In this document: positions 1 through 64,000 of the stretch, piece after piece | Layout: each line of letters opens with the position of its first letter | Numbering within the stretch: position 1 is the stretch's first letter | Assembly (NCBI RefSeq): GCF_036924595.1 | Contig: NZ_JAZHRV010000001.1 | Coordinates: 1,302,001 to 1,366,000 of the forward strand | Direction of reading: 5' to 3' | DNA from: Bradyrhizobium algeriense | GTDB lineage: Bacteria; Pseudomonadota; Alphaproteobacteria; Rhizobiales; Xanthobacteraceae | DNA length: 64,000 nt | The notes under the pieces: generated by a model | What the model was told of the DNA's origin: nothing | The model's database searches: none | The model's input: only the letters and a program-made list of their open reading frames with translations | Position numbers and translations under genes: made by a program

Positions 1-41
1 CTCCGCGTGACCGAACATCCCTTGGTCTGCATGTCCAGCCG

Positions 42-338
42 TCACGATGACTTCCTCACCCCGTTTTGTTCAAATGATCGCATCATGATGCCGTCGAGGA
101 TCTTGCCGGCAGCTGCTCGAACTTTTCGCTCGGTGTCCTCAGGCATCGGTGGCAGCTTATAGCTCGCCACGAGATCGGTAAGTTCGCTATGTACGTCCGT
201 ACGGAAGCCACGCGGATCATCCGCCATTTCCGACAGCAGCTGAAATAGCGTCGCGAGCATGAACTGCATCGCCACGTCGGCTCCCATCTGCTCGGCCTGA
301 TCATCCGTGATGAAGGAAAGCCTGTCCTGATGTTGCAT
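42..338 (-). CDS. Small hypothetical protein (98 aa)
   Basis: The product is a soluble, mostly helical protein of 98 residues with no signal peptide, membrane segment or catalytic motif that I recognise. It is acidic in the first half and basic near the C-terminus. It lies 23 bp downstream of the next minus-strand gene (362-568), so the two may be co-transcribed. I do not recognise the family. It is accepted as a gene because its composition is protein-like and it shares orientation with its neighbour. The 41 bases before it to the window edge hold nothing that I can assign. Confidence 0.5.
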   Translation of the reverse strand: MQHQDRLSFITDDQAEQMGADVAMQFMLATLFQLLSEMADDPRGFRTDVHSELTDLVASYKLPPMPEDTERKVRAAAGKILDGIMMRSFEQNGVRKSS

Positions 339-361
339 CGCTATTTCACCACACGCTGACT

Positions 362-568
362 CTATCCTGTGTAGGTCCGAAAGCGTCCGCGCGTGTAAGC
401 ATGCGATACGGCCTTCCTCAACTCCGCTATCTCCGATTCCAGGAGATTGTTCGCAATGATTAGCGCGCGAACAGCCGCACGCGGATCGCCGTCGCAGACG
501 GCGATCGCCTGGTCGACGGCGGATTCAAGACCATCGTCCTGTTCGTTCGGCTGAGAGACCGAGGACAT
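362..568 (-). CDS. Small hypothetical protein (68 aa), rhizobial type
   Basis: This is a 68-residue acidic protein. The N-terminal half is rich in D, E and Q, and a helix follows around residues 30-58 (DPRAAVRALIIANN). Short proteins of this pattern recur in Bradyrhizobium genomes, but their function is unknown to me. It is divergent from the gene starting at 619, and the 50-bp gap between the two start codons holds a LexA-type box, so this gene could also respond to it. No signal peptide or membrane segment is seen. Confidence 0.6.
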   Translation of the reverse strand: MSSVSQPNEQDDGLESAVDQAIAVCDGDPRAAVRALIIANNLLESEIAELRKAVSHAYTRGRFRTYTG

Positions 569-601
569 GGCCCTGTTCCAGGTTGACCGTCGATGGCGTA
601 T

Positions 602-616
602 GTTCCTATTTTGTTC
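602..616 (+). promoter_or_regulatory. LexA (SOS) box, alphaproteobacterial type
   Basis: The sequence is GTTC-CTATTTT-GTTC, an exact match to the direct-repeat SOS box GTTC-N7-GTTC known for LexA in alphaproteobacteria. It ends two bases before the ATG at 619 and lies 34 bp from the divergent start at 568. Repression of one or both genes by LexA is therefore likely. Its closeness to the start codon suggests a very short or absent leader for the plus-strand gene. Confidence 0.7.
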
Positions 617-618
617 TC

Positions 619-1176
619 ATGGAGTCAAGCCGGCGTTTCAAGCCGCCCTGGACGCTGATCCGGGAAAATTCGGAGTGCTACGTGGTCAAGGACGCCAACG
701 GCGTGACCCTGGCATGGCTCTATTGCCGTGATGACGCGCAGCGCTACAGCTTCGGCGTCAGCAAGCTATCCGCCGATGAGGCCCGCCGCATCGGCAAGGC
801 GATCGCGCGTATTCCCGAATTCATGATGCCGCGTCAAGGCTTCTATCCGCGTGGTGGCGGACCGCGCTGGCGCGCCGATCGGCCGTATCACGTCGCGCTC
901 GAAGACCGCTACATCCGCGAGCACTGGGATGAAATATACGCGCTCTGCCGGTTGAACAGCCTGCCGTTGAATGCGACCGGCGAGGTGATTGAGAATGACG
1001 GCGTTTGGAGAGCCTACGAGTTTACCTGGCAGATGGATGCAATCCTGTTCTGGGAGCGGTTCGAGGGGCGCTGGCTGCGCGGCACGGAGTTTCACTTTCC
1101 CGAGCGGCCCGAGAACCTTCCGTCGCTGAAGCCGCTCGAGAACTGGCCGAAATCCAGTCCGCGCGATTTGCGATAA
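619..1176 (+). CDS. Hypothetical protein, probably SOS-regulated (185 aa)
   Basis: The reading frame is open from 583. The ATG at 619 is preferred because the protein pattern starts there (MESSRRFKPPWTL) and because the LexA box would otherwise lie inside the gene. Residues 1-70 resemble short Bradyrhizobium hypothetical proteins (IRENSECYVVKDANG... LAWLYCRDD). The rest is Trp- and Arg-rich with no catalytic motif that I recognise. It is cytoplasmic by sequence. It is followed 18 bp downstream by the thermonuclease gene. Function is unknown; a DNA-damage link rests only on the operator. Confidence 0.6.
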   Translation: MESSRRFKPPWTLIRENSECYVVKDANGVTLAWLYCRDDAQRYSFGVSKLSADEARRIGKAIARIPEFMMPRQGFYPRGGGPRWRADRPYHVALEDRYIREHWDEIYALCRLNSLPLNATGEVIENDGVWRAYEFTWQMDAILFWERFEGRWLRGTEFHFPERPENLPSLKPLENWPKSSPRDLR

Positions 1177-1194
1177 CCACCGGTACCCAACATC

Positions 1195-1719
1195 ATGATC
1201 AAGCGCCGAACATTGGTATTGATGCTTCTTCTGCTGTCAGGCGAGGCGCTAGCTGATGACCTTGTTGGTCGAGCCAGTGTCGATGATGGCGACACACTGG
1301 AAATTCAAGGAAGGCGCATCCGGCTGTGGGGTGTTGACGCGCCGGAGAGCAGCCAGTTATGCCGCGGTGAGGACAGTTCGCAATATCGTTGTGGCGCGCA
1401 GGCAGCAAACGATCTCGACGCATTTATTGCCCGGCGTCCGGTTAACTGCTCGCCCGTTAGCTTCGATCCATATGGCCGGACAATTGCGATCTGTTTAGCC
1501 GGCGGCACCGATCTCGGCGAATGGCTTGTGCGCAAGGGCCTGGCACTGGATTGGCCCCAATACTCCAAGGGCCGATATGATGGCGCTCAGCGCGAGGCCG
1601 AACACGCCGGCCGCGGAATCTGGAAGGGCAGCTACGTCGAGCCGTGGCTCTATCGAGCCTGCATCCGCGCAAGCGGAAAGCCCTCCGACTGTTCGGACGA
1701 CGCAAATGCCCATCCTTGA
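1195..1719 (+). CDS. Secreted thermonuclease family protein (SNase-like)
   Basis: This is a 174-residue protein of the staphylococcal nuclease fold. A signal peptide covers about residues 1-20 (MIKRRTLVLMLLLLSGEALA), so the enzyme acts outside the cytoplasm. The SNase signature is visible: DGDTLEIQGRRIRLWGVDAPE gives the Asp, Arg, Asp and Glu of the active site, and YGRT supplies the second Arg. Several cysteines in the middle and C-terminal parts suggest disulphides. The family hydrolyses DNA and RNA with calcium. Such genes often travel with conjugative elements. The IS5-type remnant follows about 60 bp downstream. Confidence 0.85.
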   Translation: MIKRRTLVLMLLLLSGEALADDLVGRASVDDGDTLEIQGRRIRLWGVDAPESSQLCRGEDSSQYRCGAQAANDLDAFIARRPVNCSPVSFDPYGRTIAICLAGGTDLGEWLVRKGLALDWPQYSKGRYDGAQREAEHAGRGIWKGSYVEPWLYRACIRASGKPSDCSDDANAHP

Positions 1720-1781
1720 TGAACCCCAATGCGGGGCGTCAATCCACAACGACGATGGCCTATCCCCACAGTCGCGCAAGT

Positions 1782-1990
1782 GGCTCGTCGCCAGCGAACG
1801 AAGCGGTAGTAGCAGGTCGTGTACGGGCCGAAATTGTCCGGCAGATCGCGCCATGGCGCGCCAGATCGCAAGACTCAGATGCCATTGAGGACGCGACGGT
1901 CATTCACTCGTGACACGCCGCGCGGCTTATGCGGCAGCATCGGCTTGATAGCAGACCGCTCATTGTCGGTGAGTTCGTAGCGTATGATTC
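1782..1990 (-). pseudogene. IS5-type transposase, N-terminal remnant
   Basis: On the minus strand the conceptual translation runs IRYELTDNERSAIKPMLP, then PRGVSRVNDRRVLNGI, a stop, and VLRSGAPWRDLPDNFGPYTTC ending at RWRRA. This is the familiar N-terminus of IS5-group DDE transposases, in which FWVLRSGAPWRDLP is normal. The FW pair has been lost and replaced by a TGA at 1875-1877. The catalytic domain is absent, because the frame loses similarity after about 1782, close to the thermonuclease stop. The gene is dead. What looks like the outer element end (GATTCAAGCCCCC on the minus strand) lies near 2010-2024. Confidence 0.75.
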
Positions 1991-2165
1991 GGCTCCTCGA
2001 TTTAGGGGGCTTGAATCATCCTCGGCAGGTGGGCTCAACATGCCCGGCCAAGGAACGCTTTGGTCGCGATGCGCCCGAAAGCGGACGCGTTATGCTCACT
2101 TTGAGTTTTGTCGTTCGTGACCCAAAGCGGACCAAGGAGGCGGGCTACATAGTTCGCGGGGCTCC

Positions 2166-3326
2166 TTACGACGCCAGGCTTCGCATTTCGGTAATCAGGT
2201 CCGACTTGCCTTCGAAGCCGATGCCAGGAAGCTCCGGCATGGTTATATGTCCGGCTTCCACCCGTACCCCATCGGGGAATCCCCCATACGGTTGGAACAG
2301 ATCGGGATATGATTCATTACCGCCGAGCCCGAGCCCCGCTGCGATGTTGAGCGACATTTGGTGTCCGCCGTGTGGAATACAGCGGCTCCACGACCAGCCA
2401 TAGCTCTTCAACATTTCCAGCGTGCGCAAATACTCGACCAGCCCGTAGCTCAGCGCGCAGTCGAACTGCAGCCAGTCCCGATCTGGCCGCATGCCGCCGT
2501 AGCGGATCAGGTTGCGGGCATCCTGCATCGAGAACAAGTTTTCGCCGGTGGCCATCGGGCCGGGATAGTGCTCGGCCAGCTTCGCTTGCAACTCATAATC
2601 CAGCGGATCACCAGCTTCCTCGTACCAAAACAGATCGTATTGGCGCAGCGCCTTCGCATAAGCCACCGCAGTATCGAGATCGAAGCGGCCGTTGGCGTCG
2701 ACGGCGAGCTTGCAGCCCGCAGGCAACATTTTCAAAACGGTTTCGATGCGCTTGCAGTCGTCAGCCAGCGGCGCACCGCCGATCTTCATCTTCACGACCG
2801 TGTAGCCGCGGTCGAGATACCCTTGCATCTCCGCTGCCAGGCCTTCGAGGCCCTTGCCTGGATGGTAGTAACCGCCGGCCGCATAGACGAAGACACGCGG
2901 GTTGGCCTGCACTTTGGCGCGTTCCGCCAAGAGTCGAAACAGGGGCTTGCTCGCAATCTTGGCGACGGCGTCCCACACTGCCATATCGATCGTGCCGATG
3001 GCGACCGAACGCTCGCCATGCCCGCCCGGCTTCTCGTTGGTGAACATGGCCGCCCAGATTTTGCCGGGATCCAGAAGGCTAGCTTCGTCCAGCAGGCTGT
3101 CCGGCGCGGCCGTCAGCACGCGCGGCGCGAAACGCTCGCGGATCAATCCCCCCTGCCCGTAGCGGCCGTTCGAGTTGAAACCGTAGCCGATGACCGGCCG
3201 GCCATCGCGGATGACGTCGGTGACCACGGCAACCAGACTGAGCGTCATCTTCGAAAAGTCGATGAAGGCGTTGGCGATGGGAGAAGATATCGGAGCGGTA
3301 CGCTCCCGGATGTCGACAATGCGCAT
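2166..3326 (-). CDS. tarD: D(-)-tartrate dehydratase
   Basis: This 386-residue enolase-superfamily enzyme (mandelate racemase/muconate lactonising type) dehydrates D(-)-tartrate to oxaloacetate with magnesium. The sequence follows the characterised Bradyrhizobium japonicum enzyme closely from my memory of it. The KMK motif places the base Lys at about residue 181. Metal ligands are Asp210, Glu236/237 and Glu262, and the catalytic His lies in IPHGGHQ at about 319. Length is normal. It sits 38 bp downstream of a Bug binding protein in the same orientation, with a divergent LysR regulator beyond, so uptake and breakdown of tartrate form one locus. Residues and length show no damage. Confidence 0.88.
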   Translation of the reverse strand: MRIVDIRERTAPISSPIANAFIDFSKMTLSLVAVVTDVIRDGRPVIGYGFNSNGRYGQGGLIRERFAPRVLTAAPDSLLDEASLLDPGKIWAAMFTNEKPGGHGERSVAIGTIDMAVWDAVAKIASKPLFRLLAERAKVQANPRVFVYAAGGYYHPGKGLEGLAAEMQGYLDRGYTVVKMKIGGAPLADDCKRIETVLKMLPAGCKLAVDANGRFDLDTAVAYAKALRQYDLFWYEEAGDPLDYELQAKLAEHYPGPMATGENLFSMQDARNLIRYGGMRPDRDWLQFDCALSYGLVEYLRTLEMLKSYGWSWSRCIPHGGHQMSLNIAAGLGLGGNESYPDLFQPYGGFPDGVRVEAGHITMPELPGIGFEGKSDLITEMRSLAS

Positions 3327-3364
3327 GAGAAGGATGTCCGTATCGGAGGATGGAGGGCGGAAGC

Positions 3365-4327
3365 TTAATCGGCGTATTGACCGACCGCGGTGATCATCGG
3401 ACGCCAGCGGTCAATCTCGCTCTTCAGCGTTTCACGAAGGATTTGCGGCGTTGCCTTGTCCGGCGTCGGATCGGTCGCGATATCCGCGAACCTGCTGGCC
3501 AGCGCCGGACTTTTAAGCGCCTCGGCCAAGGCTTTGGTCAGCACCTGCACGATGGGATCGGGCGTTTTCGCCGGCACATAGATACCGTGCCAAACGCTGA
3601 TCTCCATGCCGGTCAGGCCGGCCTCGGCCGCGGTGGGCACGTTGGGCATCGATGGCAGCCGCTTGGCGCTGGTGACGGCATAAGACTTCACGCTGTTGGC
3701 CTGGACCAGCGGCGCGGCGGTCGTGGCTTGTTCGCACCCAAGATCTATCTGCTTTCCCATCAGCGCCTGAAGAACCGGGCCGCCTCCGCGGAATGGAACG
3801 ACGTTCATCTGCTTCTGAACAGCCGCCATGAACAGCATCCCGCAAAGCTGCGACGCCGCACCCAGGCCCGAATGCGCGAAGGTGACGTGATCGCCGCGGG
3901 CCTTGATGTCTGCAATGACTTCGGCCAGCGTATTCGGGGGGTAGTCCGGGCGCGCAATGATTGCCATGTTGGCATCGGACACGACGCCGACCGGCTTCAG
4001 GTCGGTGGTCGGATCGAACGGAAGCTTCCGATACAGCGTGACGGCTGTGGCCAGTCCGAGATGATGCAGCAGAAGCGTATAGCCGTCAGGCTCGGCACGG
4101 ACCACCCGATTGCTGCCCAGAGTGCCGCCCGCGCCGGCGACGTTCTCGACAATCACCTGCTGGCCGAGCAGACGGCCCATGTTCTCGGCCGTCACGCGCG
4201 CCACGGTGTCGGTGGGGCCTCCGGCGGCAAAAGGCACGATCATGGTGATGGGCCGTTTGGGGAAATCCTGGGCGATCGCCGCAGACGCCGTCAAGAACAG
4301 CAACGAGGCACACACAACCGCACGCAT
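3365..4327 (-). CDS. Bug/TctC-family periplasmic binding protein (tartrate locus)
   Basis: This 320-residue protein starts with a Sec signal peptide ending near AIAQ at residue 20, then the Bug hallmark PKRPITMIVPFAAGGPTDT. It is a periplasmic solute-binding subunit of the tripartite tricarboxylate transporter class, which binds carboxylates. No TctA/TctB membrane genes lie beside it. Its position upstream of tarD suggests D-tartrate or a related hydroxy-acid as ligand, which is inference. It is the first gene of a probable two-gene transcript reading away from the LysR gene. Confidence 0.85.
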   Translation of the reverse strand: MRAVVCASLLFLTASAAIAQDFPKRPITMIVPFAAGGPTDTVARVTAENMGRLLGQQVIVENVAGAGGTLGSNRVVRAEPDGYTLLLHHLGLATAVTLYRKLPFDPTTDLKPVGVVSDANMAIIARPDYPPNTLAEVIADIKARGDHVTFAHSGLGAASQLCGMLFMAAVQKQMNVVPFRGGGPVLQALMGKQIDLGCEQATTAAPLVQANSVKSYAVTSAKRLPSMPNVPTAAEAGLTGMEISVWHGIYVPAKTPDPIVQVLTKALAEALKSPALASRFADIATDPTPDKATPQILRETLKSEIDRWRPMITAVGQYAD

Positions 4328-4453
4328 GAATATCTCCCGGGATCATTTTTTGCTGCAGGCAATGTAGATGAATGTCAGCCATCTCAGAATTGGTATATTT
4401 TCACCTCAGCCGTTCCCATATAAGATGTCTGAAATCTGACGGCAGGACAGATC

Positions 4454-5374
4454 ATGCGAAATTTCGATCCCGTTTCGTTGCGGCTGTTCATCGCGGTCTG
4501 CGAGGAACGCAACATCGCCATAGCCGCCCGGCGCGAGGCGATCGTGCCGTCCGCGGTGAGCAAGCGCATCAGCCAGATGGAGCAAGCCGCAGGCGTCGCC
4601 TTGCTCGAACGCGGCAGGCGCGGCGTTGCGGTGACGGCGGCGGGGGAGGTGCTGTGCCGCTATGCGCGGGAATCGCTGCAATTGCTCGACCGGATGCAGG
4701 CAGAACTGGGAGCGTTTGCCGAGGGAGTGCAAGGTCACGTGCGTGTCTTCGGCAGTAAATCGGCGGTGGCGCAATTCCTGCCGGAAGATGTCAGCCTGTT
4801 CGCGCAACGCTATCTCGACGTACGCGTCAGCCTGGAGGAGCGCGAAATCTGGGAAGTGGTGCGCGGCGTCGAGGAAGGGCGCGCCGATATCGGAGTGTGT
4901 TGGGACGCCGTCGACATGCGCGGCCTGCGGACCTTGCCATATCACCGCGACCATCTTGCGGTCGTCGTCCATCCCGCCCATCCATTGGCGAGAAAACGTT
5001 CCGTCTCCTTTGTCGACACGATTGACTACGAGCATGTCGACATCGCCGCTCGGAGCATCATGCAGACGACCCAGCGCAGTGCTGCGGCCGCCGCCGGCAA
5101 GCAGATGCGCTACCGCATCCAGGTCTCGACCGTGGACGCCGCTTGCCGGATCGTGGCGGCCCAATTGGCTGTGGCGATCGTACCCGCCGAGGAGGCGAGC
5201 GCGATCCAGCAGGCGCTAGGGCTCAAGGTGATCCCCCTCAGCGATAAATGGGCCAAGCGCCAGTTCGTCGTTTTAATGCGTGAGAAAGGCCTGAGCCTAC
5301 CGGCGCAATTGTTGGTTCAGAGTCTGTCTTCTTCCCAAGGCATTCAACCGCGTCGGTCGGGTCGCTCTAAATAG
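4454..5374 (+). CDS. LysR-family regulator of the tartrate locus
   Basis: This 306-residue protein has an N-terminal winged helix-turn-helix (about residues 5-62, LRLFIAVCEERNIAIAARR then SAVSKRISQMEQAAGVALLER) and a LysR substrate-binding domain from about residue 90. It is divergent from the Bug-tarD pair with a 126-bp intergenic region, the classic LysR arrangement. It probably activates that pair when tartrate or a relative is bound. The target and ligand are inferred from gene order only. Confidence 0.85.
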   Translation: MRNFDPVSLRLFIAVCEERNIAIAARREAIVPSAVSKRISQMEQAAGVALLERGRRGVAVTAAGEVLCRYARESLQLLDRMQAELGAFAEGVQGHVRVFGSKSAVAQFLPEDVSLFAQRYLDVRVSLEEREIWEVVRGVEEGRADIGVCWDAVDMRGLRTLPYHRDHLAVVVHPAHPLARKRSVSFVDTIDYEHVDIAARSIMQTTQRSAAAAAGKQMRYRIQVSTVDAACRIVAAQLAVAIVPAEEASAIQQALGLKVIPLSDKWAKRQFVVLMREKGLSLPAQLLVQSLSSSQGIQPRRSGRSK

Positions 5375-5441
5375 TTTCGTATCGCGTACGCCGTTCGGAG
5401 CACATTCCAACGGGTAAAGAAGCGGTCCAGCGGCTGCTTCT

Positions 5442-5669
5442 GGCCGATTGTGTTGAAAAAGGTCCTTTTTCGCTGATGACGGAAAATTCTCAGGATCGCT
5501 GGTGCGTCTCTCTCGCTGCGAGGTGAGGGACCACATCAATTACCGCAAAAACGATCGCTGGCGCTCGTATCGATTCTACAGAGCCTTGCAGCGGCTGAAA
5601 TCGCCAATGCGCTACATTTGCAAGATTTTCGGAGGCCCGCGATTTTCGAGTTTTTCGACACGATCGGCC
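5442..5669. repeat. MITE-like element with 19-bp imperfect terminal inverted repeats
   Basis: The left end GGCCGATTGTGTTGAAAAA (5442-5460) and the right end TTTTTCGACACGATCGGCC (5651-5669) are inverted copies matching at 17 of 19 positions. They enclose about 190 bp with no sound gene. Similar TGTTGAAAAA sequences recur next to insertion sequences in rhizobia as I remember them. It may be a small non-autonomous element or an IS scar. No target-site duplication was confirmed. Confidence 0.55.
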
Positions 5670-5905
5670 CTTCTCCGGCCTCCGGCGATGTCTGCTTTCA
5701 CGCCGCGGTTGGGGGGAGCGGACCAGAGCGCGAGTTGCTCCATGTCGTTTATGAGTAGACGGCCTAGTCTACAGATTCTGCCTGTGCGCATCCGCTAGCC
5801 GCGGACCGGGCTCTCGTGAACCGAGCCGCTGACGCGTCTCGGCCGTCCGGCTTCGATCCCTTGCGCGATTCGGTGTCGCTCGCCGGAGGCACTCGCGTTA
5901 GGGGC

Positions 5906-6030
5906 CGCCGGCATTGCATGCCGGCGCCGCTATCACTGCCCCGAATGCGGGTGCCTTGTTAACCGGTCTCGCGACTGCAGTCGCCTCGGTGCCCGCGGGC
6001 ATTTCATGCCCGCGTCGCTATCACTGCCCC
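5906..6030. repeat. Paired hairpin-plus-tail repeat with covarying stems
   Basis: Copy 1 is a 9-bp stem with 3-nt loop (5906-5926, CGCCGGCAT-tgc-ATGCCGGCG) followed by CCGCTATCACTGCCCC (5927-5942). Copy 2 is the same architecture (5994-6014, CGCGGGCAT-ttc-ATGCCCGCG) followed by TCGCTATCACTGCCCC (6015-6030). The stems differ by a C-G to G-C swap that keeps pairing, while the tails match at 15 of 16 positions. A perfect 14-bp palindrome, GCGACTGCAGTCGC, lies between them at 5971-5984. The role is unknown. Candidates are a partition, replication or transfer site of the neighbouring element. Confidence 0.6.
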
Positions 6031-6076
6031 TTCGTCGGCTGCCTCTTTCTGCTGCCTGCGCTTCGCTCCGGCGCTT

Positions 6077-6123
6077 CCCCGCGAGACGGGTCTTCCGCTG
6101 CGCGCAAAGCCCGCCTCGCGGGG
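6077..6123. repeat. Long imperfect hairpin
   Basis: CCCCGCGAGACGGG (6077-6090) pairs with CCCGCCTCGCGGGG (6110-6123), giving 13 base pairs with one mismatch around a 19-nt loop. There is no T-run on either side, so it is not a standard terminator. It may belong to the same cis-acting region as the paired hairpins upstream. Confidence 0.5.
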
Positions 6124-6288
6124 CGTCACTCCATTCGGGCGTCCATCCTTGTCAAAAGGTACCACCCGAGTTCGTGCCGCAACCACCGTCCGACCGCGTC
6201 GGTATCCAAACGTAGAGCACAATCAGTGAGCCTTGAAGCCGTCGTAAATCGAAGGCAGTATTAGTAAACGCATCTAGACCATTCACCT

Positions 6289-6564
6289 ATGTCCCGCTTA
6301 CCCAAAGCGATACGAGAGAAAATTCTCCGGAGTGAGGGCGCCCTCACTGAAGCCGAAGCCGCTGCTTACGTCGGTGCCAAAACGTTAGCGGAGTTCCGTC
6401 GTTTGCGTCGGACCGGACTACTCGGCGACCCAATCCCTGGCACCACGCTATGGGATCAAATTGAGCTCCACCGTTCCATCTCTCAGTGTCGGCCCAAGGC
6501 CGAGCATCGGCTCCAAATAGAGAGCAGGCCATCGCTACGAGCGAGATCGAAACGCAAGGCGTGA
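6289..6564 (+). CDS. Small hypothetical protein of the element (91 aa)
   Basis: This is a basic 91-residue protein. Residues 15-50 (GALTEAEAAAYVGAKTLAEF then RRLRRTGLLGDP) look like an AlpA/excisionase-style helix-turn-helix, in which a first helix selects a target and a Pro-containing turn follows. That is only a pattern impression. It precedes the ArdC leader and gene and shares their orientation. Its C-terminal 30 residues are basic and low in complexity. It could be a DNA-binding regulator or recombination directionality factor of the element, or a degraded gene. Confidence 0.45.
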   Translation: MSRLPKAIREKILRSEGALTEAEAAAYVGAKTLAEFRRLRRTGLLGDPIPGTTLWDQIELHRSISQCRPKAEHRLQIESRPSLRARSKRKA

Positions 6565-6655
6565 CAGATTTCGCGACCACGGGGAAGAACAACGTCAAAC
6601 CGACGATAAAGACAGCCGTCCCAATGCGCAGTCCGTTTTCCCGTTATCGCCTTTG

Positions 6656-6737
6656 AGAGTGAGAGTGCGGGCTGAGTTCGCCGCGACGGGTTGAAGATCG
6701 GGGGAGAGGCCTCCGGCGCCCGTCGCGGAGAACCGCG
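6656..6737 (+). promoter_or_regulatory. Structured 5' leader, copy 1 (ardC)
   Basis: The leader begins with AGAGTGAGAG (6656-6665), followed by a GC-rich segment. It then has a perfect 10-bp stem, CCGCGACGGG (6681-6690) with CCCGTCGCGG (6719-6728), which runs straight into GGAGAA, the apparent ribosome-binding site, and the ATG at 6738. Two further copies precede parB and the helicase gene. The 3' arm touches the Shine-Dalgarno region, so the fold could control translation. Confidence 0.65.
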
Positions 6738-7688
6738 ATGTCTGGACATACCGCCCGAGTTCGTGCCGGCAACGACCGAACGAGCCTTTACACTGAAATC
6801 ACCGACAAGATCATAGCAGAGCTGGAGGCTGGCCGTATTCCGTGGGTTCAGCCCTGGGGCACGGCGGCGATCAAGGCGCCACTCGCGATGCCGCGCAATG
6901 CGTCGACGCAGCGCGGATATTCCGGGATTAACGTTCTGATCCTATGGGGTGCCGTTATCGAGCACGGCTTTTCCGGACAGAGCTGGGTTACTTTCCGCCA
7001 GGCACTCGGGCTCGGCGGCCATGTCAGAAAGGGCGAGCGGGGAACGACTGTCGTCTATGCCGATCGCTTCACCCCAGACGACGAACGTCGGCGCGCTGCG
7101 GAGGCCGGCGAGGAGCCGGGTGCCATCCCGTTTCTCAAGCGCTTTACCGTCTTTAACACGGATCAATGCGTTGGCTTGCCCGGGGATGTCGCTGCTTTGG
7201 TGGTCCCGCCACCACCAGGCCGGATTGAGCCGCGAGCCGAGGCGTTGATCGCGGCGACCGGCGCGGATTTCCGCATCGGCGGTGCGCGCGCCTACTACAA
7301 CACGACGGGTGATTTCGTACAGGTGCCGCCGCCGGCTGCCTATTTCGAACCGATCAACTGGCACCGAACGGCTTTCCATGAGCTGGGTCATTGGACCGGC
7401 CAGGCATCCCGCCTCAATCGCGACCACTCCGGTTCGTTCGGCTCAAAATCATACGCGCGCGAAGAGCTGGTCGCCGAAATGGCAGGTGCCTTCGTTTGTG
7501 CCTCGCTCGGTATCGTGCCGACCGTGCGCCACGCTGACTACATAGGTTCCTGGCTGGAGGTGCTGCGCGAGGATAATCGCGCCGTCGTCCGTGCGGCGAG
7601 CGCGGCATCGAAGGCCGCCGATTTCCTGCTCGGCTTTCTGCCGCCCGCGATCGATTTGGTCGTTGGGGGCAGGGAGGAAGCTGCATGA
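6738..7688 (+). CDS. ArdC-like antirestriction protein with zincin domain
   Basis: This 316-residue protein has the ArdC N-terminal ssDNA-binding domain (about residues 12-145, with YTEITDKIIAELEAGRIPW) and a C-terminal zinc-metallopeptidase domain. HELGH at 214-218 and EELVAEM at 242-248 supply the zinc ligands. In conjugative plasmids and ICEs such proteins protect incoming single-stranded DNA from host restriction, and some cleave host factors. The start at 6738 follows the leader stem and GGAGAA. Length is normal and the active site intact. The parB leader begins 52 bp downstream. Confidence 0.85.
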   Translation: MSGHTARVRAGNDRTSLYTEITDKIIAELEAGRIPWVQPWGTAAIKAPLAMPRNASTQRGYSGINVLILWGAVIEHGFSGQSWVTFRQALGLGGHVRKGERGTTVVYADRFTPDDERRRAAEAGEEPGAIPFLKRFTVFNTDQCVGLPGDVAALVVPPPPGRIEPRAEALIAATGADFRIGGARAYYNTTGDFVQVPPPAAYFEPINWHRTAFHELGHWTGQASRLNRDHSGSFGSKSYAREELVAEMAGAFVCASLGIVPTVRHADYIGSWLEVLREDNRAVVRAASAASKAADFLLGFLPPAIDLVVGGREEAA

Positions 7689-7739
7689 CGGATCCGCAAG
7701 CTGTGCCCGTGTCAGTCCTCAGTTGGTGCAGCGCGTCAG

Positions 7740-7822
7740 AGAGTGAGAGGCGCGCCGGCTTGTCTGTGACGGGTAGGAGGTCGGGAGAGAGTCTTTCGGC
7801 CGCCCGTCGTGGAGAAACCGAC
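7740..7822 (+). promoter_or_regulatory. Structured 5' leader, copy 2 (parB)
   Basis: AGAGTGAGAG (7740-7749) is followed by a 10-bp stem, CTGTGACGGG (7764-7773) with CCCGTCGTGG (7803-7812). It includes three G-T wobbles that keep pairing despite base changes from copy 1. GGAGAAACCGAC then leads to the ATG at 7823. The spacing from motif to start codon is 83 nt, against 82 in copy 1. The preceding open frame (7685 onward) extends into this leader but has no good start, so the later ATG is chosen. Confidence 0.65.
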
Positions 7823-9937
7823 ATGGCAAGCGTTCAGAAAATCAAACTCAGTCCCTCCCGCGACATTCCCTTCAACAAACTGGTGCTCAGCCAGTCGAAC
7901 GTTCGCCGCGTGAAAGCCGGCGTCTCGATCGAGCAACTGGCGGAGAGCATCGCGCAACGTACGCTCCTACAGAGTCTGAATGTCCGGGCAGCCGTCGATA
8001 CCGAGGGCAACGAAACCGGCATGTTTGAGGTGCCGGCGGGTGGCAGGCGCTATCGAGCATTGGAGCTGCTGGTCAAGCAGAAGCGTATGGCGAAGACGCA
8101 AGCTGTCCCCTGCGTTATCCGGGATGGCGGCATCGCCGAGGACGATTCCCTCGCCGAAAATGACGAGCGGGTCGGACTACATCCGCTCGATCAGTTCCGC
8201 GCGTTCAAGCTGCTACATGACGGCGGCATGAGCGAAGACGATATCGCCGCGCGGCACTTCGTCTCGCCGGCGATCGTCAAGCAGCGCCTTCGTCTGGCGT
8301 CAGTCTCGCCGAAGTTGCACGAAGTCTATGCCGACGATGGTATGACACTCGAACAGTTGATGGCCTTCTCGGTCACGGCCGACCAGGCGCGTCAGGAGCA
8401 GGTCTGGGATAACGCCAACAGATCCGGCAACGACGAGGCATATCAGATCCGGAGGATGCTGACGGAGAACACCGTGCGCGCTTCCGACCGTCGCGCCCAG
8501 TTCATCGGACTGGATGACTACGAGCGGGCCGGCGGCGCCGTGATGCGGGATCTGTTCGCGCACGACGACGGCGGATGGTTGCAGGATGTGCCGCTGCTTG
8601 ATCGTCTCGTCACGGAAAAGCTCAAAGTCGAGGCCGAGACGATCGCCAAGGAGGGATGGAAATGGATCTCAGTCGCCGTGGACTTTCCCTACGGCCATGC
8701 AAGCGGCATGCGAGAACTCGAGGGCAAACCAGTCGATCTCTCGCCTGAGGAGCAAGCCACTATCGATGCCCTCAACGCCGAGCAGGCCAAGCTTGAATCG
8801 GATTACCAGGATGCCGGCGAATTGCCCGACGAGGTCGATCAGCGTCTGGCCGAAATCGAGTCGGCACTGACGGCATTCGAAGACCGGCCGGTGCTTTACG
8901 ATCCGGCCGAGATCGCCCGAGCTGGTGTCTTTATCAGCATCGACTCCGAGGGACGCCTTTGCGTGGACCGCGGTTACGTCCGGGCAGAGGACGAGGTCCC
9001 GGCAACCGAGCCTGATGTCGAGCAGGGCGCCGATCCGTCGTCGACCGGAGGGCAGGAGACTGGTGCCTCCGTTCAGCGTACGGTGATCGCGGTCGCAGGC
9101 GGCGCTGTTGAAGCCGACGAAGATGACGGAGACGCGGCCAAGCCGCTGCCGGACCGGCTGATCACAGAGCTGACGGCGCATCGTACGCTGGCGTTGCGGG
9201 ACGCGCTGGCCGAAAATCCTGCGATCGCGTTCCAGGCAGTGTTGCACAACTTCGTGCTGACGGCGTTCTACCGGTTCGCTTCGTCAGGCAGTTGTCTTGA
9301 GATCGGACTTCACACGCCGACCTTTCCCGCGCAAGCCCCTGGGCTGAGGGAAAGCGCGTCCGCAAAAGCCGTCGAGGCGCGGCATGAATCCTGGAAAGCG
9401 CGATTGCCGCAGAGCGAAAAAGATCTGTGGCGTGCGCTCACGGCCCTCGATGGCGGTGAGCAGGCGTCCCTGTTCGCGCACTGTGCGTCATTTGCGGTCA
9501 ACGCCCTCTTTGAGCCGGCGAACCGCTACAATCAGGGCCGCGTCTCTGCTCATGGTGTCCGCACGCGGCTCGACCAGGCCGAAGTGCTGGCCCGCGCGGT
9601 CGGCCTCGACATGGTCCAGGCTGGCTGGAGACCCGCGGTCGACAACTATCTCGGCCGGGTCACCAAACCTCGCATTCTGGAGGCAGTTCGGGAGGCAAGA
9701 GGCGAGTCTTCCGCGCAACTGATCGACCACCTGAGGAAGGCCGACATGGCCAAGGAGGCCGAGCGCCTTCTCGATGGTTCGGGCTGGTTGCCGGAGCCGC
9801 TACGTCTCGTCGACCCCGCCGCGTCGCCAGCGGAACAGGAGGGTGAAGCGGGCCCACTGCCCGATTTCCTCGCCGACGAAGAGGAAGGGGGGAACGCCGG
9901 CGACGACGATCCGCAACAGCTCGACGCGGCTGAATGA
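7823..9937 (+). CDS. ParB/RepB-family partition protein, large ICE type
   Basis: This protein has 704 residues, long for ParB but typical of ICE and plasmid versions in rhizobia. The ParB/Srx nucleotide-binding domain lies at about residues 10-125, with GGRRYRA (73-79) and AENDERVGLHP (111-121). A helix-turn-helix follows at about 135-160 (MSEDDIAARHFVSPAIVKQR). The remaining 500 residues are an acidic linker (about 380-450) and a conserved C-terminal domain of unknown role. It probably binds a centromere-like site of the element; the nearby paired hairpins are a candidate. It has its own leader and a terminator after the stop, so it may be expressed alone. Confidence 0.85.
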   Translation: MASVQKIKLSPSRDIPFNKLVLSQSNVRRVKAGVSIEQLAESIAQRTLLQSLNVRAAVDTEGNETGMFEVPAGGRRYRALELLVKQKRMAKTQAVPCVIRDGGIAEDDSLAENDERVGLHPLDQFRAFKLLHDGGMSEDDIAARHFVSPAIVKQRLRLASVSPKLHEVYADDGMTLEQLMAFSVTADQARQEQVWDNANRSGNDEAYQIRRMLTENTVRASDRRAQFIGLDDYERAGGAVMRDLFAHDDGGWLQDVPLLDRLVTEKLKVEAETIAKEGWKWISVAVDFPYGHASGMRELEGKPVDLSPEEQATIDALNAEQAKLESDYQDAGELPDEVDQRLAEIESALTAFEDRPVLYDPAEIARAGVFISIDSEGRLCVDRGYVRAEDEVPATEPDVEQGADPSSTGGQETGASVQRTVIAVAGGAVEADEDDGDAAKPLPDRLITELTAHRTLALRDALAENPAIAFQAVLHNFVLTAFYRFASSGSCLEIGLHTPTFPAQAPGLRESASAKAVEARHESWKARLPQSEKDLWRALTALDGGEQASLFAHCASFAVNALFEPANRYNQGRVSAHGVRTRLDQAEVLARAVGLDMVQAGWRPAVDNYLGRVTKPRILEAVREARGESSAQLIDHLRKADMAKEAERLLDGSGWLPEPLRLVDPAASPAEQEGEAGPLPDFLADEEEGGNAGDDDPQQLDAAE

Positions 9938-9975
9938 CATCACAGGCCGGATGGCTCCGGCTGTCCCGCAGTCTT

Positions 9976-10008
9976 GGGGACTGGTGCAGAGCGCCGGTCC
10001 CCATTTTT
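9976..10008 (+). terminator. Rho-independent terminator after parB
   Basis: A 9-bp stem, GGGGACTGG (9976-9984) with CCGGTCCCC (9994-10002), has a 9-nt loop and is followed by ATTTTT. It lies 39 bp after the parB stop and just before the third leader copy. Transcription of the helicase gene therefore probably starts afresh. Confidence 0.75.
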
Positions 10009-10023
10009 ATTGGTGAAGTCTCA

Positions 10024-10121
10024 AGAGTGAGAGCCGGGCCGGGAAGGGTTTGAGTCGCCGCGGTCTGAAGGAGAGCGCCGGGGCGGTTCGGCCCATTCCC
10101 GCTCTCCCGAGAAATCCTGAC
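10024..10121 (+). promoter_or_regulatory. Structured 5' leader, copy 3 (helicase gene)
   Basis: AGAGTGAGAG (10024-10033) starts the leader. Its primary sequence then diverges, but an equivalent stem remains: GGAGAGCG (10070-10077) pairs perfectly with CGCTCTCC (10100-10107), followed by CGAGAAATCCTGAC and the ATG at 10122. The position of the stem directly before GAGAA matches the other two copies. Confidence 0.6.
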
Positions 10122-13100
10122 ATGACCGAATCTCTCGCCGGCGGCGCCGCGGCCGCGCCGCTCTCCATGCGTGCCACTGCAATTGTCGCCTCGAGTGTCG
10201 TCAGAGCTGCGCGCCAGCTTTTGACCGATCTCGAGCGCAGCCGCCGGATCGATGCCGCTGTCCTGCGCGGCGCCATGGAGGCTGCCTTCGGCGCTTCCGA
10301 TGCGACCGGTGCCTGGAACGGGAAGACGGCCTACGACGCCTGCGAGGCGGCGACCGTCCTGTTCCTAAGGCGATATGGCGCCGCCATGCGGGCCAAGGCG
10401 ACGTCGCCGGGCGCCATGCTGCCGATGCTGATGAGGATCGCCAGTCTCCTTCCTACCCAGACACGCCGATCCCTCGAGAGTGAGTCCCTCCAGCAATTCT
10501 CGACACCGATCGGGCTGGCATTTGTCGCCAGCCGGGCGGCCGCGATCACCCCTGCAGACGTCGTTCTGGAGCCTTCGGCTGGCACCGGCCTTCTTGCCAT
10601 CCTGGCGGAGCTTGATGGCGCCTCCCTTGTCCTCAACGAGTTCGCCGACAGCCGCGCGGGCATGCTCGCGCAGCTCTTTCCCGCTGTCTCCGCGACGCAG
10701 TTTGACGCCGCGCACATCAATGACCACCTCGATGCCAGCATCGTGCCGAGCGTCGTGCTGATGAACCCGCCGTTCTCGGCCGCGGTCCATGTCGATCGCC
10801 AGATGCCAGATGCGGCACTACGGCACATCGAGTCCGCCCTGGCTCGACTTCCTGAAGGCGGACGGCTGGTCACCATCACAGGCGCAAACGTTGCGCCCGA
10901 CAATCCCGCGCGGACGGACTCCTTCAAGCGGCTGCAGAAACATGGCCGTGTCGTATTCTCGGCGGCCATTGACGGCGCTGTCTATGCCAAGCACGGCACC
11001 AACGTCGACACTCGTCTGACCATTATCGATCGAGTCCCGGCTGACGACATCTCGTCATTCCCCGCATCCCCGGGCATTGCACCCGACCTGCCGACTTTGC
11101 TTGCCTGGGTTTTACAACACGTTCCGCCGCGTCGGCCAATTGCTGGCACCGTGGCTGGGGTAGTGCCGGCAAATGCCAGCCCTGCAACGCCTCGATCAGT
11201 CCGCGCCTACGTCGCCCAGCGCCGGGCGGCTGCAGCAGCGCCGGCAATTGATCCCGTGGCGAGCGAAGTCGCCTACGGCTCGGTGGATTGGACGCCCACG
11301 GATGGCAGCAACATCACCGATGCACTCTATGAAACCTACTCACTGCAGTCGATCCGCATTCCAGGTGCGCAACCGCATCCCACCAAGCTCGTGCAGTCCG
11401 CCGCGATGGCTTCCGTCGCACCGCCGAAGCCGTCCTATCGGCCTCACCTGCCGGCCAACGTCGTACCGGGTGGCATCCTGTCGGATGCTCAGCTCGAGAG
11501 CATCATCTACGCCGGCGAGCCGCATTCCGAATTTCTCGCAGGCTCTTGGACGGTCGACGCGACGTTTGACGTGGTGGCGGCGGCACGCGATGACGCTGAG
11601 AATGCCGTCCGTTTTCGCCGTGGCTGGTTTTTGGGCGACGGCACCGGCGCAGGAAAGGGACGGCAAGTCGCAGGTATCTTGGTCGACAACTGGCTTAAGG
11701 GCCGCCGCCGCGCGGTCTGGATCAGCAAGTCCGACAAGCTGATCGAAGATGCACAGCGCGATTGGTCTTCGCTTGGCTTGGAGCGGCTGCTCGTCACCCC
11801 ACTTTCGCGTTTCCGGCAGGGCACGCCGATCCGGCTCGCGGAAGGCATCCTATTTACCACCTACGCCACGCTGCGCACCGACGAGCGCGGCGAGAAGCTT
11901 TCGCGCGTGCGGCAGATGGTCGAATGGTTGGGCTCCGATTTCGACGGAGTGATCGTCTTCGACGAGAGCCACGCCATGCAGAACGCGGTTGGCGGCAAGG
12001 GCGAGCGCGGTGAACAGGCGGCCTCTCAGCAGGGGCGCGCGGGCTTAAGGCTGCAGCATGCCTTGCCGAATGCGCGCGTCGTCTACGTCTCTGCGACCGG
12101 CGCCACCACCGTGCACAATCTCGCTTATGCCCAGCGGCTGGGACTATGGGGTGGCGATGATTTTGCATTCGCGACCCGGGCCGAGTTCGTCGAGGCGATC
12201 GAAGAGGGCGGTGTCGCAGCGATGGAAGTGCTGGCGCGCGACCTCAAGGCGCTCGGTCTCTATGCCGCCCGCTCGCTGTCCTACGAGGGCGTCGAATACG
12301 AGCTTGTCGAGCACCAGCTCACGCTCGAGCAGGTTCGCATCTATGACGCCTATGCCGGCGCGTTCAGCATCATCCACAACAACCTCGAGGCAGCGATGCG
12401 GGCCGCCAACATCACCGGCGAGACCGGTACGCTGAATGGACAGGCCAAGTCCGCGGCCCGATCCGCCTTCGAAAGCGCCAAGCAGCGTTTCTTCGGCCAT
12501 CTCTTGACGTCGATGAAAACGCCGTCGCTGATACGCTCGATCGAGCGTGATCTTGATAGTGGCCACGTTGCCGTCATCCAGATCGTCTCGACGGGCGAGG
12601 CCCTCATGGAACGCCGGCTCGCCGAGATCCCCACAGAGGAGTGGCGTGATGTCCAGGTAGACATTACCCCTCGCGAATATGTCCTCGACTATCTCGCCCA
12701 TTCCTTCCCGGTTCAGCTCTACGAGCCCTTTACTGACTCGGAGGGCAACCTTTGCTCCCGGCCGGTCTATCGCGACGGCCAGCCGGTCGAAAGCAGGGAA
12801 GCCGTCGCACGCCGCGAGAGTCTCATCGAGAAGCTCGCGTCATTGTCGCCGGTGCCAGCGCCCTCGATCAGATCGTGCAGCGATTTGGGACGGACTTGGT
12901 CGCCGAGGTAACCGGCCGCTCGCGCCGCGTGATCCGCAAGGGCGAGCGCCTGATCGTTGAGAACCGCGCGGCATCGGCGAACCTCGCCGAGACCGCGGCA
13001 TTCATGGACGACGTCAAGCGTATCCTCGTGTTCTCCGACGCGGGCGGCACCGGCAGGAGCTACCATGCCGAGTTGTCGGCGCGGAATCGCCGCTTGCGGG

Positions 13101-14455
13101 TCCATTATCTGCTTGAGCCCGGCTGGAAGGCCGATGCCGCCATTCAGGGTCTCGGCCGGACGAACCGCACCAACCAGGCGCAACCGCCGCTGTTCCGGCC
13201 GATCGCAACAGACGTCAAGGCCGAGAAGCGCTTCCTCTCCACGATCGCTCGCCGCCTCGACACGTTGGGCGCCATCACGCGAGGCCAGCGGCAAACCGGA
13301 GGGCAGGGCCTGTTCCGGCCCGAGGACAACCTCGAAAGCCAGTATGGCCGTGATGCGTTGCGCCAGCTCTACATGCTGCTCGCGCGTGGCAAGATTGAGG
13401 GCTGCTCGCTCGAGAGGTTTGAGGACGCAACCGGTTTGAAGCTCACGGACGCCAATGGGCTGAAGGATGAACTGCCGCCGATCACGACCTTCCTGAATAG
13501 GCTGCTCGCCCTCACCATCGAACTGCAGAACATTCTGTTCAGCGCCTTCGAGCAGCTACTGACCGCCCGAATCGAAGGCGCGATCGGATCGGGTGCCTAC
13601 GATATCGGACTGGAAACCCTCCGCGCTGAGAGTTTTGTCGTCACCGACCGGCGGACAATCTATGTCCATCCAAGCACCGGCGCCGAGACGCGCCTTCTCG
13701 CAATTACCCAGCGCCAGCGCAATCATCCTGTGAGCCTGGATGATGCTCTTGGTCGTCTTTCCGATCGTCGTGCTGTCCTGTTGATCAATGAGCGCTCTGG
13801 ACGAGCCGCCCTGCAGACCCCAGCCCCGAGCTTCATGCTGGATGACGGCGAGATCGAGCGGCGCGTCCGCCTGATCCGACCGATGGAGCAGCATAGCGTC
13901 CCCTTGAAGCTGATGGCCGAAAGCCATTGGGTTGAAGCCGACCGTGATCGTTTCACCGCGGCGTGGCTGGCCGAGCTTGCCGAGGTCGCCGAGTTCGCCG
14001 AAAGCACGATCCACATCGTGGCGGGCTTGTTGCTGCCGATCTGGAAGCGGCTGCCGAACGAGTCGACGCGGGTCTATCGGCTGCAAACCGATGCCGGCGA
14101 GCGCGTCATTGGCCGGAAGGTCTCGGCGGCCTGGGTTGCGAATGTCCTTGCCGCCGACGCGCCCAAGCTCGCGATCGACACCGCCTTTGCCGCGCTGATG
14201 GAGGGCAGGACTGTCCTTGACCTCGCCGAAGGCCTCCAACTCCGCCGTGTCCGAGTCATGGGCGCATACCGCATCGAACTTTCCGGATTCAACGACTCAA
14301 TACGCGACCGGCTGCGCGCTTACGGCCTTTTCGGGGAGATCATTTCCTGGAAACTGCGCATGTTCGTGCCAACTGACACGAGCGGTATCGAAGTCTTGGC
14401 GAAGCTACTGGATCAATACGCAATCCAGCGCATCGCCGAACGCGAGGCCGCGTGA
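10122..14455 (+). pseudogene. Methyltransferase/strawberry-notch-like helicase, frameshifted
   Basis: The reconstructed protein has about 1445 residues, usual for the ICE family that fuses an N-terminal class I methyltransferase (PSAGTG at about 151, NPPF at about 215) to a strawberry-notch DEAD/DEAH helicase (Walker A GDGTGAGKGR at about 505, DESH at about 613, motif VI LGRTNRTNQ near nt 13150). A one-base deletion near 12856-12858 breaks it: the first frame ends at 12911 and the helicase C-terminal half continues in another frame to 14455. A sequencing error is possible. If real, only the methyltransferase and first helicase lobe are made intact. The primase fusion gene overlaps its stop. 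Confidence 0.85.
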
Positions 14456-15090
14456 TGGCCCGCGACGCCTCTGAACTGGCACACCGCCTCGCGCGCGAGG
14501 CCGAGGCGGTGTGCCGCCACTACCTCTCGAATGGCAAGCGTCACGGACGGTACTGGCTAGTTGGCGATGTGCACAATACGCCGGGCCGCTCCATGTTCGT
14601 GCGGCTCCAGGACTCGCCAAAGGGACTCGCAGGCAAATGGACTGATGCCGCAACCGCGCAGGGCGCGCGATTGATCGGGATTTATGACAGCCAAGTCGCA
14701 TTCGGACAGTCTCGCGTGCTTCTGGTCTGGACGAGACTCATCATGCCGAATGGCCGCTCTATCGTGCTTGAGAGACAACACGGATCTGATGCCGCTGGTT
14801 ACTCTGGTCTCACCGACGAAGTCGACAACCACTGGAAAGAGCTCTTGGGGGCGGCGGCGTTGTCGACACTGCTCGGCGTGGGTTCAGAGCTTGGATCAGG
14901 GGCTGATACTGGCTCCAACGCCGCCGTTCTTCGGGCGCTCCGTCAGGGAGTCGCCAATTCCTTGAGCCAAACCGGACAGCAGGTAGTCCGTCGAAATCTC
15001 AACATCCAGCCGACCCTGACGATCCGCCCGGGGTTTCCACTGAGGGTGATCGTCAACCGTGACCTGGTGCTCGAACCCTACAGGGGATGA
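14455..15090 (+). CDS. In-frame fusion: ICE primase N-terminus joined to TrbI C-terminus
   Basis: The protein has 211 residues. About residues 1-67 (ARDASELAHRLAREAEAV... GRYWLVGDVHNTPGRS... GKWTDAAT) are the N-terminal domain of the toprim primase that normally follows the helicase gene in these ICEs. From about residue 70 the sequence is the conjugation protein TrbI/VirB10 C-terminal domain (GARLIGIYDSQVAFGQSR, then NIQPTLTIRPGFPLRVIVNR to the end). The junction lies near nt 14652-14660. In intact elements these genes are far apart, so a deletion removed the intervening transfer genes and left an open fused frame. ATG at 14455 overlaps the helicase stop (TGATG). Function of the fusion is doubtful. 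Confidence 0.8.
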   Translation: MARDASELAHRLAREAEAVCRHYLSNGKRHGRYWLVGDVHNTPGRSMFVRLQDSPKGLAGKWTDAATAQGARLIGIYDSQVAFGQSRVLLVWTRLIMPNGRSIVLERQHGSDAAGYSGLTDEVDNHWKELLGAAALSTLLGVGSELGSGADTGSNAAVLRALRQGVANSLSQTGQQVVRRNLNIQPTLTIRPGFPLRVIVNRDLVLEPYRG

Positions 15091-15338
15091 GAACCATGGC
15101 CAAACTCAAACTGGGCGCGATTGCCGAAGACAAGCCGGTCAGGGTCACACATGAGCTGCCGGCAAGCGTTCATCGCGACCTCGTCGCTTATGCCGAAGCT
15201 CTCGCGCGACAGAACGGACAATCAATTGGTGACCCGGTCAAGCTAATCGCGCCCATGCTTGCGCGATTTATGGCAGCGGATCGAGCGTTTGCCAAGGTCC
15301 GCCGTGCGCGTCAACTTCCCAAACAAGGTGAGGGGTAG
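15087..15338 (+). CDS. DUF2274 protein of the trb operon
   Basis: This small 83-residue protein (or 80 from MAKLKLGAIAEDKPV) has the DUF2274 pattern: LKLGAIAEDKPVRVTHELPA then LVAYAEALARQNGQ. The family is found directly after trbI in rhizobial conjugative elements, exactly as here, with a 4-nt overlap. Its role is unknown; a ribbon-helix-helix-like or accessory conjugation protein is possible. Its 3' end overlaps the convergent LysR gene by 28 bp. Confidence 0.8.
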   Translation: MRTMAKLKLGAIAEDKPVRVTHELPASVHRDLVAYAEALARQNGQSIGDPVKLIAPMLARFMAADRAFAKVRRARQLPKQGEG

Positions 15339-16267
15339 CGTTCGGAGAGCAGCTTCAGAAAGGTTTCCAGGGCGGGATTTTCGTTATCCTTTTGCCAATA
15401 CGCTGAATAGCTCAACACGCTTGGTCCACTGCCGTCCCGCAGTTCCCTATATACGAGGCCAGAAAGAGTGGCGCCTGCGTCCGATTCCAGAACAAGGCTG
15501 ATGCCGACCTTCATTGTGACCAGGCTCTTTACAATGCCACGACTAATATCGTGACGTTCAATCTTCGGTCGATCATCGGGCGAAACAAGTTTTGAAACCA
15601 ACAGATCTTCAATTTCGCGGCCGGGGTCGTAGTGGCTCAAGATAACGGTCTGGTCTCGCAAGTCCGTCCAATAAACGATTTCTCGCTCCGCCAGGGCATG
15701 TTCCGCAGGCAAGACGGCCAACACCCGTTCATTCCAAAGCGACTTTCTCCTGACGTTCTGAGATGATAATCCTCCCGTCAAGATCAGTACGTCCAGCACA
15801 CCATTACGAAGTGCCGCCATAAGATGTGCGCGCCGCCGTTCTACTGTAGCGAGTTCGATTTGAGGAAACTTCTGAAGAAGATCCAGCAGCGATGCTCGCA
15901 GATTGCCCGCGGCGAGAGATGTACAGAAGCCAATTGCGAGTCGGCCAGCTTCGCCGCGGCCGCTTGCCCTTGTAGTGGCAGCAAGCGCGTCTAGCTGCTC
16001 GACTATCGAGCGCGCTACCCTCAAGAAGTGGCGGCCGGTCGGAGTCGCACGTACTCCACCACTTGATCGCTCGAATATATTGGCTCCAAAGCTATATTCG
16101 AGTAGCTGAATTGAGCGACTAAGGGTCGATTGCTTGATTAAAAGTACTTCGGCGGCCTGGCGGAAGCTGCCGTAATCTGCCGCTGTAATCGCGTGTTTAA
16201 GTTGCTCCAAATTTAAGCCAAGAGGCCGTCCTCCCCTTAGCAGCCCCGGAAAACTGGAACGCTCCAT
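15311..16267 (-). CDS. LysR-family regulator at the ICE right side
   Basis: The frame is open from 16414. The ATG at 16265-16267 is preferred because the extra 49 residues lack family character. The 318-residue product has a helix-turn-helix at about residues 15-75 (LEQLKHAITAADYGSFRQAA then IKQSTLSRSIQLLEYSFG) and a LysR effector domain after about residue 105. LysR genes commonly stand next to the trbI-DUF2274 end of these elements, convergent with it, as seen here. Its target is unknown. Confidence 0.8.
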   Translation of the reverse strand: MERSSFPGLLRGGRPLGLNLEQLKHAITAADYGSFRQAAEVLLIKQSTLSRSIQLLEYSFGANIFERSSGGVRATPTGRHFLRVARSIVEQLDALAATTRASGRGEAGRLAIGFCTSLAAGNLRASLLDLLQKFPQIELATVERRRAHLMAALRNGVLDVLILTGGLSSQNVRRKSLWNERVLAVLPAEHALAEREIVYWTDLRDQTVILSHYDPGREIEDLLVSKLVSPDDRPKIERHDISRGIVKSLVTMKVGISLVLESDAGATLSGLVYRELRDGSGPSVLSYSAYWQKDNENPALETFLKLLSERYPSPCLGS

Positions 16268-16363
16268 GATTGCCGCACCATCCAAATGAGAAAGATGTAG
16301 GTTGTACAGAGAATTAAGACGATTCTTAGTTGTGGATTGGTGCTGATAAGCTACCGGTAGCTG

Positions 16364-16613
16364 GTGAGCTTGCCTCTGCAGCGGCTTGATGATGCGGGCT
16401 ACATCGAGCGGCATGAGGACGCTGAGGACCGAAGATTTGCAGCTTACGACCGCTGGGCTGGCGCTCGATCAGAAAATCTGGCCGCTCGTGGTGGCGAGAG
16501 AAGATTATGTTCTCGGTGCCCTCGATGCGCGGCTGCGTGCGGCCCTGCCATTCGTATTCTTCAAACATGAAGCGAGGGCTTCGAAGCATTCGGCATCAAA
16601 GATAGTTTTTTGA
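16364..16613 (+). pseudogene. MarR-type regulator fragment, frameshifted
   Basis: One frame reads LDDAGYIERHEDAEDRRF, the winged-helix wing of a MarR family regulator. A second frame continues LQLTTAGLALDQKIWPLV then AREDYVLGAL, the helix that follows it in the family. The frame change lies near nt 16435. The helix-turn-helix start is missing. The remnant lies between the ICE LysR gene and the FAD monooxygenase gene. Confidence 0.55.
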
Positions 16614-16638
16614 CGCCGTCGGCAGGCTCATGCCCACA

Positions 16639-17832
16639 CTAAACGGCGACCGTGTTTACATCGTATTCGAAGAGCCAATCATAACGCTTCTTAACGCGCT
16701 CCGGCTGCCACTCCCTTGCTACGTAATTCTCTGCCATTTTCGGATCTGCCAACTCTGCACTATGGAACCGCGAGGCGTTTTCCGATGCTCCTCGGACCAT
16801 GGAAGATGTGCGCTCAACACGGAGTTCTTCAAATCTCTTAAATGCGTGCTCGGGCGAGGGGTATTTCACGAAGCAGCGGCCAAGCACTATGGCGTCTTCA
16901 AGGGCCATTACAGCGCCCTGAGCAAGGAATGGGAGAGTCGGATGCGCCGCATCCCCGATCAAGCAAATCTTCCCATAGGCATAGTGCTTCAGCGGTTCGC
17001 GACCACAAAGCGCCCATTTGTATGCGGTGTCCAATTGATTGATAGTTTCTAAAACGAGCGGATGCCAACCTTTGAAATCTGCCGCACATTCCTCTTTTGT
17101 GCCGCGCGTCGACCATGATTCAACCTGCCATTCCGGTCGCTCGACGATGCCAACAAAGTTTAGAAGCTCTCCGCTTCGGATCGGGTATGTGATGACATGG
17201 GCGCCCGGACCAATCCAGTTAAGGCCAATTGGTCTACGAAGTTCTTTTGATAAGCGCTCCATAGGAATGGTTCCGCGCCAGGCCATAAGTCCAGTGAACT
17301 GCGCCTTGGAGGGGCCCAATAGCGATTGCCGAATCTGCGAATGGACACCATCGGCGCCGACCAGTGCATCGCAAGTTGCGGATGAACCATCAGCAAAGCG
17401 AACCTGGACCTCGCCCGGTTCGCTTTTGATTTCGACGCACTTCTTTCCCGTGTGAAGGGCATCGGCTTTCCTCGCACGCACCGCCTCGAGAAGAACGGCA
17501 TGGAGGTCTGCGCGGTGGAGATTCCAATAGGGAGCGCCAAATCGTTCTATCGAGTCGACACCAAGGTCGAACAACTTCCATTCTTTTCCGGTACTCCAAA
17601 TGCGAACGGCTTTCGAAGCGGCTTCGCAAGCGACCGCGCTGATTTTGTCGCGCAATCCCAGATCTATTAGCGCCTTCGCGCCGTTCGCCGAGATCTGCAC
17701 CCCTGCACCGACTTCACCAAGAACCTCTGCCTGCTCGTAAACCTCAACATCGAAGCCTCTCTGCAAGAGCGCACATGAGACGGCCAGCCCACCGATGCCG
17801 GCTCCAATTACAGTAATTTTTTGCTGCTTCAT
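16639..17832 (-). CDS. FAD-dependent aromatic-ring monooxygenase
   Basis: This group A flavoprotein monooxygenase has about 397 residues from the preferred ATG (MKQQKITVIGAG). The frame is also open from 17859. The three family motifs are present: GAGIGGL for FAD near the start, ALVGADGVHSQIR in the middle and LIGDAAHPTLPFLAQGA near residue 290. It resembles salicylate and 3-hydroxybenzoate 6-hydroxylases and would add a ring hydroxyl using NAD(P)H and O2. Downstream genes degrade homogentisate, so hydroxylation of a hydroxyphenylacetate is a plausible role, by inference. Base composition is visibly lower in GC than its neighbours. A motif shared with three other units lies upstream. Confidence 0.8.
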   Translation of the reverse strand: MKQQKITVIGAGIGGLAVSCALLQRGFDVEVYEQAEVLGEVGAGVQISANGAKALIDLGLRDKISAVACEAASKAVRIWSTGKEWKLFDLGVDSIERFGAPYWNLHRADLHAVLLEAVRARKADALHTGKKCVEIKSEPGEVQVRFADGSSATCDALVGADGVHSQIRQSLLGPSKAQFTGLMAWRGTIPMERLSKELRRPIGLNWIGPGAHVITYPIRSGELLNFVGIVERPEWQVESWSTRGTKEECAADFKGWHPLVLETINQLDTAYKWALCGREPLKHYAYGKICLIGDAAHPTLPFLAQGAVMALEDAIVLGRCFVKYPSPEHAFKRFEELRVERTSSMVRGASENASRFHSAELADPKMAENYVAREWQPERVKKRYDWLFEYDVNTVAV

Positions 17833-18000
17833 TGCATTCTCCACCATACCGATTCCCAACTATTGACGCGGCGCGACGTACAGTTTCACGAACGACATGA
17901 TGGGGTGCTCGGTGATTCGAGCGCCCGCGAACTTCGCGCGGCCTGCCTGATGCTTCCTTGTCGGAGCATCATCGGCACTTAGGGTAGCGACCGAAAATAC

Positions 18001-18017
18001 ATTAACAAATTGAATTA
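18001..18017 (-). promoter_or_regulatory. Shared module motif A (monooxygenase promoter)
   Basis: On the minus strand the sequence is TAATTCAATTTGTTAAT, the loosest match to the motif NAATTYRRTTTGACAAAA found also at 19021, 22586 and 29401. Around it the minus strand offers TTGACT, 17 bp, TATTTT as a sigma70-type promoter reading toward the monooxygenase gene, with the motif inside the spacer. The 250-bp gap (17860-18110) holds nothing else recognised. Confidence 0.45.
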
Positions 18018-18110
18018 GTCAATGTTAAATCAAAAACCGCGCCGGCGGTGCCGGTCCCCGAACTGGTGTGGTGGACAGCGCGGCACTCGCGTGGTGCCCA
18101 TTTGCCAGAG

Positions 18111-18938
18111 TTAGGCGCGCGTCGATCGGGCTAGCGTGCGCCTGGGGCTTGGGTCCTCCAGGGAGGCATCGGAAGCAGCGGCCTCTCGCCCCATCGCGCG
18201 CGTGACTAGGTCGCAGGCGGCCTTAAGCTTCTCGACAGCTGAGCCGCGCCCGTCCAGCGGCACGTGCGAGCGTTGCCCGATGAGCGTCATGCTCGCGGCG
18301 AGAGCGCCGGAATGATCAAAGATGGGGGCCGAGATGGCGGCAAACCCCTCGTGCACGCGGCTGTCCGACGTGGTCACGCCGTTGCGACCCATCTCTCGCT
18401 TTGCCTCTTCGATCACCGCGCGGGCCGCCGCCGAGGACGTCGGAACACGGTGAAGTATCGGCGCCAATAAGGCTGCGGGCAGCAGCGCCAGGAAGACCCG
18501 TCCCGTAGCAGATGTAAGCAACGGGAGCACATGGCCGACTTTGATAATCATCGGCACGTCGAGTTCGCCATCGGACTTCGCGACTATGGTCGGACCCATG
18601 TTTCCCCAGATGGACAAGTGGACCGATAGTCCGACACTTTGCTGTAACTCCTCCATTGGCCCCCGGGCGAGATCGACAACATCCAGTTGCCGCAACCCCG
18701 CTAGGCCGAGCTGAACGGCATAGGGACCAAGGCCGTACCGCATGCTGGCAGGATCCTGCGCCACGAGTCCGAGCCGCAGAAAGCTCACCATGTAGAGGTG
18801 AGCCTTGCTGGCCGGCATGCCGGCGCGCTCGGCAATTGTTTTAAGAGGAAGCTTGGCCCGCGCTGCCTCAAGAACCCCGATCAGACGAAAGCCGACCTCG
18901 ATCGATTGGATATGGCGCTGTTCCTTCTCGACAGTCAT
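18111..18938 (-). CDS. IclR-family regulator
   Basis: This 275-residue protein starts from the ATG at 18936-18938 (MTVEKEQRHIQSIEVGFR). The 21 residues upstream in the frame lack family character. The N-terminal winged helix covers about residues 10-75 (LKTIAERAGMPASKAHLYMV), followed by the IclR effector domain. IclR proteins commonly control aromatic degradation. It sits between the monooxygenase gene and the divergent aldehyde dehydrogenase gene, and is the best candidate to bind the shared motif in this module. That assignment is inference. Confidence 0.85.
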   Translation of the reverse strand: MTVEKEQRHIQSIEVGFRLIGVLEAARAKLPLKTIAERAGMPASKAHLYMVSFLRLGLVAQDPASMRYGLGPYAVQLGLAGLRQLDVVDLARGPMEELQQSVGLSVHLSIWGNMGPTIVAKSDGELDVPMIIKVGHVLPLLTSATGRVFLALLPAALLAPILHRVPTSSAAARAVIEEAKREMGRNGVTTSDSRVHEGFAAISAPIFDHSGALAASMTLIGQRSHVPLDGRGSAVEKLKAACDLVTRAMGREAAASDASLEDPSPRRTLARSTRA

Positions 18939-19378
18939 GTTCACCTTGTCCCAGCCTCTCGCACAACTCTTAGCACTTCGCACGGCTAAAGCGCACCGCA
19001 AACCGCAAGTTTGCTATAGTACAATTCAGTTTGACAAAACTCGTCGATCGCGGTAGTTAACGATAGTGCCGTATTCGATGAGCGAGGAGGGTAGGATGGG
19101 CCGGGCGGTCGCTAGGTCGTTCCAGCGGACGGGTACGCCCGCTCGATCGGGATTGGGGACTGCGTGAGCATGCTCGGCTTGCGCGGCCCGAAAGCGGCAC
19201 CCAAATTAAATCGCCCCTCGCTGGGCACCTGCGAGCCGAACAAGGTCGAGGTGCTGCTTGCGCGGGCGAAAAGGTCGCGGCACTCGATGCGCCGTCAATC
19301 GTTGACGTTCGTAACGACCTTGCGCTGCGCATTGCCGGCGCTGTTCGCCTACATCGATGCGCCGGCAGAGGTGCGTCC
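18939..19378. other. 440-bp IclR-dehydrogenase intergenic region
   Basis: It holds shared motif B and its promoter at 19021-19059. Between about 19070 and 19370 a coding-like texture remains (GRAVARSFQRTG in one frame, then SIVDVRNDLALRIAG in another), reminiscent of a degraded short-chain dehydrogenase. Frames are broken and I do not call a gene. Confidence 0.4.
19021..19059 (+). promoter_or_regulatory. Shared module motif B with promoter (dehydrogenase unit)
   Basis: ACAATTCAGTTTGACAAAAC (19021-19040) contains the -35-like TTGACA at 19031-19036. After 17 bp comes TAGTTA (19054-19059) as a -10 candidate, reading toward the aldehyde dehydrogenase gene. The core AGTTT-GACA-AAACT is a perfect inverted repeat with a 4-nt centre, as expected of an operator. 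Confidence 0.55.
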
Positions 19379-20821
19379 GTGAGACCTGTCGATGCGCACT
19401 GGATCGATGGGGATTGGCACCGTGGGACCTCCGGCCGCATGCTCCCCGTCATCGATCCCAGCACAGAGCAGATCCTGACTGAGGTGAGCTGCGCGTCGAG
19501 ATCTGAAGTAGACGCCGCGGTCATGTCTGCGCGGCGCGCGCTTGGCGCTTGGCGGGCCTCAAGTCTCGAGGCTAGGGCGGCACTGCTGCTTCAGCTCGCC
19601 AAGACGCTTGACGCTCGAAGTGAGCTGTTCGCCGAGACCCTCGCGCGTGAGATTGGATGCCCGCTCTGGTTCAGTAGGGATTTCCAAGTACCGATGCCAA
19701 TCCGCAACCTCTCGGCGATGGTTGAGGCACTCCGGGCGATCGCGTTCGAAGAGAACGCGGGGACCTCAGTCGTGTGGCGCGAACCAGTCGGCGTGGTGGC
19801 CGCCATCACGCCTTGGAACGCGCCGCTGCATCAGATTGTCGCAAAAGTTGGTGCGGCGATCGCGGCGGGTTGCACCGTAGTTGTGAAGCCGAGCGAGCTC
19901 GCGCCGTTGACGGCGCGCGCGCTCGTCGAGGTACTGAAAGACGCTGGCGTGCCGGATGGAGTCGTGAACGTGGTCTTCGGCGACAGCGAGACGGGCCGGG
20001 CCCTCGTTGAACATTCCGAGGTCGATCTAGTGAGCTTCACGGGTTCCGTCGCTGCCGGACGCAGAGTGGCCGCGGCAGCCGGGGAGGGCATCAAGCAAGT
20101 CAAGCTCGAACTCGGCGGCAAGTCTGCGGCTATCCTGCTCGATGACGCCGATCTCCCAGCGGCAATGGCTGGCGTGCTAAGCTCCTGTTTCAGCAACGGT
20201 GGGCAGGTCTGTGTTGCCCAGACCCGGCTGATCGTGCCGGTGGAGGCTCGGTCGCAGGTGGAGGATCTCTGCCGGTCCCTAGGTGCAGGCTGGGTCGTTG
20301 GGCATCCTCTCGCGCCGGAAACGCGAGTCGGGCCGCTGGCGAGCGAGGCTGGGCGCGGTCGCGTCGAGCGGATCATTACAGAATCCCTTGCGCAGGGGGC
20401 CCGCGCGATCATCGGTGGCCACGGCGCGCCGCAGGGGATCGATTGCGGCTACTACGTGCGCCCGACCGTCCTAACCGATGTGACAACCGGCATGGAGGTT
20501 GTGCGCGAGGAGGTGTTCGGACCTGTCCTCAGCCTGTTGCACTACCGCGATCTCGACGAGGCAGTCGAACTCGCCAACGCGACCAAGTTTGGACTCTCGG
20601 GAGGGATTTGGACCTCGAATAGAGTCCGGGGTGCCGACGTCGCTAGGCGTCTGAGGACCGGGCAGGTTTCGATAAACGGCGCCCCGCAGAACTACGCCAC
20701 GCCCTTTGGGGGCTGCGGCTGGTCCGGCTTCGGGCGCGAGAATGGTCGCTACGGCATCGAGAGCTTCCTTCAATACAAGGCGGTGCACGGGGCCGGGACG
20801 CCTCCTGGCTCGCCGCTTTAG
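19379..20821 (+). CDS. Aldehyde dehydrogenase, NAD(P)-dependent
   Basis: This 480-residue protein of the aldehyde dehydrogenase superfamily starts at a GTG. Motifs are ITPWNAPLHQ (about 143), the Glu base in KLELGGKS (Glu244) and the catalytic Cys in GGQVCVAQ (Cys278). It oxidises an aldehyde to the carboxylate. In this module an arylacetaldehyde or benzaldehyde made by the ThDP enzyme is the likely substrate, by inference. The C-terminal PFGGCGWSGFGRENG is typical of the family. It probably forms a unit with the FAD-linked oxidase 172 bp downstream. Confidence 0.85.
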   Translation: MRPVDAHWIDGDWHRGTSGRMLPVIDPSTEQILTEVSCASRSEVDAAVMSARRALGAWRASSLEARAALLLQLAKTLDARSELFAETLAREIGCPLWFSRDFQVPMPIRNLSAMVEALRAIAFEENAGTSVVWREPVGVVAAITPWNAPLHQIVAKVGAAIAAGCTVVVKPSELAPLTARALVEVLKDAGVPDGVVNVVFGDSETGRALVEHSEVDLVSFTGSVAAGRRVAAAAGEGIKQVKLELGGKSAAILLDDADLPAAMAGVLSSCFSNGGQVCVAQTRLIVPVEARSQVEDLCRSLGAGWVVGHPLAPETRVGPLASEAGRGRVERIITESLAQGARAIIGGHGAPQGIDCGYYVRPTVLTDVTTGMEVVREEVFGPVLSLLHYRDLDEAVELANATKFGLSGGIWTSNRVRGADVARRLRTGQVSINGAPQNYATPFGGCGWSGFGRENGRYGIESFLQYKAVHGAGTPPGSPL

Positions 20822-20993
20822 GATTCGGGGTGCGTGTCGCGCGCGGGTGGTGGAGATGCCTAATACGCGCAAATTTCGACGTCGCTCTCCGTGAGGGCGC
20901 AAGACAGCGTGGGTTCGTGGATTAGGCGCGGCGGACCTGATGTCCCAGCCACATTCGATTACTACTGGCCCATTCCAACTCGGGAGCATCTGC

Positions 20994-22415
20994 ATGACGA
21001 TTCGCAACACGGACCTGACCGCCTGCCTCGATCGCTTGCGGACAACTCTCGGGGAGCGCTTAGCCACCGGCGACTCGGTGCGCGAACAGCATGGCAAGGA
21101 TTGGTCTCGGCTACCGCCAGCTTTACCGGACGCGGTCGTGTTCGCTGAGAGCGAGGACGACGTGTGTCGGGTGCTCGAGGCTTGCCACGAGTTCGGCGTC
21201 CCGATCGTAGCGCACGGCAATCAGAGTTCGCTCGAAGGGCACATCCTAGCTATCCGAGGCGGAATTGCTTTGAACCTGACGCGCATGAACCAGGTCTTGG
21301 CGGTGAATGAACACGACTTTGATGCGGTGGTGCAGCCCGGCGTGACGCGCAAGCAACTCAACCAGCACCTGCGCGACAAGGGTCTGTTTTTCGCTATCGA
21401 TCCTGGTGCAGACGCTACCATCGGCGGAATGGCTTCGACGCGCGCGTCCGGTACCAACGCGGTGCGCTATGGGACGATGCGGGAAACTGTGACCGCCGCA
21501 CGCGTTGTATTGCCCGGCGGACGGGTAACGCGGGTGGGGTCGCGCGCGCGGAAATCCTCGAGTGGCTACGATTTGGTCAGGCTCTTCGTCGGATCGGAGG
21601 GCACACTCGGCATCTTCACGGAACTGACCGTCCGCCTCCATCCCATCCCGGAAGCGGTCTGCGTTGGAGCTTGCCCGTTCGGCGCGGCCGCGAGTGCAAT
21701 CGCTTCGGTGGTCGACGCGATGCACATGGGGCTCGATGTCGCGCGCATTGAATTCATGGATTCGCTGTCGATCAGAATGGCGAACAGCTACTCGGGCCTT
21801 GGGTTGCCGGTAGCGCCTACTCTGTTCGTCGAATTTGTCGGTGCGCCTGATCATGTCGACCAGCAGGCGCGCGCGTTCGGCGAGATCGTGGCCATGCACG
21901 GGGCTCTCGATTTCGCTTGGTCCCGGGACCCTGCCGAGCGCAGCAGGCTTTGGCAGGCCCGGCATGAGTCGCTTTACGCGACGACCGCTTGGAAGCCGGG
22001 GGCAGAGGTGTGGAGAACGGATGTCTGCGTTCCGATTTCGCGCTTGGCTGACAGCATCGCGGCCGCGCAAGCAGACATTGAAGGTTCGGGGATCGACGGC
22101 AAAATCCTCGGCCATGTGGGCGACGGCAATTTTCACGTTGCCTACCTCGTCGATCCGAAGATGGAGTCCCAGAGGGACGCCGTCCGCGCGATGATAGCGC
22201 GCCTGAACCACCAGGCCATCGCAAACGGAGGCACTGTGAGCGGGGAGCAGGGGATCGGCATCGCGAAGCTGCCTTACCTCTTGGAGGAGCACGGCGAGAT
22301 GGCACTGGAAGCGATGCATCTCATCAAGCGCGCTCTTGATCCAAGAGGGATTATGAATCCCGGCAAGATGGGTTCTGAGCCGTCATCGCTTCCGAAACAA
22401 GCCACTCAATCCTGA
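20994..22415 (+). CDS. FAD-linked 2-hydroxyacid oxidase/dehydrogenase (GlcD/D-lactate type)
   Basis: The ATG at 20994 (MTIRNTDL, preceded by GGGAG) is preferred over 20940. The 473-residue product has a PCMH-type FAD domain (about residues 40-220; VPIVAHGNQSSLEGH, DPGADATIGGMASTRASGTN) and a C-terminal FAD-oxidase domain ending in KRALDPRGIMNPGKM. Relatives oxidise D-lactate, glycolate or D-2-hydroxyglutarate, passing electrons to cytochromes or flavoproteins. In this module it could turn an aryl-lactate or mandelate into the 2-oxoacid. Signature residues are intact. Confidence 0.82.
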   Translation: MTIRNTDLTACLDRLRTTLGERLATGDSVREQHGKDWSRLPPALPDAVVFAESEDDVCRVLEACHEFGVPIVAHGNQSSLEGHILAIRGGIALNLTRMNQVLAVNEHDFDAVVQPGVTRKQLNQHLRDKGLFFAIDPGADATIGGMASTRASGTNAVRYGTMRETVTAARVVLPGGRVTRVGSRARKSSSGYDLVRLFVGSEGTLGIFTELTVRLHPIPEAVCVGACPFGAAASAIASVVDAMHMGLDVARIEFMDSLSIRMANSYSGLGLPVAPTLFVEFVGAPDHVDQQARAFGEIVAMHGALDFAWSRDPAERSRLWQARHESLYATTAWKPGAEVWRTDVCVPISRLADSIAAAQADIEGSGIDGKILGHVGDGNFHVAYLVDPKMESQRDAVRAMIARLNHQAIANGGTVSGEQGIGIAKLPYLLEEHGEMALEAMHLIKRALDPRGIMNPGKMGSEPSSLPKQATQS

Positions 22416-22467
22416 GGGCAACTGGCTTATACGAACGAACTTCATTTTACACTGTTTAATAGAAACT

Positions 22468-22507
22468 GATTGGCTGGACTAACCTCCTGCTCCCTGCTCA
22501 GCCAATC
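22468..22507. repeat. Inverted repeat after the FAD oxidase gene
   Basis: GATTGGCTG (22468-22476) pairs perfectly with CAGCCAATC (22499-22507) around a 22-nt loop, 53 bp after the stop codon. No T-run follows, so it may be a processing or attenuating hairpin and not a simple terminator. Confidence 0.45.
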
Positions 22508-22585
22508 CACCCGGAAGCTTCTAATAGAACCGAACGAAGATCCGGTTGACTGTCTTCTAGTCGACCTCTGTGTGTTTGATAATAA

Positions 22586-22605
22586 TGAATTTGATTTGAC
22601 AAAAT
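22586..22605 (+). promoter_or_regulatory. Shared module motif C (ThDP enzyme promoter)
   Basis: TGAATTTGATTTGACAAAAT contains TTGACA at 22596-22601 and the inverted repeat ATTT-GACA-AAAT. It reads toward the ThDP enzyme gene 58 bp downstream. GGGAGGAA at 22651-22658 is the ribosome-binding site of that gene. Confidence 0.55.
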
Positions 22606-22662
22606 AGTACGAGATAGCTAAGGAGGACCCGCGGGAATCAAGGGCCGACAGGGAGGAACAGT

Positions 22663-24354
22663 GTGAGACAAACCGGTGGGACGGCGCTTGCCAGACAGCT
22701 CGCCCTCGATGGCGTCACGGACTTGTTTGCCATTCCGGGCATCCAGTTGGACTGGGCCTTTGAGGGACTGAGACAATGCCGAGAGAACATTCGGGTAATC
22801 GTCCCACGGCACGAACAGGCGACGTCTTACATGGCGGACGGCTATGCCCGGTCAACCGGACGGATCGGTGCGTGCATGGTGGTTCCTGGTCCGGGCGTCC
22901 TCAATGCCATGGCGGGCCTCGCAACGGGCTACGCGTGCAATTCACGAGTCATCTGCATTGCAGGCGACATCAACTCTGGGGGGCGCGGCAAGGGGGTCGG
23001 TTTACTGCACGAGATCAACGGCCAAACCGAAATCCTAGCGAAGGTGACAAAGTGGCAGGGTCGCGCGAATGCGATAGCCGAAATCCCAGCGGTCCTTCAT
23101 GAGGCGTTGCAGCAAGCGGCGTCCGGCCAGCCCCGGCCGGTCGCGTTCGAGGTCGCGCAGGACCTGCTTAACGTCGAGGATCACATCCCGCTCGTCGACA
23201 CTCCGCTCGTATCGAACTTCCCCGAGCCCGAGAAACTTGCGGTCGAGAAAGCAGCGCAGCTACTCAACGATGCGTCCTTTCCGGTCATCTACGTGGGCGG
23301 AGGGGCGCTGGCGACGAACGCCTCCGGACCGCTGGGCGAATTGGCCGAACGCCTCGATGCGCCGATCGTCATGGGTGAAAACGGCAGGGGGGCGGTCTCG
23401 GACCGGCATTCGCTTGCGCTGAACGCACTTGGTGGACGCGCGGTATTTCCGCATGCCGACGTGGTCGTCGTGGTCGGAAGCCGTTTCGTCGACACACAGG
23501 TTGGAAAGCCCGCCTGGCCGTCAGAGCGAGCGCGGTACATCTACATCAACCTCGATCGATCTGCCTGGAATCCGCCGCGACGCGCCGACGTCGCCATTGT
23601 GGCCGATGCGGCCCTCGGACTGAAGGCGCTCGCCGCTGCAGTCGCGCGGCGTCCCTCAGTGATCGCGGCTGACCTCGTCCGTGTCCGTGCCTGGTCAGAT
23701 GAACAAGCAAACCTCATTCAGCCGCAGGCCTCATGGCTGCAGGCGCTCCGAGAGGCACTTCCCGACGACGGTTTCTTTGTGAACGAGTTGACCCAGGTTG
23801 GCTATCTCGGGCGCTTTCATTTTCCGGTCTACGGACCCAACACTTTCATCACGCCGGGCTATCAGGGAACGCTAGGTTTCGGCTACCCCACGGCGCTTGG
23901 CGTGGCGGTCGGAAATCCGGGCCGACCTGTCATCAGCCTCAACGGCGATGGCGGCTTCGGCTGGAACATGCAGGAACTAGCGACGGCCCGGAAGTATAAC
24001 TTAAACGTCGCGGCGGTGATCTTTAACGATGGCCATTTCGGGAACGTTCGGACGATGCAGAAAGATCTGTTCGGCGCCGAGTTCGGTGCCGACCTGTGCA
24101 ATCCAGATTTTTCCGTTCTGGCCAACGCTTTTTCGATACCCTACGAGCGAGCGGACTCGCCTGGCCGGCTGACATCGATCCTAAGGTCGGCCTTCGCCGA
24201 GGGAGGCCCAAGCGTTATCGAGGTTCCTGTCGGGGAGATGCCGAGCCCCTGGCATCTCATGCGTCTCCAGCAGCCACCTTTCGCCAAGGCGCCCCGACCG
24301 CCACCGCCGAATCCGCTGGGCGATCCTGCCGATCGAGCTCCTATCGAGCGATGA
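22663..24354 (+). CDS. ThDP-dependent decarboxylase/acetolactate-synthase-like enzyme
   Basis: This 563-residue enzyme has the pyruvate-decarboxylase/acetolactate-synthase fold and a GTG start behind GGGAGGAA. The activating Glu is in PRHEQATSYMADGYA (Glu51). The ThDP-binding motif NGDGGFGWNM runs from about residue 427 to the NDGHFGN end near 460. The central domain matches the family. Candidates are 2-oxoacid decarboxylase (benzoylformate or arylpyruvate) or a carboligase. With a 2-hydroxyacid oxidase before it and an aldehyde dehydrogenase in the same module, decarboxylation of an aryl-2-oxoacid to an aldehyde fits best. The Pro-rich tail (PRPPPPNPLGDP) is unusual. Confidence 0.8.
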   Translation: MRQTGGTALARQLALDGVTDLFAIPGIQLDWAFEGLRQCRENIRVIVPRHEQATSYMADGYARSTGRIGACMVVPGPGVLNAMAGLATGYACNSRVICIAGDINSGGRGKGVGLLHEINGQTEILAKVTKWQGRANAIAEIPAVLHEALQQAASGQPRPVAFEVAQDLLNVEDHIPLVDTPLVSNFPEPEKLAVEKAAQLLNDASFPVIYVGGGALATNASGPLGELAERLDAPIVMGENGRGAVSDRHSLALNALGGRAVFPHADVVVVVGSRFVDTQVGKPAWPSERARYIYINLDRSAWNPPRRADVAIVADAALGLKALAAAVARRPSVIAADLVRVRAWSDEQANLIQPQASWLQALREALPDDGFFVNELTQVGYLGRFHFPVYGPNTFITPGYQGTLGFGYPTALGVAVGNPGRPVISLNGDGGFGWNMQELATARKYNLNVAAVIFNDGHFGNVRTMQKDLFGAEFGADLCNPDFSVLANAFSIPYERADSPGRLTSILRSAFAEGGPSVIEVPVGEMPSPWHLMRLQQPPFAKAPRPPPPNPLGDPADRAPIER

Positions 24355-24424
24355 CACTTCTTGAGGGAGGTCGATCGACGGCGCCGGGTTACTCGGTACC
24401 CGGTCTGCGTCATCCTGCTGTACG

Positions 24425-24610
24425 GCCGAGCAGATCGTTGTGTTTCCGATTGCCAAGATAATCGATCGCGCCGCGGCGCTGATCACAATGGCAGGAATCA
24501 TGGGATCAATCATCAGCCCACATGTCATCGGAATCTTGCGCGAGCTGACAGGAAATTTTGCCGCAGGCCATCTGTTCGCAGCTGTCCTCCTGATCCTGGC
24601 GCATTATTGA
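24425..24610 (+). pseudogene. MFS transporter C-terminal remnant
   Basis: One frame reads AEQIVVFPIAKIID, then ITMAGIMGSIISPHVIGILR and [21 protein letters not shown] before a stop at 24608-24610. This is the last two membrane helices of a major-facilitator transporter with the usual loop GPYVIGxLRDxTGxF. The rest of the gene is missing. It fills most of the 317-bp gap between the ThDP and homogentisate dioxygenase genes, and suggests that a transporter for the module's substrate was lost. Confidence 0.65.
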
Positions 24611-24671
24611 TCGCTGTCACACCTTTCGCGAACGCCGCGGTTCGCAGATATCAACAGGAAAGGTAACCAAT

Positions 24672-26033
24672 ATGAGCGCACAGGCGCCATCCGCATACGG
24701 ACAGTTCGCGAGTGGCACGGGCATCATGCCCGGCTACATGTCCGGCTTTGGCAACGGTTTCGAGACAGAAGCGCTCCCAGGAGCGCTTCCGATCGGCCGC
24801 AACTCGCCGCAAAAATGTCCCTACGGACTCTATGCCGAGCAGCTTTCGGGTTCGGCCTTCACCGCGCCGCGCACCGTCAACGAGCGCTCCTGGCTCTACC
24901 GAATTCGCCCGACCGTCATGCACTGGGGCGCGTTCAAAAAGGCAGCGAGTGACCTGTGGCGGACGGCGCCCTCCCAAGAGGTCGAGATGCCGATCGCCCC
25001 TTTGCGTTGGGGCCCTGTCCCGATCCCATCCATGTCGCTCTCATTCGTCGAGGGTATCCGCACCATGACTACGGCGGGAGACGCAGGCGCGCAGGCAGGC
25101 ATGGGCGCACACCTCTACGTCGCCACCCGCTCGATGCAGGACGAATACTTCTACAATGCAGACGGCGAAATGCTGGTCGTGCCACAGGAGGGACCACTCC
25201 GCTTCCGCACTGAATTTGGCATCATCGGAGTGGAGCCCGGCGAGATCTGTGTGATTCCGCGCGGGGTGAAGTTCGCAGTCGATCTGCCCGGCGGACCTGC
25301 CCGGGGCTACATCTGCGAGAATTACGGCGGAGCATTCACGCTGCCCGAGCGCGGGCCGATCGGCGCCAACTGCCTCGCCAACCAGCGCGACTTTCTTACG
25401 CCGGTCGCTGCCTACGAGGATCGCGACGAAGCCGGCACCCTGCTGGTGAAGTGGGGCGGAAGTTTCTGGGCAACGGCGATCGACCACTCGCCTCTCGACG
25501 TGGTCGCCTGGCACGGCAACTACGCGCCGTACAAGTACGACTTGCGCAAGTTCTCGCCGGTCGGGCCAATCCTGTTTGACCACGCCGATCCGTCGATCTT
25601 CACGGTGCTCACCTCGCCATCCGAAACGCCCGGCACCGCCAACGTCGACTTCGTGATCTTCTCGGACCGCTGGCTCGTGGCGGAGAACACTTTCCGGCCG
25701 CCTTGGTACCACCTCAACGTGATGAGTGAGTTCATGGGACTGGTCTGCGGGGTCTATGACGCCAAGACCGGAGGCGGTTTCCAGCCGGGGGGAGCCTCGC
25801 TGCATAACACTCTGCTGCCACACGGGCCAGATGTGGACGCCTTCGAGAAGGCCTCTGATGCCGAGCTCAAACCACACAAGCTGGAGGGCACGCTCGCCTT
25901 CATGTTCGAGACGCGCTTTCCCCAGAAGGTGAGCCGCTTTGCGGCCGAGCATCCGGCTTTGCAGAAGGATTACGGCGCGTATGGTCGCAAGCTCAGGAAA
26001 AACTTCGATCCGCGGCTGCCGGAGGCGCGTTGA
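24672..26033 (+). CDS. hmgA: Homogentisate 1,2-dioxygenase
   Basis: This 453-residue enzyme opens the homogentisate ring to maleylacetoacetate with iron(II) and O2. The sequence has the family start [20 protein letters not shown] and the iron site [14 protein letters not shown] (His347, Glu353) and LLPHGPD (His384). Length is normal. AGGAAAGG precedes the start. It is the first gene of a tight hmgA-fahA-maiA operon with overlapping start and stop codons. No copy of the shared module motif was found directly upstream. Confidence in the identity is high. Confidence 0.95.
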
Positions 26034-27343
26034 TGATAGGGCTTGACCGCACCCACGATGTGGACCTGCGCTCCTGGGTGCCGAGCGCAAACGGACATCT
26101 GGACTTCCCGATCCAGAACTTGCCGCTCGGCGTATTTGCGCCGGGAGGCGAGGCGCTGCGAGCCGGCGTCGCGATCGGCGACGCCATCCTCGACTTGCCG
26201 GCCGTCCTATCAGCCAACCTTCTGTCCGGCGAGGCGGCTGCGGCCGTTGAAACTGCGGCGGGCGAGAAGCTCAACAGCCTCCTCGCCCTCGGGGCTGGGC
26301 CGCGCCGAGCCTTGCGGGCCCGTCTCTCGGAGCTACTCGCGGAAGGGCAGCCAGAACGCGGGAGGATTGCGCCGCTATTGCACGAAGCATCGGCCTGCAC
26401 GCTGCACCTGCCAGCCGCAATCGGCGACTACACCGACTTTTATGTCGGCATCCACCATGCGGAAAACATCGGCAAGCAATTTCGGCCTGATAACCCACTC
26501 TTGCCGAACTATAAACACCTGCCAATCGGCTACCATGGCCGCGCTTCATCAATCCGACCCTCCGGCACTGCTGTGCGCCGCCCGCGCGGGCAATCTAACG
26601 CGCCGGGCACGGCCGAGCCCGTGTTCGGTCCCTCGCGCCGGCTCGACTACGAACTCGAACTCGGGGTGTGGATCGGCCCCGGCAACGCGCTCGGAGAGCC
26701 GATCCCGGTCGGGGAGGCCGCTGCGCACATCGCCGGATTTTGCCTCCTGAACGACTGGTCGGCCCGGGACATTCAGGCTTGGGAGTACCAGCCGCTAGGG
26801 CCCTTCCTCGCCAAGAATTTCGCTTCGACGATCTCGCCTTGGATCATCACGCCCGAAGCGCTCGCCCCATTCCGGTCCACACTGCCTCCGCGGCCGGAGG
26901 GCGATCCGCGTCCGCTGGCTTACCTCACCGATGACGCGGACCAGCGCGAGGGTGCCTTCGACATCCAGCTCGACGTGCTGCTGGTGACTCCAGGGATGCG
27001 CGAAGCTGGCCTGGCTCCCCACCGCGTCTCGGCGTCGAATTCGTGTCACATGTATTGGACCGTGGCGCAGATGATAGCCCATCATACCTGCGGCGGCTGC
27101 AACCTGCAGCCAGGCGACCTGCTCGGGACCGGAACAATATCGGGGCCGGACCTGCAGTCCTGCGGCAGCCTCGTCGAGGCCACCCTTGGGGGCAAACAGC
27201 CGATCCAACTCGCCTCGGGAGAGGAGCGCCGGTTCTTGGAGGATCGGGATGAGATCATCCTGCAAGCACATGCCCTGCGCGAGGGCTTCGCCACCATCGG
27301 CTTCGGCGAATGCCGAGCGGTCATCGGAGAAGCCGTCGCATGA
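26033..27343 (+). CDS. fahA: Fumarylacetoacetase
   Basis: This 436-residue hydrolase splits fumarylacetoacetate into fumarate and acetoacetate, the last step of homogentisate breakdown. The ATG at 26033 overlaps the hmgA stop (TGATG); a TTG one codon earlier is possible. Family features are the N-terminal SH3-like domain, then YTDFYVGIHHAENIGK (metal Asp), IGYHGRASSI (catalytic His), DYELELGVWIG (two metal Glu) and LLNDWSARDIQAWEYQPLGP (metal Asp). All key residues are present. Confidence 0.95.
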   Translation: MIGLDRTHDVDLRSWVPSANGHLDFPIQNLPLGVFAPGGEALRAGVAIGDAILDLPAVLSANLLSGEAAAAVETAAGEKLNSLLALGAGPRRALRARLSELLAEGQPERGRIAPLLHEASACTLHLPAAIGDYTDFYVGIHHAENIGKQFRPDNPLLPNYKHLPIGYHGRASSIRPSGTAVRRPRGQSNAPGTAEPVFGPSRRLDYELELGVWIGPGNALGEPIPVGEAAAHIAGFCLLNDWSARDIQAWEYQPLGPFLAKNFASTISPWIITPEALAPFRSTLPPRPEGDPRPLAYLTDDADQREGAFDIQLDVLLVTPGMREAGLAPHRVSASNSCHMYWTVAQMIAHHTCGGCNLQPGDLLGTGTISGPDLQSCGSLVEATLGGKQPIQLASGEERRFLEDRDEIILQAHALREGFATIGFGECRAVIGEAVA

Positions 27344-27975
27344 AACTCTACGGCTACTGGCGCTCGACATCATCCTACCGGCTTCGCATCGGGCTCGCCC
27401 TTAAAGGCTTGGCACCGGAACAGGTGCCAGTCCACCTTGTCCGCTACGGCGGAGAGCACCGGACCGAGGCGTATCGCCAAGTCAACCCGCAGCAGCGCGT
27501 ACCAAGTCTCGCGCTCGACGGCGGGCGCGTGCTGATCCAGTCACCGGCCATCATTGAATACCTGGAGGAGGTCTTTCCCGATCCGCCGCTGTTACCGCAG
27601 GATCCTGTCGCACGGGCCCGAGTCAGGGCCGTTGCGGCGATCATCGGCTGCGACATCCATCCGCTGCACAATATCGGCGCTCTGAACCACCTGCGTCGGG
27701 ACTTTGGCCACTCGGAGGAGGAGGTTGGCACCTGGATCACGCGCTGGATCGGCGAAGGCTTCTCTGCAGTCGAGGCGCTGATTGTCGGCGAGGATTACTG
27801 CTTCGGTTCTGCGCCCGGCCTTGCGGATGTTTACTTGATCCCTCAGGTCTACGCTGCCCAGCGCTTCGGCGTATCGCTCTCCAACTTCCCGCGAATCAAT
27901 CGTGTCGTGTCTTTAGCAACGGCTCATCCGGCCTTCCAAACGGCACACCCATCACGCCAATCAGACGCTGAATAA
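27340..27975 (+). CDS. maiA: Maleylacetoacetate isomerase (zeta-class GST)
   Basis: This 211-residue glutathione S-transferase zeta protein isomerises maleylacetoacetate to fumarylacetoacetate. MKLYGYWRSTSSYRLRIGLA carries the catalytic Ser motif and the Arg pair of the family. VNPQQRVPSLALDGG and IQSPAIIEYLEE form the glutathione site. The ATG overlaps the fahA stop (ATGA), which shows translational coupling. A Met upstream in the frame is ignored. Length and residues are normal. Confidence 0.93.
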   Translation: MKLYGYWRSTSSYRLRIGLALKGLAPEQVPVHLVRYGGEHRTEAYRQVNPQQRVPSLALDGGRVLIQSPAIIEYLEEVFPDPPLLPQDPVARARVRAVAAIIGCDIHPLHNIGALNHLRRDFGHSEEEVGTWITRWIGEGFSAVEALIVGEDYCFGSAPGLADVYLIPQVYAAQRFGVSLSNFPRINRVVSLATAHPAFQTAHPSRQSDAE

Positions 27976-28327
27976 ATTTTTGACTACAGCGCGATCCAAA
28001 GAGACTGCCGTCAAAGTTAGTGCAGTGGACTAAATCCGGCTTTCTCGAAAAACCGTATGCTTGAGCTTTCCCATGCAACTAGTACGTGATCACGCATGAA
28101 CCGAACCGCTTCAGGAAAACACGAAGTGAAGTCCAGGCTCTCATTTGCGGCGAGAAGAAGCGCTTCGGTCCTGCGGCCGCTTTTTGATGTTTGGTTACGC
28201 AGATCTGAGCCGCCCAACGCTTGGCCAAATGAGATGCGGGCGGGCCAGGACGTTCAGTATTTTGTACGATGAGGTTTTCGGTTGAATGAGCTACTTTTCA
28301 GACCAAGGATCGCAATCCACGACGTCC
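27976..28327. other. 352-bp intergenic region after maiA
   Basis: A minus-strand open frame at 28017-28217 (66 codons, LLLAANESLDFTSCFPEAVR and FMRDHVLVAWESSSIRFFEK) has protein-like composition and could be the tail of a lost gene, but I do not recognise it. No terminator or repeat was found. The region separates convergent transcripts. Confidence 0.35.
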
Positions 28328-29299
28328 TCACTGGACCGTGATCCCTTTACTCTCGACGAGTCGCTTGTAGATCGCGGACTCCCGCGCCATGCGCTCGGCC
28401 ATCTCCCTGGGAGATCCTCCAATGGCTGAAATTCCCAAACGGTCGAGATAGGTCGTCATCTCTTCGGATCGGAGCGCCGCATTCGATTCTTTGTTCAGTA
28501 TTTCTACAACCGACGCGGGGGTACCGTCAGGCGCGGCAAGCCCGACCCAAGACGTGAGATTGAGATCCGGATAGCCCAGCTCGGCAGCGGATGGCACGTC
28601 CGGTAGAAGTGGCACGCGCTTGTTGCCACTTACGAGAAGAGGAAAGGCCGTTTTCGACTGGATCTGAGGGATCGCGGTCGGCGCGACTTCAAAGAAGATG
28701 TCGACCTGTCCACCGATGAGGTCGTTCATCGCAGGCGCGCCACCGCGGTACGGGATATGAGTTAGCTTAACGTCGGTGAGCGAGCAGAATAGTTCGGAAA
28801 ACACGTGCGGGAAGCTTCCGTTGCCTGCCGAGGCGACGGTCACGTTGGCCGGCTTCTGCTTGGCGGCTTCCAGAAGGTCCTTGAGGCTTTTGAACCCGCT
28901 CTTCTCGCTAGCGATCAAGACGGTGGCGTTTTCGGTTAAGGCGATGATCGGCGCTAGATTGACGAGGGGATCGTAGGGCTGTGGTTTGAATATGTACGGG
29001 GCAATCACGAAGGTACTTGTCGTTCCGAGCAAAAGAGTGCTCCCGTCCGGCGCCGAGCGTGTCACATACTGAGCGCCGATAGTCCCGCCCGCGCCGGGCT
29101 TATTCTCAATGACGAAAGCTTGTCCGAGCACCGACTGCATGTGCTTGCTGATGATACGGCCGATTGGATCCAATTGGCCTCCCGCAGCAAATGGATTCAC
29201 CATCGTGACGGTGCGGTTGGGGTACTTCGTCTGGCTGAGCGCCGGACGCGCAATTGAAGCAATCGCGCCGCCAAGCAACAGTGAACGTCGATCGATCAT
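28328..29299 (-). CDS. Bug/TctC-family periplasmic binding protein (homogentisate module)
   Basis: The ATG at 29297-29299 (MIDRRSLLLGGAIASIARPA) follows a ribosome-binding AGGAGGAACACC and gives a 323-residue protein; the frame is open further upstream. The N-terminus is a Tat-like signal peptide with RR. The Bug core YPNRTVTMVNPFAAGGQLDP follows, with the usual GAGGTIGAQYV region. It would bind the module's aromatic or carboxylic substrate in the periplasm. Membrane subunits are not nearby. Shared motif D lies about 100 bp upstream. Confidence 0.85.
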   Translation of the reverse strand: MIDRRSLLLGGAIASIARPALSQTKYPNRTVTMVNPFAAGGQLDPIGRIISKHMQSVLGQAFVIENKPGAGGTIGAQYVTRSAPDGSTLLLGTTSTFVIAPYIFKPQPYDPLVNLAPIIALTENATVLIASEKSGFKSLKDLLEAAKQKPANVTVASAGNGSFPHVFSELFCSLTDVKLTHIPYRGGAPAMNDLIGGQVDIFFEVAPTAIPQIQSKTAFPLLVSGNKRVPLLPDVPSAAELGYPDLNLTSWVGLAAPDGTPASVVEILNKESNAALRSEEMTTYLDRLGISAIGGSPREMAERMARESAIYKRLVESKGITVQ

Positions 29300-29400
29300 C
29301 GTGGTGTTCCTCCTGCGTATCGAGCGTTTTGGTGGGGCGGGCCGCACGTCTTGCGGCAGCGCCCGAGCGCCTTTTCGGTCGTACTACATTGAAGCGTTCA

Positions 29401-29419
29401 TATTGTCAAATCGAATTAT
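29401..29419 (-). promoter_or_regulatory. Shared module motif D (Bug gene promoter)
   Basis: On the minus strand the sequence is ATAATTCGATTTGACAATA, with TTGACA as -35. After 17 bp TAGTAC is a -10 candidate, reading toward the Bug gene at 28328-29299. It also marks the right edge of the module, since a decapitated acyl-CoA synthetase begins within about 60 bp. Confidence 0.55.
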
Positions 29420-29422
29420 ACA

Positions 29423-29875
29423 TTGATGAAATACTGCGCATTTGATGGGCCGCCAAATAAGGCGGTTAATCGCGATAACTTTACGGGCGACACCGGGTTC
29501 ATCGATTCCGACGGCGATCTCTTCGTCACCGGCCGCGTCGACGACATGATCGTCACCGGCGGCGAGAACGTCTCGCCGGTGGAGATCGAAAGCTGCCTCT
29601 CCCTGCATCCCGCGGTTTCGGAAGTCGCGGTGGTCGGTCTCGCCGACGAGAAATGGGGCAAGATCGTCGCTGCCTTTGTCAAGCGCAACCGGACGGTATC
29701 GGAGGCGGAGCTCGAGCAATTCTGCCGCGCCTCCGGCCTTGCCAACTTCAAGCGCCCGCGCCGCTACGTGTTCGTAGACGCCATTCCCAAATCGCCGGTC
29801 GGCAAGCTGCTGCGGCGTCTGCTCGTTGCCGGAGAATACCAAACCGAACGCCGGCCGCCGTCGGACGCGGCCTGA
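29423..29875 (+). pseudogene. Acyl-CoA synthetase (ANL family), C-terminal fragment
   Basis: The frame is 150 codons long. From about nt 29487 it is the C-terminal domain of an AMP-forming acyl-CoA synthetase: GDTGFIDSDGDLFVTGRVDD (hinge Asp, Arg), then MIVTGGENVSPVEIE and the catalytic Lys in PKSPVGKLLRR. The large N-terminal adenylation domain, normally about 380 residues, is missing, so the gene is a stump. The first 20 codons (MMKYCAFDGPPNKAVNRDN) are foreign. It is followed 30 bp later by an enoyl-CoA hydratase gene, its likely old operon partner. Confidence 0.8.
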
Positions 29876-29905
29876 TCACACGACGTAAACAGAAGGAAGC
29901 AAGAT

Positions 29906-30712
29906 ATGTCGTCACCCTACACCTTTGCCGATCCTCGTCTGGCCAAGCTCGATGGATTCGAGGTCGAGATCGATGAGGCGCGCGAACGCGCCGACATTAT
30001 CCTCGGCCGGCCGCCCTATAACGTCGTCGCGATGCCGCAACGCGACCAGCTCCGGCTGACGTTCGAGACCCTCGATGAGGATCAGCGTGTGCGTATCATT
30101 GTGCTGCGGGCCGAGGGCGAGCATTTCTCCAGTGGCGGCAATATTGGCGGCTTCATGGAAGCGAGCCCCGAGCATGTGTCAAAACTGGCCTGGAACATCG
30201 CAGCGCCCGCGCGTTGCGCCAAGCCGGTGATCGTGGCCAATCGCGGCTATTGCTTCGGCGTCGGCTTCGAGCTGTCGCTCGCCTGCGACTTCCGCATCGC
30301 CTCGGAGACCACGCAGTATGCCTTGCCGGAACAGAAGCTCGGACAGATCCCGGGTTCTGGCGGCTCGGCTCGCCTGCAGAAGATGGTCGGCATCACCCGC
30401 ACCAAGGACATCGTGATGCGCTCAAAGCGCATTTCGGCGAAGCAGGCGCTGGAATGGGGGATTGCGACCGAGTGCGTGCCGGACAGCGAGCTGGAAAAGG
30501 CGACGGACAAGCTGGTTGACGAGCTCCGCACCTTCTCGCCGCTGGCGCAGCGCACGGCGAAGAAGCTCCTGAACGATACGGAAGATTCCACGCTCGCGAT
30601 CGCCATCGAGCTCGAGGGCCATTGCTACAGCCGATTACGGCAGTCGGAGGACTTCAAGGAAGGCGTCGAAGCCTTCAACGCCAAGCGCCCGCCAAAATTC
30701 GCCGGGCGCTGA
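29906..30712 (+). CDS. Enoyl-CoA hydratase/isomerase family protein
   Basis: This 268-residue crotonase-fold protein has oxyanion-hole segments at about residues 73-80 (EHFSSGGNIGGF) and 110-125 (ANRGYCFGVGFELSLACDFR), and LPEQKLGQIPGSGGSARLQK with the usual catalytic region. It would hydrate or isomerise a CoA thioester. GAAGGAAG precedes the ATG. It follows the broken acyl-CoA synthetase, which suggests a former aromatic-acid or fatty-acid CoA pathway. The exact substrate cannot be told. Confidence 0.85.
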   Translation: MSSPYTFADPRLAKLDGFEVEIDEARERADIILGRPPYNVVAMPQRDQLRLTFETLDEDQRVRIIVLRAEGEHFSSGGNIGGFMEASPEHVSKLAWNIAAPARCAKPVIVANRGYCFGVGFELSLACDFRIASETTQYALPEQKLGQIPGSGGSARLQKMVGITRTKDIVMRSKRISAKQALEWGIATECVPDSELEKATDKLVDELRTFSPLAQRTAKKLLNDTEDSTLAIAIELEGHCYSRLRQSEDFKEGVEAFNAKRPPKFAGR

Positions 30713-30828
30713 TGGCGGGAAACGTAGCGCTCGGGTAAGAGCGCAAAAGCAGAATTGGCTGTCGGACTTATGAACCGACTTGTGGGGATTGGATGAGTTA
30801 TCGCAGGTTTGGCTGGTGGTGTGAAGGC

Positions 30829-30843
30829 GGTAGCGCTCCCCCG
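30829..30843. repeat. 15-bp direct repeat, left copy
   Basis: GGTAGCGCTCCCCCG is identical to 51120-51134, about 20.3 kb away in the same orientation. The pair brackets the two catabolic clusters between 31 and 50 kb, as attachment-site halves would. A 15-bp match of this composition could still arise by chance or from a dispersed repeat. Confidence 0.5.
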
Positions 30844-30991
30844 ACTCGAACCCCCGATCCCTTCGACTTGTCTGGACTGCGCCGAACTCGCTGTCGCGGC
30901 ATTCCATCAAATTGCAGGTTCAAGGTAGGACTAACGACACGTCTATCGGAATGGCCCTTGATTTCCTGCGAAATCATACGCCTCTCGGGTT

Positions 30992-31019
30992 CCAGGTTCG
31001 AGCCCTGGTGCACCCACCA
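30992..31019 (+). pseudogene. tRNA 3'-end fragment (T-arm, acceptor, CCA)
   Basis: CCAGG-TTCGAGC-CCTGG forms a T-arm with a 5-bp stem. TGCACCC, a discriminator A and CCA follow. The 5' half (expected to begin GGGTGCA), D-arm and anticodon arm are absent. Such 3' ends are left when elements integrate into tRNA genes. The amino acid cannot be assigned. Confidence 0.6.
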
Positions 31020-31209
31020 TAGCCAGATCAAGCACTTGTCGAAGGTTGCGAGAGTCGTGTTCCGACAACCTGAGTCAGCGGCTGTTACGACAAATCCGTG
31101 CTCTCCGAACAGCTATCCTAAGACTTGGCCCTGAACCTCGTCGGCTTAGCGCGGCGGCAGACCTTGGCGCAAAGCCGGGATGGTGCTTGCTGGTTTCAGG
31201 ATGGCGGCC

Positions 31210-31509
31210 CTACGGCATTCGTTCAATATGAGCCCGGATCGCGTGCCGCTCGGCATCGATCCAGCCATGCTCGCGGGCTTTGGCCACCATCTCTGCGTAA
31301 CGCTGCTTCCAGTCTCCATCATCAGGGCGGCCTGCCAAGGCGGGGACCAGACCGATCGAAACAAGCCCATCGCGATCGTTCAGAAGTGTGATTCCGTTCC
31401 AGCTCTGCGTTTCAGGCCGGGCATCGGCATGCAGCATCAGCTTGAACCTGCCAAAGTCGAGCGGTTCAGCCAGCCGGACAACGCCGCCGTCCAAGCATTC
31501 GATGATCAC
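31210..31509 (-). CDS. Small hypothetical protein linked to a flavin monooxygenase
   Basis: The start is a GTG at 31507-31509, chosen because CGGAGGAGTAGC gives a strong ribosome-binding site eight bases before it, and because the frame upstream changes character. The 99-residue product begins MIIECLDGGVVRLAEPLDFG and has no signal peptide or membrane segment. I do not recognise the family. It is the last of three minus-strand genes with a flavin reductase and a luciferase-like monooxygenase, so an accessory or substrate-related role is possible. Confidence 0.6.
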   Translation of the reverse strand: MIIECLDGGVVRLAEPLDFGRFKLMLHADARPETQSWNGITLLNDRDGLVSIGLVPALAGRPDDGDWKQRYAEMVAKAREHGWIDAERHAIRAHIERMP

Positions 31510-31574
31510 GACGCTACTCCTCCGCGAATTCCCGGCAAGTCTGGCGACAATGCAGGGCTCGACACCGTCAAAGG

Positions 31575-32090
31575 CTACGCTTGGGGCAAGGCTCGCAGCG
31601 CACCCTGAAAATTGACCAGAGGATCGCCGTTGCCGCCGCGTGTGGCCACGATCCTGCCGATGAAGAGACCGTGCGTGCCGACCAATTGGTGATGGTGCAG
31701 CACGCATTCCAGCATGCCGATCGCCGGTTCGAGCAGCGGCACGTCGAGAACGCCTTGCTGCCACCGCGCCGTTGCGAAGCGCTCGACGCCCTTGGCGCCG
31801 CCGGCGAAACGCAGCGCCAGATCTTCCTGCCCCCGGCCGAGGAGGCTGACACCGAAGCGCCCATTGGCGAGAATCGCGGCGTGCGTTTCCGAGCTCGAAT
31901 TGACGCCAACGAGCAGGCAGGGTGGATCCATGCAAAGCGACGTGACCGAGCTGACGGTCAGTCCGCGCCGCGTCGTTTCTGTTCCCGTTGCCACGATCGC
32001 CACGCCGCTCGCCAGATTGCGCATGGCGAGCCGGAATTCGGCAGCTTCGACAGAGCGGAAATCGCGCATTTGAGCGATCTGACATCCCAT
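31575..32090 (-). CDS. Flavin reductase (HpaC-like)
   Basis: This 171-residue flavin reductase-like protein supplies reduced FMN or FAD to a partner monooxygenase using NAD(P)H. The FMN-binding pattern is seen in RLAMRNLASGVAIVATGTE, TVSSVTSLCMDPPCLLVGVN and later HGLFIGRIV. A second Met eight codons in (MRDFRSVEAAEF) could be the true start. It lies 31 bp downstream of the luciferase-like monooxygenase gene, making a typical two-component system. Confidence 0.85.
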   Translation of the reverse strand: MGCQIAQMRDFRSVEAAEFRLAMRNLASGVAIVATGTETTRRGLTVSSVTSLCMDPPCLLVGVNSSSETHAAILANGRFGVSLLGRGQEDLALRFAGGAKGVERFATARWQQGVLDVPLLEPAIGMLECVLHHHQLVGTHGLFIGRIVATRGGNGDPLVNFQGALRALPQA

Positions 32091-32121
32091 GACGTCCCTC
32101 CGGGCTTGCGCTGGTGCTGGA

Positions 32122-33213
32122 CTATGCCGAGACCACCTCGCTCGCGGTCTTGCCGCGTCCGGCGCGGCCGGATCTCAGCTCCTTCCGGATCGCCGGGATG
32201 ATCTTGCTGCCCCACAGCTCGATCTGGCGCAGCATCGTGCGCTGATCGAAATCGCCGAGCTGGGTTTGAAGCGCGATGTGCGACGGCTTGAGAATGCTGA
32301 TCTCTTCCAGCATGCGGTCGATCACCTGATTGACACTGCCGACGGGCAGGTTGCTCCGCATCGTCTCCAGGCTCATGTCGTTCGGTCCGGCTTCTTCCTT
32401 GATCAGATAGCCGTCATCGCTCTGGGCGCGCCGGAACTTCAGGCTTTCCGAGAGGCGGCGCTGGAAGCGCGCATTGTCGAGGTAGGAGGTGATCTCGCTG
32501 TCGTTGTCGCTGGCATAGGCGCAGCGCAGGAAGCCGAAGCGCGTGTCGTCGATGGACCGGCCTTCCTTGGCTGCGATTCCCTCGAGACGTTCGCGCAGCG
32601 CCTTGATGGCATCGAGGCCATTCAGCAGCGCGGTGACGAACAGATTATGGTTGTCGCGAATGGCACGGCCGAGCGTTTCGCCATGGCCGGACGTGACCCA
32701 GATCGGCGGCATCGGTGTCTGCACCGTGCGCACGGCGATCGCGGTCGGCGGCATCTTCAGGTGCTCGCCCGAATAGGAGAAGATGCGCTCGCGCATGCCG
32801 GCCTGGAGCACGTCGTAGAACTCGGCGAACAGCGCATGCGAATGGTCGAGGTCGACGCCGAAGCGGTCGAACTCGAATTTCTGATAGCCCGAGCCGATGC
32901 CGAGATCGAGGCGGCCGTTCGAGACCGTGTCGACAAAGCCGATCTCGCCGAGCAGCCGCGCCGGATTGTACAGCGGCAGCACGCAGACCGCCGAGCCGAG
33001 ACGGATGCGCTTGGTCAGGCCGGCGCAATGCGCGACCATCATCAGCGGCGAGGGGCAGAGGCTGTAGTTGTTGAAATGGTGCTCGGCATACCACGCCGTA
33101 TCGAAGCCGGCTCGCTCGGCCGCGACCGTCTGCTCGACGGCATTGTTGATGACCTGCTGCGAGCTCTGATGATAGCCGCGCTGCTGCGCCAGAATGAATA
33201 CGCCGAATTCCAT
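32122..33213 (-). CDS. LLM-class flavin-dependent monooxygenase
   Basis: This 363-residue protein has the bacterial luciferase-like fold: EFGVFILAQQRGYHQSS, ERAGFDTAWYAEHHFNNYSL (the His-rich segment of the family) and GSAVCVLPLYNPARLLGEI. It uses reduced flavin from the neighbouring reductase to oxygenate an organic substrate. TTGCTTCCTCC on the plus strand gives a GGAGGAAGC ribosome-binding site before the start. A divergent LysR gene begins about 120 bp away. The substrate is unknown. Confidence 0.87.
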   Translation of the reverse strand: MEFGVFILAQQRGYHQSSQQVINNAVEQTVAAERAGFDTAWYAEHHFNNYSLCPSPLMMVAHCAGLTKRIRLGSAVCVLPLYNPARLLGEIGFVDTVSNGRLDLGIGSGYQKFEFDRFGVDLDHSHALFAEFYDVLQAGMRERIFSYSGEHLKMPPTAIAVRTVQTPMPPIWVTSGHGETLGRAIRDNHNLFVTALLNGLDAIKALRERLEGIAAKEGRSIDDTRFGFLRCAYASDNDSEITSYLDNARFQRRLSESLKFRRAQSDDGYLIKEEAGPNDMSLETMRSNLPVGSVNQVIDRMLEEISILKPSHIALQTQLGDFDQRTMLRQIELWGSKIIPAIRKELRSGRAGRGKTASEVVSA

Positions 33214-33332
33214 CGGTTGCTTCCTCCACCTCTCGGTCGCTCTTGCGATGCGTTCTCAGCAGGTTAGGGGCTTGAGGTTTTTCGAACAATTGACGTAATC
33301 TGAGCATGTCCTTTGCAGAATCTGAAAAGATC

Positions 33333-34250
33333 ATGAACCGCCTCCAGGCCATGGAATTGTTCGTTAGCGCCGTCCGCGAGGGCAGCTTCTCGGCGGCCGG
33401 GCGCCGCGTCGGGCTCTCGCCGGCGTCCGTGTCGCGTTATATCGGCGAGCTCGAGACGCAGCTCGGCGTGCAACTCCTCAACCGGAGCACGCGCCATCTC
33501 GGATTGACCGATGCCGGCAAGATCTTCTTCCAGCGGACCGAGCAGGTGCTGCACGGTATCGAGGATGCCAAAGCCGCCGCGCTTTCGCTCCAGACCGCGC
33601 CGCGCGGAACACTGCGGGTGCACTCGCGGACGCTGTTCGGCATCAAGGTGCTCTCGCCGCTGATCCCGGGCTTTCAGAAGCTCTATCCGGAGCTGAAGGT
33701 GGAGCTGCGCCTGTCCGAACGGCGCGCCCAGCTTCGCGAGGACGAGTTCGACGTCGATTTCCAGATCGCGGCGCCGAAGGATCCCGGTCTGATGCAGCGG
33801 AGGCTGCTGCGGAGCGAGCGGATTCTGGTGGCCTCGCCGGACTATGTCGGCCGGATGCCGAAATTGAGCGAGCCGGAGGACATCACGCGCCACAACTGCC
33901 TGACCTATTGGATGGGCCCCGACGACGTGGTCTGGAAGTTCATGCGCAGGAACAGGCTGCGCGAGATCGTCGTGCCGTCGTCCCTCAGTAGCAACAACGG
34001 CGTGGTCCTGTGCGAGCTCGCCGTCACCGGGCACGGCATCGCCCTGCTGGACGACTACACCGTCACGGAGGAGCTCACGAGCGGACGTCTGGTCCGTCTG
34101 CTGCCGGATTTCCGGGTGACGAACTCCAGCTTCGACGAAGGGATCTATGCGGCGTTTCTCCAGAGCAGCTACCTGCCGGAAAAGATCAGGGTCTTCATCG
34201 ACTACATGGCGGAGAACGTGCCGAAGCAGATCAAGAGATCGGCGCAGTAG
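33333..34250 (+). CDS. LysR-family regulator (CrgA-like)
   Basis: The Met at 33333 (MNRLQAMELFVSAVREGSFS) starts the usual LysR pattern, though 33306 is also possible. The 305-residue product has the helix-turn-helix at about residues 1-60 (SAAGRRVGLSPASVSRYIGE) and a substrate domain from about 85 to the end (HSRTLFGIKVLSPLIPGF). It is divergent from the flavin monooxygenase cluster and probably regulates it. The stop is 12 bp from the convergent SMP-30 gene. Confidence 0.85.
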   Translation: MNRLQAMELFVSAVREGSFSAAGRRVGLSPASVSRYIGELETQLGVQLLNRSTRHLGLTDAGKIFFQRTEQVLHGIEDAKAAALSLQTAPRGTLRVHSRTLFGIKVLSPLIPGFQKLYPELKVELRLSERRAQLREDEFDVDFQIAAPKDPGLMQRRLLRSERILVASPDYVGRMPKLSEPEDITRHNCLTYWMGPDDVVWKFMRRNRLREIVVPSSLSSNNGVVLCELAVTGHGIALLDDYTVTEELTSGRLVRLLPDFRVTNSSFDEGIYAAFLQSSYLPEKIRVFIDYMAENVPKQIKRSAQ

Positions 34251-34261
34251 CCGAGGGGTCT

Positions 34262-35146
34262 CTAGTCCGATGCAAACCTGTGCGCCGGCAGCCCGCGTGC
34301 GCCGAGGCCTTCGACGGCGAACAAGCCTCCCGCATCGGGGTGGTCGTCGGCGAGGGCGTGGCTGCGCGAGATTGACGTCACGTAGAGAACATCGAGATCG
34401 GGCCCGCCGAAAGTCACGCTGGTCGGATGACGGATCGGCATGTCGATCGTTCGCGCGATGGTCCCGTCTGACGCAAACTGCGCGATCTTGCCGATGCGCA
34501 CGAGGACCGACCAGAGGTATCCCTCCGCATCGATCGTTGCCCCGTCGCAGCCGGACTGCTGCGCCTCGGTGTCGACGAAGACGCGCTTGTTCAGAAGCGG
34601 GCCATCCTGGCTGTAGTCGTAAGCCCAGATGATCCGCCTGGCGCTGTCCGCGAGATAGAACGTCTCTCCGTCCGGGCTGAAGCACGGTCCGTTGCTCACG
34701 GCAAGGTCCGTCTCGAGCAGATCCAGCCCGCCTGATGCGTCCAGGCGATAGAGACCGCCGAGCGGCATCTCGTCCAGAGCGCGGTCGCCGTGCATCGTGC
34801 CTGCCAGGAAGCGGCCGTAGGGATCGACCTTGCCGTCGTTCAGCCGCACCTTCGGATGGTCGAGCCCAATCGACGGACCATCGGTCAGTGCGCGCCTGTC
34901 GAAATCGTAGTGCGCAAATCGGTTGCGCAGGGCGATGACCGCGCCGCCGTCGCTTCGCAGGGCGATCGAACCGATCGGCGCGGGCAAGCTGAACTGCTCG
35001 GCCGCGCGGGTGACGGGATCGAGCGTGCGGATCAATCCGGCCAGCGCGTCGATCCAATAGAGGCGCTGCCGGCGTTCGTCCCACACCGGGCTCTCGCCGA
35101 GCTGGTCCTTTGTCGCGCCGATGCGCGTGATCCGGACCGCGCTCAT
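34262..35146 (-). CDS. SMP-30/gluconolactonase-family lactonase
   Basis: The preferred start is the ATG at 35144-35146 (MSAVRITRIG), giving a 294-residue six-bladed propeller protein. Metal-site segments are visible: GESPVWDERRQRLYWID (Glu), VRLNDGKVDPYGRFLAGTMH (Asn, Asp) and AVSNGPCFSPDGETFYLADS (Asn, Asp). The family hydrolyses sugar or other lactones with a divalent metal. A TetR operator lies 29 bp upstream, shared with the divergent regulator gene. A lactone intermediate in the adjacent pathway is therefore likely. Confidence 0.85.
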   Translation of the reverse strand: MSAVRITRIGATKDQLGESPVWDERRQRLYWIDALAGLIRTLDPVTRAAEQFSLPAPIGSIALRSDGGAVIALRNRFAHYDFDRRALTDGPSIGLDHPKVRLNDGKVDPYGRFLAGTMHGDRALDEMPLGGLYRLDASGGLDLLETDLAVSNGPCFSPDGETFYLADSARRIIWAYDYSQDGPLLNKRVFVDTEAQQSGCDGATIDAEGYLWSVLVRIGKIAQFASDGTIARTIDMPIRHPTSVTFGGPDLDVLYVTSISRSHALADDHPDAGGLFAVEGLGARGLPAHRFASD

Positions 35147-35174
35147 GGCTGCTCGCAATGGAATCGCCGGGCTT

Positions 35175-35186
35175 GACCGATCGGTC
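35175..35186. promoter_or_regulatory. TetR operator 1 (lactonase/tetR)
   Basis: GACCGATCGGTC is a perfect 12-bp palindrome, extended here as TTGACCGATCGGTCGGTGAA. It lies between the divergent lactonase and TetR-family genes and is identical to sites at 36976 and 37052. It is probably the site of autoregulation. Confidence 0.8.
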
Positions 35187-35251
35187 GGTGAAAAACTAGT
35201 TTCATTCTAAAGGCTCTCGATTGCCACACTGACGAATGGATTGCGGACCTC

Positions 35252-35926
35252 ATGACTGAACTGTCGACGATGAAGGATGGCGTTGCGAACCAGGCCGAGG
35301 CCTCGGACCGCGTGCTTCAGATCCTCGCCGAGGCCGGACGGCTGTTCGCCAGCAAGGGATTCGAGGGAACCTCGATGCGCGACATCGCGCTCGCCTGCGG
35401 CATCTCCAAGTCGCTGCTCTATCATCATTTCTCCAACAAGGACGAGATCTACGCGCGGGTTGCGGTCGGCTCGACGCTCGAGCTCTATCTGTTCGTGCGC
35501 GACCGCATTCCCGACGGGCCGCCGTCGCAGAAGATCCGCGCCTTCATGGTCGCGACAGCGGAATATTTCCGCCGCTACCGCTGGGCCTGGATTGCCTCCA
35601 CAACCGCCTTCTGGAACGATCCCGACCGGCACCGGCACAAGGAACGACTGACGCGCCGCGACCGCTTCGAGAATTTTCTGCGCGGCTTGATCCAGGAAGC
35701 CATCGATGCCGGCGAGATCCGCAAGGTCGATGTTCCCATGACCGGCCGGCTGATCCTGTCTTCGCTCAACTGGATGCATCGGTGGTACAATCCCAACAAG
35801 TCCGCAACGCCGGAGCAGATCGCGGAGATCTTCTTCGACATGATCTTCAACGGCCTGCGAAGCGGCAAGCTTGTCGAGCTTCCCGGAGAGGAGCCGCCCA
35901 AGGCAGGCCGGCGCAAGTCGCGCTGA
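35252..35926 (+). CDS. TetR-family repressor of the 34-50 kb regulon
   Basis: This 224-residue protein has a helix-turn-helix at about residues 22-70 (ILAEAGRLFASKGFEGTSMR and CGISKSLLYHHFSNKDEIYA) and an all-helical ligand domain with aromatic residues (FRRYRWAWIASTTAFWNDPD). Three copies of GACCGATCGGTC stand before its own promoter region, the divergent lactonase, the Bug gene and the long operon. It probably represses all of these until a pathway CoA ester or acid binds. The ligand is unknown. Confidence 0.88.
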   Translation: MTELSTMKDGVANQAEASDRVLQILAEAGRLFASKGFEGTSMRDIALACGISKSLLYHHFSNKDEIYARVAVGSTLELYLFVRDRIPDGPPSQKIRAFMVATAEYFRRYRWAWIASTTAFWNDPDRHRHKERLTRRDRFENFLRGLIQEAIDAGEIRKVDVPMTGRLILSSLNWMHRWYNPNKSATPEQIAEIFFDMIFNGLRSGKLVELPGEEPPKAGRRKSR

Positions 35927-35947
35927 CCGGCGCGCGGCGGCCGCGTC

Positions 35948-36928
35948 TCATTCCAATACGATGTTCTGCGCCTTGATCACCGGTCCCCAGAGCGCGGCGT
36001 CCTTGGTCAATTGGGCGTCGAGCCGCTCCGGTCCGCCGATATCGACCATCAGGCCGTCGGTCTCGAGCTGCTTTGCGATCTCGGGCTTCTGCATCGCGGC
36101 GTTCGCGGCCGCATTCAACCGGGCGATGACTTCACGCGGCGTGCCCGCCGGTGCGTGCAGCGCGGTCCAGAACGAAGCCGTCAGGTCCGGATAGCCGGAT
36201 TCGGACAGCGTCGGGATGTCGGGGAGATTTGCCATACGTTTCTCCGAGGACACCGCAAGGATGCGAAGCTGGCCGCTGCGCGCGTGCTCGATGACGGCCG
36301 CGGGCGTCGCAAAGTTGAGATCGCATTCTCCCGACAGCGTCTCCACGATCGAGGCCGGATTGTTGCGATAGGCGACCTCAGTGACGGCAAATCCCATCGA
36401 CTTGCCCATCATGATGCCGAACAGATGCGTGACGCTGCCCGGGCCGAGCGTGGCGTAGAACAGCGGTTTGTCGCGCCCCTTGGCATAGGAGACGAAGCTC
36501 TTCACGTCGGTGGCGGGTGTCTTCGCATTCACGGTCAGCGACAGCGGCCCGTTGCAGAGCATGGCCACCGAGGCGAAGTTCTCGAGCTTGTAGGGCAGGG
36601 CCTTGCGCAACAGCACGTTCAGCGAGATCGGGCCGGTGCCGCCGGCGAGCAGGACCGATCCGTCCTTCGGCGCGCGCGCTACATATTGCGATCCGACGAT
36701 GCCGTTGGCGCCCGGCTTGTTGTCGACCAGGACCGGCTGGTCCAGGTTTTCCGCCATCGCTTTCGCGATCGAGCGCATCAGGCTGTCGATGGAGCCGCCC
36801 GGCGCGTAGGGCACGATGATGAAGACCGTTTGCGACGAGCGCGCCCTGACGATTGCAGGCGCCCCAAACGGGGCGGCGAGGGCGCCGGCGATCAAGGTTG
36901 CCGCTTGGCGGCGGCTGATCCTGGGCAT
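35948..36928 (-). CDS. Bug/TctC-family periplasmic binding protein (TetR regulon)
   Basis: The ATG at 36926-36928 (MPRISRRQAATLIAGALAAP) gives 326 residues with a Tat-type signal (SRRQAA). The mature part has the Bug pattern VFIIVPYAPGGSIDS, NKPGANGIVGSQYVARAPKD and ends in ALWGPVIKAQNIVLE. It is divergent from the long operon, and the operator pair between them suggests joint control. The operon encodes TctB and TctA, so this is the likely binding subunit of a complete tripartite carboxylate transporter. Confidence 0.87.
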   Translation of the reverse strand: MPRISRRQAATLIAGALAAPFGAPAIVRARSSQTVFIIVPYAPGGSIDSLMRSIAKAMAENLDQPVLVDNKPGANGIVGSQYVARAPKDGSVLLAGGTGPISLNVLLRKALPYKLENFASVAMLCNGPLSLTVNAKTPATDVKSFVSYAKGRDKPLFYATLGPGSVTHLFGIMMGKSMGFAVTEVAYRNNPASIVETLSGECDLNFATPAAVIEHARSGQLRILAVSSEKRMANLPDIPTLSESGYPDLTASFWTALHAPAGTPREVIARLNAAANAAMQKPEIAKQLETDGLMVDIGGPERLDAQLTKDAALWGPVIKAQNIVLE

Positions 36929-36975
36929 CGAAGTCCTCCTCTGGGTCATTCTTGCTTGCCTTGAACCTACTGGCT

Positions 36976-36987
36976 GACCGATCGGTC
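36976..36987. promoter_or_regulatory. TetR operator 2 (Bug gene)
   Basis: GACCGATCGGTC, in the context CTGACCGATCGGTCGGTCAA, lies 48 bp upstream of the Bug start. Five of the next six bases (CGGT) match operator 1, so the recognised site may be longer than the 12-bp palindrome. Confidence 0.8.
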
Positions 36988-37049
36988 GGTCAATAGGAGA
37001 TCGACAGCGTATTGCAAGTCACCGTGGTTGATGTTATCAGCGCAGAAAG

Positions 37050-37065
37050 CTGACCGATCGGTCAG
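37050..37065. promoter_or_regulatory. TetR operator 3 (long operon)
   Basis: CTGACCGATCGGTCAG is a perfect 16-bp palindrome 39 bp before the start of the first operon gene. It lies 76 bp from operator 2, about seven helical turns, so looping or cooperative binding is possible. Confidence 0.8.
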
Positions 37066-37104
37066 GAATGCAGGCAATACGAATGGAAGCTCAAGGAGGA
37101 AGCC

Positions 37105-37875
37105 ATGTCAGGAGATATCGTCACCCTCGAAGTGTCCGATCACATCGCGCTGGCGACGCTGAACCGTCCTCCCGTGAACGCGCTCGATCGCGCCATGCGC
37201 GAGCGCATCGTTGCCGTATTCGACGAGATATCTGAGCGCGCCGACGTCCGGGTCGCGATCCTCACCGGTGCCGGAAAGGTGTTTTGCAGCGGTGCGGATC
37301 TGAAGGATCGTCCGGACCCGGCAAAGATCGGCGCGTTTCACAGCCACAACCGGATCACGCGCGAGACCGGCAACTGCATCCGCGAATGCTCGAAGCCGGT
37401 GATCGCGGCGATCAACGGCGTTGCGCTCGGCGCAGGCGTCGGCCTGATGGCCTCCTGCGACATCTTCTACGCCTGCGAGGAGGCCGTGTTCGGCATGCCC
37501 GAGATTAATGTCGGGCTCGCCGGTGGTGCGGCCATGCTGAACACGTTGTTCGGCCGCTCGCTGATGCGTCGCATGTTCTTCACCGGCTATCGCGTGCCGG
37601 CCGCCGAGCTCTATCGCCTCGGCATCATCGAAGCATGCACGACCAAGGAGAACCTGCTTCCCGAAGCGATGAAGATCGCAAGAGAGATCGCCTCAAAGAG
37701 CCCGATTGCGGTGGAATACGCCAAGAACGCGGCGAACATGGTCGAGCTGATGCCGCCGCGCGATGCCTATCGTTTCGAGCAGAACATCACGATGGCATTG
37801 TCCAAGACCGAGGACGCCAAGGAAGCGCGGATGGCGTTCCTCGAGAAGCGCACGCCGGTGTTCAAGGGGCGCTGA
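37105..37875 (+). CDS. Enoyl-CoA hydratase/isomerase, first operon gene
   Basis: This 256-residue crotonase-fold enzyme has oxyanion-hole segments (GKVFCSGADLKDRPD; VIAAINGVALGAGVGLMASC) and the acidic residue region GMPEINVGLAGGAAM. It hydrates or otherwise processes an unsaturated acyl-CoA. AGGAGGAAGCC precedes the ATG. It opens a row of twelve plus-strand genes to 50394 with short gaps or overlaps, and lies directly downstream of TetR operator 3. Confidence 0.9.
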   Translation: MSGDIVTLEVSDHIALATLNRPPVNALDRAMRERIVAVFDEISERADVRVAILTGAGKVFCSGADLKDRPDPAKIGAFHSHNRITRETGNCIRECSKPVIAAINGVALGAGVGLMASCDIFYACEEAVFGMPEINVGLAGGAAMLNTLFGRSLMRRMFFTGYRVPAAELYRLGIIEACTTKENLLPEAMKIAREIASKSPIAVEYAKNAANMVELMPPRDAYRFEQNITMALSKTEDAKEARMAFLEKRTPVFKGR

Positions 37876-37876
37876 G

Positions 37877-40009
37877 ATGCGGCCGGGAGAAGGTCTCGAC
37901 GCGCTGATGTCGCCGCGGTCGATCGCGATCATCGGCGCCTCGCAGGAGGCGACCAAGATCGGCGGCCGGCCGGTCGACCTGTTGCGCCGCCACGGCTATG
38001 CCGGCCGCATCTATCCGGTCAATCCCAAGGCCGCGACGGTGCAGGGACTGCAGGCCTATGCCTCTGTCGCCGACCTGCCGGAGGCGCCGGATCTCGCGAT
38101 CGTCGCAGTCGATGCGGAGCGCGCGAGCGAGGCGGTGGAACAGTGCGCCGCTCGCGGCGTCCGCAGCGTCGTCGTGTTCTCCTCCGGCTTTGCCGAGCTC
38201 GGCGAGCAGGGCCGCGCGATGCAGGAGCGGCTGCGGCTGGCCGCGCGCCGGACCGGCATGCGCGTGCTCGGCCCGAACTGCCTCGGCGCGGTTAGCGTCG
38301 CCGAGAAGAGCATCGCGACGTTCTCGATCGTGCTCGAGCACAGCATGCCCGCCGCGGGCTTGCTCGGTATCGTCTCGCAGAGCGGCAATCTCGGCAGCTA
38401 CACCATGCGCCTCGCCAGCGAGCGCGGCATCGGCGTCAGCCGCTTCATCACGACGGGCAACGAGTGCGACATCGACATCGCCGATGGCATCGCCTGGCTG
38501 GCACGTGATCCCGCCACCAAGGTGATCCTGTGCTGCCTCGAAGCCTGCCGCGATGCGGGCCGTCTGATCTCGGCGCTTGAGGAGGCGCGCGGTGCCGGCA
38601 AGCCCGTCATCGCGATGAAGATCGGGACGTCGGCGGCAGGTCAGGCCGCCGCGGCCTCGCACACCGGCGCGATGGCGGGATCGGACGCGGTGTTCGACGC
38701 GCTGTTTGCCCGGTGCGGCGCGGTGCGCGTTCGCAGCATCGATGAGCTCATCGATCTCGGCCACGCCGCATCGATCCTGCTGCCGGACCGGCTGCCGAAA
38801 GGCCCTGATATCGCGATCCTCACGGCGTCGGGCGGCTTCGGCGTGTTGATCGCGGATGCAGCGCAGGCCGTCGGACTGTCGCTGCCCGAGCTTGGTGAGG
38901 AGACGCAACGAAAGATTCTGGAGCTTGTGCCGTTCGCGTCGGCCCGCAATCCGGTCGATGCCACCGCGCAGATGTCGAGCCGACCCGATCTCCTGGAGAA
39001 GATCATGTCCGCCGTCGTGGCCGACGAGCGCGCCGACACGGTGATCCTGCCGCTGCCGTTCTCGCTGCATCTGCCGCGCCTGCGCTCCATCTACATGGAC
39101 ACGCTGCGCAACATCCGCGCGCAATTCCCCCACCGTCCGATCATCCTGTGCGTCGACGGCCCGGAGGATGCGCTGACCGAGCTGCACGCGCTGGGCTTTC
39201 CAACGATCGCCAACTTCGACGGCTGTTGCGCAACCGTCGCCGCGCTGGTGCGGTTGCAGGCCGCGGCAAAACGTCCACAAGACATGCCGGCTGCGGTCCA
39301 GCGGGCAGAACCGCTTGCCGCCGACGCCTTCCGCCATGAGCTTGGCGCCAAGCGCGCGCTTGCCGACGCCGGTGTTCCGATCCTGGCCGAACGTCTCGTG
39401 CAGGACGCGGACGCTGCGGTGCGTGCCGCCACCGAGATCGGATATCCGGTGGCGTTGAAGATCGCGTCGCCGGATCTGCCGCACAAGACGGAGGTGGGCG
39501 GCGTGGCCGTAGGCGTGGGTTCGGAAGCTGACGTCCGGCGCGCCTATGGCCAGATGCTCGATCGCGTCGCTACCAAGGCGCCGCACGCGGCGATCGATGG
39601 CGTGATCGTGGCGCCGATGGCCAAGGGCGTCGCCGAACTGATCCTCGGCAGCCGCATCGATCCAGTGTTCGGGCCGGTGGTGATGGTCGGTCTCGGCGGC
39701 ATCTTCGCGGAAATCCTCCACGACTCCGCCGTGCAGATGGCGCCGGTCAGCGAGACGCAGGCCATGGCGATGCTGAGATCGCTCAAGGCGTTCGCAGTGC
39801 TGGACGGTGCGCGCGGCCGGCCGCGTGCCGACCTCGCAGCCGCGGCCCGGGCCGTTGCCGCGTTGTCGCGCTTTGCCGCCGCGCATGCCGATACGGTTGC
39901 GGAGATCGACGTCAATCCGATGCTGCTGCGAGGGGAGGGCGAGGGGGCCGTGGCGCTCGACGCGCTGCTGATCCCGCACGGCAAGACTCCCGTCCAGGGG
40001 CATCACTGA
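37877..40009 (+). CDS. ADP-forming acyl-CoA synthetase (acetate-CoA ligase family)
   Basis: The ATG at 37877 is one base after the preceding stop. The 710-residue protein joins both parts of NDP-forming acyl-CoA synthetases: a CoA-binding Rossmann domain (about 8-130, RSIAIIGASQEATKIGGRPV), a succinyl-CoA-synthetase-like domain with the phospho-His in ASHTGAMAGSD (about His262), and a C-terminal ATP-grasp domain (about 490-700, EIGYPVALKIASPDLPHKT). It makes a CoA thioester from an imported acid using ATP. It is the probable entry step of the pathway. Confidence 0.88.
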   Translation: MRPGEGLDALMSPRSIAIIGASQEATKIGGRPVDLLRRHGYAGRIYPVNPKAATVQGLQAYASVADLPEAPDLAIVAVDAERASEAVEQCAARGVRSVVVFSSGFAELGEQGRAMQERLRLAARRTGMRVLGPNCLGAVSVAEKSIATFSIVLEHSMPAAGLLGIVSQSGNLGSYTMRLASERGIGVSRFITTGNECDIDIADGIAWLARDPATKVILCCLEACRDAGRLISALEEARGAGKPVIAMKIGTSAAGQAAAASHTGAMAGSDAVFDALFARCGAVRVRSIDELIDLGHAASILLPDRLPKGPDIAILTASGGFGVLIADAAQAVGLSLPELGEETQRKILELVPFASARNPVDATAQMSSRPDLLEKIMSAVVADERADTVILPLPFSLHLPRLRSIYMDTLRNIRAQFPHRPIILCVDGPEDALTELHALGFPTIANFDGCCATVAALVRLQAAAKRPQDMPAAVQRAEPLAADAFRHELGAKRALADAGVPILAERLVQDADAAVRAATEIGYPVALKIASPDLPHKTEVGGVAVGVGSEADVRRAYGQMLDRVATKAPHAAIDGVIVAPMAKGVAELILGSRIDPVFGPVVMVGLGGIFAEILHDSAVQMAPVSETQAMAMLRSLKAFAVLDGARGRPRADLAAAARAVAALSRFAAAHADTVAEIDVNPMLLRGEGEGAVALDALLIPHGKTPVQGHH

Positions 40010-40077
40010 ACTCAAACCACAAGAGGCCGCAGAAGCCGGCCCAGAGGAAACGCGGAAAGCAAAAGCAGGAGGAAACG

Positions 40078-41295
40078 GTGAAGAGATCGACGGTCACTGC
40101 GCTCGGCATGATTGCCCTGCTGCTCACGAATGCGCCGCTGTCCGCGCAGGGTATCTCCGGCGACGTCGTCAAGATCGGCATCATGAACGACCAGAACGGT
40201 CCCTATGCCGACAATTGCGGCCTCGGCTCGGTCGCTGCCGCCAAGCTCGCAGTCGGCGATTTCGGCGGAAGGGTCAACGGCAAGAAGATCGAGCTCGTGA
40301 TCGCCGATGATCAGAACAAGCCCGATATCGGCGTCGCCATCGCATTGCGCTGGGTCGACAATGAAGGCGTCGACGCCATCGTTGGCTGCTCGGCTTCGTC
40401 GATCGCGCTGGCCGTGCAGGACATCATGAAGAACCGCAAGAAGCCGTACATGCTGGCGGGCACGGCGGGCTCGTTCTTCACCAACGACAAATGCTCGCCC
40501 ATGACCACGCAGTGGGTGGTCGACACCCATGCTCAGCCGAAGGCCACGGTGAAGGCTCTGCTCGCCCAGGGCATCGACAGCTGGTTTTTCCTGACGGTCG
40601 ATTACGCCTTCGGCAAGGCCTGGCAGGCGGATGCGACGAAGTTCATCGAGGCGGGCGGCGGCAAGGTGGTCGGCTCCGTGCTGCATCCGCTCAACTCCTC
40701 GGATCTCTCCTCGTTCCTGCTGACGGCACAGGCCAGCGGCGCCAAGGCGATTGCGCTCGCCAATTCGGGGGCGGATTTCGCCAATGCGATCAAGCAGGCA
40801 CAGGAGTTCGGGCTGACCAGGAAGCAACTGCTCGTTCCGCTCGGCCTCATGATCAGCCAGACGCATGGCATCGGTCTTAAGGATCTGCAGAACGTGCGGC
40901 TGACGACGCCGTTCTACTGGGACATGACGCCGGACAGCCGTGCCTTTGCCAAGCGCTATGCCGAAGCGACGAACGGTCAGCTTCTCAACGAGGCCAAGGC
41001 GGCCACCTACAGCGCCATCACGCACTACCTCAAGGCGGTTGCCGCCGCCGGCTCCGACGATGGCGATGCCGTGATGCGGCAGATGAAGAACACGCAGGTC
41101 AACGATTTCGAGATGAAGAACGTCGCGATCAGGGCTGACGGCCAGGTGATGCGTCCGCTCTATGTCGCGCGGATCAAGGCTCCGGCCGAGTCCAAATACA
41201 CCTACGACTATTACGAGATCATCGGCACGATCGCGCCCGAGGACGCGTGGCGGCCGGCATCGGAGAGCGCCTGCGATCTTCTCAAGTCGCAGTAG
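40078..41295 (+). CDS. ABC transporter substrate-binding protein (Leu/Ile/Val-type)
   Basis: A GTG start follows AGGAGGAAAC. The 405-residue protein has a signal peptide (cleavage about residue 24, APLSAQG) and the type I periplasmic-binding fold of branched-chain amino-acid ABC systems (VKIGIMNDQNGPYADNCGLG). Relatives bind aromatic or aliphatic acids. No ABC permease or ATPase gene is present in the operon, so it must share one elsewhere or act as a sensor or reserve binder beside the TctAB system. Confidence 0.87.
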   Translation: MKRSTVTALGMIALLLTNAPLSAQGISGDVVKIGIMNDQNGPYADNCGLGSVAAAKLAVGDFGGRVNGKKIELVIADDQNKPDIGVAIALRWVDNEGVDAIVGCSASSIALAVQDIMKNRKKPYMLAGTAGSFFTNDKCSPMTTQWVVDTHAQPKATVKALLAQGIDSWFFLTVDYAFGKAWQADATKFIEAGGGKVVGSVLHPLNSSDLSSFLLTAQASGAKAIALANSGADFANAIKQAQEFGLTRKQLLVPLGLMISQTHGIGLKDLQNVRLTTPFYWDMTPDSRAFAKRYAEATNGQLLNEAKAATYSAITHYLKAVAAAGSDDGDAVMRQMKNTQVNDFEMKNVAIRADGQVMRPLYVARIKAPAESKYTYDYYEIIGTIAPEDAWRPASESACDLLKSQ

Positions 41296-41351
41296 GGAAC
41301 AGGCAGTCGGGTCGGCATGCCGGCCCGCATGGTGAAGGCGGGAAACGGGCG

Positions 41352-42563
41352 ATGAGTGTACTTGAAGCGGTATCGACGCAAGCAGTCGCGGGCGAGAGCC
41401 TGACGGGTGAAGTCTATCGCGATGCGATGCGTCGCTGGCTGCATGCCAACCTGCCTGCCAGCTTCCGCAGCGACAGCGCCGCATTCGCGCCGCCCACGCT
41501 CCAGCAATCTGTCGCCTGGGAGGCGGCGATGTATCGCGCCGGCCTGACGGGGATCACCTGGCCGCAGGCCTATGGTGGGCATGGCCGCTCCTTGCGCGAA
41601 CATCTCATCGCCAATCAGGAGATCGGCGCGCTGGCCATGCCGGAAAGCGTCAATTCGATCGGCAAGGAGCTCGCCGGCCCCATCATCCTTGCGGTCGGCA
41701 CCGAGGAGCAGAAGCGGCGTTTCCTGCCTGCGATCCTCGATATGCGCAACGTCTGGTGCCAGGGATTTTCCGAGCCTGAGGCGGGCTCCGACCTTGCCGG
41801 GCTTCGCACCCGCGCCACGCAAAGCGGTGACGATTGGCGGATCAACGGCCAGAAGATCTGGACCAGCGGCGCATACCGTGCCCAGCGCTGTCTCGTGCTC
41901 GCACGCACCGGGCCGCTGGAGGATCGCCATCGCGGCCTTGCCATGTTCGCAGTGCCGCTCGATGCGAAGGGCGTGCGCGTGCGGACCATCAAGTCGATCG
42001 ACGGCCGCGAGAGCTTTTGCGAGGTCTTCTTCGACGAAGTCGAGGTCGCACAGCTGGATGCCATCGGTGCGCCCGACGAGGGCTGGGCCGCGGCCATCCG
42101 CGTGCTGGAGATCGAGCGGGCAACCAACCGCATGTACCGCGCCTGGCGCTTTGAGAACGAGCTGCGGCATCTGATTTCGGCCTGCAAGACCGACCCGGTA
42201 CTGTCTTCGATGATGGCGGATCGGCACTACGCAAGCCGGCTAGGCGAAGTCGTGGTCGAGATCGAGGTATTGAAAGCGCATGTCGAGACCGCGGTCGAGG
42301 CGCTCGTTAATGGCGACAAGATCGGGGCGCGCGGCAGCCTGGCGAAGCTGTATTGGAGCGAATCCCATCAGCGCTTTGCGGCGCTCGCGATCGAGCTGCT
42401 CTCACAGGCGTCGCTGCCGCATAACCCGGCGATCAAGGTGGCGCGGCGGCGGTTCGAAGCCATCTACCTCCAGGCACGTGCTGAGACGATCTATGCCGGA
42501 ACGACCGAGATCCAGCTCGGCATTATCGCAGACCGGATCCTCCAACTCTCGAGGGGCAAGTGA
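41352..42563 (+). CDS. Acyl-CoA dehydrogenase, subunit 1
   Basis: This 403-residue acyl-CoA dehydrogenase starts at ATG 41352 (MSVLEAVSTQ). FAD-binding signatures are seen (CQGFSEPEAGSDLAGLRT; WRINGQKIWTSGA), and the C-terminal segment reads YAGTTEIQLGIIADRIL. The usual catalytic Glu of YEGT is Ala here, so the base must lie elsewhere or in a partner. It overlaps the next gene by 4 nt (GTGA). A second, shorter dehydrogenase two genes on may pair with it. Confidence 0.85.
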   Translation: MSVLEAVSTQAVAGESLTGEVYRDAMRRWLHANLPASFRSDSAAFAPPTLQQSVAWEAAMYRAGLTGITWPQAYGGHGRSLREHLIANQEIGALAMPESVNSIGKELAGPIILAVGTEEQKRRFLPAILDMRNVWCQGFSEPEAGSDLAGLRTRATQSGDDWRINGQKIWTSGAYRAQRCLVLARTGPLEDRHRGLAMFAVPLDAKGVRVRTIKSIDGRESFCEVFFDEVEVAQLDAIGAPDEGWAAAIRVLEIERATNRMYRAWRFENELRHLISACKTDPVLSSMMADRHYASRLGEVVVEIEVLKAHVETAVEALVNGDKIGARGSLAKLYWSESHQRFAALAIELLSQASLPHNPAIKVARRRFEAIYLQARAETIYAGTTEIQLGIIADRILQLSRGK

Positions 42564-43339
42564 CAGCGTCCGAGGGCCAGAGCCAAGCGGGCTTGCTGAA
42601 GGATCTCCTCGTCGTGGTGACGGGAGCGGGCCAAGGAATCGGGCGCGCCATCGCGTTGGGCGTGGCTGCTGCCGGGGCGAGGGTGGTCGTCACGGATCTG
42701 CGACAGAACCGGGCGGACTCCATTGCGCGTGAGATACGGCACCGAGGCAGCGAGGCCATCGCCTGTTCGCTCGACGTGACCAATGCCTCGGCGTGCGCAA
42801 ACGTGGCGCAGCGCGTGGACGAGGCGTTCGGCTCCACGGACGTCGTCGTCAACAATGCCGGAATCATCATCCGGGAGCCGATCGACAGCCTGCGGGCCCA
42901 CGAGAATTGGCGCCAGGTCTTCGACGTCAACGTCAATGGCACCTTCAACGTGGTTCATGCCTTCATTCCCGCGCTACGCAAGTCGCGGGGCTGCATCATC
43001 AACGTGGCGTCCGTTGCGGCCTTTGGCGGCATGAATGGTGCGCTTGGCTATTCGTCGTCCAAGGGTGCGGTGAGGCTGTTCACGCAGGCGCTTGCCCGCG
43101 ATCTCGCGCCTGATGGTATCAGGGTCAATGCCGTCGCGCCCGGCATCATCGCGACCGAGATGAGCGAGAGCACGCGCGACAATCCGGCCAGGCTGTCCGG
43201 TCTGATGGTGCGCACGCCTTTGAAGCGTGTGGGACAACCTGACGAGATCGCAGGGCCGGTGATCTTTCTCGCCTCCGCGATGGCGTCCTATGTCACCGGC
43301 GTCATCCTGCCCGTCGACGGCGGATATCTCGCTCAGTGA
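42560..43339 (+). CDS. Short-chain dehydrogenase/reductase 1
   Basis: This 259-residue SDR starts at a GTG overlapping the previous stop. It has the cofactor motif TGAGQGIGRA, NNAG, and the catalytic Ser-Tyr-Lys set (NVASVAAFGG, YSSSKG). It oxidises or reduces a hydroxy/oxo group, probably on a CoA intermediate, in the manner of a 3-hydroxyacyl-CoA dehydrogenase. All active residues are present. Confidence 0.88.
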   Translation: MTASEGQSQAGLLKDLLVVVTGAGQGIGRAIALGVAAAGARVVVTDLRQNRADSIAREIRHRGSEAIACSLDVTNASACANVAQRVDEAFGSTDVVVNNAGIIIREPIDSLRAHENWRQVFDVNVNGTFNVVHAFIPALRKSRGCIINVASVAAFGGMNGALGYSSSKGAVRLFTQALARDLAPDGIRVNAVAPGIIATEMSESTRDNPARLSGLMVRTPLKRVGQPDEIAGPVIFLASAMASYVTGVILPVDGGYLAQ

Positions 43340-43361
43340 GCAGCAGTTTTCGAAGAGGACA

Positions 43362-44393
43362 ATGATGACCATTGCCAGTGAAGGACTTCAGCCCGACGAG
43401 TTCGCGGCAACCGCGGCACGCGCCGTGACGGCATGTGCCGGCTTGGACGTGCGCGAACAGGCGCAAAACCTCGCCGGTGATGGTCTGCTCGGCGTGGTCG
43501 CGGATGAGGAGGTCGGTGGACTTGCTCTGCCGCTCGGCTTCGCGGTGCCGGTGATCGCCGCCGCTCATGCGGGATTGCTCGGATTTCCGCTGCTGGAGAC
43601 CGTTCTCGTCGGTCGCCTGCTCCAGTCTTCGCTGCCCCGTCTGGCCGCCGCGATCGTTTCCGGCGAGAAACTGGTGACGATCGCTTGGCAGGGCGAGGCC
43701 CTCGCCGAGCAGGCGAGCGGATCCCTGGTGCTGAGCAGCACCGTGGCGCGCGCGCCCTGCGCCGCGAAGGTCGACTACGTCCTGGTGCGGATGGAGACGG
43801 GCGCAGCGGCACTAATCCCAACCGATGCCGAAGGTGTCATGATGGAGGGTGCGGCCGGCCTCGACCTGACGGTGCCGGAGCATGTGATGCGACTGGAGAA
43901 GGTCGAAGTTCCGGTGGGCTCGATACTGCCGGCGAACACATGGGACATGCTCAGCTCGGACGCCAACGTGCTCCGTGCCGCCGCCATCCTGGGATCTGCC
44001 GAAGCGTGCCTGTCGCTCGCGCAGGAGCACGCCTCGACACGGCGCCAGTTCGGTCACGCATTGTCCTACAACCAGGCCATCCGTCATGCATTGGCGCGGC
44101 AGAAACTGGGACTCGAGAGCATTCGCCATGCGATCACCCGGAGCCTGTCCGGCGATGGTGGTCCGGTGCAGCGCGATGCGGCGTTCCTGGCAGCAGCGAC
44201 CTATGGCAGCTCGATCAGCGAGGGCGCATTGCAGATCCATGGCGGCATGGGTTTCACATGGGACGTCCCCGTGCATCGCCATCTGCGCCGTATCCGCACG
44301 CTGCAAGCGCAGGGTGATGCCAGCGGGCTGATCAGCGCGTTCGGCCGCCGTTACGTATCGGAAGTTGCTCCATTCGCCGAGGCAGGAGCTTGA
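43362..44393 (+). CDS. Acyl-CoA dehydrogenase, short subunit 2
   Basis: This 343-residue protein starts with MMTIASEG behind GAAGAGGAC. It is shorter than typical acyl-CoA dehydrogenases. The N-terminal part is weakly conserved, while the C-terminal part is clear: ASTRRQFGHALSYNQAIRH and ISEGALQIHGGMGFTWDVPV. No YEGT-type Glu is present. Such non-canonical subunits form heteromers with a partner in some steroid-degrading enzymes. Its place near subunit 1 fits that idea, though this is inference. Confidence 0.8.
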   Translation: MMTIASEGLQPDEFAATAARAVTACAGLDVREQAQNLAGDGLLGVVADEEVGGLALPLGFAVPVIAAAHAGLLGFPLLETVLVGRLLQSSLPRLAAAIVSGEKLVTIAWQGEALAEQASGSLVLSSTVARAPCAAKVDYVLVRMETGAAALIPTDAEGVMMEGAAGLDLTVPEHVMRLEKVEVPVGSILPANTWDMLSSDANVLRAAAILGSAEACLSLAQEHASTRRQFGHALSYNQAIRHALARQKLGLESIRHAITRSLSGDGGPVQRDAAFLAAATYGSSISEGALQIHGGMGFTWDVPVHRHLRRIRTLQAQGDASGLISAFGRRYVSEVAPFAEAGA

Positions 44394-44405
44394 AGGAGAT
44401 TTGCC

Positions 44406-45179
44406 ATGACCGAGACCAGGGATCAGACGCTCGCCGGCCGCGTTGCACTCGTCACCGGCGCTGGCAACGGCATCGGCCGCGCAACGGCGCTGAAGCTCGC
44501 CGCGCGCGGCGCGATCGTCGGCGTCAATGATCTGAAGCCGGAATTCGTCAGCGGCACGGTGGACGCGATCAAGGCGTCCGGCGGCAACGCGATTGCCGTC
44601 ACGCAGGACGTATCCAGTCGCGACGGCATGCGGCAGGCGGTGCTTGGATTGGCCGAGCAACAGGGGCGCTTTGATGTCCTCGTCAACAACGCGGCCTGGG
44701 TCCGCTATCAGTCGGTTGCCGACATCGCTCCGGAAACTGTCGAGCGCATGCTCAACATCGGCTTCAAGGCGGTGATGTGGGGTATCCAGGCCGCCGCGGA
44801 GGTCATGGATGCGGAACGCGGCGGCGCCATCGTCAACGTCGCTTCGGTGGCCGGCCTGATCTCGGCCAAGAACAGCATCGTCTATAGCGGCATCAAGGCC
44901 GGCGTCATGGGCATCACGCGGGCCGCTGCGGCCGAACTCGGGGCGCGCAACATCCGCGTCAACGCGGTGGCGCCCTCGGCGATTCCGACCGAAGGCACGA
45001 TGCGCAACCGCAACGCCGAGCTCGACGCGCGCCGAATCGCGCGGACGCCGCTGGGGCGGCTCGGCACGGTCGACGACATCGCAAAGGCAATCTGTTTCCT
45101 GGCCAGCGACGAGAGCGGGTTCATCTCGGCGCAGGTGCTCACCGTCGATGGCGGGATCACCCTGACGAACATTGCCTGA
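44406..45179 (+). CDS. Short-chain dehydrogenase/reductase 2
   Basis: This 257-residue SDR has TGAGNGIGRA for the nucleotide, NNAAW in place of NNAG, and NVASVAGLISAKNS with Tyr and Lys in YSGIKAG. AAGGAGATTTGCC precedes the ATG. It differs enough from SDR 1 to act on another intermediate or stereoisomer. The next gene starts 13 bp after its stop. Confidence 0.88.
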   Translation: MTETRDQTLAGRVALVTGAGNGIGRATALKLAARGAIVGVNDLKPEFVSGTVDAIKASGGNAIAVTQDVSSRDGMRQAVLGLAEQQGRFDVLVNNAAWVRYQSVADIAPETVERMLNIGFKAVMWGIQAAAEVMDAERGGAIVNVASVAGLISAKNSIVYSGIKAGVMGITRAAAAELGARNIRVNAVAPSAIPTEGTMRNRNAELDARRIARTPLGRLGTVDDIAKAICFLASDESGFISAQVLTVDGGITLTNIA

Positions 45180-45192
45180 TGGTGGAAGCGCG

Positions 45193-46008
45193 ATGGCCCA
45201 ACTGACGCCGGAACAGCAGGAACTGAAGGACGCCTATATCAAGGCCCGCGGCTACTGGCGGCCGTGGACGGAAGGCCTGCTGCGCTTCGATCCCACATTT
45301 CTCCAGACCTATGGCAAATATGCGGGCTATTCCGCGGAGATGGGACCGCTGTCTGCCAAGATGCGGGAGCTGATCTACGTTGCGCTCGATGGCTCCGCGA
45401 CGCATCTATTCCGCTCCGGCCTCGCGCTGCACCTGCGCCTTGCGCTTGAAGAGGGGGCCACGGCGCAGGAGATCGTCGACGTCTTCCGTCTCGCGACGGT
45501 CCAGGGGCTGGACGGCTGCCACATCGGCATCGGCATCCTCGCGGAGGAATTGGCAGACGCGGGCCTCGCGGTCGATCCCCCCGACCTCACGAAAGAGCAG
45601 CGCGCGCTGCGGGATGCCTATGTCGCGCAGTTTGGCGATTGGCCCGACTTCTGCGAGCAATGGCTGCGGCGCGATCCCGGCTATTTCGCCGCCCTGCTGG
45701 ATCTCCTCGCGGACCGGCACGAAGGAGGCGGTCTCGACCAGCGCTCGCAATGCCTGATTTCGATTGCACTGAACGCCTGTTTCACGGCGCTCAATCCGCC
45801 GGGGCTGCGGGTGCAGATCAAGCGGGCCTTGCGGCTCGGCATCGACCAACGTGAGATCCTTCAGGTTCTCCAGATGACCGCCCATCTCGGCGTTCATGCC
45901 TGTGCCATCGGCGTGCCGGTTCTGATGGACGTCCTCGACGAGCGGGCCGCAGAGGGCGGTGCAGGCCAGGACGGGAGACGACCGAACGAGGAAGGAGCAA
46001 GGGAATGA
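45193..46008 (+). CDS. Carboxymuconolactone decarboxylase-family protein, two domains
   Basis: The ATG at 45193 (MAQLTPEQQ) is preferred; the 271-residue protein has two tandem CMD/AhpD-like helical domains (AKMRELIYVALDGSATHLF with VQGLDGCHIG; QRSQCLISIALNACFTALNP with LGVHACAIG). The AhpD CxxC pair is absent, so it is not a peroxidase-type protein. Decarboxylation or lactone chemistry on a ring-cleavage-like product is possible, in line with the lactonase in the same regulon. Its stop overlaps the tctB start. Confidence 0.8.
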   Translation: MAQLTPEQQELKDAYIKARGYWRPWTEGLLRFDPTFLQTYGKYAGYSAEMGPLSAKMRELIYVALDGSATHLFRSGLALHLRLALEEGATAQEIVDVFRLATVQGLDGCHIGIGILAEELADAGLAVDPPDLTKEQRALRDAYVAQFGDWPDFCEQWLRRDPGYFAALLDLLADRHEGGGLDQRSQCLISIALNACFTALNPPGLRVQIKRALRLGIDQREILQVLQMTAHLGVHACAIGVPVLMDVLDERAAEGGAGQDGRRPNEEGARE

Positions 46009-46472
46009 AAGGATTGGCCATTCGCAATCAGAGGGCCTTTGCCTGCGGCGCTCTGTTTCTTGCCTTTGCAATCTTCTTCTTCGTGACGGCGCTGTCGTAT
46101 CCCGCCGGCACGGTCGCGCGAATGGGGCCAGGCTATTTCCCGCGCCTGCTCGCAATTGTGCTGGCCGCCATCGGTCTCGTCGTGATCCTCGGTGCCATGA
46201 AATCCAGTGCGGAGCCGCAGGCGCTGCGCAAGTGGGACCTCAAGGGGCTCGCCTGGGTGACCGGATCCGTGGTCCTGTTCGGCGCCCTGCTGTTTCCGCT
46301 GGGCCTCATCGGCGCACTGTTCGTCCTGATCATGGTGTCGAGCCGGGCCAGTCACGAGTTCACCTGGATCGGAGCACTGACGAATGCGGCCGTGCTCATC
46401 GCGCTGTGCCTTGCCGTCTTCGTCTATGGCCTCGGGCTGCAACTGCCCGTCTGGCCGTCTCTCTTCAACTGA
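46005..46472 (+). CDS. TctB-like small membrane subunit
   Basis: This 155-residue protein has four predicted membrane helices, at about residues 10-32, 45-62, 80-110 and 125-150. PAGTVARMGPGYFPRLLAIV is typical of the small subunit of tripartite tricarboxylate transporters. ATGA couples it to the preceding gene, and tctA follows 12 bp later. Confidence 0.88.
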   Translation: MKGLAIRNQRAFACGALFLAFAIFFFVTALSYPAGTVARMGPGYFPRLLAIVLAAIGLVVILGAMKSSAEPQALRKWDLKGLAWVTGSVVLFGALLFPLGLIGALFVLIMVSSRASHEFTWIGALTNAAVLIALCLAVFVYGLGLQLPVWPSLFN

Positions 46473-46484
46473 ACGAGCCGACCG

Positions 46485-47984
46485 ATGGATCTCTTCCACA
46501 ATCTGGCTATTGGCTTTGCGACGGCAGCCCAGCCTGCCAACCTGCTCTACGCCTTCTTCGGATGTCTGCTGGGCACGCTCATCGGCGTGCTTCCCGGCCT
46601 TGGCCCGCTCGCGACCATCGCGATGCTGTTGCCGATCACCTACGCGCTGCCGCCGGATGCCGCGCTGATCATGCTCGCCGGAATCTATTACGGCGCGCAG
46701 TATGGCGGCTCGACCACGGCTATCGTCGTCAATCTGCCCGGCGAGTCCTCCTCGGTCGTGACCACGATCGACGGTTATCAGATGGCCAAGCAGGGTCGCG
46801 CCGGCGTCGCGCTCGCCACCGCCGCGATCGGCTCGTTCTTTGCCGGATGCGTGGCGACGCTTGCCATTGCGGCCCTTGCGGGCCCGCTGACGGCGACTGC
46901 CCTGCTGTTCGGCCCCAAGGAATTCTTCGCGCTGATGATCCTGGGCTTGATCCTGGCCTCGGTGCTGTCCAGCGGTCCGTTTATCGAAGGCATCGGCATG
47001 GTCGTGCTCGGCATGCTCCTGAGCCTCGTCGGCACTGACCTCAACAGCGGCAGCCAGCGCTTTGCCTTCGGCGTTCCCCAGCTGTTCGACGGTCTCGATT
47101 TCGTGCCGCTGGCGATGGGCATCTTCGGCTTTGCTGAGATCGTCAAAAATCTCGAGCAGGACGACAAGCTGTCGCTGGTCACCCAGAAGATCACCAATCT
47201 GTTTCCGACCCGGGACGATTTCCGCCGGATGGTGCCGGCGATGTTGCGCGGCACCACGCTCGGCACGCTTCTGGGAGTCCTGCCGGGCGGCGGCGCGGTG
47301 CTGTCGTCCTTTGCCTCCTATACGCTCGAAAAGAAGCTGTCGCGGCATCCCGAGCAGTTCGGCAAGGGCGCGATTGAGGGCGTCGCTGGTCCGGAGTCCG
47401 CGAACAACGCCGGCGCCCAGACCTCGTTCATTCCGTTGCTGACGTTAGGGGTTCCCTCCAACGTCGTGATGGCCCTGATGGTCGGCGCCATGAACATCCA
47501 CAACATCCATCCCGGTCCCGAGGTGATGACCAAGAACCCGACCCTGTTCTGGGGCCTGATCGCCTCGATGTGGATCGGCAATCTGATGCTGCTGGTCCTC
47601 AATCTTCCGCTGGTCGGGTTGTGGGTGAAGCTGCTCACCATTCCCTACCGTTATCTGTTCCCCGCGATCATGGTGTTCTGCTCGATCGGCGTCTACTCCA
47701 TCAACAGCGGAACCTTCGAAGTCTACGAAGCCGCGGTGTTCTGCGTGTTCGGGTACGTCCTGATCAAGCTGCAACTGCCGGCGGCGCCGCTGCTCCTGGG
47801 CCTGGTTCTGGGCCCTGCGATCGAGGAGAACTTCCGCCGCGCCATGGTGCTGTCGCGCGGCGACGTCACCGCGCTGCTGACGTCGCCGCTCTCGGCGAGC
47901 CTGCTCGCCGCAGCCGCCATCGCCGTCCTCCTGATCATGCTGCCCACGATCCGTGCGCGGCGCGAGGAGGCGCTCCAGGAATGA
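46485..47984 (+). CDS. TctA-like large membrane subunit
   Basis: This 499-residue protein has about eleven or twelve membrane helices and the family signatures GVLPGLGPLATIAMLLPITY near residue 40 and GGSTTAIVVNLPGESSSVVT near 85. It is the proton- or sodium-coupled permease of the tripartite tricarboxylate class, working with TctB and a Bug protein. It is the only TctA in the window, although four Bug proteins are present. Confidence 0.92.
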   Translation: MDLFHNLAIGFATAAQPANLLYAFFGCLLGTLIGVLPGLGPLATIAMLLPITYALPPDAALIMLAGIYYGAQYGGSTTAIVVNLPGESSSVVTTIDGYQMAKQGRAGVALATAAIGSFFAGCVATLAIAALAGPLTATALLFGPKEFFALMILGLILASVLSSGPFIEGIGMVVLGMLLSLVGTDLNSGSQRFAFGVPQLFDGLDFVPLAMGIFGFAEIVKNLEQDDKLSLVTQKITNLFPTRDDFRRMVPAMLRGTTLGTLLGVLPGGGAVLSSFASYTLEKKLSRHPEQFGKGAIEGVAGPESANNAGAQTSFIPLLTLGVPSNVVMALMVGAMNIHNIHPGPEVMTKNPTLFWGLIASMWIGNLMLLVLNLPLVGLWVKLLTIPYRYLFPAIMVFCSIGVYSINSGTFEVYEAAVFCVFGYVLIKLQLPAAPLLLGLVLGPAIEENFRRAMVLSRGDVTALLTSPLSASLLAAAAIAVLLIMLPTIRARREEALQE

Positions 47985-48006
47985 GATGCATCGGAAGGCT
48001 GTTGCC

Positions 48007-49161
48007 ATGATCCGTGAACCTGCCGCCTTCGAAGCGCTGCTCGACCGTGTCCGCCGGTTTGTCCGCGACGTCGCCATTCCCGCCGAGGCGCGCGTCGAAA
48101 GCTGCGACGAGGTCCCAGCGGACATCGTCGCTGCCATGCGCGCCGAAGGCTTCTTCGGCTGGAGTATCCCGGAGGCGTATGGCGGGGCCGGGCTGACCAC
48201 GGAGGAACTGGTTCTGGCGGCGTTCGAGTTGTCGCAATGTTCGGTCGCCTTTCGCGCCCGCGTCGGCACCAATACCGGCATCGGCTCGGAGGGCATCGTC
48301 GCCGACGGCACCGAGCAGCAGAAGCAGACCTACCTGCCGCGCCTTGCCAGCGGCGAATGGACCGGCTGCCTCGCCGTGACCGAGCCTGACGCCGGCTCGG
48401 AAGCCTCGAACGTGCGGACTGCCGCGCTTCGCGACGGCGATCATTACGTTCTCGACGGCGAGAAGTGCTTCATTACCAATGCGCCCTTGGCTGATGTCTT
48501 CACTGTCACGGCGCGCACCGATCCGCAGTCGAAGGGCGTTTCGGGCGTCTCCGCCTTCATCGTCGAGCGCGGCAGCGCCGGCCTTGCGACCGGCGCGCCG
48601 TATCGCAAGATGGGGCAGGCAGGTTCGCCCGTCAGCGCGGTCTGCTTCAACCAGTGCCGGGTGCCCGCGGCCAATCTGATCGGCGGCCGGGAAGGCGCGG
48701 GCTTCAAGACCATCATGAAGGTGCTGAACAAGCAGCGCATTCATCTGGCCGCCCTGTCGACGGGGCCGGCGATCCGGATGCTCGACATGGCCATCCGTCA
48801 CACCAGCAGCCGCGTCCAGTTCGGTGAGCCGGTTGCGAACTACCAGCTCGTCCAGGCGATGATCGCCGATTGCCGCACGGAAATCTTTGCGGCGCAATCG
48901 ATGATCCTTGAGACCGCGCGCAAGCGCGACCGCGGCGAAGACATCGCCCTGGAAGCGTCGATGTGCAAGTATTTCGCGACGGAGATGTGCGGTCGCGTGG
49001 CCGATCGCTGCGTTCAGATGTTCGGCGGCGCCGGCTACATCGCCGACCTCTCGTCGATCGAGCGCTGGTACAGGGACGTCCGCCTCTTCCGTCTCTATGA
49101 GGGCACCAGCCAGATTCACCAGCTCAACATCGCGCGTCTGCTGCTGCGAGACGTGGCGTGA
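48007..49161 (+). CDS. Acyl-CoA dehydrogenase 3
   Basis: This 384-residue canonical acyl-CoA dehydrogenase starts at MIREPAAFEALL; starts at 47986 or 47953 are possible but lie before the family pattern. Signatures are LAVTEPDAGSEASNVRT and YEGTSQIHQLNIARLL, with the catalytic Glu of YEGT present, unlike the two other dehydrogenases of the operon. It oxidises an acyl-CoA to the enoyl-CoA with FAD. It follows tctA by about 22 bp. Confidence 0.9.
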   Translation: MIREPAAFEALLDRVRRFVRDVAIPAEARVESCDEVPADIVAAMRAEGFFGWSIPEAYGGAGLTTEELVLAAFELSQCSVAFRARVGTNTGIGSEGIVADGTEQQKQTYLPRLASGEWTGCLAVTEPDAGSEASNVRTAALRDGDHYVLDGEKCFITNAPLADVFTVTARTDPQSKGVSGVSAFIVERGSAGLATGAPYRKMGQAGSPVSAVCFNQCRVPAANLIGGREGAGFKTIMKVLNKQRIHLAALSTGPAIRMLDMAIRHTSSRVQFGEPVANYQLVQAMIADCRTEIFAAQSMILETARKRDRGEDIALEASMCKYFATEMCGRVADRCVQMFGGAGYIADLSSIERWYRDVRLFRLYEGTSQIHQLNIARLLLRDVA

Positions 49162-49197
49162 GCCGTCGACAAAGTTCAATCTGCTCGAGGAAATGAA

Positions 49198-50394
49198 ATG
49201 AGTGGGCCGCTTGAAGGATTGAAGGTCCTGGACATCGCCACGATCGTTGCTGCGCCCTTTGCGGCAACGCTGCTGGCGGACTACGGCGCAGACGTGCTCA
49301 AGATCGAGATGCCGGGGCAGGGCGACGGGGTGAGAGCCTTTCCGCCCTTCAAGGACGGCAAGCCGTTGTGGTGGAAGAGCGTGAACCGTAACAAGAAGTT
49401 AGCCACCCTCGACCTCCGCAAGCCGGAAGGCGTCGACTTGTTCAAGCGAATGTTGCCGCATTTCGACGTGCTGATCGAGAATTTCCGCCCCGGAACGCTC
49501 GACCGCTGGGGACTTTCGAAGGAGGTGCTGTGGCAGATCCAGCCGCGCCTCGTCATCCTACGCGCGACCGCCTTCGGCCAGGATGGACCGTATCGCGACA
49601 GGCCGGGTTTCGCGCGCATCTTCGAGGCGATGGGTGGGCTCACCTACATCACCGGCGAAGCCGACGGTCAGCCCATGCATCCCGGCTATCCGATCGGAGA
49701 CGCGATCGGCGGATTGTTCGGCGCGGTCGGCGTGCTCACGGCGCTGTGGAAGCGGGCAAGAGATCCGAACGCTCCCGGCGAGGAGATCGATCTGGCGCTG
49801 ACCGAGGCGGTCTTCCGGCTGCTCGACGTCCTGCCCATCGAGTTCGACCAGTTGGGGGACGTGCGCGGCCGCATTGGAAACGGCAACGCCTATTCCGCAC
49901 CGGCGGCCGTGTATCGAACCAAGGATGATCGCTGGGTCACCCTGGCGGGCTCGACCAACGCACTGTTTGCGGCGAATTGCCGGGCGATCGGCAGGCCGGA
50001 TCTGGTCGAGGACCCGCGCTTCTCCAACAACGCGAGGCGCGTCGGCCATTCAGCAGCGTTGAACGCGATCTTCTCGCAATGGTGCGCCTGCCATACGCTC
50101 GACGAAGTGCTCGCCGCCTTTACGGCCGAGGAGGGCACATTGGCGCCCATCTACGCGATCGATCAGATCGCCGCCGATCCGCAAGCCAAAGCGCGCGAGA
50201 TGATTACCCGTGTTCCCGATCGGGATTTCGGCTCGGTCGCCATGGCTAATATCGTGCCTCGTTTCTCGGTTGACCGCACGCAGTTGAGCGGATCAGCCGG
50301 CGACGTAGGCGAGGACAATCACGAGATCTACCAGCGCTGGCTCGGGCTTTCAGACCACGAGATCGAACGCCTCACGCAGCTGAAGGTCATCTGA
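49198..50394 (+). CDS. Class III CoA-transferase (CaiB/BaiF family)
   Basis: This 398-residue protein begins PLEGLKVLDIATIVAAPFAA with GADVLKIEMPGQGD, the family start. The catalytic Asp lies in GYPIGDAIGG, after the usual glycine loop. It moves CoA between acids, for example from succinyl-CoA or a product CoA ester to the incoming acid. GAGGAAATGA precedes it. It is the last gene of the operon. With the ADP-forming synthetase it gives a second means of CoA activation or recycling. Confidence 0.9.
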   Translation: MSGPLEGLKVLDIATIVAAPFAATLLADYGADVLKIEMPGQGDGVRAFPPFKDGKPLWWKSVNRNKKLATLDLRKPEGVDLFKRMLPHFDVLIENFRPGTLDRWGLSKEVLWQIQPRLVILRATAFGQDGPYRDRPGFARIFEAMGGLTYITGEADGQPMHPGYPIGDAIGGLFGAVGVLTALWKRARDPNAPGEEIDLALTEAVFRLLDVLPIEFDQLGDVRGRIGNGNAYSAPAAVYRTKDDRWVTLAGSTNALFAANCRAIGRPDLVEDPRFSNNARRVGHSAALNAIFSQWCACHTLDEVLAAFTAEEGTLAPIYAIDQIAADPQAKAREMITRVPDRDFGSVAMANIVPRFSVDRTQLSGSAGDVGEDNHEIYQRWLGLSDHEIERLTQLKVI

Positions 50395-50739
50395 CGCCCG
50401 CGAGGGTCTGTCGCGGCCTCCCGAGCAGATGCGACGTCGTCTCACTTCACGAGTCCTCTAGGATATGGTCTCGAAGCAAAGGTGCTCGATCGACGGAGCG
50501 AATGTTTTGTTTCTGACGTGAGGACATGGATCGGTAGAGGCCGAACGTGACGCCATCATGCTATCGCACGCCCCGCAGTAACCCACGGAGTAACGGGTGT
50601 AGAGACTTTGGCCGAAAACTTCGATTGGCTGGCCTATTGATCGCTCCTCGCCGAAACTGAAGTGCCCTGTTGTGCCCCAAGTTTTTTTGGGCACACAGTA
50701 AGGGAACTAATCCAGCAAGCGATTGAAAAGAAAGATCTA

Positions 50740-50769
50740 GGTGGACGCACAAGGGATCGAACCTTGGAC
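50740..50769 (-). pseudogene. tRNA 3'-end fragment, minus strand
   Basis: Read on the minus strand, CAAGG-TTCGATC-CCTTG is a T-arm, followed by TGCGTCC, discriminator A and CC(T). Compared with the fragment at 30992, the T-stem differs by a compensated base pair and pairing is kept, so both derive from real tRNA genes. The upstream minus-strand sequence does not form an anticodon arm. Its 3' end points toward the operon. Confidence 0.6.
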
Positions 50770-50781
50770 CTCTCCCGTGAA

Positions 50782-50807
50782 AAGCCGCCGCATCATCGCG
50801 ACGGCTT
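50782..50807 (-). terminator. Terminator-like hairpin, minus strand
   Basis: AAGCCGTCGC-gatgat-GCGGCGGCTT on the minus strand forms ten pairs with one G-T and is followed by TT and C. It would end minus-strand transcripts coming from the LysR side, or act in both directions weakly. Confidence 0.6.
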
Positions 50808-51119
50808 CTGGTAACGCTCTTGGCAAGATCAGGCGGCAAGTTTGGTGCCGATCTCGCCAGCGTGATTTTCGGCGCCATCCGACGAAGGATGGATTGGACC
50901 GGGACATCTCGAAAAGCAAAGCATTATCACCACTTAAGCGTCGCCGCCCGGCGCGATACTGTGCCAAATGCTGTACCGTCCGACTGACGCGTTCTCCTTA
51001 GCGGACAGAGTTTCGGCTTCTAGGGGCGTTCGGTGGTCGCAGAGAGTTGTTGTCGTATCTACGGTTTGAGCTTGCAGTGAACCTCACGTGGTAGAGTGGA
51101 AGCGCTTTCTGCAGAGGTT

Positions 51120-51134
51120 GGTAGCGCTCCCCCG
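51120..51134. repeat. 15-bp direct repeat, right copy
   Basis: GGTAGCGCTCCCCCG matches 30829-30843 exactly in the same orientation. It lies about 350 bp beyond the minus-strand tRNA fragment, as the left copy lies about 150 bp before the plus-strand fragment. Confidence 0.5.
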
Positions 51135-51367
51135 CTACTATTGCCCACGATTTCCTACGCCAAACTACGATTTTGCGCGCGCTGATCCGGCCGATCCCCT
51201 CGACCGCCATCTTGCCGATAGCATTGATTGCGCCTGGCTTCGGCTACCGGGTTGCATCGGGACTCCTGCCCACCTGCCGCTCGGAGAGCGTGGCGTCTGC
51301 GACGGGACGAGCGGTGTCGTTCCAGTCAAGTAGGATCTGCCTGCGTGCGTCGAAGCAGGTGGGCGGA

Positions 51368-52276
51368 TTACTCGGCCGACTGCTGCCAGCACTTCTCTAT
51401 CAGCCGAAGCCTGAGATTGGTAGCGGCACTTGAAAGCGAGCTGTTCGGCCGGGTGATAATCCCGAGCTGGCGAGAGATCACGGGGTCGATCAGCTTGCGG
51501 GCCACTAACCCGCCTTGGCCGATCAGTCCGATGGCAAGGCGAGGAAAGGCCGAAACGCCCAGTCCTGCCTGCACCAAGGCCGCCGCGATCGATAGGTTGC
51601 ACTCATAGAGCGGTTCGACGGCCAGTTCCGACCTCGCGAACACGGCATCCGTGATCGTCCTGATGCTGCTATTCGGAGAGGTGGCGACGAAGGGACGCTC
51701 CACGAACACCGACCAGGGAAGCTCCTCCTTCTCTCCCATCCGGTCTCCATGCGCACATACGAAGGCAAAATCATCGGCAAGCAGCGGCTCGAAGTTTAAT
51801 GGTGATCCGGCTGCCGGACGCACCGAGATTCCGAGATCTGCCTTTCCCTCCATCACGGCTTCTTCCAGTGCCCCCGCGATGTAATCTTCGAGCGAGAAGC
51901 GAACGGCAGGAAAATCGGACAGGAAGCTGGAGATGATCTCGGGTATGATGGTGATCCCAAGGGAGGGCAGAACAGCCAGCGTGATGCGCCCGCTCCGGCC
52001 CGCGAGAAACTCTGCGAGTTCCCCTCGGGATACATCGAACTCCCGAAGGATGCGCTGAGCGATCGGGAGCAACTGCTTTCCGGCCGGGGTGAGCTCCACC
52101 CCCTGATTGCCGCGATCAAACAAGGAAGTCCCAAGCGTCGCTTCGGCCAGTTGGATTGTCCGGCTCAGGGCGGGCTGGGAAACGTGCAGCATATCCGCCG
52201 CTGCACGGAAGCCTCCATTCGCCACGATCGACGTGAACGCCTCGAGCTGACGAAGGCTCAGATCTATCCGCGTCAT
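51368..52276 (-). CDS. LysR-family regulator of the AtuA-like operon
   Basis: This 302-residue protein has a helix-turn-helix at about residues 6-65 (LRQLEAFTSIVANGGFRAAA; SQPALSRTIQLAEATLGTSL) and an effector domain from about residue 90. It is divergent from the AtuA-like operon across a 321-bp gap and probably controls it. All segments look intact. Confidence 0.87.
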   Translation of the reverse strand: MTRIDLSLRQLEAFTSIVANGGFRAAADMLHVSQPALSRTIQLAEATLGTSLFDRGNQGVELTPAGKQLLPIAQRILREFDVSRGELAEFLAGRSGRITLAVLPSLGITIIPEIISSFLSDFPAVRFSLEDYIAGALEEAVMEGKADLGISVRPAAGSPLNFEPLLADDFAFVCAHGDRMGEKEELPWSVFVERPFVATSPNSSIRTITDAVFARSELAVEPLYECNLSIAAALVQAGLGVSAFPRLAIGLIGQGGLVARKLIDPVISRQLGIITRPNSSLSSAATNLRLRLIEKCWQQSAE

Positions 52277-52597
52277 GCCTGTCCACCCTAGTCACCGCGA
52301 TGCCGCCCTGATCCAGAATCGGCATCACCTGCATCAGTTTATTCGATTTGCTCGATGACGGGATGCTCGATATCTCGAATGAACGCGTCGGGCAAAGTAC
52401 CGCGTCCGGCCATCTCAGACGGGCTGGTTGAGCAGATTTGTCTGGGAAAAGGCGAGCTTCAGCAAGGATTTACAAGCGGAAGGGCAGGGGGCCGGCGTTG
52501 AGCGTGACGACAGGCGGTCGTCGGGCCGGACTGAACCGATACGAAAATGACCCCGCAGCGCTCATGTGCAGCGGCGGGAAGGGATGGAGCTCTCGGC
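52277..52597. other. 321-bp regulator-operon intergenic region
   Basis: This divergent control region has no gene. ATTCGATTTGCTCGATGACGG and nearby AT-rich patches around 52335-52380 are where LysR sites would be expected, but I could not fix a T-N11-A site with confidence. GGGATGGAGC near 52581 is the ribosome-binding site of the next gene. Confidence 0.4.
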
Positions 52598-53920
52598 ATG
52601 GACACATCAAGTTCGGAATCCGTACGCCGCATAGGCGGTGGAGCGGGATTTGCCGGGGATCGGATTGACCCGGCGGTCGCTCTGGCCGGTTCGGACGCAA
52701 TCGATGCCGTGGTGCTTGAATGCCTGGCCGAACGCACTCTGGTTCCGGGGCTTCGCGCCAGGCGCCAAAATCCGGACGCCGGTTCCGATCCGCGATTGCG
52801 CCGCCGCCTGTTGCCACTGCTGCCGGCGGCCCACAAGACCGGGTGCCGGATCATCTCGAACCTCGGCGCCGCCAATCCCGCCGCGGCGGCCCGCCAGATC
52901 GCGCGGCTCGCCGATGAGGTCGGAGCTCCCGGCATGCGCGTCGCCGGGGTGGTCGGCGACGACGTCGTTAGACACGCGGATGCGATCGCCTGGGAAGAGC
53001 CGATTCAGGGGACGCTTCTCGGCGCTCACGCATATCTCGGGACAGAGGGCTTGATTGCGGCCATCTCCGAAGGAGCGGATGTCGTCGTAACCGGCCGCGT
53101 CGCCGACTCGGCGTTGTTCGCGGCGGAGCTGATGCCCTTCCTGGACGGCACTGACGATGCCTTCGCCAACGCCGTCATGATCGGCCACCTTCTCGAATGC
53201 TCCGGCCAGGTCACAGGCGGAAACTTCGAGGCGCCCGGCGGCGGCTCTCTCGATGGAGCGAGCTATGCGAGGCTCGGCTATCCCATCGCCCGCGTGGAGC
53301 GGGATGGCAGTGCCGTGATCCATATTCTCGACGGAGCGCCGGGCCGCGTGGATCGGCTGACTTGCACCTTGCAGCTCCTCTATGAAATTCACGATCCCTC
53401 AGCCTACATCACGCCCGACGCGATCGTCGATTTCTCGAAAGTCAGGATCGAAGAGCTCGGAAACAACCGTGTGCGCGTATCCGGCGCGCGCAAGGTCGGG
53501 CGCCCCGAGAAGCTTAAGGTGTCGGGCTTCGTCGAGCGTCCCGGGACGCACGCCGATGTCGAGATGTCCTATGCCGGAACCGGTGCGCTGACCCGCGCGC
53601 GGCACGCGGCCGAAGCTCTGCGCATCCGCCTCGAATATTTCGCCGAGGACGCAATCCGCATCGACATCGTCGGCGTCGACTCCGTGCTCAGCGGTGCTTC
53701 GCTCCCGAGCAATGCCTCTCCGCCCGAAGTTCGCATCCACGTTTCGGCCTTCTGCCGGGACGAGGAGGAGGCTCAGTCGATCGAGGACGAGATGTACACG
53801 CTTTCCATCTGCGGACCGGCGGGTGGCGGCAGCATGCGCAGCGAACGGCGCCCGCGCGTCACAGTCATCGACGGGCTGATCGATCGCTCGTTGGTCGAAA
53901 CCACTGTGGTGTGGGGGTGA
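52598..53920 (+). CDS. AtuA-family (DUF1446) protein
   Basis: The ATG at 52598 is chosen because GGGATGGAGC precedes it and the family pattern (RIGGGAGFAGDRIDPAVALA) begins just after. The 440-residue product matches the acyclic terpene utilisation AtuA family: VVLECLAERT, KTGCRIISNLGAANPAAAAR, TGRVADSALFAAEL and the Gly-rich GNFEAPGGG. AtuA is needed for citronellol/geraniol catabolism in Pseudomonas, but its reaction is not established to my knowledge. Here the C-terminal domain is encoded by the next gene, a split arrangement. Confidence 0.85.
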   Translation: MDTSSSESVRRIGGGAGFAGDRIDPAVALAGSDAIDAVVLECLAERTLVPGLRARRQNPDAGSDPRLRRRLLPLLPAAHKTGCRIISNLGAANPAAAARQIARLADEVGAPGMRVAGVVGDDVVRHADAIAWEEPIQGTLLGAHAYLGTEGLIAAISEGADVVVTGRVADSALFAAELMPFLDGTDDAFANAVMIGHLLECSGQVTGGNFEAPGGGSLDGASYARLGYPIARVERDGSAVIHILDGAPGRVDRLTCTLQLLYEIHDPSAYITPDAIVDFSKVRIEELGNNRVRVSGARKVGRPEKLKVSGFVERPGTHADVEMSYAGTGALTRARHAAEALRIRLEYFAEDAIRIDIVGVDSVLSGASLPSNASPPEVRIHVSAFCRDEEEAQSIEDEMYTLSICGPAGGGSMRSERRPRVTVIDGLIDRSLVETTVVWG

Positions 53921-53923
53921 GCT

Positions 53924-54241
53924 ATGCGGGTTGGTGACATTGCCTGCGGACGGTCGGGCGACAAGGCCAGCACTCTCGATCTGACGCTGGTGGCTCAGGA
54001 CGAAGCTTCGTACCGCTTGCTGGAGTCCACGGTCACGGTCGAGCGAGCGCAGGCCGAGATTTCACGGGCGATGCCCGGCACGGTGCGGCGCTACGCCTTA
54101 CCCGACCTTCTAGCCCTGAAGTTCGTGATCGACGACGCACTCCCGGGCGGAGTTTACGCATCGCTCCACGCCGGAATGCATTGGCAGAAGGCCGCTGCAT
54201 ACGTGCTGCTCGAAATGGATGTCGAGGAGCCCAAGCACTAG
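53924..54241 (+). CDS. AtuA-like C-terminal (ferredoxin-fold) domain protein
   Basis: This 105-residue protein begins 3 bp after the AtuA-like stop. RVGDIACGRSGDKASTLDLT is the hallmark start of the domain that forms the C-terminus of longer AtuA proteins. LPDLLALKFVIDDALPGGV and the terminal segment complete it. The two gene products probably form one complex. No membrane or signal segment is seen. Confidence 0.82.
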   Translation: MRVGDIACGRSGDKASTLDLTLVAQDEASYRLLESTVTVERAQAEISRAMPGTVRRYALPDLLALKFVIDDALPGGVYASLHAGMHWQKAAAYVLLEMDVEEPKH

Positions 54242-54286
54242 CCGGCGCACGCTCGGCCGGGTGAAAAAACAAAACGGGAGGTGTGA

Positions 54287-55252
54287 ATGATTACGCGACG
54301 GACTTTCGGCGCGGGCGTCGCTGCAAGCGTGTTGGCTCCTGCGGCGAGCTGGGGCGAGACGTTCCCCAGCCGACCGATCAAGTTTCTCGTTCCGTTCGCC
54401 GCCGGTAGCGCGACCGACGCGGTCGCGCGATTGGTCGGCGACTATGTGGCGTCCAAGCTGAAGCAAGCCGTCGTTGTCGAGAACAAAGCCGGCGCAAGCG
54501 GCATCCTGGCCGCGCAGAACGTCGCCCTATCCGCTCCAGATGGGTACACCATCCTCATCACGACGAACACCACGCACGGCGCGAACCAGAGTCTGCTGAA
54601 GCAGGTTCCGTACGACGCCCTGAACGACTTTACGCCTGTGACGCGGATCGGGATCAGTCCGCTCATCTTGCTCGTTAATCCGTCGCTGCCGGTTAAGTCC
54701 GTCGCGGAGCTCGTCGCCTACGGAAAGGCCAATCCGGGCAAGCTGACCTTCGGCGCCGGTTCGAGCTCTTCGCGGATCTGCGGCGAACTCCTGAAGATGC
54801 GGATGGGGTTCGAGGCCACTCACGTGCCCTATCGAAGCATCCCCCAAGCCGTGACGGATTTGATGGGTGGGCAGATTGCCTTCACCTTTTCCGATCCTCT
54901 GGGGGCGGTCCCGCAGATCGAGGCGGGCAAGGTCCGCGGTCTGGCAGTATCAGGGACCTCGCGCATCAAGCTCGCGCCGGATTTGCCCACGATGGTCGAA
55001 GCCGGGGTGCCAGACTACAACATTATCGCATACTTCGCGGCGTTCGCGCCCGCCAAGATGCCCGCTCCGATCGCGAACGCGCTCGCGAAGGCGTTGTCCG
55101 GTGCCGTTCGTGACAAGGCCATCATTGAGAAATTCGACGCGGTCGGGATCGAGCCGTCCCCCTCGACCCCTGAAGAGCTTCACGCCCAGGTCGCTGCCGA
55201 AATCATCAAATGGGCCGCGATCGTGAAGAGCGCCGGGATCGAGCCGCAATAG
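54287..55252 (+). CDS. Bug/TctC-family periplasmic binding protein (AtuA operon)
   Basis: This 321-residue protein has a Tat-like signal (MITRRTFGAGVAASVLAPAA) and the Bug core FPSRPIKFLVPFAAGSATDA with NKAGASGILAAQNVALSAPD. GGGAGGTGTGA precedes the ATG. It follows the AtuA pair by 45 bp and is probably co-transcribed. It would bind the acid that the AtuA-like proteins handle. No membrane subunits are encoded nearby. Confidence 0.88.
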   Translation: MITRRTFGAGVAASVLAPAASWGETFPSRPIKFLVPFAAGSATDAVARLVGDYVASKLKQAVVVENKAGASGILAAQNVALSAPDGYTILITTNTTHGANQSLLKQVPYDALNDFTPVTRIGISPLILLVNPSLPVKSVAELVAYGKANPGKLTFGAGSSSSRICGELLKMRMGFEATHVPYRSIPQAVTDLMGGQIAFTFSDPLGAVPQIEAGKVRGLAVSGTSRIKLAPDLPTMVEAGVPDYNIIAYFAAFAPAKMPAPIANALAKALSGAVRDKAIIEKFDAVGIEPSPSTPEELHAQVAAEIIKWAAIVKSAGIEPQ

Positions 55253-55429
55253 GGAGGTGGCCGGCTCCATGGCGGTTTCCGCCTAACCGAGCTCGGCCAT
55301 CCTCTGCATCCGATCGTGAGGATGCAGGTTGTCCTTGTTCATGAGGAGCGAGGCGTCGGTGTTCAAGTTGTTGCACGAACTGTCGATGACGGCGTTCAAA
55401 AGCCAGCAAGCGATCTGGGAGATACGCTT

Positions 55430-56380
55430 ATGACTTTCATCTCGAGGCTTGCATCCGGCCTGCTGGTTTCAGCGCTCGCGATCACCCTCCATGGCGGTTC
55501 GGCCGGCGCGGTGGACCTGCGCATCGTGGTGCCGCAATTGCCGTCGGCGCTGGATCCGACTATCACCACGCTCGGCAGGAACTGGCTCGTCGCCAGCAAT
55601 GTCTGCGAGGGACTAACCGGGCTCGACGACAGCTGGCAGGTGCAGCCGATGCTGACCGACAGCTGGAACTACGACGAGAAGACGCTGACGCTGGCGTTCA
55701 AGCTGCGATCCGGCATTACGTTTCATTGTGGCGGAGCGATGACGTCCGACGACGTGGTCGCCTCGCTGAAGCGCTATCGGGACAGCGCCGGCACCGGCGC
55801 GGTGCTCAAGAGCCTCACCTCGGACATCCTCGCGGACGGTCCGGATACGGTGGTGCTGAGACTCACCAGTCCGACCGGCATCATTCCCGGTCTTCTCACG
55901 CTGACGTCCGCAATGATCACGTCGAAGACGTCGCTGGCGGGGAAGAGCGCGACCCAGGCAGTGGACACGCTCGATTGCACCGGCCCTTACAAGGTGTCGG
56001 AATTCCAGGCCGACCGGCAGGCGGTGCTGGTGCGCTTCCCGGGCTATCACTCCCGCACCGAATCGACATCGGGATCCGCCGGCGCCAAGAAAGCGCCGGC
56101 GGACCGCATGATCTTCCTGCCCAAGCGGAGCCGTCGGTGCGACGTGACAATGTGCTGACCGGCGCAGCCGACATCGCCACCACGCTGCCGTTCGACTTCT
56201 ATGCCGATCTGAAGAGCAACCCGGCGGTGCAGCTGGTGGTGATTGACGACTCCCTGGCGCTGACCATCGTCTTCAACACCAAAAAGGGACCGATGGCCAA
56301 TGTCGCCATGCGCCGCGCCATCTACAGCGCGCTCGACATGGACCCGATCATCGCCTCCTTCGTGGTGTCGCTGGTGCACT
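55430..56380 (+). pseudogene. Oligopeptide-type ABC binding protein (SBP_bac_5), frameshifted and truncated
   Basis: The ATG follows GGGAGATACGCTT. The N-terminus has a signal peptide to about SAGAVD, then the family pattern VVPQLPSALDPTITTLGRNW and ITFHCGGAMTSDDVVASLKR. One C is missing near nt 56126 (expected CCCAAGCCGGAG), which sends the frame to a stop at 56158. The right sequence continues in another frame (RRDNVLTGAADIATTLPFDF, then RAIYSALDMDPIIASFV) to about 56380 and then stops abruptly. Only half the normal 500 residues remain. Confidence 0.8.
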
Positions 56381-56384
56381 TCAT

Positions 56385-56975
56385 CGCGCCTATCGGCTGC
56401 GGGTGAAGATCAAAGCCGGACAAATGCTGGGCGCCATGATCGCGGCGATGAGCGTGCAGTGGACGGTGTCGCGCGCCGTGGCCCAGGGCCTGATCACCGA
56501 GCATCTCGCCTTTGCCCGCACTTCCAAGGGCGGCCTGTCGCGGATGTCGATCGAATTCCAGGCGTTCTGGGAAGCGGTGATCGGCATCCTGCTGCTGATC
56601 GGCGCCACCGTGCTCGTGGTCATGAACGGCTACAAGCAGGTGCGTGAGATCTACATCTTCGCCGGGGTGCTGGTGCTGCAAAGCCTGCCGTTCCTCGCGG
56701 CGGTCGCGATCGCCCTATTGGAAAATTCCCGCACCAATTCGTTCGCCTTCTGGCGCAACAGCGCGGTGCGGACCGCGGAACTGATCGGCCTGCGCCCGGT
56801 CAGCCTGCCGTCGGCAACCCCTCCCAGCCGGTTGCATCCGAGATCCGCCGCGAAGCCAATTGACGGATCGCGGATCGATCACCGCCATCCGCTTGAAGAA
56901 GCCGGACTAACCGCAAGCCAAACCTCAGGAATTTTGGTCGCACATCCCGTGATTTTCCCGCAACGGCGCTATTGA
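56385..56975 (+). pseudogene. Membrane glycosyltransferase C-terminal fragment
   Basis: From about 56385 one frame reads RAYRLRVKIKAGQMLGAMIA, then SVQWTVSRAVAQGLITEH and the membrane helices IGILLLIGATVLVVMNGYKQ and REIYIFAGVLVLQSLPFLAA. This is the C-terminal membrane part of a family 2 glycosyltransferase, such as those that make beta-glucans in rhizobia. There is no start codon with a ribosome-binding site, and the catalytic domain is missing. The fragment abuts the truncated binding protein directly. Confidence 0.6.
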
Positions 56976-57299
56976 CCCGCCGGGGTCGGCCCCTACACAG
57001 CGCGTCGAGTGAGCGCGTAGCTCAGGCGGTAGGCACGTGACTTTTAATCAGCGGCTCTATCGGAATCGGTTCAGCTACAGGCTTGGGAATTTCCCGTTCA
57101 ATCATTCGCAAGCATCGGTATCGCGAGCCTCCGCAATGACCCAGATTCGCGCAGGCGACCCGGCCTGCTCACGCAGCGCGCGTCACATCACGTATCCGGT
57201 AACGGATTGCGGTATTCTGAACGCGGGAAATTCATCAATGCCTTCAATGGGTGAACGTAGGGCGAAAATTCAGAAGGCTCATTGATTTTACTCGTGAAT
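56976..57299. other. 324-bp region between broken tRNAs
   Basis: It contains the tRNA-Lys 5' fragment (57010-57049) and about 250 bp of unassigned sequence up to the tRNA-Gln fragment. No gene or clear repeat was seen in the rest. Confidence 0.5.
57010..57049 (+). pseudogene. tRNA-Lys (TTT) 5' fragment
   Basis: GAGCGCGTAGCTCAG, then GCGGTAGGCACGTGAC, then TTTTAATCA match the acceptor, D-arm and anticodon arm of a rhizobial tRNA-Lys with anticodon TTT at 57042-57044. The D-arm has changes (GGTAGGCAC for GGTAGAGCAC) and the sequence leaves the tRNA right after the anticodon stem. The T-arm and 3' end are missing. Confidence 0.7.
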
Positions 57300-58022
57300 T
57301 CAGCGGATTTTGATTCCGCCATTCGGAGGTTCGATCCCTCCCGCCCCAGCCAGTTGATATTGCTCAGCAATCGCACTTTGTTCTGGGGGTTCATTCTGAA
57401 CGGCTGGCTGCTGCTCATTCTGAACGTCTGTCGCCATTTCGTTCGCCAGCCTGTGCGCGTGCCTCTTGCGGGTTGCTGCCAGGACGCGCTTCTCAGTGCG
57501 CTTCGCGTAGCCGATGTAGCTCTGCCGCGTCCGGTGCGCCGACAGCGCACGGCCCTGTCCGTCGGTCAGCTCTGCCTCCTCCAGTTCGGTCATGCCACCG
57601 TGCCGGGGGTGCTTTCGGATCAGCTCCAGTGTGCTCCGGAAGTCGGCCGATAAGTCATTAGGTTCGAGCGTCTGCTGCAATTCCTCTGACCAATTCCGCA
57701 ATCCTTCTTCGGCAGAGTCGCTATCGTTGAGTTCGACGGCAATTATGTACCGAGGAACGATGGTCTGGATAGCTAGGAGCAGCCGGATCCACCGCTCCCG
57801 ATGTTCGGCCACTTCTTCGGCGACTATCCAGCATAGAGGCGATGCCAAGATCCGGCGCGCCTGGTCCAGCTCGGCTGCGTTTGGTGGGAAAAAAGCGCGT
57901 CCTTCACGGTCAAGTCTTGCTCGCCTCGATGCCGTCTGCATATGCGCAAGTCTCGAGCCTGTGGTGCGCCAACCAAGCCGGGCCGTGGACAAGCCGGAGG
58001 CCCACCCCCACCGAAGGATCAC
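57300..58022 (-). CDS. Hypothetical protein with integrase-like C-terminal segment
   Basis: This 240-codon frame's last 17 codons run through the tRNA-Gln fragment, so its stop is set by foreign sequence. Residues 143-195 (MTELEEAELTDGQGRALSAH then RTRQSYIGYAKRTEKRVLAA and TRKRHAHRLANE) resemble the end of rhizobial tyrosine recombinases, where an H and a Y lie in this region. The first 130 residues do not look like an integrase. It may be a degraded integrase of the element that split the tRNA, or an unrelated gene. Start position is uncertain. Confidence 0.4.
   Translation of the reverse strand: MILRWGWASGLSTARLGWRTTGSRLAHMQTASRRARLDREGRAFFPPNAAELDQARRILASPLCWIVAEEVAEHRERWIRLLLAIQTIVPRYIIAVELNDSDSAEEGLRNWSEELQQTLEPNDLSADFRSTLELIRKHPRHGGMTELEEAELTDGQGRALSAHRTRQSYIGYAKRTEKRVLAATRKRHAHRLANEMATDVQNEQQPAVQNEPPEQSAIAEQYQLAGAGGIEPPNGGIKIR
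57302..57352 (+). pseudogene. tRNA-Gln (TTG) 3' fragment
   Basis: GCGGA-TTTTGAT-TCCGC forms the anticodon arm (anticodon TTG). CATTC is the variable loop, GGAGG-TTCGATC-CCTCC the T-arm, and CGCCCCA, G, CCA the 3' end. The acceptor 5' strand (expected TGGGGCG) and D-arm are absent. It is a standard attachment-site remnant. Confidence 0.75.
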
Positions 58023-58494
58023 TGGGATCCAGGTTTGATGGATTCGATGAGGATGGCATCGGAGGGCGCGGTGTTGCTCTTCGAGGTGTTCGTTGAGGAA
58101 GGACCTGAAATGCCTACAAGAAATGAGGCGTCAAGCAGTCGATACTCGTTGGGCAATGTGATGCCTTGGTCGTCTTGCTTAATTTCATCGAGAAGGCCTT
58201 TCGAGATGTCGTCGGATTGTCTGGTATTTGATGGCGTCGCGTAGCTTTGGTGTCCGCAACGCTGGCCATTGGGCGTCTTCGCAGATCGTGGCAAGCGGGT
58301 GCCGTTGGAGAATCGGGCCTGGAAAAAGCACAGACCAGCTTGCGAAATAATTCTCAGGCAAAACAGCAGGGCGTCCGGTTGGTATGTCCGCAACAAGGCC
58401 GCTCCTGCGGTTTCTCGGTCTCAGAAAAGCGCCACGGTGCCCGCAGGGGAGAGGAGAGCGGGATTCCGTGAAGCAAGCGCGGGAGACCTGTTAT
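58023..58494. other. 472-bp stretch without a recognised gene
   Basis: Open frames here on both strands (for example 58019-58396 minus) have no motif that I recognise, and codon texture is poor. No repeat or terminator was found. It may be part of the same debris as the region to its left. Confidence 0.4.
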
Positions 58495-58821
58495 TTAGCC
58501 CTTATTCAGATACGATATTGTGCCGGCCAAATCGGTATCGTCGATTAGTTGGAAGCGGCTTTCGCTACCGGCTCGGCGAGCCGCGACGTAAGGGGCGTAC
58601 GCGGGGTCAGCAACGAAGGCCTCCGCGTGCTTTGCCGATGGAAACGCCATAATTGCGATAAGGGAAGTTTCCAGAGGCGTACCCTCAAGTGTCTTCACAT
58701 TGCCGCTGCGCGACAGATACTTGCCGCCGTGTTTATGCACGAGGTCGTGTACTGAAGTCGCGTATTCCGGCACCCATTTATCGTCCGTCACTTTGATATC
58801 TGCTATCAGAAATGCCTTCAT
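58495..58821 (-). CDS. DUF1330 protein
   Basis: This 108-residue protein of the dimeric alpha/beta-barrel DUF1330 family has AFLIADIKVTDDKWVPEYAT at the start, GGKYLSRSGNVKTLEGTPLE in the middle and AFPSAKHAEAFVADPAYAPY later. The family is cytoplasmic and its function is not settled. Length is normal. Flanking genes do not suggest a pathway. Confidence 0.87.
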   Translation of the reverse strand: MKAFLIADIKVTDDKWVPEYATSVHDLVHKHGGKYLSRSGNVKTLEGTPLETSLIAIMAFPSAKHAEAFVADPAYAPYVAARRAGSESRFQLIDDTDLAGTISYLNKG

Positions 58822-59181
58822 GAGATGTCTATCCTGTTTGTATGTTAGCCGCCGCGGATGCGCGAAGGTCTGGCCTCGACTTGCCTGACGAACGCAGCGA
58901 TTACCAGTTCAGGAACTGAATCAGGCCAATACAGAATCTGTATTGATGGTCGGGACTGGAGCAGGCACTGCATCAATCACGAGTCCGGCGCCGACGGTTG
59001 TGGCGAACATGGCCGCTTCCTATGGCGCCGCCACTCGCTATGTTGAAAAACACGACTTTTATCCTCCGATCGTACGACGCGGTGCGATCGGTAGGCGACC
59101 ATGATTGCGGGCAGCTTACGGGGATGAGCGATTCAGCCATTCCACAGGCAGCGGACCCTGTGAACCAACCCGGAGACCGGA
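58822..59181. other. 360-bp stretch without a recognised gene
   Basis: No open frame with family character, no repeat and no clear promoter were found. The last 25 bases include CCGGAGACCGGA, the probable ribosome-binding region of the next gene. Confidence 0.4.
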
Positions 59182-60057
59182 ATGCGTAAGTTTCTCATCA
59201 TTGCCCTTGGCCTTACGAGCCTTGGGGCCTTCACCCATGTGCCGTCAGCCCTCGCTGAAACAAAGAGCTGTTCCGGTGATGCTAGCCGATGTTCTTCAAA
59301 ATGCAAAGGCGGCATATGCGAAGCAAAATGTGAGGCCACTTTCAAGGCGTGCGTAGACAAAGCATATTCAGACAACCTCAAGAATCGGAATAAATATGGA
59401 CGTGATGATAGTCCGTTCAAGCCAGGTCGCGGTACCAAGACTGGAGACAAGAGCAAGGGCGGCGTTGTCGCGGACGACCCGAACATGGGCTGGAACGGCC
59501 AGTACACCAAGGTCGTCGTTACAGATGGGGCGGGCACCCATACCTACACGGTCAAGCAAGGCGTTCCGATCGAAAATGGACAGATGATCTTGGCGCCGAA
59601 CGGGGCCAGCTATCACGTCTGGGATCCTGAATTGGCCAAGCAACTGAAGGCCGCAGGCGTCAATGCCGCATACGCCAATCCCGCAGCCGCGAAAAACGAG
59701 TACGCCCTGGCGCGCGACAAGGTCGTCCGCGACAGAGCGATCGCAGCGGGCCAGTCAGCCCCGCAACCGACCGGCACTCGCAACCGCGACGCATTGGGCA
59801 ACGCCGCGCCGGTCGTCAACGATCATCGCCAAGGCAAGGCTGCTGCCCCTGCGCCCGGCAGTCCGCCGCCCGCTGCGCCCAGTGGAACGGTCAGCACGAC
59901 CCCTCCACCCAGCAATGGGACACAGCCGGCCGTCCGGGATCATCGAAAGGCGTCTGGCAGCGGCGGAGGCGTGACCGTGACCCAGACACAAAAAGCGGCG
60001 GGCGGGTCGGGTGCAGGGTCGTCCAGGAACGGCAGCACCGACCGCAAGCAGCAATAA
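59182..60057 (+). CDS. Secreted Cys-rich, Pro/Gly-rich hypothetical protein
   Basis: This 291-residue protein has a signal peptide (MRKFLIIALGLTSLG... SALAETK, cleavage about residue 25). A short cluster of six cysteines follows at about residues 30-57 (CSGDASRCSSKCKGG, ICEAKCEATFKAC), probably disulphide-bonded. A central region is polar (to about residue 190). The last 100 residues are low-complexity Pro, Gly, Ser and Ala. It looks like a periplasmic or cell-surface protein. I do not recognise the family. Confidence 0.65.
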   Translation: MRKFLIIALGLTSLGAFTHVPSALAETKSCSGDASRCSSKCKGGICEAKCEATFKACVDKAYSDNLKNRNKYGRDDSPFKPGRGTKTGDKSKGGVVADDPNMGWNGQYTKVVVTDGAGTHTYTVKQGVPIENGQMILAPNGASYHVWDPELAKQLKAAGVNAAYANPAAAKNEYALARDKVVRDRAIAAGQSAPQPTGTRNRDALGNAAPVVNDHRQGKAAAPAPGSPPPAAPSGTVSTTPPPSNGTQPAVRDHRKASGSGGGVTVTQTQKAAGGSGAGSSRNGSTDRKQQ

Positions 60058-60336
60058 ATCGAAACAGTGTGAGCTGAAACAGGATCGCAGCGCGAATTTT
60101 TGCGTCTCGTGCATTCGAGCGAGGCTGCCGTGTGGCGCGCATAGTGGACAGCAGCCTCTTCGTCAGCCTCAGCTTGGAGCCACCGCAGCGCTGCAGCCTG
60201 TTGACGCGGGAAGAGTACGTTGCGGTTTGGGATGGCCAGTTGATTCTGATGACCCGTCGCGCCGGATTGTCAGACATCACGCGCCGGTTCCTGAGCGCTG
60301 CCATTGCATTCGGGAATATTAGAAGAGGAGATTTCA

Positions 60337-60789
60337 GTGAACGATGCAGCGGGCATTTCGCCATCCGAGCTGGCGCGGGCATGCGCGGACTTCTTGTGGA
60401 GACAGGACGCCACGCTCCGAAGCCTTGGCCTGGAGCGGCTATCGATCGAGGCGGGGCAAGCCACCGTCGCGATGACTGTGCTGCCTGCGATGGTCAACGG
60501 CCTCGGGATCACCCATGGAGGCGCTATTTTCACGTTGGCCGATGTGACATTTTCGCTTGCCTCGAATACCTACAACGAACGGACCGTCTCCGCACACTGC
60601 CGCATTTCGTTTTTGCGACCGACCAGGCTCGGCGACCGTTTGGTGGCGACGGCGACCGAAATCGTACGTTCCGGACGATCCGGACTCTACGGTGTCAGAG
60701 TTACTTTGGAACATGCCATCATAGCGGAGTTCCGCGCTCATTCGCGGGCGATAGGTGGGGTCCTTCTGCCCGTCACTACAGGGCGGTAG
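60337..60789 (+). CDS. paaI: Hydroxyphenylacetyl-CoA thioesterase PaaI-like
   Basis: A GTG at 60337 is chosen because AGAAGAGGAG lies seven bases before it. The 150-residue hotdog-fold protein has VLPAMVNGLGITHGGAIFTL with the Asn and Gly of the active site, then ADVTFSLASNTYNERTVSAH. PaaI hydrolyses dead-end aryl-CoA esters in phenylacetate breakdown. No other paa genes are in the window. The 279-bp gap before it holds only an unconvincing frame from 60132. Confidence 0.82.
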   Translation: MNDAAGISPSELARACADFLWRQDATLRSLGLERLSIEAGQATVAMTVLPAMVNGLGITHGGAIFTLADVTFSLASNTYNERTVSAHCRISFLRPTRLGDRLVATATEIVRSGRSGLYGVRVTLEHAIIAEFRAHSRAIGGVLLPVTTGR

Positions 60790-60944
60790 AATACCGGCCC
60801 TTCAGTCTAACCTCCCGCGCTGGCGTCGGCGGTAACGCCGCCTTTGTGAAACACCACGTGAGGCCCGGCCTCGCGCAGAGCTTTTTTGTGGCCGAGTGGC
60901 TCAAAGCCGAAAAACTTATGTCATCCAGACCCGCGCATCGAAGG

Positions 60945-61337
60945 TCAGTATTCAGCGTAGATTTCGATGATGTTGTCCTCGGGGTCGCGAAAGAACATCG
61001 TGCGGTGGCGCCAGTCAGGCAGATCGGTTGGCCCCCATAGAATTGGCACACCCTTGGCGACCAATTCCGCATGGCAGGTTTCCATCGCCGGGGGCGGCAC
61101 GCGAAAGGCAAGCTGGGTCGCCGCTGATTCAGGCATTGACTTCCCAACGTCGCAGACGACCCACGATAAGCGGGGCCGCAGCGTCAGTAGCGCGGCACCC
61201 ACGCGAAAACTGACCCAATTCCCACGGTCAGTCTCAATTGGAAACTTCATGATGTCGCGGTAAAACGCGCGCGTTTCATCCATCTTGTTGCACAAGAGGA
61301 TAGTATGGTCGAGGTTACGGATTTCACCCAGGCTCAA
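60945..61337 (-). CDS. VOC-family (glyoxalase/dioxygenase-fold) protein
   Basis: A TTG at 61335-61337 is preferred since GAGGAG lies seven bases upstream; the frame is open to 61475. The 130-residue product has the two betaalphabetabetabeta motifs: LDHTILLCNKMDETRAFYRD and FRDPEDNIIEIYAEY at the end, with His near the start and Glu near the end as metal ligands. The reaction is unknown. It is divergent from an AraC regulator. Confidence 0.8.
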   Translation of the reverse strand: MSLGEIRNLDHTILLCNKMDETRAFYRDIMKFPIETDRGNWVSFRVGAALLTLRPRLSWVVCDVGKSMPESAATQLAFRVPPPAMETCHAELVAKGVPILWGPTDLPDWRHRTMFFRDPEDNIIEIYAEY

Positions 61338-61593
61338 TGCGATACTCCTCGGTTTGCCCAGCTTTTCTGACGTGAGATGATTCGATGCGGACTCGCGCCG
61401 CGTCTTTCGGCGAAACAGGGGTTCGGTTACCGCGACGTCGAGATGACGGTCGGGTACCCAAAGCCACCGCCCCATAACACAAGCGCATCGCGTCCGCGTC
61501 CACCGATCGCAGGATGCGGCCTGGGTCGTCGCGATCTATCCATAGGGAACCATGCCGACCAGAAGCGTCGCCGTCCCGAACGGAAAAACCTGC

Positions 61594-62583
61594 ATGACCG
61601 AAGCGACTGACTTCGCAACAATCCGGTTCTCGACCGACGATCTGCCTGAGGAAGATCGCGTTCCGATGTGGCGCGAGCACTATGGATGTACCGTGCTCGG
61701 TGTCGAAATCGAACCGGCCGAAGACGCGCTATTCCAGTCCTCCATTGTTTCGCGTCATTTGCCCGGATTGAATCTGGTGTCGGGAAAAATGTCGGCCGCC
61801 CGCGTCAAGCGGACCCGCAAATTTGTCGCGGATGGCAACGACGACGTCGCGCTCCTTGTGAACTGCACGGGAGCGGCTGCCATCGCGGCCGGCGAACGCG
61901 AGGTGGTGCTTCGCGAGCGTGATGCCGTGCTGATCAGAAGCGACCAAGTGATCACATTCGACCGGTTTGTTTCCGGCCGATCTTCCTTGCTCCGGGTTCC
62001 GCGCTCGATCCTCTCGCAGCTTGTCAGCGATATTGACGAGGTTTCGATGCGTCATATAACCCGAAAGACCGACGCCCTTAAGCTCTTGACAGGCTACGCG
62101 GCTACGCTGCTCGACGACAACGCGGTGGCGGCGACCGCGCTTCTGCATCTTGCAGTCAGTCATATCCACGACCTTGTTGCACTTGCGCTTGGAGCAACAC
62201 GTGACCACGCCGGCGCGGCGCAGGATCGCGGAGTGCGTGCCGCCCGGCTAATTGCTGCCAAGACCTACATCATGCAGCAAAGCGGCCGTCGAGACCTTTC
62301 GGTTGGAGCTGTTGCCGCGGAACTCGGCGTGTCCGCGCGCTACCTGCAAATGCTTTTCGAGGTCGATGGCACGACGTTTTCCGCATTCCTGCTCAATCGG
62401 CGGCTCGTGCACGCTCATCGGATGCTCTGCGCACCGCGATCCCGCCGACGCCCGGTGAGCACCATTGCCTACGACGTCGGGTTTGGCGATCTGTCGTACT
62501 TCAACCGCAGCTTCCGAACTTTTTACGGCCTCACGCCACGAGACGTCAGGGAAGCTGCCGCCAATGAGCCGGATAATCCCTGA
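61594..62583 (+). CDS. AraC-family regulator
   Basis: This 329-residue protein starts from MTEATDFATIRFS; an upstream ATG at 61552 with AGGGAACC is also possible. Residues 1-200 form an AraC_binding_2-like (DUF4917/XylS-type) sensing domain, and two helix-turn-helix motifs occupy about 230-325 (LSVGAVAAELGVSARYLQML; STIAYDVGFGDLSYFNRSFR; YGLTPRDVREA). It may control the divergent VOC gene. Confidence 0.87.
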   Translation: MTEATDFATIRFSTDDLPEEDRVPMWREHYGCTVLGVEIEPAEDALFQSSIVSRHLPGLNLVSGKMSAARVKRTRKFVADGNDDVALLVNCTGAAAIAAGEREVVLRERDAVLIRSDQVITFDRFVSGRSSLLRVPRSILSQLVSDIDEVSMRHITRKTDALKLLTGYAATLLDDNAVAATALLHLAVSHIHDLVALALGATRDHAGAAQDRGVRAARLIAAKTYIMQQSGRRDLSVGAVAAELGVSARYLQMLFEVDGTTFSAFLLNRRLVHAHRMLCAPRSRRRPVSTIAYDVGFGDLSYFNRSFRTFYGLTPRDVREAAANEPDNP

Positions 62584-63231
62584 AAGATTCCTCGCATCGG
62601 CTTGGTCCCTCTCGTCGCTGGTGTGTGAAGGCGCCATCTAAAGCGTGATAAGTTTAGGTTGAAGGGGCCTCGACGTTTGGCTCACCTCGCCCCGCTTGCG
62701 GCCGGTTGCGGGGAGAGGTCGGATTGCCTAGGCGATGCCAACGGGTCGCGCGAATGCGCGCCTGATGACAGGCTCCGCATCGTCCGGCAATCCGGGTGAG
62801 GGGGACCATCCGCGAGCATGAATCTGTGGAGAGTCCTCCTCGCCCCGACCCTCTAAGAGCGAGCTTCGCTCGTCTCGACTCCGCAAGCGGGGCGAGGGAG
62901 AAGTAGTCCCGCCGCTTCAACCTCAACTCATCACGCTTTCGCTGAGCCAGCCTTCTGCTGCTGCGGAGATCGTGCTTCTCCGCCGCCGATATGGCCGCGG
63001 AAGGCCGCGAGACGTTGTGCATGCCCGGTTCGATGCCGATCATTGCCTGGGCCTGTCGCCGATTTGCATCAGCGGCGGAGAAATTGTCCGTACTTCGTTC
63101 TGGCCCAATCCGTTTTCGTTTCTGTCCAAGTTTCATTCGCGGCGATGTTTAGGGTTTGCGGATGCCGACTCTCGCAGGCGTGCGCCGTCGCGTCCGGCAG
63201 CGAATCGGTTTTCGAATTTGAAGCGAATGGA
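62584..63231. other. 648-bp intergenic region with nested palindromic repeat
   Basis: No gene is convincing. The left half holds the nested inverted-repeat element at 62681-62900. The right half (62940-63200) contains a frame at 62972-63241 with skewed composition that I reject. GAAGCGAATGG near 63221 is a weak ribosome-binding region for the next gene. Confidence 0.5.
62681..62900. repeat. Nested inverted-repeat intergenic element
   Basis: CTCACCTCGCCCCGCTTGCGG at the left pairs with CCGCAAGCGGGGCGAGGGAG at the right. An inner pair, GGATTGCCTAGGCGATGC and GCATCGTCCGGCAATCC, lies inside. Such palindromic units are dispersed in Bradyrhizobium and Rhodopseudomonas intergenic DNA from what I recall. 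They are thought to be mobile or RNA-forming elements. Confidence 0.6.
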
Positions 63232-64000
63232 ATGCAGATGACCCGAGCTACCCCAAACGATGCCGCATCTCAGGCGCGATCGAGCCAGCCAGCCGGCCTG
63301 CCGGCGACCGCGCTGGCGCTGGCGCTGTTGAGCGCGCCGTTCGCTGCGATCGGGCAGGCCGAGGCCTGCACCGTAGGTGGATCGCCGAGCGCGTCAGCCA
63401 GCGATTCGGTCGTCGATTGCTCCGGCGCGACCACCAATAGCGGGCCGGGCGGCATTGCCGGCTACGGCTCCGTGAACGACAATAATAACACCTACAATAT
63501 CCAGTCGGGCGCGTCGGTGACGGGAGATAGTTTCGGGGTGGTCATCGGTACGGGGGCGACGTTTAATAGTTCCGGCACCATCACGGGCGCGGGTGCCGCG
63601 GGCATCACTGGGACTGATGCCACTATTACCAACACAATCAGCGGCATCATCACGGGCAACAACGGCATCACCCTTGGCGCTCTTAATCTCAACAACGCCG
63701 GTCAGGTATTGGGACCGGGTGCGAACGGCGGCGCCATCAGCGCCGGCGCCGCGAATGTGACGAATGCGAGCACCGGCACCATCTCTGGCGTATTATTTGG
63801 TATCAGGAGCACAAACGGCACCGTCACCCTCGACAATGCCGGCGCCATCTCGGGACAGGTCGGCATCGTTGGATCCACCGTCAGTGTGACCGCGAATACA
63901 GGCACCATCGATGGCTTAACTGGCATCCAGATCACAGGTAGCGGCACCAACATCATCAACAATGCCAGCACCATCTCGGGAAGCCCTGACGGCTCCGGCA
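63232..64000 (+). CDS. Autotransporter-like adhesin, N-terminal part (incomplete)
   Basis: The frame is open from the ATG at 63232 (a second ATG two codons later) to the window end, 256 codons with no stop. Residues 25-50 form a signal peptide (ATALALALLSAPFAAIGQAE). After two Cys comes a beta-helix passenger made of repeated short strands rich in N, G, T and S, with recurring GTISG/GAISG turns spaced about 20-25 residues apart. The translocator domain would be beyond the window. It is probably an outer-surface adhesin. Confidence 0.75.
   Translation, partial: MQMTRATPNDAASQARSSQPAGLPATALALALLSAPFAAIGQAEACTVGGSPSASASDSVVDCSGATTNSGPGGIAGYGSVNDNNNTYNIQSGASVTGDSFGVVIGTGATFNSSGTITGAGAAGITGTDATITNTISGIITGNNGITLGALNLNNAGQVLGPGANGGAISAGAANVTNASTGTISGVLFGIRSTNGTVTLDNAGAISGQVGIVGSTVSVTANTGTIDGLTGIQITGSGTNIINNASTISGSPDGSG

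Follow-up and report, generated by a model that had tools for sequence, protein, structure and literature searches.

Two related types of structured leader 5' of ardC, parB and a Strawberry-notch helicase gene on a mobile-element remnant of Bradyrhizobium algeriense

The establishment gene regulatory sequences named EGeRS1 belong to the pLS20-type plasmids of Bacillus. In the passages of the source that were consulted, they measure about 420-750 bp, copies from the same plasmid nearly always group with each other, and an EGeRS1 without a strong promoter is found 5' of ardC (PMC8708921). The consulted parts of three further papers describe the STAXI motif RNA (Weinberg 2010) as two or three tandem pseudoknots (PMC2864571), place the -35/-10 of Frpo inside a DNA hairpin (PMC11541004), and report internal terminators together with bipartite antitermination in Gram-positive conjugation operons (PMC8955417). 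A description of the leader treated here was not found in the listed literature, as represented by titles, the beginnings of abstracts and passages of a few papers.

The window, that is, the whole stretch of DNA analysed, comprises 64,000 nucleotides of Bradyrhizobium algeriense. An earlier note on it had reported the decamer AGAGTGAGAG in front of three genes, and the window scan finds it exactly at 6656, 7740 and 10024, all on the + strand, as are all features given below. The decamers open two related leader types, A (copies 1 and 2) and B (copy 3), and the mobile element that carries them is a broken remnant; the idea of a shared leader on ICE genes survives in part, as a related family. 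We read the three segments as members of a single family of structured mRNA leaders that act in cis and set the translation of establishment genes, with a probability of about 0.58.

Copy 1 (6656..6740) lies 5' of ardC (6738..7688, ATG 6738; ArdcN and MPTase-PolyVal by Pfam). Its 5' element AGAGTGAGAG (6656..6665) is approximately RGAGNNAGAG in most relatives, judged by eye. The stem P1, CCGCGACGGG/CCCGTCGCGG, pairs 6681..6690 with 6719..6728 over 10 bp and encloses the hairpin P2 (6698..6716; 7 bp, loop AGAGG), and its 3' strand ends in two G that also open the Shine-Dalgarno GGAG (6727-6730). Copy 2 (7740..7825) precedes a parB-like gene of 704 aa (7823..9937, ATG 7823); the program ORF list lets this gene begin earlier, at 7685, and the starts of its relatives correspond to the leader's ATG. 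Here P1 (7764-7773 with 7803-7812; P2 at 7779-7801) is CTGTGACGGG/CCCGTCGTGG, 10 bp including three wobbles. Both stems, read from the sequence, are those already described. The terminator proposed between copies 2 and 3 is likewise present as an intrinsic-terminator-like hairpin with a T tract (9975..10011; 13 pairs, 9975-10003), 12 nt 5' of copy 3. Copy 3 (10024..10124) precedes a Strawberry-notch (SNO) helicase gene (10122..14455, ATG 10122; Pfam), which is broken near 12858 into two frames, an AAA_34 part and a Helicase_C_4 part.

The decamer alone is not special, because with up to one mismatch it is matched three times in the window against a chance mean of 3.08, and the own genome has eight exact copies of it, five of them outside the three leaders. 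The earlier note had regarded occurrence away from start codons as evidence against a leader; such occurrence is real for the bare decamer and not for the full motif. The full arrangement, unlike the decamer, is special in the own genome of 8.1 Mb. Covariance model R1 finds copies 1 and 2 there (86.6 and 72.8 bits; E 7.1e-19 and 2.9e-15), with its next two matches at E 0.23 and 6.2, and copy 3 is the sole match of model R2 at E <= 0.01 (88.1 bits; 1.9e-21), both models having been trained on relatives plus the window's own copies. The single-sequence folding signal is modest (z -2.75, -1.88 and -1.16 for the bare leaders; -1.58, -2.24 and -0.78 with flanks).

Among relatives, pairing is conserved despite sequence change, as had been proposed from the window's copies. 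Double-change cells number 97 against 32.8 in shuffles in alignment A2, and 9 against 2.1 in A3, with none of 500 shuffles as high in either; both are MAFFT alignments that were not fitted to a structure. All seven consensus pairs of P2 show double changes in relatives. In the model-fitted alignments, such changes occur at 15 of 18 pairs (A4) and 16 of 23 (A5). The number of A2 pairs with any double change counts against this picture, being 8 against 6.2 in shuffles (55 of 500 as high) and so not above them. Homologues that keep the sequence and lose the pairing, an outcome that would have spoken against a leader, are not the pattern in A2 and A3. The folding strand is the sense strand, because G.U pairs far outnumber A.C mismatches (288 to 20 in A2, 54 to 5 in A3). 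Most leaders read, from 5' to 3', purine element (~RGAGNNAGAG), GC-rich stem, GAGAG-rich apex, Shine-Dalgarno and ATG.

For copy 3, the 8-bp stem GGAGAGCG/CGCTCTCC of the earlier note (10070-10077 with 10100-10107) does exist, and RNAalifold on 20 relatives favours another, longer fold. There CTCT (10102-10105) pairs with the 5' AGAG (10030-10033) around a longer stem, and CGGGA (10040-10044) with TCCCG (10097-10101), so the 8-bp stem is an alternative to the consensus; it and the 5' element would vie for CTCTCC. The core of both its strands is invariant in relatives, which makes covariation uninformative on it, and the two GAGAG segments and one CUCUC of type B, which the ligand-dependent alternative fold of a riboswitch might use, hardly vary. 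Two further foldings were rejected. An outer helix between the 5' segment and the stretch just ahead of the ATG has weak support (10.47 against 9.75, sd 0.29, 6/1000), with ardC leaders driving the signal. For a type A switch, with two GAGAG donors and one CUCUC, inspection of the sequences shows that the P2 3' strand varies with its own partner and that the 5' element is nearly fixed, a near-constancy preset by the search pattern. In the upstream block, all that RNAalifold retained was the first hairpin plus a stem of 3 bp.

A cis-acting mRNA leader should show compensatory pairing on the sense strand together with a fixed placement 5' of the start codons of different genes, and the family shows both. 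An ATG lies downstream of all 134 pattern-scan matches with readable downstream sequence (the 5' element being fixed by the pattern), in 132 of them 13-15 nt past the stem core CCCGTC, mostly in front of ParB, ArdC or DUF932 genes. In the 385-genome scans, 38 of 38 R1 and 22 of 23 R2 matches examined have a start codon where the match ends or no more than 9 nt from there, the remaining R2 match having none. Type A occurs mainly 5' of ParB, ArdC and DUF932 genes and of some RadC-like ones; type B mainly 5' of SNO genes, with a few DUF6878, ArdA-like and RadC-like cases. A second leader 5' of DUF2493/DUF736 was discarded, being without a consensus fold.

The leaders have relatives 5' of the same genes in many alphaproteobacteria, on plasmids and on chromosomal elements, and the covariance-model search that the earlier note had suggested recovers them in rhizobial, sphingomonad and rhodobacterial relatives. 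Plasmid pMLb of Mesorhizobium japonicum MAFF 303099, for example, has such leaders 5' of its ardC, parB and SNO genes. The ardC/parB type occurs in 27 of the 385 genomes of the class and the SNO type in 17, all of which fall inside the 27. Covariation, start-codon placement and this wide range of relatives bear out a shared structured leader on mobile-element genes. We do not claim restriction to the class: a phylum scan gave 25 of 299 genomes, all of the same class or nearer, in a set whose share beyond the class is not visible. A viral origin was also set aside; six stretches of a viral collection fit a related pattern, and R1 matches two of these, L142 and L146. Some leaders have P1 without the purine element (two in Sulfitobacter, L137:8831 and 9332), which counts against our reading. 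An SNO gene can do without the leader, since it is absent at 5 of 21 distant SNO genes inspected and at one of Rhizobium brockwellii with 61% identity.

How such a leader might act is indicated by the Shine-Dalgarno. In type A it belongs to the main stem, its unpaired probability being 0.158 against 0.414 with the leader middle shuffled (n=92). In type B it is not better concealed than in controls (0.375 unpaired against 0.283, n=42, with a crude motif picker), and the two types therefore do not share occlusion; a U.G wobble at the pair nearest the Shine-Dalgarno end in 31 of 88 leaders also counts against our reading. We suppose that the type A main stem would hold back the Shine-Dalgarno, that a putative factor, or the ribosome itself, would dock on the exposed purine segments, and that docking would set the timing of translation.

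The leaders track the gene and not the element. Across 24 elements, first-gene and ParB leaders are 0.728 identical within an element and 0.723 between elements (899 of 5000 permutations as high), and same-gene leaders of different elements reach 0.80 and 0.76. An element-specific, co-evolving regulator leaves no signal in these identities and was rejected. Because leaders are not more alike within than between elements, the predicted factor is likelier to belong to the machinery of the host, or to be a single element protein under strict conservation, than to be an element-specific repressor; the analysis yielded no candidate for it.

This uniformity, the stable stems (in type A the minimum free energy averages -57.7 kcal/mol, compared with -49.5 once the middle is shuffled) and a fairly open start codon (0.48 and 0.59 unpaired) would also suit a constitutive 5' hairpin that enhances translation or stabilises the mRNA, with a ribosome standby segment, yielding ample establishment protein without regulation. 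The conserved 5' element and apex, and a type A main stem containing the Shine-Dalgarno, exceed the needs of a generic stabiliser, and we consider this explanation rather unlikely.

Scanned as a whole, 5400-17500 has 8 terminator-like sites, compared with 10.1 after shuffling. Such hairpins lie 5' of 16 of 40 SNO leaders, where 20 single-base shuffles give 1.1 on average and 3 at most; 12 of the 16 are 13-24 nt away, a distance that leaves no space for an intervening promoter. The leader might then be part of a polymerase read-through (antitermination) system, for which the consulted passages on Gram-positive conjugation operons offer a precedent (PMC8955417). A terminator rule for every leader fails, the pattern being confined to SNO leaders: upstream terminators occur at 0 of 36 ParB, 0 of 17 DUF932, 1 of 31 ArdC and 1 of 4 RadC-like leaders. 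The leaders, moreover, lie 3' of the terminators, one per gene, and not singly at the operon start, where the RNA part of Gram-positive bipartite antitermination reportedly sits. This makes an elongation element improbable.

A single-strand DNA signal on the entering strand, such as a Frpo-like promoter or a priming site, is very improbable. Genes of this kind are served by single-stranded DNA promoters, according to the parts of the source consulted (PMC11541004). The G.U excess, however, excludes an antisense fold as the selected feature, a sense-strand DNA fold not being excluded thereby; leader position is bound to the Shine-Dalgarno and ATG; and a scan of 5400-17500 with the E. coli consensus alone shows three promoter-like sites, none of them inside or ahead of a leader. 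Recent duplication or functionless chance repeats, which would fit only three copies in the window and the chance-level decamer, are contradicted by retention in many genera 5' of each gene family with compensatory changes, and are almost certainly not the explanation.

The reading as translational mRNA leaders suggests joint RNA-level control of establishment genes by an element that has not been described before. A class-wide establishment regulon is a possible, tentative extension: one conserved factor on the purine elements would keep down the translation of ArdC, ArdA-like, ParB, SNO, DUF932, RadC-like and DUF6878 proteins in hosts that are already settled, and in a fresh recipient it would be missing or swamped. 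Anti-defence proteins would then be made in one post-transcriptional burst after entry. With one RNA motif common to seven gene families or more, such a candidate regulon becomes visible, and the leader can serve as a handle for finding further establishment genes.

In the Rfam search called for at the outset, no family matched: Rfam 15 gives no window match at or above the gathering threshold, and on 6560-10200 at E up to 10 only three matches, two of them miRNA and one CRISPR, which fall far short of threshold; eight related loci yield one tRNA and nothing else. Set beside the known systems, as far as the consulted passages describe them, the leaders resemble STAXI as candidate structured elements near antirestriction and DNA-handling genes, but have one stem each, no Rfam match and no tandem pseudoknots, and so fall outside that motif (PMC2864571). 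Like Frpo/ssi promoters they are folded elements 5' of leading-region anti-defence genes, whereas they fold on the sense strand and run to the Shine-Dalgarno (PMC11541004). They share with bipartite antitermination the terminators within a transfer-related gene cluster, and differ in having one leader per gene, 3' of any terminator that is present (PMC8955417). With EGeRS1 they have in common a repeated, GC-richer, inverted-repeat region right 5' of several establishment operons including ardC; they are, however, only 80-100 nt long and closer to the same gene's leader elsewhere than to their own element's other leader, so that neither length nor clustering by plasmid places them in EGeRS1, and beyond it they display sense-strand covariation (PMC8708921).

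The decamer AGAGTGAGAG, which the earlier note had placed at 6656, 7740 and 10024, is present as an exact match at all three positions of the window, 82 nt before the ATG of ardC (6738), 83 nt before that of parB (7823) and 98 nt before that of the strawberry-notch (SNO) helicase gene (10122). The decamer alone is unremarkable, because its one-mismatch count in the window is the same as in shuffles and five of its eight exact copies in the genome sit elsewhere. The stems ascribed to the first two copies read as described from the window sequence, and the observation itself is real. The first gene carries Pfam ArdcN and MPTase-PolyVal, the second ParB_N slightly under the cut-off (23.3 versus 26.3 bits), and the third AAA_34. 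Compared with intact relatives, the SNO gene is broken into two reading frames at 12850-12860, and within 14452-15090 the beginning of a toprim gene (up to about 14724) merges into a TrbI-like part (trbI), as though the element had lost its middle. Because of these two disruptions, the element in the window appears to be a remnant.

The leaders before ardC and parB represent type A, and that of the SNO helicase represents type B. A plasmid BLAST with the ardC region gave 243 records, and in 28 of the best 30 the alignment starts at the leader rather than at the gene (query 50-57, window 6649-6656). A pattern scan of genome contigs matched at least 119 stretches; among the 80 matches listed, the titles naming a genus are ones we take to be alphaproteobacterial. 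With three plasmids and the window added, the set holds 135 pattern matches, one of which stops at the edge of its stretch. All 134 readable matches have a downstream ATG, lying 13-15 nt past CCCGTC in 132 of them; in one of the two outliers, L129, the first ATG opens just two codons. The genes behind these leaders are 51 ParB, 50 ArdC, 20 DUF932, 7 RadC-like and 6 single fragments. The DUF932 and RadC names are annotations beneath tblastn matches, and neither group has a Pfam or NCBIfam match at E 0.001. The motif family has no Rfam entry and was not found in the literature searched.

Structurally, RNAalifold folds the 88 type A leaders (MAFFT alignment A2) into a main stem, P1, with an inner hairpin, P2. 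The pattern fixes GACGGGTT and CCCGTC in nearly all rows, making those columns uninformative, and leaves P2 and the base of P1 unconstrained. Double changes occur in 7/7 pairs of P2, with 97 double-change cells in A2 against 32.8 (sd 5.2) in shuffles, and 96.8% of cells pair versus 38-45% in slid controls; the count of pairs with at least one double change, 8, does not exceed that of shuffles (55/500 as high). In A4, built from covariance-model matches, 8 of 11 P1 pairs show double changes; A4, like A5, is fitted to its own model, and each of the two contains one opposite-strand match. Two leaders found through gene homology and paired by eye replace GACGGG/CCCGTC with GGTGGG/CCCGCC (Agrobacterium) and GCCGGGCT/GGTCCGGC (Sulfitobacter). 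The type B fold (A3, 20 leaders, MAFFT) pairs an outer 5' AGAG with CUCU, then CGGGA with UCCCG, followed by a variable inner stem. Its four outer pairs are invariant, and 6 of 23 pairs carry double changes, a number reached in 0/500 shuffles. G.U far exceeds A.C (288 versus 20 in A2, 54 versus 5 in A3), and therefore it is in the mRNA-sense strand that pairing is maintained.

The covariance model of type A (R1, from 88 leaders) gave 58 matches in 27 of 385 genomes of the class, and that of type B (R2, from 20 leaders) gave 23 matches in 17 genomes of a sample identical in size and genome labels, all 17 within the 27. Of 43 R1 matches in retrieved loci, 38 were examined; the five left out were two duplicates, a match truncated by the contig end, another with E 0.003 and an opposite-strand match. 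All 38 end at an ATG, opening 16 ParB, 10 ArdC and 7 DUF932 genes (two via a 397-aa protein of L136) and 5 unassigned ones. An ATG also ends 22 of the 23 R2 matches, one being without a start, and the genes are 17 SNO, 3 DUF6878, 1 RadC-like and 1 ArdA-like. On pSymA of the laboratory model strain Sinorhizobium meliloti 2011 (L147), type B leaders at 11311-11405 and 15261-15355 precede an ArdA-like gene and an SNO-like start, as named by eye. Type A leaders (2 and 3 R1 matches) also occur on L142 and L146, two contigs of the viral collection that are classed as viral and could be non-phage mobile elements.

Of the 385 genomes, 27 have SNO protein, and in 18 it is accompanied by type A leaders; nine genomes have SNO without the type A leader and nine the reverse. 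Among 21 SNO genes of the genome sample inspected by eye, the leader precedes 16/16 with at least 59.9% local identity to the window's and 0/5 with at most 52.9%. Plasmids supply exceptions: a Rhizobium brockwellii SNO (61%) is without a leader, and a Sulfitobacter SNO (55%) has one, with weak model scores. In L227 and L228, SNO relatives without the AGAG leader show by eye another GC-rich inverted-repeat segment before GGAGACCGCCCC-ATG. Of 12 plasmid regions chosen by SNO or DUF932 homology, seven hold at least one leader match below E 0.01; those of Sphingobium pSF1, Nostoc, Phaeobacter, Sphingobium RAC03 and Methylobacterium DM1 hold none, the best score being E 0.018 (DM1).

Terminator-like hairpins lie upstream of 16 of 40 SNO leaders (median gap 20 nt where present), and likewise of the window's. 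With a hairpin this close, the SNO mRNA there would have to pass through the terminator or begin within it. By eye, GC-rich hairpins with T-rich tracts also lie shortly 5' of the Shine-Dalgarno of small genes (L136:5210, 7864, 11465; L135:8998, 10698), as if several genes in these clusters each stood behind its own terminator.

Other upstream segments recur as well. A conserved block of ~80 nt, in which three inverted repeats can be seen by eye (GGGGAAAGCCTTCCCC ... GCGGGGAGACCCCGC), adjoins 48 of the 134 pattern leaders on the 5' side (ArdC 34, DUF932 13, one fragment, ParB 0), outside the window, upstream of L015:284, L033:7702, L052:1845, L079:1457 and others; Rfam gave no match for it in the loci searched. 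A second repeated segment, about GCCATGAAGGCCGCGATGGKCGCGG, precedes DUF2493 and partly DUF736 genes of leader-bearing elements (L009:28557; L011:16796, 18890; L135:17575, 21071; L148:14637) and gave no consensus fold.

The function of the leader family is inferred. In the type A alignment, P1 and the Shine-Dalgarno GGAG share columns 82 and 83, whose partner positions hold a pyrimidine in 83/88 and 86/88 leaders. In ensemble folding, the unpaired probability of the Shine-Dalgarno is 0.158 in type A, versus 0.414 with the middle shuffled, and 0.375 in type B, versus 0.283 in controls. Because the sequence is hidden in type A and the direction is opposite in type B, the predicted control of translation through it is supported for type A only. 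Across 24 elements, leader identity to the same gene elsewhere is 0.80 (first gene) and 0.76 (ParB), and that between first-gene and ParB leaders is 0.728 within an element and 0.723 between elements. Since leaders match the same gene elsewhere more than their own element's other leader, the comparison argues against a regulator that would be specific to, and co-evolve with, each element.

Proteins proposed to be delivered or used early by mobile elements repeatedly carry ArdC-N, RadC and ParB-like domains (PMC5512222). In leading regions, anti-defence genes lie in clusters, and ssDNA promoters serve some of them (PMC11541004); the leader is a different feature, attached to genes of this functional class. 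The establishment gene regulatory sequences (EGeRS1) of pLS20-type Bacillus plasmids cluster mostly by plasmid (PMC8708921), whereas the alphaproteobacterial leaders are closer to the leader of the same gene elsewhere.
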